Made by a program: the position numbers and the translations under genes. The notes beneath the pieces are model-generated. The model was not told the origin of the DNA and did not search any database. It saw nothing but the letters and a program-made list of their open reading frames with translations. This document shows positions 1 through 7,679 of a DNA stretch of 7,679 nt, one piece after another. Each line of letters opens with the position of its first letter. The first letter of the stretch is position 1. This DNA is from an uncultured Chloroflexota bacterium (GTDB lineage Bacteria; Chloroflexota; Anaerolineae; Aggregatilineales; Phototrophicaceae): NCBI GenBank assembly GCA_903904765.1, contig CAIVEA010000353.1, positions 1 through 7,679 of the forward strand, given 5' to 3'.

Positions 1-112
1 CCGGCGTATCGCTGACATGATTCCACAAAACAAACACCGCAGAAAACTGGGCGACAAAAAAGACAAACAAGTACATCAATGATTTGGGAAGCCGGGATAA
101 AACGTTCAACAT
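1..112 (-). CDS. N-terminus of a membrane-anchored protein of unknown family (partial, runs off left edge)
   Basis: Reading the minus strand from an ATG at 112-110 gives 37 codons with no stop before the window edge. The product begins MLNVLSRLPK and continues with a hydrophobic run of about 20 residues (roughly 11-30, rich in F, V, L and A) ending near W-N-H. This looks like a signal anchor or first membrane helix. An AGGA ribosome binding site (complement of 120-123) lies 7 nt before the ATG, which strongly supports this start. The plus-strand reading frame through the same bases lacks such support. The family cannot be told from this fragment. It is divergent from the small ORF at 202. Confidence 0.6.
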   Translation of the reverse strand, partial: MLNVLSRLPKSLMYLFVFFVAQFSAVFVLWNHVSDTP

Positions 113-153
113 CAAAACTTCCTTTTATCCACAAACAAGTCTGTCAGGTGGCT

Positions 154-161
154 ATTATAAT
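154..161. promoter_or_regulatory. Symmetric -10 box (ATTATAAT) between divergent genes
   Basis: The palindrome ATTATAAT contains a perfect TATAAT on the plus strand (156-161) and on the minus strand (159-154). Minus-strand transcription would start near 147, giving a leader of about 35 nt that carries the AGGA site of the gene at 112. Plus-strand transcription would start near 168, about 34 nt before the ATG at 202. No good -35 hexamer is visible at 16-18 bp on either side. This is therefore an inference from the -10 match and the gene layout. Confidence 0.4.
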
Positions 162-201
162 GACAACTAGGGAGAAATCACATCAATATAAAACGCGGCG
201 C

Positions 202-369
202 ATGCACGATTGGCACTCCAGCAAGTATATAGAGCTAACGTTTACCATGTTCCCGCTGCTGGTGTTCCACCTGTGGTACGCGCTGTACATCGAACAGGAC
301 TGGCGACTGGAAGCGGATTTCACCCCGGAACGGCTGGTAAAAGACCCCATTTCGCCCAAACCATTGTGA
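202..369 (+). CDS. Small single-helix membrane protein, hypothetical
   Basis: This is a 55-codon ORF (MHDWHSSKYIEL...). It has one hydrophobic segment at about residues 9-28 (IELTFTMFPLLVFHLWYALY), rich in aromatic residues, followed by a charged tail ending in PKPL. An alternative start in frame is ATG 160, preceded by AGGTGG at 146-151. The frame also extends back to an ATG at 79, but that part overlaps the minus-strand gene and is unlikely to be used. The choice between 160 and 202 is uncertain: 160 has the better ribosome binding site, while 202 fits the TATAAT at 156-161. I do not recognise the family. The amphipathic helix and the clean end are the only evidence that it is coding. Confidence 0.4.
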   Translation: MHDWHSSKYIELTFTMFPLLVFHLWYALYIEQDWRLEADFTPERLVKDPISPKPL

Positions 370-446
370 AATCATTCCTAAGAATCTAATCGTATTTCCA
401 ACGTTGCGGTTATTTTAACTAAACGTGATGTACACTTAGGCCAACT

Positions 447-467
447 CCTGATTCTGGCGGAATCGGG
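447..467 (+). repeat. Hairpin in the sensor-kinase leader
   Basis: CCTGATTC (447-454) pairs with GAATCGGG (460-467), an 8-bp stem with one G-U pair and a 5-nt loop, followed by TTT. It lies between the small ORF and the kinase start at 500. It could be a weak terminator for the small ORF, a leader structure or a protein site. The U-tract is too short for a confident terminator call. Confidence 0.3.
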
Positions 468-499
468 TTTGGAGACACGCGCATTGCATAGGCTGTACC

Positions 500-3400
500 A
501 TGAACCGTTCCTCTGTTAGCGCCCTCATCATCTGGTTGCTTGGCTTCGTCATGGCGGTCACGCTGTTCTTGAACCTGCCAAATGGCAACCTTTTCGCACA
601 GTACACCGGCCCAGCGCTGCTCTATGCGCTGGTGACGGCGGCGGCGCTATATTTCGGTGTACTGCTCAGTGAAGGGGAGTTTAGTGCAGCGCACAGCGTC
701 GGCATTGTGGCGCTGCTGGCCTACCCGCTGAACGTGCAACCGATGATGTTGTGGTCTATGTTCTTCGGCGGTTTCTTCGGCGGCATCCTGCTCATCCTCA
801 AAAAGAGCGATCCGCTGTTGCGGCGGCGCTTGACCATCCGTACCACGCGCAGCATCATCGTGATCTGCGCCCGCCTCAGTTTGAGCTTTCTAGTGAGCGC
901 GGCTGTTTTCCAGCTACTGGGCGGCGAAGTGCCGCTGCAAGCGCCGCTGCGTAACCACACCACGCCCCTCGTCGGCATGTCGCTGGCCTACTGCGCGGTG
1001 TATATCGCCATCTTCCTGCTCGAAACCTATGCTGATGGGCGCTCACTAGAAAAATTATGGCGGCGCAGCCTGTTTCCCATCCTGATTTTGCTCATCATGC
1101 CCTTGCCCTTCACCATCCTGTCGGCGCAGGTGATTGCCATCAGCGGCGGGACAATGTGGACGTTTGCCAGCGGAGCAACGCTCATCATCATCGGTCTACA
1201 CGTCTACAGCCGTACCCGTTATCAGCTTCATACCCAGATCGAAGAAAGCCGCACACTGTCCGCCGTCAGCCGTGCCCTGCAAGCTGACTTTGAACTGCAA
1301 CCCCTGTTGCATACCATCTCCGAACAAGTAACGCAGTTGCTACATCCCGACCATTTCACGCTGGCACTGTACGATCCGGTTAAGCGCGAACTGAGCTTCC
1401 CGCTGGTGATGCAGCACGGGCAATCGGTGGAAGTCGCACCCCGACGCGCCGAACAAACCCTGCTGGGGCGCGTGGCGGAACAGCAAGCGCCGCTGTTGCT
1501 GGCGCAGGATGCACAAAATACAGCGCGGCGACTGAAACTGGATGCGCCCCTCAACAATCTGCATTCATGGTTGGGCGTGCCGCTACTGTCGGGCGGACGG
1601 CCTATGGGTGTTCTGGCAGTGGCTTCCAACGACACCGCGCAAACCTTCACTACCTCCGACCAGCGCCTGCTGACGGTTGTTGCCACCAGCGCGGGAGCAG
1701 CCATCGCCAACGCGCAATATCTGGAACAGCAAACCGCCCGCGCCAACCAGCTTGCCACGCTCAACCGCGTTGCCTCGCTGCTGACCGGAACACTCGCGCC
1801 GGATGCAGTACTGGATGCCATCGCGTCCTCAGCAGCAGTCGTCATCGAAGCCACCGCCATTGCGGTCTACCTCGTCCGCGACGATATGCAAACCGGGCTG
1901 ATGCTGGTTCGCACGGCTGGATTGAGCGAGACTTTCAACACCGACCCGATCATGCCGCTCATTCAATCGCCACGCCGTGCCGTGCCGACCTTCATCACCA
2001 ACGCCGCACAAGATGACCGCGTGGCGCTCTACCGTGCCGCGCTGGTGCGCGAGGGCAAACAGGCGTGGGCAGAAATGCCAATGGAAGCTGGCGAAAGCGG
2101 CTTGGGCGTGATCCAGTATTTCTACGATGCGCCGCAGGTGTTCAGCGAGAATGATGTCGAAATCCTGCGTGCCTTCACCACACAGGCGGCGCTGGCGATC
2201 AAAAACGCCCGCCAATATTCGACTACCGACAAGGCGCTGGAACGCCGCGTGGAGCAGATGTACGCGCTGGCAACGCTGGGGCGGCAACTGACCGCCACCA
2301 TGAACCTGCGCTCGATCTGCAATCTGGTATTAGGGCGGGCGATGGAAGTCACCGTCTCCAAAGCCGGATACATCATCCTACGCGAAGACCCTAGCGCCGA
2401 ATTTCGGGTAGAAACGCTCAACGGCTATCCGCTGGATATGCCTGTAGATGCTAATGATGTGATGCGCTCTACCGGCGGGCGCGTGTTGCAAACTGGACAG
2501 GCTGCGCGGGTAATGGATTTGCGCGGCGAACCGTCGGCGCAACCCATTCTGGCGGGAACGCGGGCGCAACTGATTATGCCGATTGTCCGCAGCGGGCAAA
2601 TTCTGGGCGCAATCGGCCTCGAAAGCGACACGCCCGCCGCCTACACCGAAGAAGACAGCTACTTCATCACGCAACTGGCGAACCAGACCGTGATTGCGAT
2701 GGATAACACCCGCCTGTTCGAGCGTATTGCGGAAGCGCGGGATCGCTTACAGGTCATCCTGAACGCCATGACGGAAGGCATTGTGCTGGTAGATCGGCAA
2801 GGGATGATCGCTCTGGCGAATCCCCGCGTCCGGCTGATCGGCTTGCAGGCCAACGCCTTGCTCAACCAACCGTTGGATGCGCTGATGGAGCGCCCTGATC
2901 TCGAACTAGCGGAGCGCATGGGCTTCGAGTCTGACCACCGCTTGAGCAAGTTGCTCAAAGAACTCCGCGCCGGAATCAGCCTGAGCGACGCACAACCCTT
3001 CGCCTACAGCCTGCAACATGACGGCGAAACCGTCTACGTCCAGCGGCACATCATTCCCGTAGGCGCATCGGATAGCGACCCGCTGGGGGCGCTGTTCGTG
3101 TTCTACGACCAGACTGAGGAACGCGAACTCGCCCAGATGCGCGACGACCTCGGCAGCATGATTGTCCACGACCTCCGTAGCCCGCTAACTGCTGTCACCA
3201 CCGGACTGAAGCTACTGCGCGACATTGTGCCGAAGGAGAGCGACTTCTATTCACTAGTCGAATCCACCACCGACACTAGCCAGCGTGCCATCCGCAAGTT
3301 GCTGGCGCGGGTGGACTCGCTGCTGGACATTTCCAAGATGGAAAAAGGCCAGTTGATGCTAGACATTGAACCCACGCCCCTCAAACGACTGGCGCATAAC

Positions 3401-3853
3401 GTCGTCCACGAGCTAGGGCCGCTGGCGCAAGACCTCGATGTCACATTAGCGGTGAAGCTGCCGCCCGGTCTGCCGCCACTGGCCGCTGATGGCGATAAAG
3501 TGGAGCGCGTGCTGCAAAATCTGGTGGATAATGCGCTCAAGTTCAGCCCGATGGGCGGTTCGGTCAGCATTCAGGCCGCCGAACATGAACCCGGCTGGGT
3601 ACGGGTGGAAGTGGCTGATACCGGGCCGGGCGTGCCGGACGAATACAAAAACCGCCTATTTGACCGCTATGTGCAGATCAAAGGGCGGCGCGGACATCGG
3701 CGCGGCATCGGCTTGGGGCTGACCTTCTGCCGTATGGCGGTGGAAGCGCACGGCGGGCGCATCTGGATTACCGATAATCCTACCGGAGGCAGCATCTTCG
3801 CCTTCACCATGCCCATCACCGTTCTTGAGGACGAGGAACACCTCGTTGACTGA
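500..3853 (+). CDS. Membrane-bound sensor histidine kinase with three GAF domains and a PAS domain
   Basis: A 1117-residue kinase. About eight hydrophobic helices fill residues 8-236 (near 8-26, 37-56, 65-78, 82-100, 117-140, 157-174, 191-214 and 218-236), so the N-terminus is a membrane sensor module. Three GAF domains follow (about 268-405, 435-572 and 603-738), joined by helical linkers, then a PAS domain (about 748-870, NAMTEGIVLVD). The HisKA H-box is VHDLRSPL with phospho-acceptor H890. The ATPase has an N-box NLVDNALKFSP (N1007, N1011), G1 DTGPGVP (D1040) and G2 GIGLGL (1069-1074), so all catalytic motifs are intact. There is no receiver domain and no response-regulator gene next to it, making it an orphan kinase that should phosphorylate a partner encoded elsewhere. 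The ligand is unknown; GAF and PAS domains bind small molecules, haem or chromophores in other proteins. The start has only a weak TAGG site (489-492). Confidence 0.95.
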   Translation: MNRSSVSALIIWLLGFVMAVTLFLNLPNGNLFAQYTGPALLYALVTAAALYFGVLLSEGEFSAAHSVGIVALLAYPLNVQPMMLWSMFFGGFFGGILLILKKSDPLLRRRLTIRTTRSIIVICARLSLSFLVSAAVFQLLGGEVPLQAPLRNHTTPLVGMSLAYCAVYIAIFLLETYADGRSLEKLWRRSLFPILILLIMPLPFTILSAQVIAISGGTMWTFASGATLIIIGLHVYSRTRYQLHTQIEESRTLSAVSRALQADFELQPLLHTISEQVTQLLHPDHFTLALYDPVKRELSFPLVMQHGQSVEVAPRRAEQTLLGRVAEQQAPLLLAQDAQNTARRLKLDAPLNNLHSWLGVPLLSGGRPMGVLAVASNDTAQTFTTSDQRLLTVVATSAGAAIANAQYLEQQTARANQLATLNRVASLLTGTLAPDAVLDAIASSAAVVIEATAIAVYLVRDDMQTGLMLVRTAGLSETFNTDPIMPLIQSPRRAVPTFITNAAQDDRVALYRAALVREGKQAWAEMPMEAGESGLGVIQYFYDAPQVFSENDVEILRAFTTQAALAIKNARQYSTTDKALERRVEQMYALATLGRQLTATMNLRSICNLVLGRAMEVTVSKAGYIILREDPSAEFRVETLNGYPLDMPVDANDVMRSTGGRVLQTGQAARVMDLRGEPSAQPILAGTRAQLIMPIVRSGQILGAIGLESDTPAAYTEEDSYFITQLANQTVIAMDNTRLFERIAEARDRLQVILNAMTEGIVLVDRQGMIALANPRVRLIGLQANALLNQPLDALMERPDLELAERMGFESDHRLSKLLKELRAGISLSDAQPFAYSLQHDGETVYVQRHIIPVGASDSDPLGALFVFYDQTEERELAQMRDDLGSMIVHDLRSPLTAVTTGLKLLRDIVPKESDFYSLVESTTDTSQRAIRKLLARVDSLLDISKMEKGQLMLDIEPTPLKRLAHNVVHELGPLAQDLDVTLAVKLPPGLPPLAADGDKVERVLQNLVDNALKFSPMGGSVSIQAAEHEPGWVRVEVADTGPGVPDEYKNRLFDRYVQIKGRRGHRRGIGLGLTFCRMAVEAHGGRIWITDNPTGGSIFAFTMPITVLEDEEHLVD

Positions 3854-3859
3854 CGCGCA

Positions 3860-3901
3860 GGGGGTCAGCAATCGCATGGACTTACGCGGATGTAGACCCC
3901 C
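3860..3901. repeat. Inverted repeat GGGGGTC / GACCCCC after the sensor kinase
   Basis: GGGGGTC (3860-3866) and GACCCCC (3895-3901) are perfect 7-bp arms separated by 28 nt, starting 6 nt after the kinase stop. No U-tract follows (the next bases are C-rich), so this is not a standard intrinsic terminator. It may act as a transcript-end structure. A second small palindrome, GCTTGAaTCAAGC, lies at 3915-3927 before the transporter gene and could be a protein-binding site. Confidence 0.25.
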
Positions 3902-3969
3902 ACCCCCGGTTTCTGCTTGAATCAAGCGTATGTCCCCCGCCCGTTTGTCCATCAATCACAGGATTGCTC

Positions 3970-4938
3970 ATGCTTGCTGCCCGTCTCAACGCGCCCTCGT
4001 GGAAGGTGATCGTCGCCTTCGCCCTGATCTATATCATCTGGGGTTCTAGCTACCTCGGCATCCATGTGGCGCTGGAGTCGTTCCCGCCCTTTTTCAGCGC
4101 CGCAGCGCGTTTCCTGATCGCGGGCAGCGTGCTATTCGTCATCGTCCGCCGCAACACCCCCGCCCCCACCCGTAACCAGTGGCGTTCAGCCATCATCCTC
4201 GGCTTTTTCATGTTCTTCATCGGCAACGGCAGCCTGATGTGGGCGCAAACCATGCTCTCATCCGGCATGGCCGCTACGCTCTACGCCACCGTGCCGATGG
4301 CCTTCGGCATCCTCGGTTGGCTACTATTCGGGCAACCCCGCCCTGCCGGACGCGGCTTGGTCGGCATGATTATCGGCTTTTTAGGGGTCATCGTCCTCGT
4401 CGGGCCGGGCGATACCGAAATGGTCAATCCCATCGGCGTGCTGCTGATTTTCTGCTCCACGCTCGGCTGGTCGGGCGGGTCACTGCTCTCGCGCCGTATG
4501 GATACACCCGCCTCCGCCACGCTGGGCGCGGCCATGAACCTGCTCGTGTCCGGCATCATGCTCATGCTCGCCAGCGGCTTCACGGGCGAGTTCACCCGCA
4601 TCCATGCCGAAACCATCGCCCCGCAGTCGGTGATCGCATTGTTCTATCTGGCGCTCGGCCCCTCGTTAACGGCCTTCAGCGCGTATATGTGGCTGCTCTC
4701 GGTCACATCGCCAGCGCGGGTGAGTACCTATGCCTATGTGAATCCGGTAGTTGCCGTGTTCCTCGGTTGGGCGATTCTGGGTGAGCAAGTGACAGCGCAC
4801 ACACTGATCGCCTCCGCCATCATCCTGTTCGGCGTGATTCTGATGACCACGTACCGCGCACAACCCGTCCCGGCAGAGGCCGTGCCCTCGCTGGATGCAG
4901 CAACGACACAGGCGAAAGCGGCACGCGCCACCCGCTAA
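3970..4938 (+). CDS. yedA: EamA-family (DMT) drug/metabolite exporter, YedA-like
   Basis: A 322-residue, very hydrophobic protein with about ten membrane helices arranged as two EamA repeats (about 12-140 and 150-295). Family signatures recalled from E. coli YedA are present: IYIIWGSSY near residues 20-28, ESFPPFFSAAARFLIAG after it, and SPARVSTYAYVNPVVAVFLG with a following GE (residues 247-272). The family exports small metabolites, amino acids or drugs across the inner membrane; the substrate here cannot be inferred. ATG 3970 is chosen over the in-frame TTG 3964 because AGGA (3960-3963) sits 6 nt upstream. The C-terminal tail is Ala/Thr-rich and cytoplasmic. It is 116 nt from the kinase and 149 nt from the next gene, so it is probably transcribed alone. 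The subfamily name is by recalled similarity. Confidence 0.88.
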   Translation: MLAARLNAPSWKVIVAFALIYIIWGSSYLGIHVALESFPPFFSAAARFLIAGSVLFVIVRRNTPAPTRNQWRSAIILGFFMFFIGNGSLMWAQTMLSSGMAATLYATVPMAFGILGWLLFGQPRPAGRGLVGMIIGFLGVIVLVGPGDTEMVNPIGVLLIFCSTLGWSGGSLLSRRMDTPASATLGAAMNLLVSGIMLMLASGFTGEFTRIHAETIAPQSVIALFYLALGPSLTAFSAYMWLLSVTSPARVSTYAYVNPVVAVFLGWAILGEQVTAHTLIASAIILFGVILMTTYRAQPVPAEAVPSLDAATTQAKAARATR

Positions 4939-4986
4939 ATTCCTTCTGCACAGATGAGCGTATTTTATTGCAGCACAGGTAGTACT

Positions 4987-5026
4987 ATGACATTCTGCGC
5001 CGATTCACCATGTCATCTGTCAGATG
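4987..5026. promoter_or_regulatory. Overlapping inverted repeats upstream of the DeoR/NosL-like regulator
   Basis: ATGACAT (4987-4993) is the inverted match of ATGTCAT (5010-5016), and a 13-bp palindrome CATCTG-T-CAGATG (5014-5026) overlaps the right arm. Both lie in the 149-bp gap between the exporter and the regulator, 60-100 bp before the regulator start. They could be operators for an upstream activator or repressor. Only symmetry supports this. Confidence 0.3.
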
Positions 5027-5044
5027 CAACCCTGTGATAAGTCT

Positions 5045-5076
5045 GTTATATTAAACACATTCGCGTTAAATATAAC
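5045..5076. promoter_or_regulatory. 32-bp near-perfect dyad, probable autoregulatory operator
   Basis: GTTATATTAAAC (5045-5056) and GTTAAATATAAC (5065-5076) are 12-bp inverted arms with a single mismatch, separated by ACATTCGC. The dyad ends 11 nt before the ATG of the regulator at 5088. The left arm contains a possible -10 (TATATT, 5047-5052) with a weak -35 (ATGCAA, 5024-5029, 17-bp spacer). A dimer bound here would cover the -10 region and transcription start, as expected for self-repression. The dyad is directly visible; its role as operator is inferred from position and from DeoR-family habits. Confidence 0.6.
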
Positions 5077-5087
5077 AAGCTGTACTC

Positions 5088-5663
5088 ATGGAACCCACGA
5101 AACACAGCGATCAGCGGCGGGATGCCATTTTGAACTGGCTGACCGAATACCGCGTCCTCTCGATTGACGATCTGGCTTCGCGCTTGAATGTGTCCATCAT
5201 GACCGTTCATCGTGATCTGGAAACGCTGGTCAGCAGTGGCAGGGTTGAAAAGAGTTACGGCAAGGTACGGATGCGCTCTGAAGCGCCTCAAGCGTCTCGC
5301 GGGTCACTGTGCGCGATGTGCGGCACAGCGCCTTCAGACCGTACCATATTCACCATTCATCAGCAATCCGGTGGCCTGCTGACGGCCTGCTGCGCGCACT
5401 GCGGCATGATCTTATTGACCAAGCAATCCGGCAACTATTCGGCGCTCACCAAAGATTTTCTGCACGGGCGCATGGTCAATGTTCTACAAGCGTATTTCGT
5501 GGTGAACAGTCGCATTCAAGCCTGCTGCATACCGAGCGTGTTGTGTTTCGCCTCGGTGGAGGATGCAAACGCTTTTCAACTGGGGTTCGGTGGCGAAGTA
5601 TGGTCATTCGAGGAGACAACTTCGCATCTGACGATGACGCATCATCCCCACAGTGACAAGTGA
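5088..5663 (+). CDS. DeoR-type helix-turn-helix regulator with a NosL-like metal-binding domain
   Basis: A 191-residue protein. Residues 8-63 form a DeoR-type winged helix: RRDAILNWL, then LASRLNVSIMTVHRDLETL (29-47, recognition helix around S36-L44), then a GRVEKSYGKV wing. The usual DeoR C-terminal sugar-phosphate sensor (about 160 residues with a Rossmann-like fold) is absent. Residues 75-176 instead read like NosL: CAMCG (C75, C78), a GG-containing strand leading to CCAHCGM (C101, C102, C105, M107), then DFLHGRMVN...AYFVV...FASVEDANAF...GFGGEVWSFEE. This matches the NosL pattern of D-x-x-x-G-x-x-I/V-D/N, A-Y-Y-V-V-G, a DA-containing helix and GG-x-V-x-x-F-E-E. A C146-C147 pair falls where NosL has Met-Gly, and the tail holds H180, M183, H185, H186 and H188. 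NosL binds Cu(I), so this may be a copper or thiophilic-metal sensor, though zinc or redox sensing is also possible. No clear Shine-Dalgarno precedes the ATG. No metal genes lie nearby. Confidence 0.85.
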   Translation: MEPTKHSDQRRDAILNWLTEYRVLSIDDLASRLNVSIMTVHRDLETLVSSGRVEKSYGKVRMRSEAPQASRGSLCAMCGTAPSDRTIFTIHQQSGGLLTACCAHCGMILLTKQSGNYSALTKDFLHGRMVNVLQAYFVVNSRIQACCIPSVLCFASVEDANAFQLGFGGEVWSFEETTSHLTMTHHPHSDK

Positions 5664-5824
5664 CAGCGGTGCATGCAGCATGATCGAACGAGAACAGCCC
5701 GGAGTATTCCGGTTATCTGCTCAAACGGATGGATTTTAGCGGTACAAGAAGGCATCCCCGATTACGTGACCGATTGTTAGCGGGAGAGCCGTCCACCTAT
5801 CCGAATGCAGCAGCGTTCTACTGC

Positions 5825-5855
5825 AAAGGATACCCGCCGCCCCGGGTGTCCTTTT
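5825..5855. terminator. Bidirectional intrinsic terminator between convergent genes
   Basis: AAAGGATACCC (5825-5835) pairs with GGGTGTCCTTT (5844-5854), an 11-bp stem with one G-U pair and an 8-nt GC-rich loop, followed by a fourth T. On the minus strand the same hairpin ends with a TTT run. It sits between the stop of the plus-strand regulator (5663) and the stop of the minus-strand toxin (5890), so it can serve both. The 160 bases from 5664 to 5824 hold no supported gene, only a 5-bp hairpin CCGGA-gtat-TCCGG (5699-5712). Confidence 0.6.
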
Positions 5856-5889
5856 GCCCTTTATAGCCCCGTTGTCGGGAACGATCCGG

Positions 5890-6273
5890 TTACAGATACG
5901 GTTGAATGGCGAGGCTGCCGATCAGAGGTTGCATATCCTTGAGGTTGTGGGTGTACAGCGGCACTTGCAACCGATGGGCTACCGAAGCAATCAAGCAGTC
6001 CTCTTTGCCGATGTGGTGGCTGAACTGAAACCGTTCCAACTGCGCCATCGCCCATCGTTGATCGTCCGCTGTAGGATAAAGCAGGTCGAATCTGTCCAAC
6101 AACGTCCTGCATGCTGTTAAATGAGCCTTGTTGGGGGAACCCTCTATCACTTCCAGCCATGTCACCGAACAGACCGAAAGACGCGCAGGCAAGTTATCTA
6201 CTCACGCTCTAGCAACCGCATTACGGCGGAAATAATGCAAAATGACAGCGGTATCCACAATCCCAACGCTCAT
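5890..6273 (-). pseudogene. vapC: PIN-domain (VapC-type) toxin interrupted by an in-frame TGA
   Basis: The minus strand from ATG 6273 to TAA 5890 is one continuous frame of 128 codons, a normal VapC length, with a single TGA at codon 24 (6204-6202). The first part reads MSVGIVDTAVILHYFRRNAVARA and the frame resumes as VDNLPARLSVCSVTWLEVIEG. PIN active-site acidic residues can be placed at D7 (IVDT), E41 (TWLE), D92 (GKEDCLIA) and D113 (THNLKDM), so all four would be present if the stop were absent. Many PIN proteins have a Trp in this A-x-x-W-L-x-x-L position, so TGG to TGA is the likely change. PIN toxins are Mg-dependent RNases that cleave tRNA, rRNA or mRNA. As it stands translation would yield a 23-residue peptide. 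Re-initiation at TTG 6192 would lack D7 and probably be inactive. A sequencing error would have the same appearance. Confidence 0.8.
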
Positions 6274-6566
6274 TCGTCCTCACCCCAATCGCCCAAACGC
6301 TGGCGACGCTGTTCTGCACGATGGTGCTTCACCCACTCAACGGGGTCTTCAATCTCCGGGTACTTCGTCTCAATCGGGTTAAGTTCATCCATCAACTGAT
6401 TGAGCATCTTGCCCCAATGTCCTTCAGTGGGCGGTTGGGGAACAGGTGTAGGTTGAAGATCACGCTCGACAGATGAGACTACCTGCTCGATCAGATGTAA
6501 CCGTTCACGGGGAGGCAGTTGGAGCGCCATCGCCAGTGCTTCTTGATACAGTTCAGTGATCGTCAT
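6270..6566 (-). CDS. Antitoxin partner of the PIN toxin
   Basis: A 98-residue acidic-and-basic mosaic protein. The N-terminal part (MTITELYQEALAMALQLPPRERLHLIEQVV, about 1-31) looks like a short helical dimerisation or DNA-binding segment. A Pro-rich linker follows at about 38-48. The C-terminal part has YPEIEDPVEWVKHHR and an EQRRQRLGDW stretch (about 69-94), likely the toxin-wrapping region. Its TGA stop (6272-6270) overlaps the toxin ATG (6273-6271) as ATGA, the usual arrangement for translational coupling in toxin-antitoxin operons. A perfect AGGAGGT (complement of 6576-6582) lies 9 nt before the ATG. The antitoxin role rests on position and size; I do not recognise a named antitoxin family. 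The frame is fully open although its toxin is broken. Confidence 0.78.
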   Translation of the reverse strand: MTITELYQEALAMALQLPPRERLHLIEQVVSSVERDLQPTPVPQPPTEGHWGKMLNQLMDELNPIETKYPEIEDPVEWVKHHRAEQRRQRLGDWGEDE

Positions 6567-6575
6567 ACCTTTTTT

Positions 6576-6582
6576 ACCTCCT
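6576..6582 (-). promoter_or_regulatory. Consensus ribosome binding site AGGAGGT of the antitoxin gene
   Basis: On the minus strand AGGAGGT is followed by 9 nt (AAAAAAGGT) and the ATG at 6566. This is the strongest ribosome binding site in the window. High antitoxin translation relative to toxin is typical of such operons. Confidence 0.75.
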
Positions 6583-6595
6583 CATCCCTATTTTC

Positions 6596-6643
6596 AGTAT
6601 ACACCACCGGCCCGCCTTGATAAACAAGATGAGCGTTTGTTTA
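6596..6643 (-). promoter_or_regulatory. Toxin-antitoxin promoter with overlapping inverted repeat
   Basis: On the minus strand a -10 TATACT (complement of 6596-6601) lies 17 bp from a weak -35 TTTATC (complement of 6619-6624). Transcription would begin near 6589, giving a leader of about 23 nt that carries the AGGAGGT site. An inverted repeat TAAACAA (6621-6627) / TTGTTTA (6637-6643), with a 9-nt centre, overlaps the -35 and could be the operator for antitoxin autorepression. The repeat and the -10 are visible; the function is inferred. Confidence 0.45.
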
Positions 6644-6650
6644 ATGAGAC

Positions 6651-6679
6651 TGTACAAATCCCGCGAGTGCGTTTATCCT
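6651..6679 (+). promoter_or_regulatory. Candidate promoter of the icd leader or a small RNA
   Basis: TGTACA (6651-6656) and TATCCT (6674-6679), separated by 17 bp, each match four of six consensus positions. Initiation would fall near 6686 and yield a leader of about 140 nt before icd, containing the hairpins and terminator described below. Moderate matches only. Confidence 0.35.
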
Positions 6680-6685
6680 ATGAAA

Positions 6686-6804
6686 GTTCGTGACAACTGA
6701 GACGCGGCAGACCGCGCAGACAGTCCGCTGGACAGACTAGCTGCTAAGTAGGCCAACGTGAGTTCCCGAAGTTTCGGGAGTTGACGTTGGCCTATTTTTA
6801 TTTT
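6686..6804 (+). ncRNA. Structured leader or small RNA upstream of icd
   Basis: The region holds a hairpin CGCGG-CAGA-CCGCG (6703-6716), then a region that can fold as GTCC-GCT-GGAC (6723-6733) or as GCAG/CTGC with AGTC/GACT (6716-6744), then a strong terminator. The pentamer CAGAC occurs three times (6708, 6717, 6733). No ORF of note lies on this strand. It matches no RNA family I can name (T-box, common riboswitches and 6S were considered). It could be a free small RNA of about 120 nt or an attenuating 5' leader of icd. Confidence 0.35.
6746..6804 (+). terminator. Very long intrinsic terminator hairpin directly before icd
   Basis: TAGGCCAACGT (6749-6759) pairs perfectly with ACGTTGGCCTA (6784-6794). 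After one G-G mismatch the stem continues through AGTTCCCGAA / TTCGGGAGTT with G-U pairs, giving about 21 paired positions and a small loop near 6770-6773. The stem can be extended outward through AAG (6746-6748), and a TTTTTATTTT tract follows (6795-6804). Only the plus-strand direction has the T-tract. No plus-strand gene ends just upstream (the toxin-antitoxin genes are on the other strand), so it terminates either a small RNA or part of the icd mRNA. It lies 23 nt before the icd ATG. Confidence 0.8.
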
Positions 6805-6827
6805 CGCACCCGGAGGGGGATGAGGAC

Positions 6828-7679
6828 ATGAGCAAGACACCGATCACAGTGGCGTATGGAGATGGCATCGGCCCGGAGATTATGGCGGCCAGCTTGCAGG
6901 TGTTGCAGGCAGCGGGGGCGCAGATTGACATCGAAGAAATCGTGGTGGGCGAGAAGATTTACATGGCGGGCAACACCGCCGGCATCGAACCGGGCGCATG
7001 GGACTCGCTGCGCCGCACCAAGGTGTTCTACAAAGCGCCGCTGACCACGCCGCAGGGGACGGGCTTCAAGAGCATCAACGTCACCACGCGCAAGACGCTC
7101 GGCCTGTACGCCAACGTGCGCCCCTGCGTCAGCTATTCGCCGTTCATCAAGACCAAGCATCCGGTCATGGACATCGTGATTATCCGCGAGAACGAGGAAG
7201 ACCTTTACGCGGGCATCGAACACCGCCAGACGGATGAGGTCTACCAGTGCTTAAAGCTCATCACCCGCCCCGGCTGCGAGAAGATCGTGCGCTACGCCTT
7301 CGAGTATGCGCGGCGCAACAACCGCAAGAAGGTGACGGCCTTCACCAAAGACAACATCATGAAGCTCACCGACGGTCTGTTCCACAAGGTCTTTGACGAG
7401 ATCGGCGTGGAATATCCCGAACTGGAAAAAGAACACTGGATTGTGGACATCGGCGCGGCGAAGATGGCCGACACGCCGGAAATGTTTGATGTCCTTGTGC
7501 TGCCCAACCTGTACGGCGATGTTCTGTCGGATGTGGCCGCGCAGATCGCCGGTTCGGTCGGGCTGGCGGGGTCGGCTAACATCGGTCAACATGCCGCCAT
7601 GTTCGAGGCCATTCACGGTAGCGCCCCGCGCCGCGCCGGACAGAACCTCGCCAACCCGTCCGGCCTGCTGCTGGCGGGC
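6828..7679 (+). CDS. icd: Isocitrate dehydrogenase, Rickettsia/Thermus type (partial, runs off right edge)
   Basis: The first 284 codons are present. The family is usually about 480-500 residues, so the C-terminal part is missing. It catalyses oxidative decarboxylation of isocitrate to 2-oxoglutarate in the TCA cycle in the cytoplasm. Signatures are YGDGIGPE (10-17), FKSINVTTRKTL (80-91; S82, N84 and R88 for substrate), NVRP (R98), IIRENEEDLYAGIEHRQT (R120, Y127), TKDNIMK (K174), the metal aspartates VDIG (D207) and LYGDVLSD (D231, D235), and FEAIHGSAP (259-267). The close run of similarity with the Rickettsia-type enzyme separates it from isopropylmalate dehydrogenase. At the cofactor-specificity position following HGSAP it has R268-R269 instead of Asp-Ile (NAD type) or Lys-Tyr (E. 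coli NADP type), suggesting NADP. ATG 6828 is preceded by GGAGG (6812-6816). The terminator at 6746-6804 may regulate it. Confidence 0.93.
   Translation, partial: MSKTPITVAYGDGIGPEIMAASLQVLQAAGAQIDIEEIVVGEKIYMAGNTAGIEPGAWDSLRRTKVFYKAPLTTPQGTGFKSINVTTRKTLGLYANVRPCVSYSPFIKTKHPVMDIVIIRENEEDLYAGIEHRQTDEVYQCLKLITRPGCEKIVRYAFEYARRNNRKKVTAFTKDNIMKLTDGLFHKVFDEIGVEYPELEKEHWIVDIGAAKMADTPEMFDVLVLPNLYGDVLSDVAAQIAGSVGLAGSANIGQHAAMFEAIHGSAPRRAGQNLANPSGLLLAG

What the first reader, a model, noticed from the sequence alone, without database searches (positions are those of the whole stretch)
5088..5663. DeoR-type DNA-binding domain fused to a NosL-like, Cys/His-rich domain
DeoR regulators normally sense sugar phosphates through a DeoRC domain. 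Here that domain is missing. Residues 75-176 carry CxxCG, CCxxCGM, the AYFVV and FASxEDA motifs and a GGEVxxFEE ending, which align by eye with NosL, the Cu(I) chaperone of nitrous oxide reductase, including a His/Met-rich tail. A Cys-Cys pair (146-147) replaces the Met-Gly of NosL. This predicts a one-component metal (copper-like) or thiol sensor built from a metallochaperone fold, which is not a standard sensor class.
Basis: partly seen in the sequence, partly recalled or inferred. Interest (0 to 1): 0.8.

Follow-up and report, generated by a model that had tools for sequence, protein, structure and literature searches.

The report
YcnK-type copper-sensing gene repressor
A small bacterial gene switch joins a DNA-binding head to a copper-chaperone-like tail with fixed cysteines; it looks like a new member of a copper-sensing class known from Bacillus subtilis.

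The parts
5088..5663 (+). regulator gene, 191 aa, YcnK-type
   Evidence: ORF; 41 homologues at E<=0.001 counting itself; relatives in 80 kept loci
5115..5276 (+). DeoR-type winged helix, residues 10-63
   Evidence: PF08220 41.8 bits, cut-off 21
5277..5630 (+). NosL-fold domain, residues 64-181
5310..5321 (+). C75-x2-C78, the stretch that aligns with NosL CxxCxM
   Evidence: 119 of 119; alignments
5388..5402 (+). C101 C102 A H104 C105 cluster, likely metal ligands
   Evidence: C101, C102, C105 in 119 of 119, H104 in 117; ligand role is inference
5523..5528 (+). C146-C147; C147 at the place of a NosL Met
   Evidence: 118 and 119 of 119; alignments
5044..5077 (.). palindrome TGTTATATT-N16-AATATAACA, likely operator, ending 10 bases before the ATG
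   Evidence: inverted repeat found; same palindrome with at most one mismatch upstream of the regulator in 12 of 80 loci
5800..5852 (+). 53 bases like the end of L001 mbnP and the hairpin after it; possible relic of a lost mbnP and likely terminator
   Evidence: blastn 79%, E 1.4e-6 to L001 9509-9561; no coding remains of MbnP/MbnH/PCuAC found (best E 0.14)

Best explanation
A YcnK-type one-component regulator. Its winged helix binds the palindrome at 5044-5077 in its own promoter. Its NosL-fold tail binds copper, probably Cu(I), through the conserved cysteines. By analogy with B. subtilis YcnK, copper-loaded protein represses, so copper shortage turns on genes for copper acquisition and delivery; in relatives these are PCuAC, SCO1, YtkA, CopCD/DUF1775 and MbnP. 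Shown by computation: the two domains, cysteine conservation, copper neighbourhood of relatives, a shared palindrome at the regulator's promoter. Inferred: DNA binding to it, copper as ligand, sign of control, oligomeric state. In the window itself the only visible target is its own gene.
For: Pfam and fold; cysteines in 119 of 119; copper clusters 66 of 297 genes within two places against 5 of 509 at four or more, or 63 and 4 without PepSY, which is not a copper family (families named by Pfam); five ycnKJI-like operons; mbnP next to the collinear relative L001; palindrome upstream of the regulator in 13 sources against 0,0,0,0,1 hits in five shuffles of 1,069,100 bases; exact TTGACA 17-18 bases before its TATATT in 6 of 13; YcnK described as Cu-dependent repressor (PMC8424229, passage).
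Against: No copper gene lies beside it in the window. 36 of 79 loci have no counted family within two genes. 27 of the 39 loci titled as Chloroflexota and all 41 others lack the palindrome at one mismatch or less. The window's own -35 is poor (3 mismatches). One passage says Cu(I) is proposed to antagonise YcnK (PMC13344008), another that ycnKJI is down in copper plenty (PMC12154828). No metal-binding data.
Confidence: 0.75

Rival explanations
1. Same protein, opposite sign: the apo form represses and copper releases it, so excess copper turns on copper-binding proteins.
For: A passage says Cu(I) is proposed to antagonise the YcnK repressor (PMC13344008). PCuAC and MbnP bind copper (family knowledge, recalled).
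Against: ycnKJI is reported up in copper starvation and down in copper plenty (PMC12154828, passage). Neighbours are acquisition and delivery families rather than efflux ATPases among the recurrent clusters examined (I did not search for efflux ATPases as such).
Confidence: 0.18
2. A sensor of another thiol-loving signal, such as Zn(II), Hg(II) or oxidation, using the same cysteines.
For: The fold derives from TRASH-like treble clefs that bind zinc (PMC4999995, passages), and MerB of the same fold handles mercury.
Against: Recurrent neighbours are copper families.
Confidence: 0.06
3. Not a regulator: a cytoplasmic chaperone or enzyme with a vestigial winged helix, as in MerB.
For: Fold match to NosL and MerB.
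Against: S36, T39, R42, D43 of the helix region are invariant in 39 of 39 and a palindrome recurs at the regulator's promoter.
Confidence: 0.02

Closest known systems
YcnK of Bacillus subtilis (repressor of ycnKJI)
   Same: DeoR-type head plus NosL-like tail in regulators of ycnKJI-like operons; same cysteine set across both groups
   Different: About 30-35% identity to the Bacillus relatives; in Chloroflexota the neighbours are mainly PCuAC and SCO1, once MbnP; none in the window. The B. subtilis 168 protein itself was not compared, and its operator is not known to me from any call
NosL, copper chaperone of nitrous oxide reductase
   Different: DNA-binding head, no CxM Met (T80), extra cysteines at 101-105 and 146-147, no nos genes in the window
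MerB, organomercurial lyase
   Same: NosL-type fold after a winged-helix-like part; tail profile match E 6.3e-5
   Different: No MerB Pfam hit; whole-chain superposition is poor (TM 0.32-0.41, rmsd 14-17 A); catalytic residues not shown to coincide
Archaeal CopR (HTH plus TRASH domain)
   Same: One-component copper regulator; in P. furiosus with a His-rich end (PMC7830388, passages); C78-x22-C101-x3-C105 fits the TRASH spacing as I recall it
   Different: No TRASH Pfam hit; doubled NosL fold instead of a single small TRASH domain

Membership tests
YcnK-type copper repressor | DeoR-type head followed by NosL-fold tail | tested here: met
   same pair in 10 of 10 loci regulators scanned, NosL E<=0.015, over cut-off in 4
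YcnK-type copper repressor | Homology over full length to regulators of ycnKJI-like operons | tested here: met
   tblastn to L037, L058, L068, L072, L080, E 1e-24 or better; next genes CopCD-type and DUF1775
YcnK-type copper repressor | Copper genes next to it | tested here: not met
   Window neighbours: GAF histidine kinase, EamA transporter, unassigned frames, isocitrate/isopropylmalate dehydrogenase. Met in 44 of 79 relatives, PepSY counted
YcnK-type copper repressor | Copper-dependent repression | not testable with these tools
   Needs protein and DNA work
DeoR family (sugar-phosphate type) | DeoR-type HTH | tested here: met
   PF08220 41.8 bits
DeoR family (sugar-phosphate type) | C-terminal DeoRC sensor domain | tested here: not met
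   No such hit at E<=10; tail is NosL-like
NosL copper chaperone | NosL domain | tested here: met
   PF05573 30.7 bits over cut-off 24
NosL copper chaperone | CXM copper-binding motif | tested here: not met
   T80 at the Met place; M in 15 of 119 relatives; motif from PMC6530538
NosL copper chaperone | Exported lipoprotein encoded with nos genes | tested here: not met
   The protein begins with a cytoplasmic DNA-binding head; no nos gene in the window
MerB | MerB family profile | tested here: not met
   No PF03243 hit listed at E<=10
MerB | Catalytic Cys-Asp-Cys (recalled) | tested here: inconclusive
   No residue-level structural alignment was available; hhalign places them differently from a collinear reading
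TRASH-domain regulator (archaeal CopR) | TRASH domain | tested here: inconclusive
   No TRASH hit; Cys spacing fits as recalled; relative L037 has a sub-cut-off zf-FCS hit, E 0.011

The most novel reading that the evidence does not exclude
The YcnK-type regulators are the nearest sequence relatives of MerB and the bridge between it and NosL: a metal-sensing transcription factor, or its ancestor, became an organomercury-cleaving enzyme that kept the winged-helix-like part and reused the sensor's cysteine site. Regulator tail to NosL E 1.8e-13, regulator tail to MerB E 6.3e-5 (2e-4 with query and template exchanged), MerB to NosL only 0.055; 0 of 150 column shuffles reach the MerB score. The head match alone is not specific, since ordinary DeoR heads match MerB's at E 2.1e-4.
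Probability: 0.35. Interest if true: 0.7.

Novelty: new member of a known kind. Interest (0 to 1): 0.45.

Why it matters
It carries a little-studied copper sensor from Bacillus into Chloroflexota, Aquificota and other groups, ties it to copper-delivery genes for respiration (PCuAC, SCO1) and once to MbnP, and offers a concrete operator to test. [quoted passage not shown] this family may be one.

Tried and rejected
Own-genome search: none held. A new sensor class: rejected because of YcnK. CCxxCGM as the NosL motif: rejected by profile alignment. Single-sequence search of solved structures: only weak NosL hits, best E 0.02; the profile gave 1.7e-5. Coding remains of mbnP, mbnH or PCuAC in the window: best E 0.14. 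The named families of L001's second downstream gene are CCP_MauG and PCuAC; 'mbnH-like' is my name for it, and the NCBIfam scan meant to check it failed and was not repeated.

Papers: 'NosL'+'DeoR'+'copper' 0 papers; 'YcnK' 29 papers, 20 listed; at least two of YcnK, NosL, MerB, 'DeoR family' 12 papers, 11 listed. From those listings and the passages I read, none is seen to link YcnK with the NosL/MerB fold, but the two primary YcnK papers (2009, 2012) are not held, nor is the 2014 paper on the origin of MerB (known here from citations), so I cannot say the link is unpublished.

Dropped rows: of 41 homologues, P0003 (159 aa) and P0041 (107 aa) were left out of A1 as partial. Weak points: copper families were named after the recurrent clusters were seen; ORF calling was crude; the half-site was chosen after reading upstream sequences, and shuffles do not correct for that; the genome scan used the CCxHCG stretch as one of two probes, so conservation at 101-105 is partly selected for among the 80 loci. 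In one search two control heads were read on the wrong strand; redone.

Full report

Conservation. The protein search returned 41 proteins at E<=0.001, the query included; 39 were aligned. By record title 39 of the 80 are Chloroflexota; the rest are Bacillota, Aquificota, deltaproteobacterial groups, one Acidobacteria and one Actinomycetota record. In the 119 proteins of both sets (the window's included) C75, C78, C101, C102, C105, C147 and P149 are in all, C146 in 118, H104 in 117. In 201 genomes from the phylum of L001's genome, that genome included, matches over 180 bits are in 6, one of them with a stop inside; 106 of 201 have some match, and those listed below 60 bits nearly all cover the head only, in other proteins.

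Correcting the motif reading. Profile alignment to PDB NosL chains and to six NosL proteins of unnamed Chloroflexota genomes puts NosL's CxxCxM on C75AMC78GT80 and its Ala-Met or Pro-Met on C146-C147. In NosL the Cys and Met of CXM are the likely Cu(I) ligands, and clade II proteins have CXXCXM (PMC6530538, passages). The regulators keep the Cys, mostly lose the Met (M in 15 of 119 at that place) and add cysteines at 101-105 and 146-147. A cytoplasmic Cu(I) site is the natural reading (inference).

A known kind. In L037, L058, L068, L072 and L080 the regulator is followed by a CopCD-type and a DUF1775 gene; in L037 Pfam shows CopC-CopD-YtkA and DUF1775. That is the ycnKJI order described for B. 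subtilis (PMC8424229, PMC12154828; passages). NosL matches 10 of 10 loci regulators scanned at E<=0.015, over the cut-off in 4. The named control genome of B. subtilis rings for the NosL family; that this is YcnK is inference. L067, titled B. subtilis, has a YtkA-type gene rather than ycnJ next to its regulator.

Neighbourhood. Genes of nine cluster models (PCuAC, SCO1, two YtkA, CopCD, DUF1775, MbnP, MbnH-like, PepSY) are 66 of 297 within two places of the regulator and 5 of 509 at four or more; 44 of 79 loci have one nearby. Without PepSY this is 63, 4 and 43. Within two places PCuAC counts 22 genes and SCO1 13. The other 36 of 79 loci show none. L001, the 79% relative, is collinear with the window on both sides. 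There the regulator is followed by mbnP (PF20243) and a gene with PCuAC and CCP_MauG domains, and preceded by a divergent frame with several CxxCH motifs, seen by eye. The window has none of these. The 53 bases at 5800-5852 resemble the end of L001's mbnP and its hairpin (79%, E 1.4e-6), which hints at loss in the window's lineage; part of that likeness is a hairpin that L001 carries twice.

Likely operator. Upstream of the gene the longest inverted repeat is 5044-5056/5065-5077; one 8-base pair further up is the only other found. TGTTATATT-N(2-40)-AATATAACA with at most one mismatch gives 16 pairings at 14 places in 13 sources in 1,069,100 bases; five dinucleotide shuffles gave 0, 0, 0, 0 and 1, and 0 of 20,000 shuffles of the window's 149-base spacer gave perfect arms. 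All 13 sources have it upstream of the regulator: about 165 bases away in L012, and in L020 and L024 about 20 bases before the matched start although inside my over-long ORF call. All 12 loci are Chloroflexota; 27 other Chloroflexota loci lack it. Gaps 16 and 26 make up 12 of 16, one helical turn apart. In 6 of 13 an exact TTGACA lies 17-18 bases before the TATATT of the left arm, and in 8 of 13 one with at most 2 mismatches, against 12% of background positions, so the site would overlap the -10 box. The window's -35 is poor. L022 has a second site before a PCuAC gene; two-mismatch sites follow the regulator in L013 and L047, where SCO1 is the next gene.

Mechanism. The best reading is a self-controlled repressor of copper acquisition and delivery with copper as co-repressor, by analogy with YcnK. 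The sign is open: ycnKJI is said to be down in copper plenty (PMC12154828), yet another passage has Cu(I) antagonise YcnK (PMC13344008).

MerB. NosL and MerB are known to share a fold, derived by duplication of TRASH-like treble clefs (PMC4999995, passages). Here the regulator tail matches NosL (E 1.8e-13, probability 98) and MerB (E 6.3e-5, probability 64.5; 2e-4 and 46.6 the other way round), while my MerB and NosL sets do not find each other (E 0.055); swapped-domain controls give 0.25 to 0.71. None of 150 column shuffles reached the MerB score, and the reversed alignment gave E 0.28. Head to head gives 1.4e-5, but ordinary DeoR heads reach 2.1e-4, so that part is not specific.

Noticed in passing
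L001:9689-11686: A di-haem peroxidase (CCP_MauG) with a PCuAC domain in front of it in one frame, right after mbnP; reads like a copper chaperone fused to an mbnH-like enzyme.
   Followed up: no
window 5890-6192 (-): Frame similar to a 131-aa frame of L001 (11704-12099, -) that looks by eye like a PIN/VapC-type toxin; no Pfam hit in the window's frame; with the small frame at 6270-6566 (-) it may be a toxin-antitoxin pair.
   Followed up: no
window 5827-5852; L001 9536-9561 and 9588-9613: The same GC-rich hairpin once in the window and twice around the end of mbnP in L001; terminator or small repeat element.
   Followed up: partly
L034 regulator frame: 279-aa frame with Cys in place of H104; next genes PepSY and SCO1; start codon uncertain.
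   Followed up: no
L036, L042, L051, L074: Regulator followed by a frame of 276-289 aa and one of 624-639 aa, not copper families; the L036 frames look by eye like a GGDEF-type protein and a [2Fe-2S]/NADH dehydrogenase-type protein.
   Followed up: no
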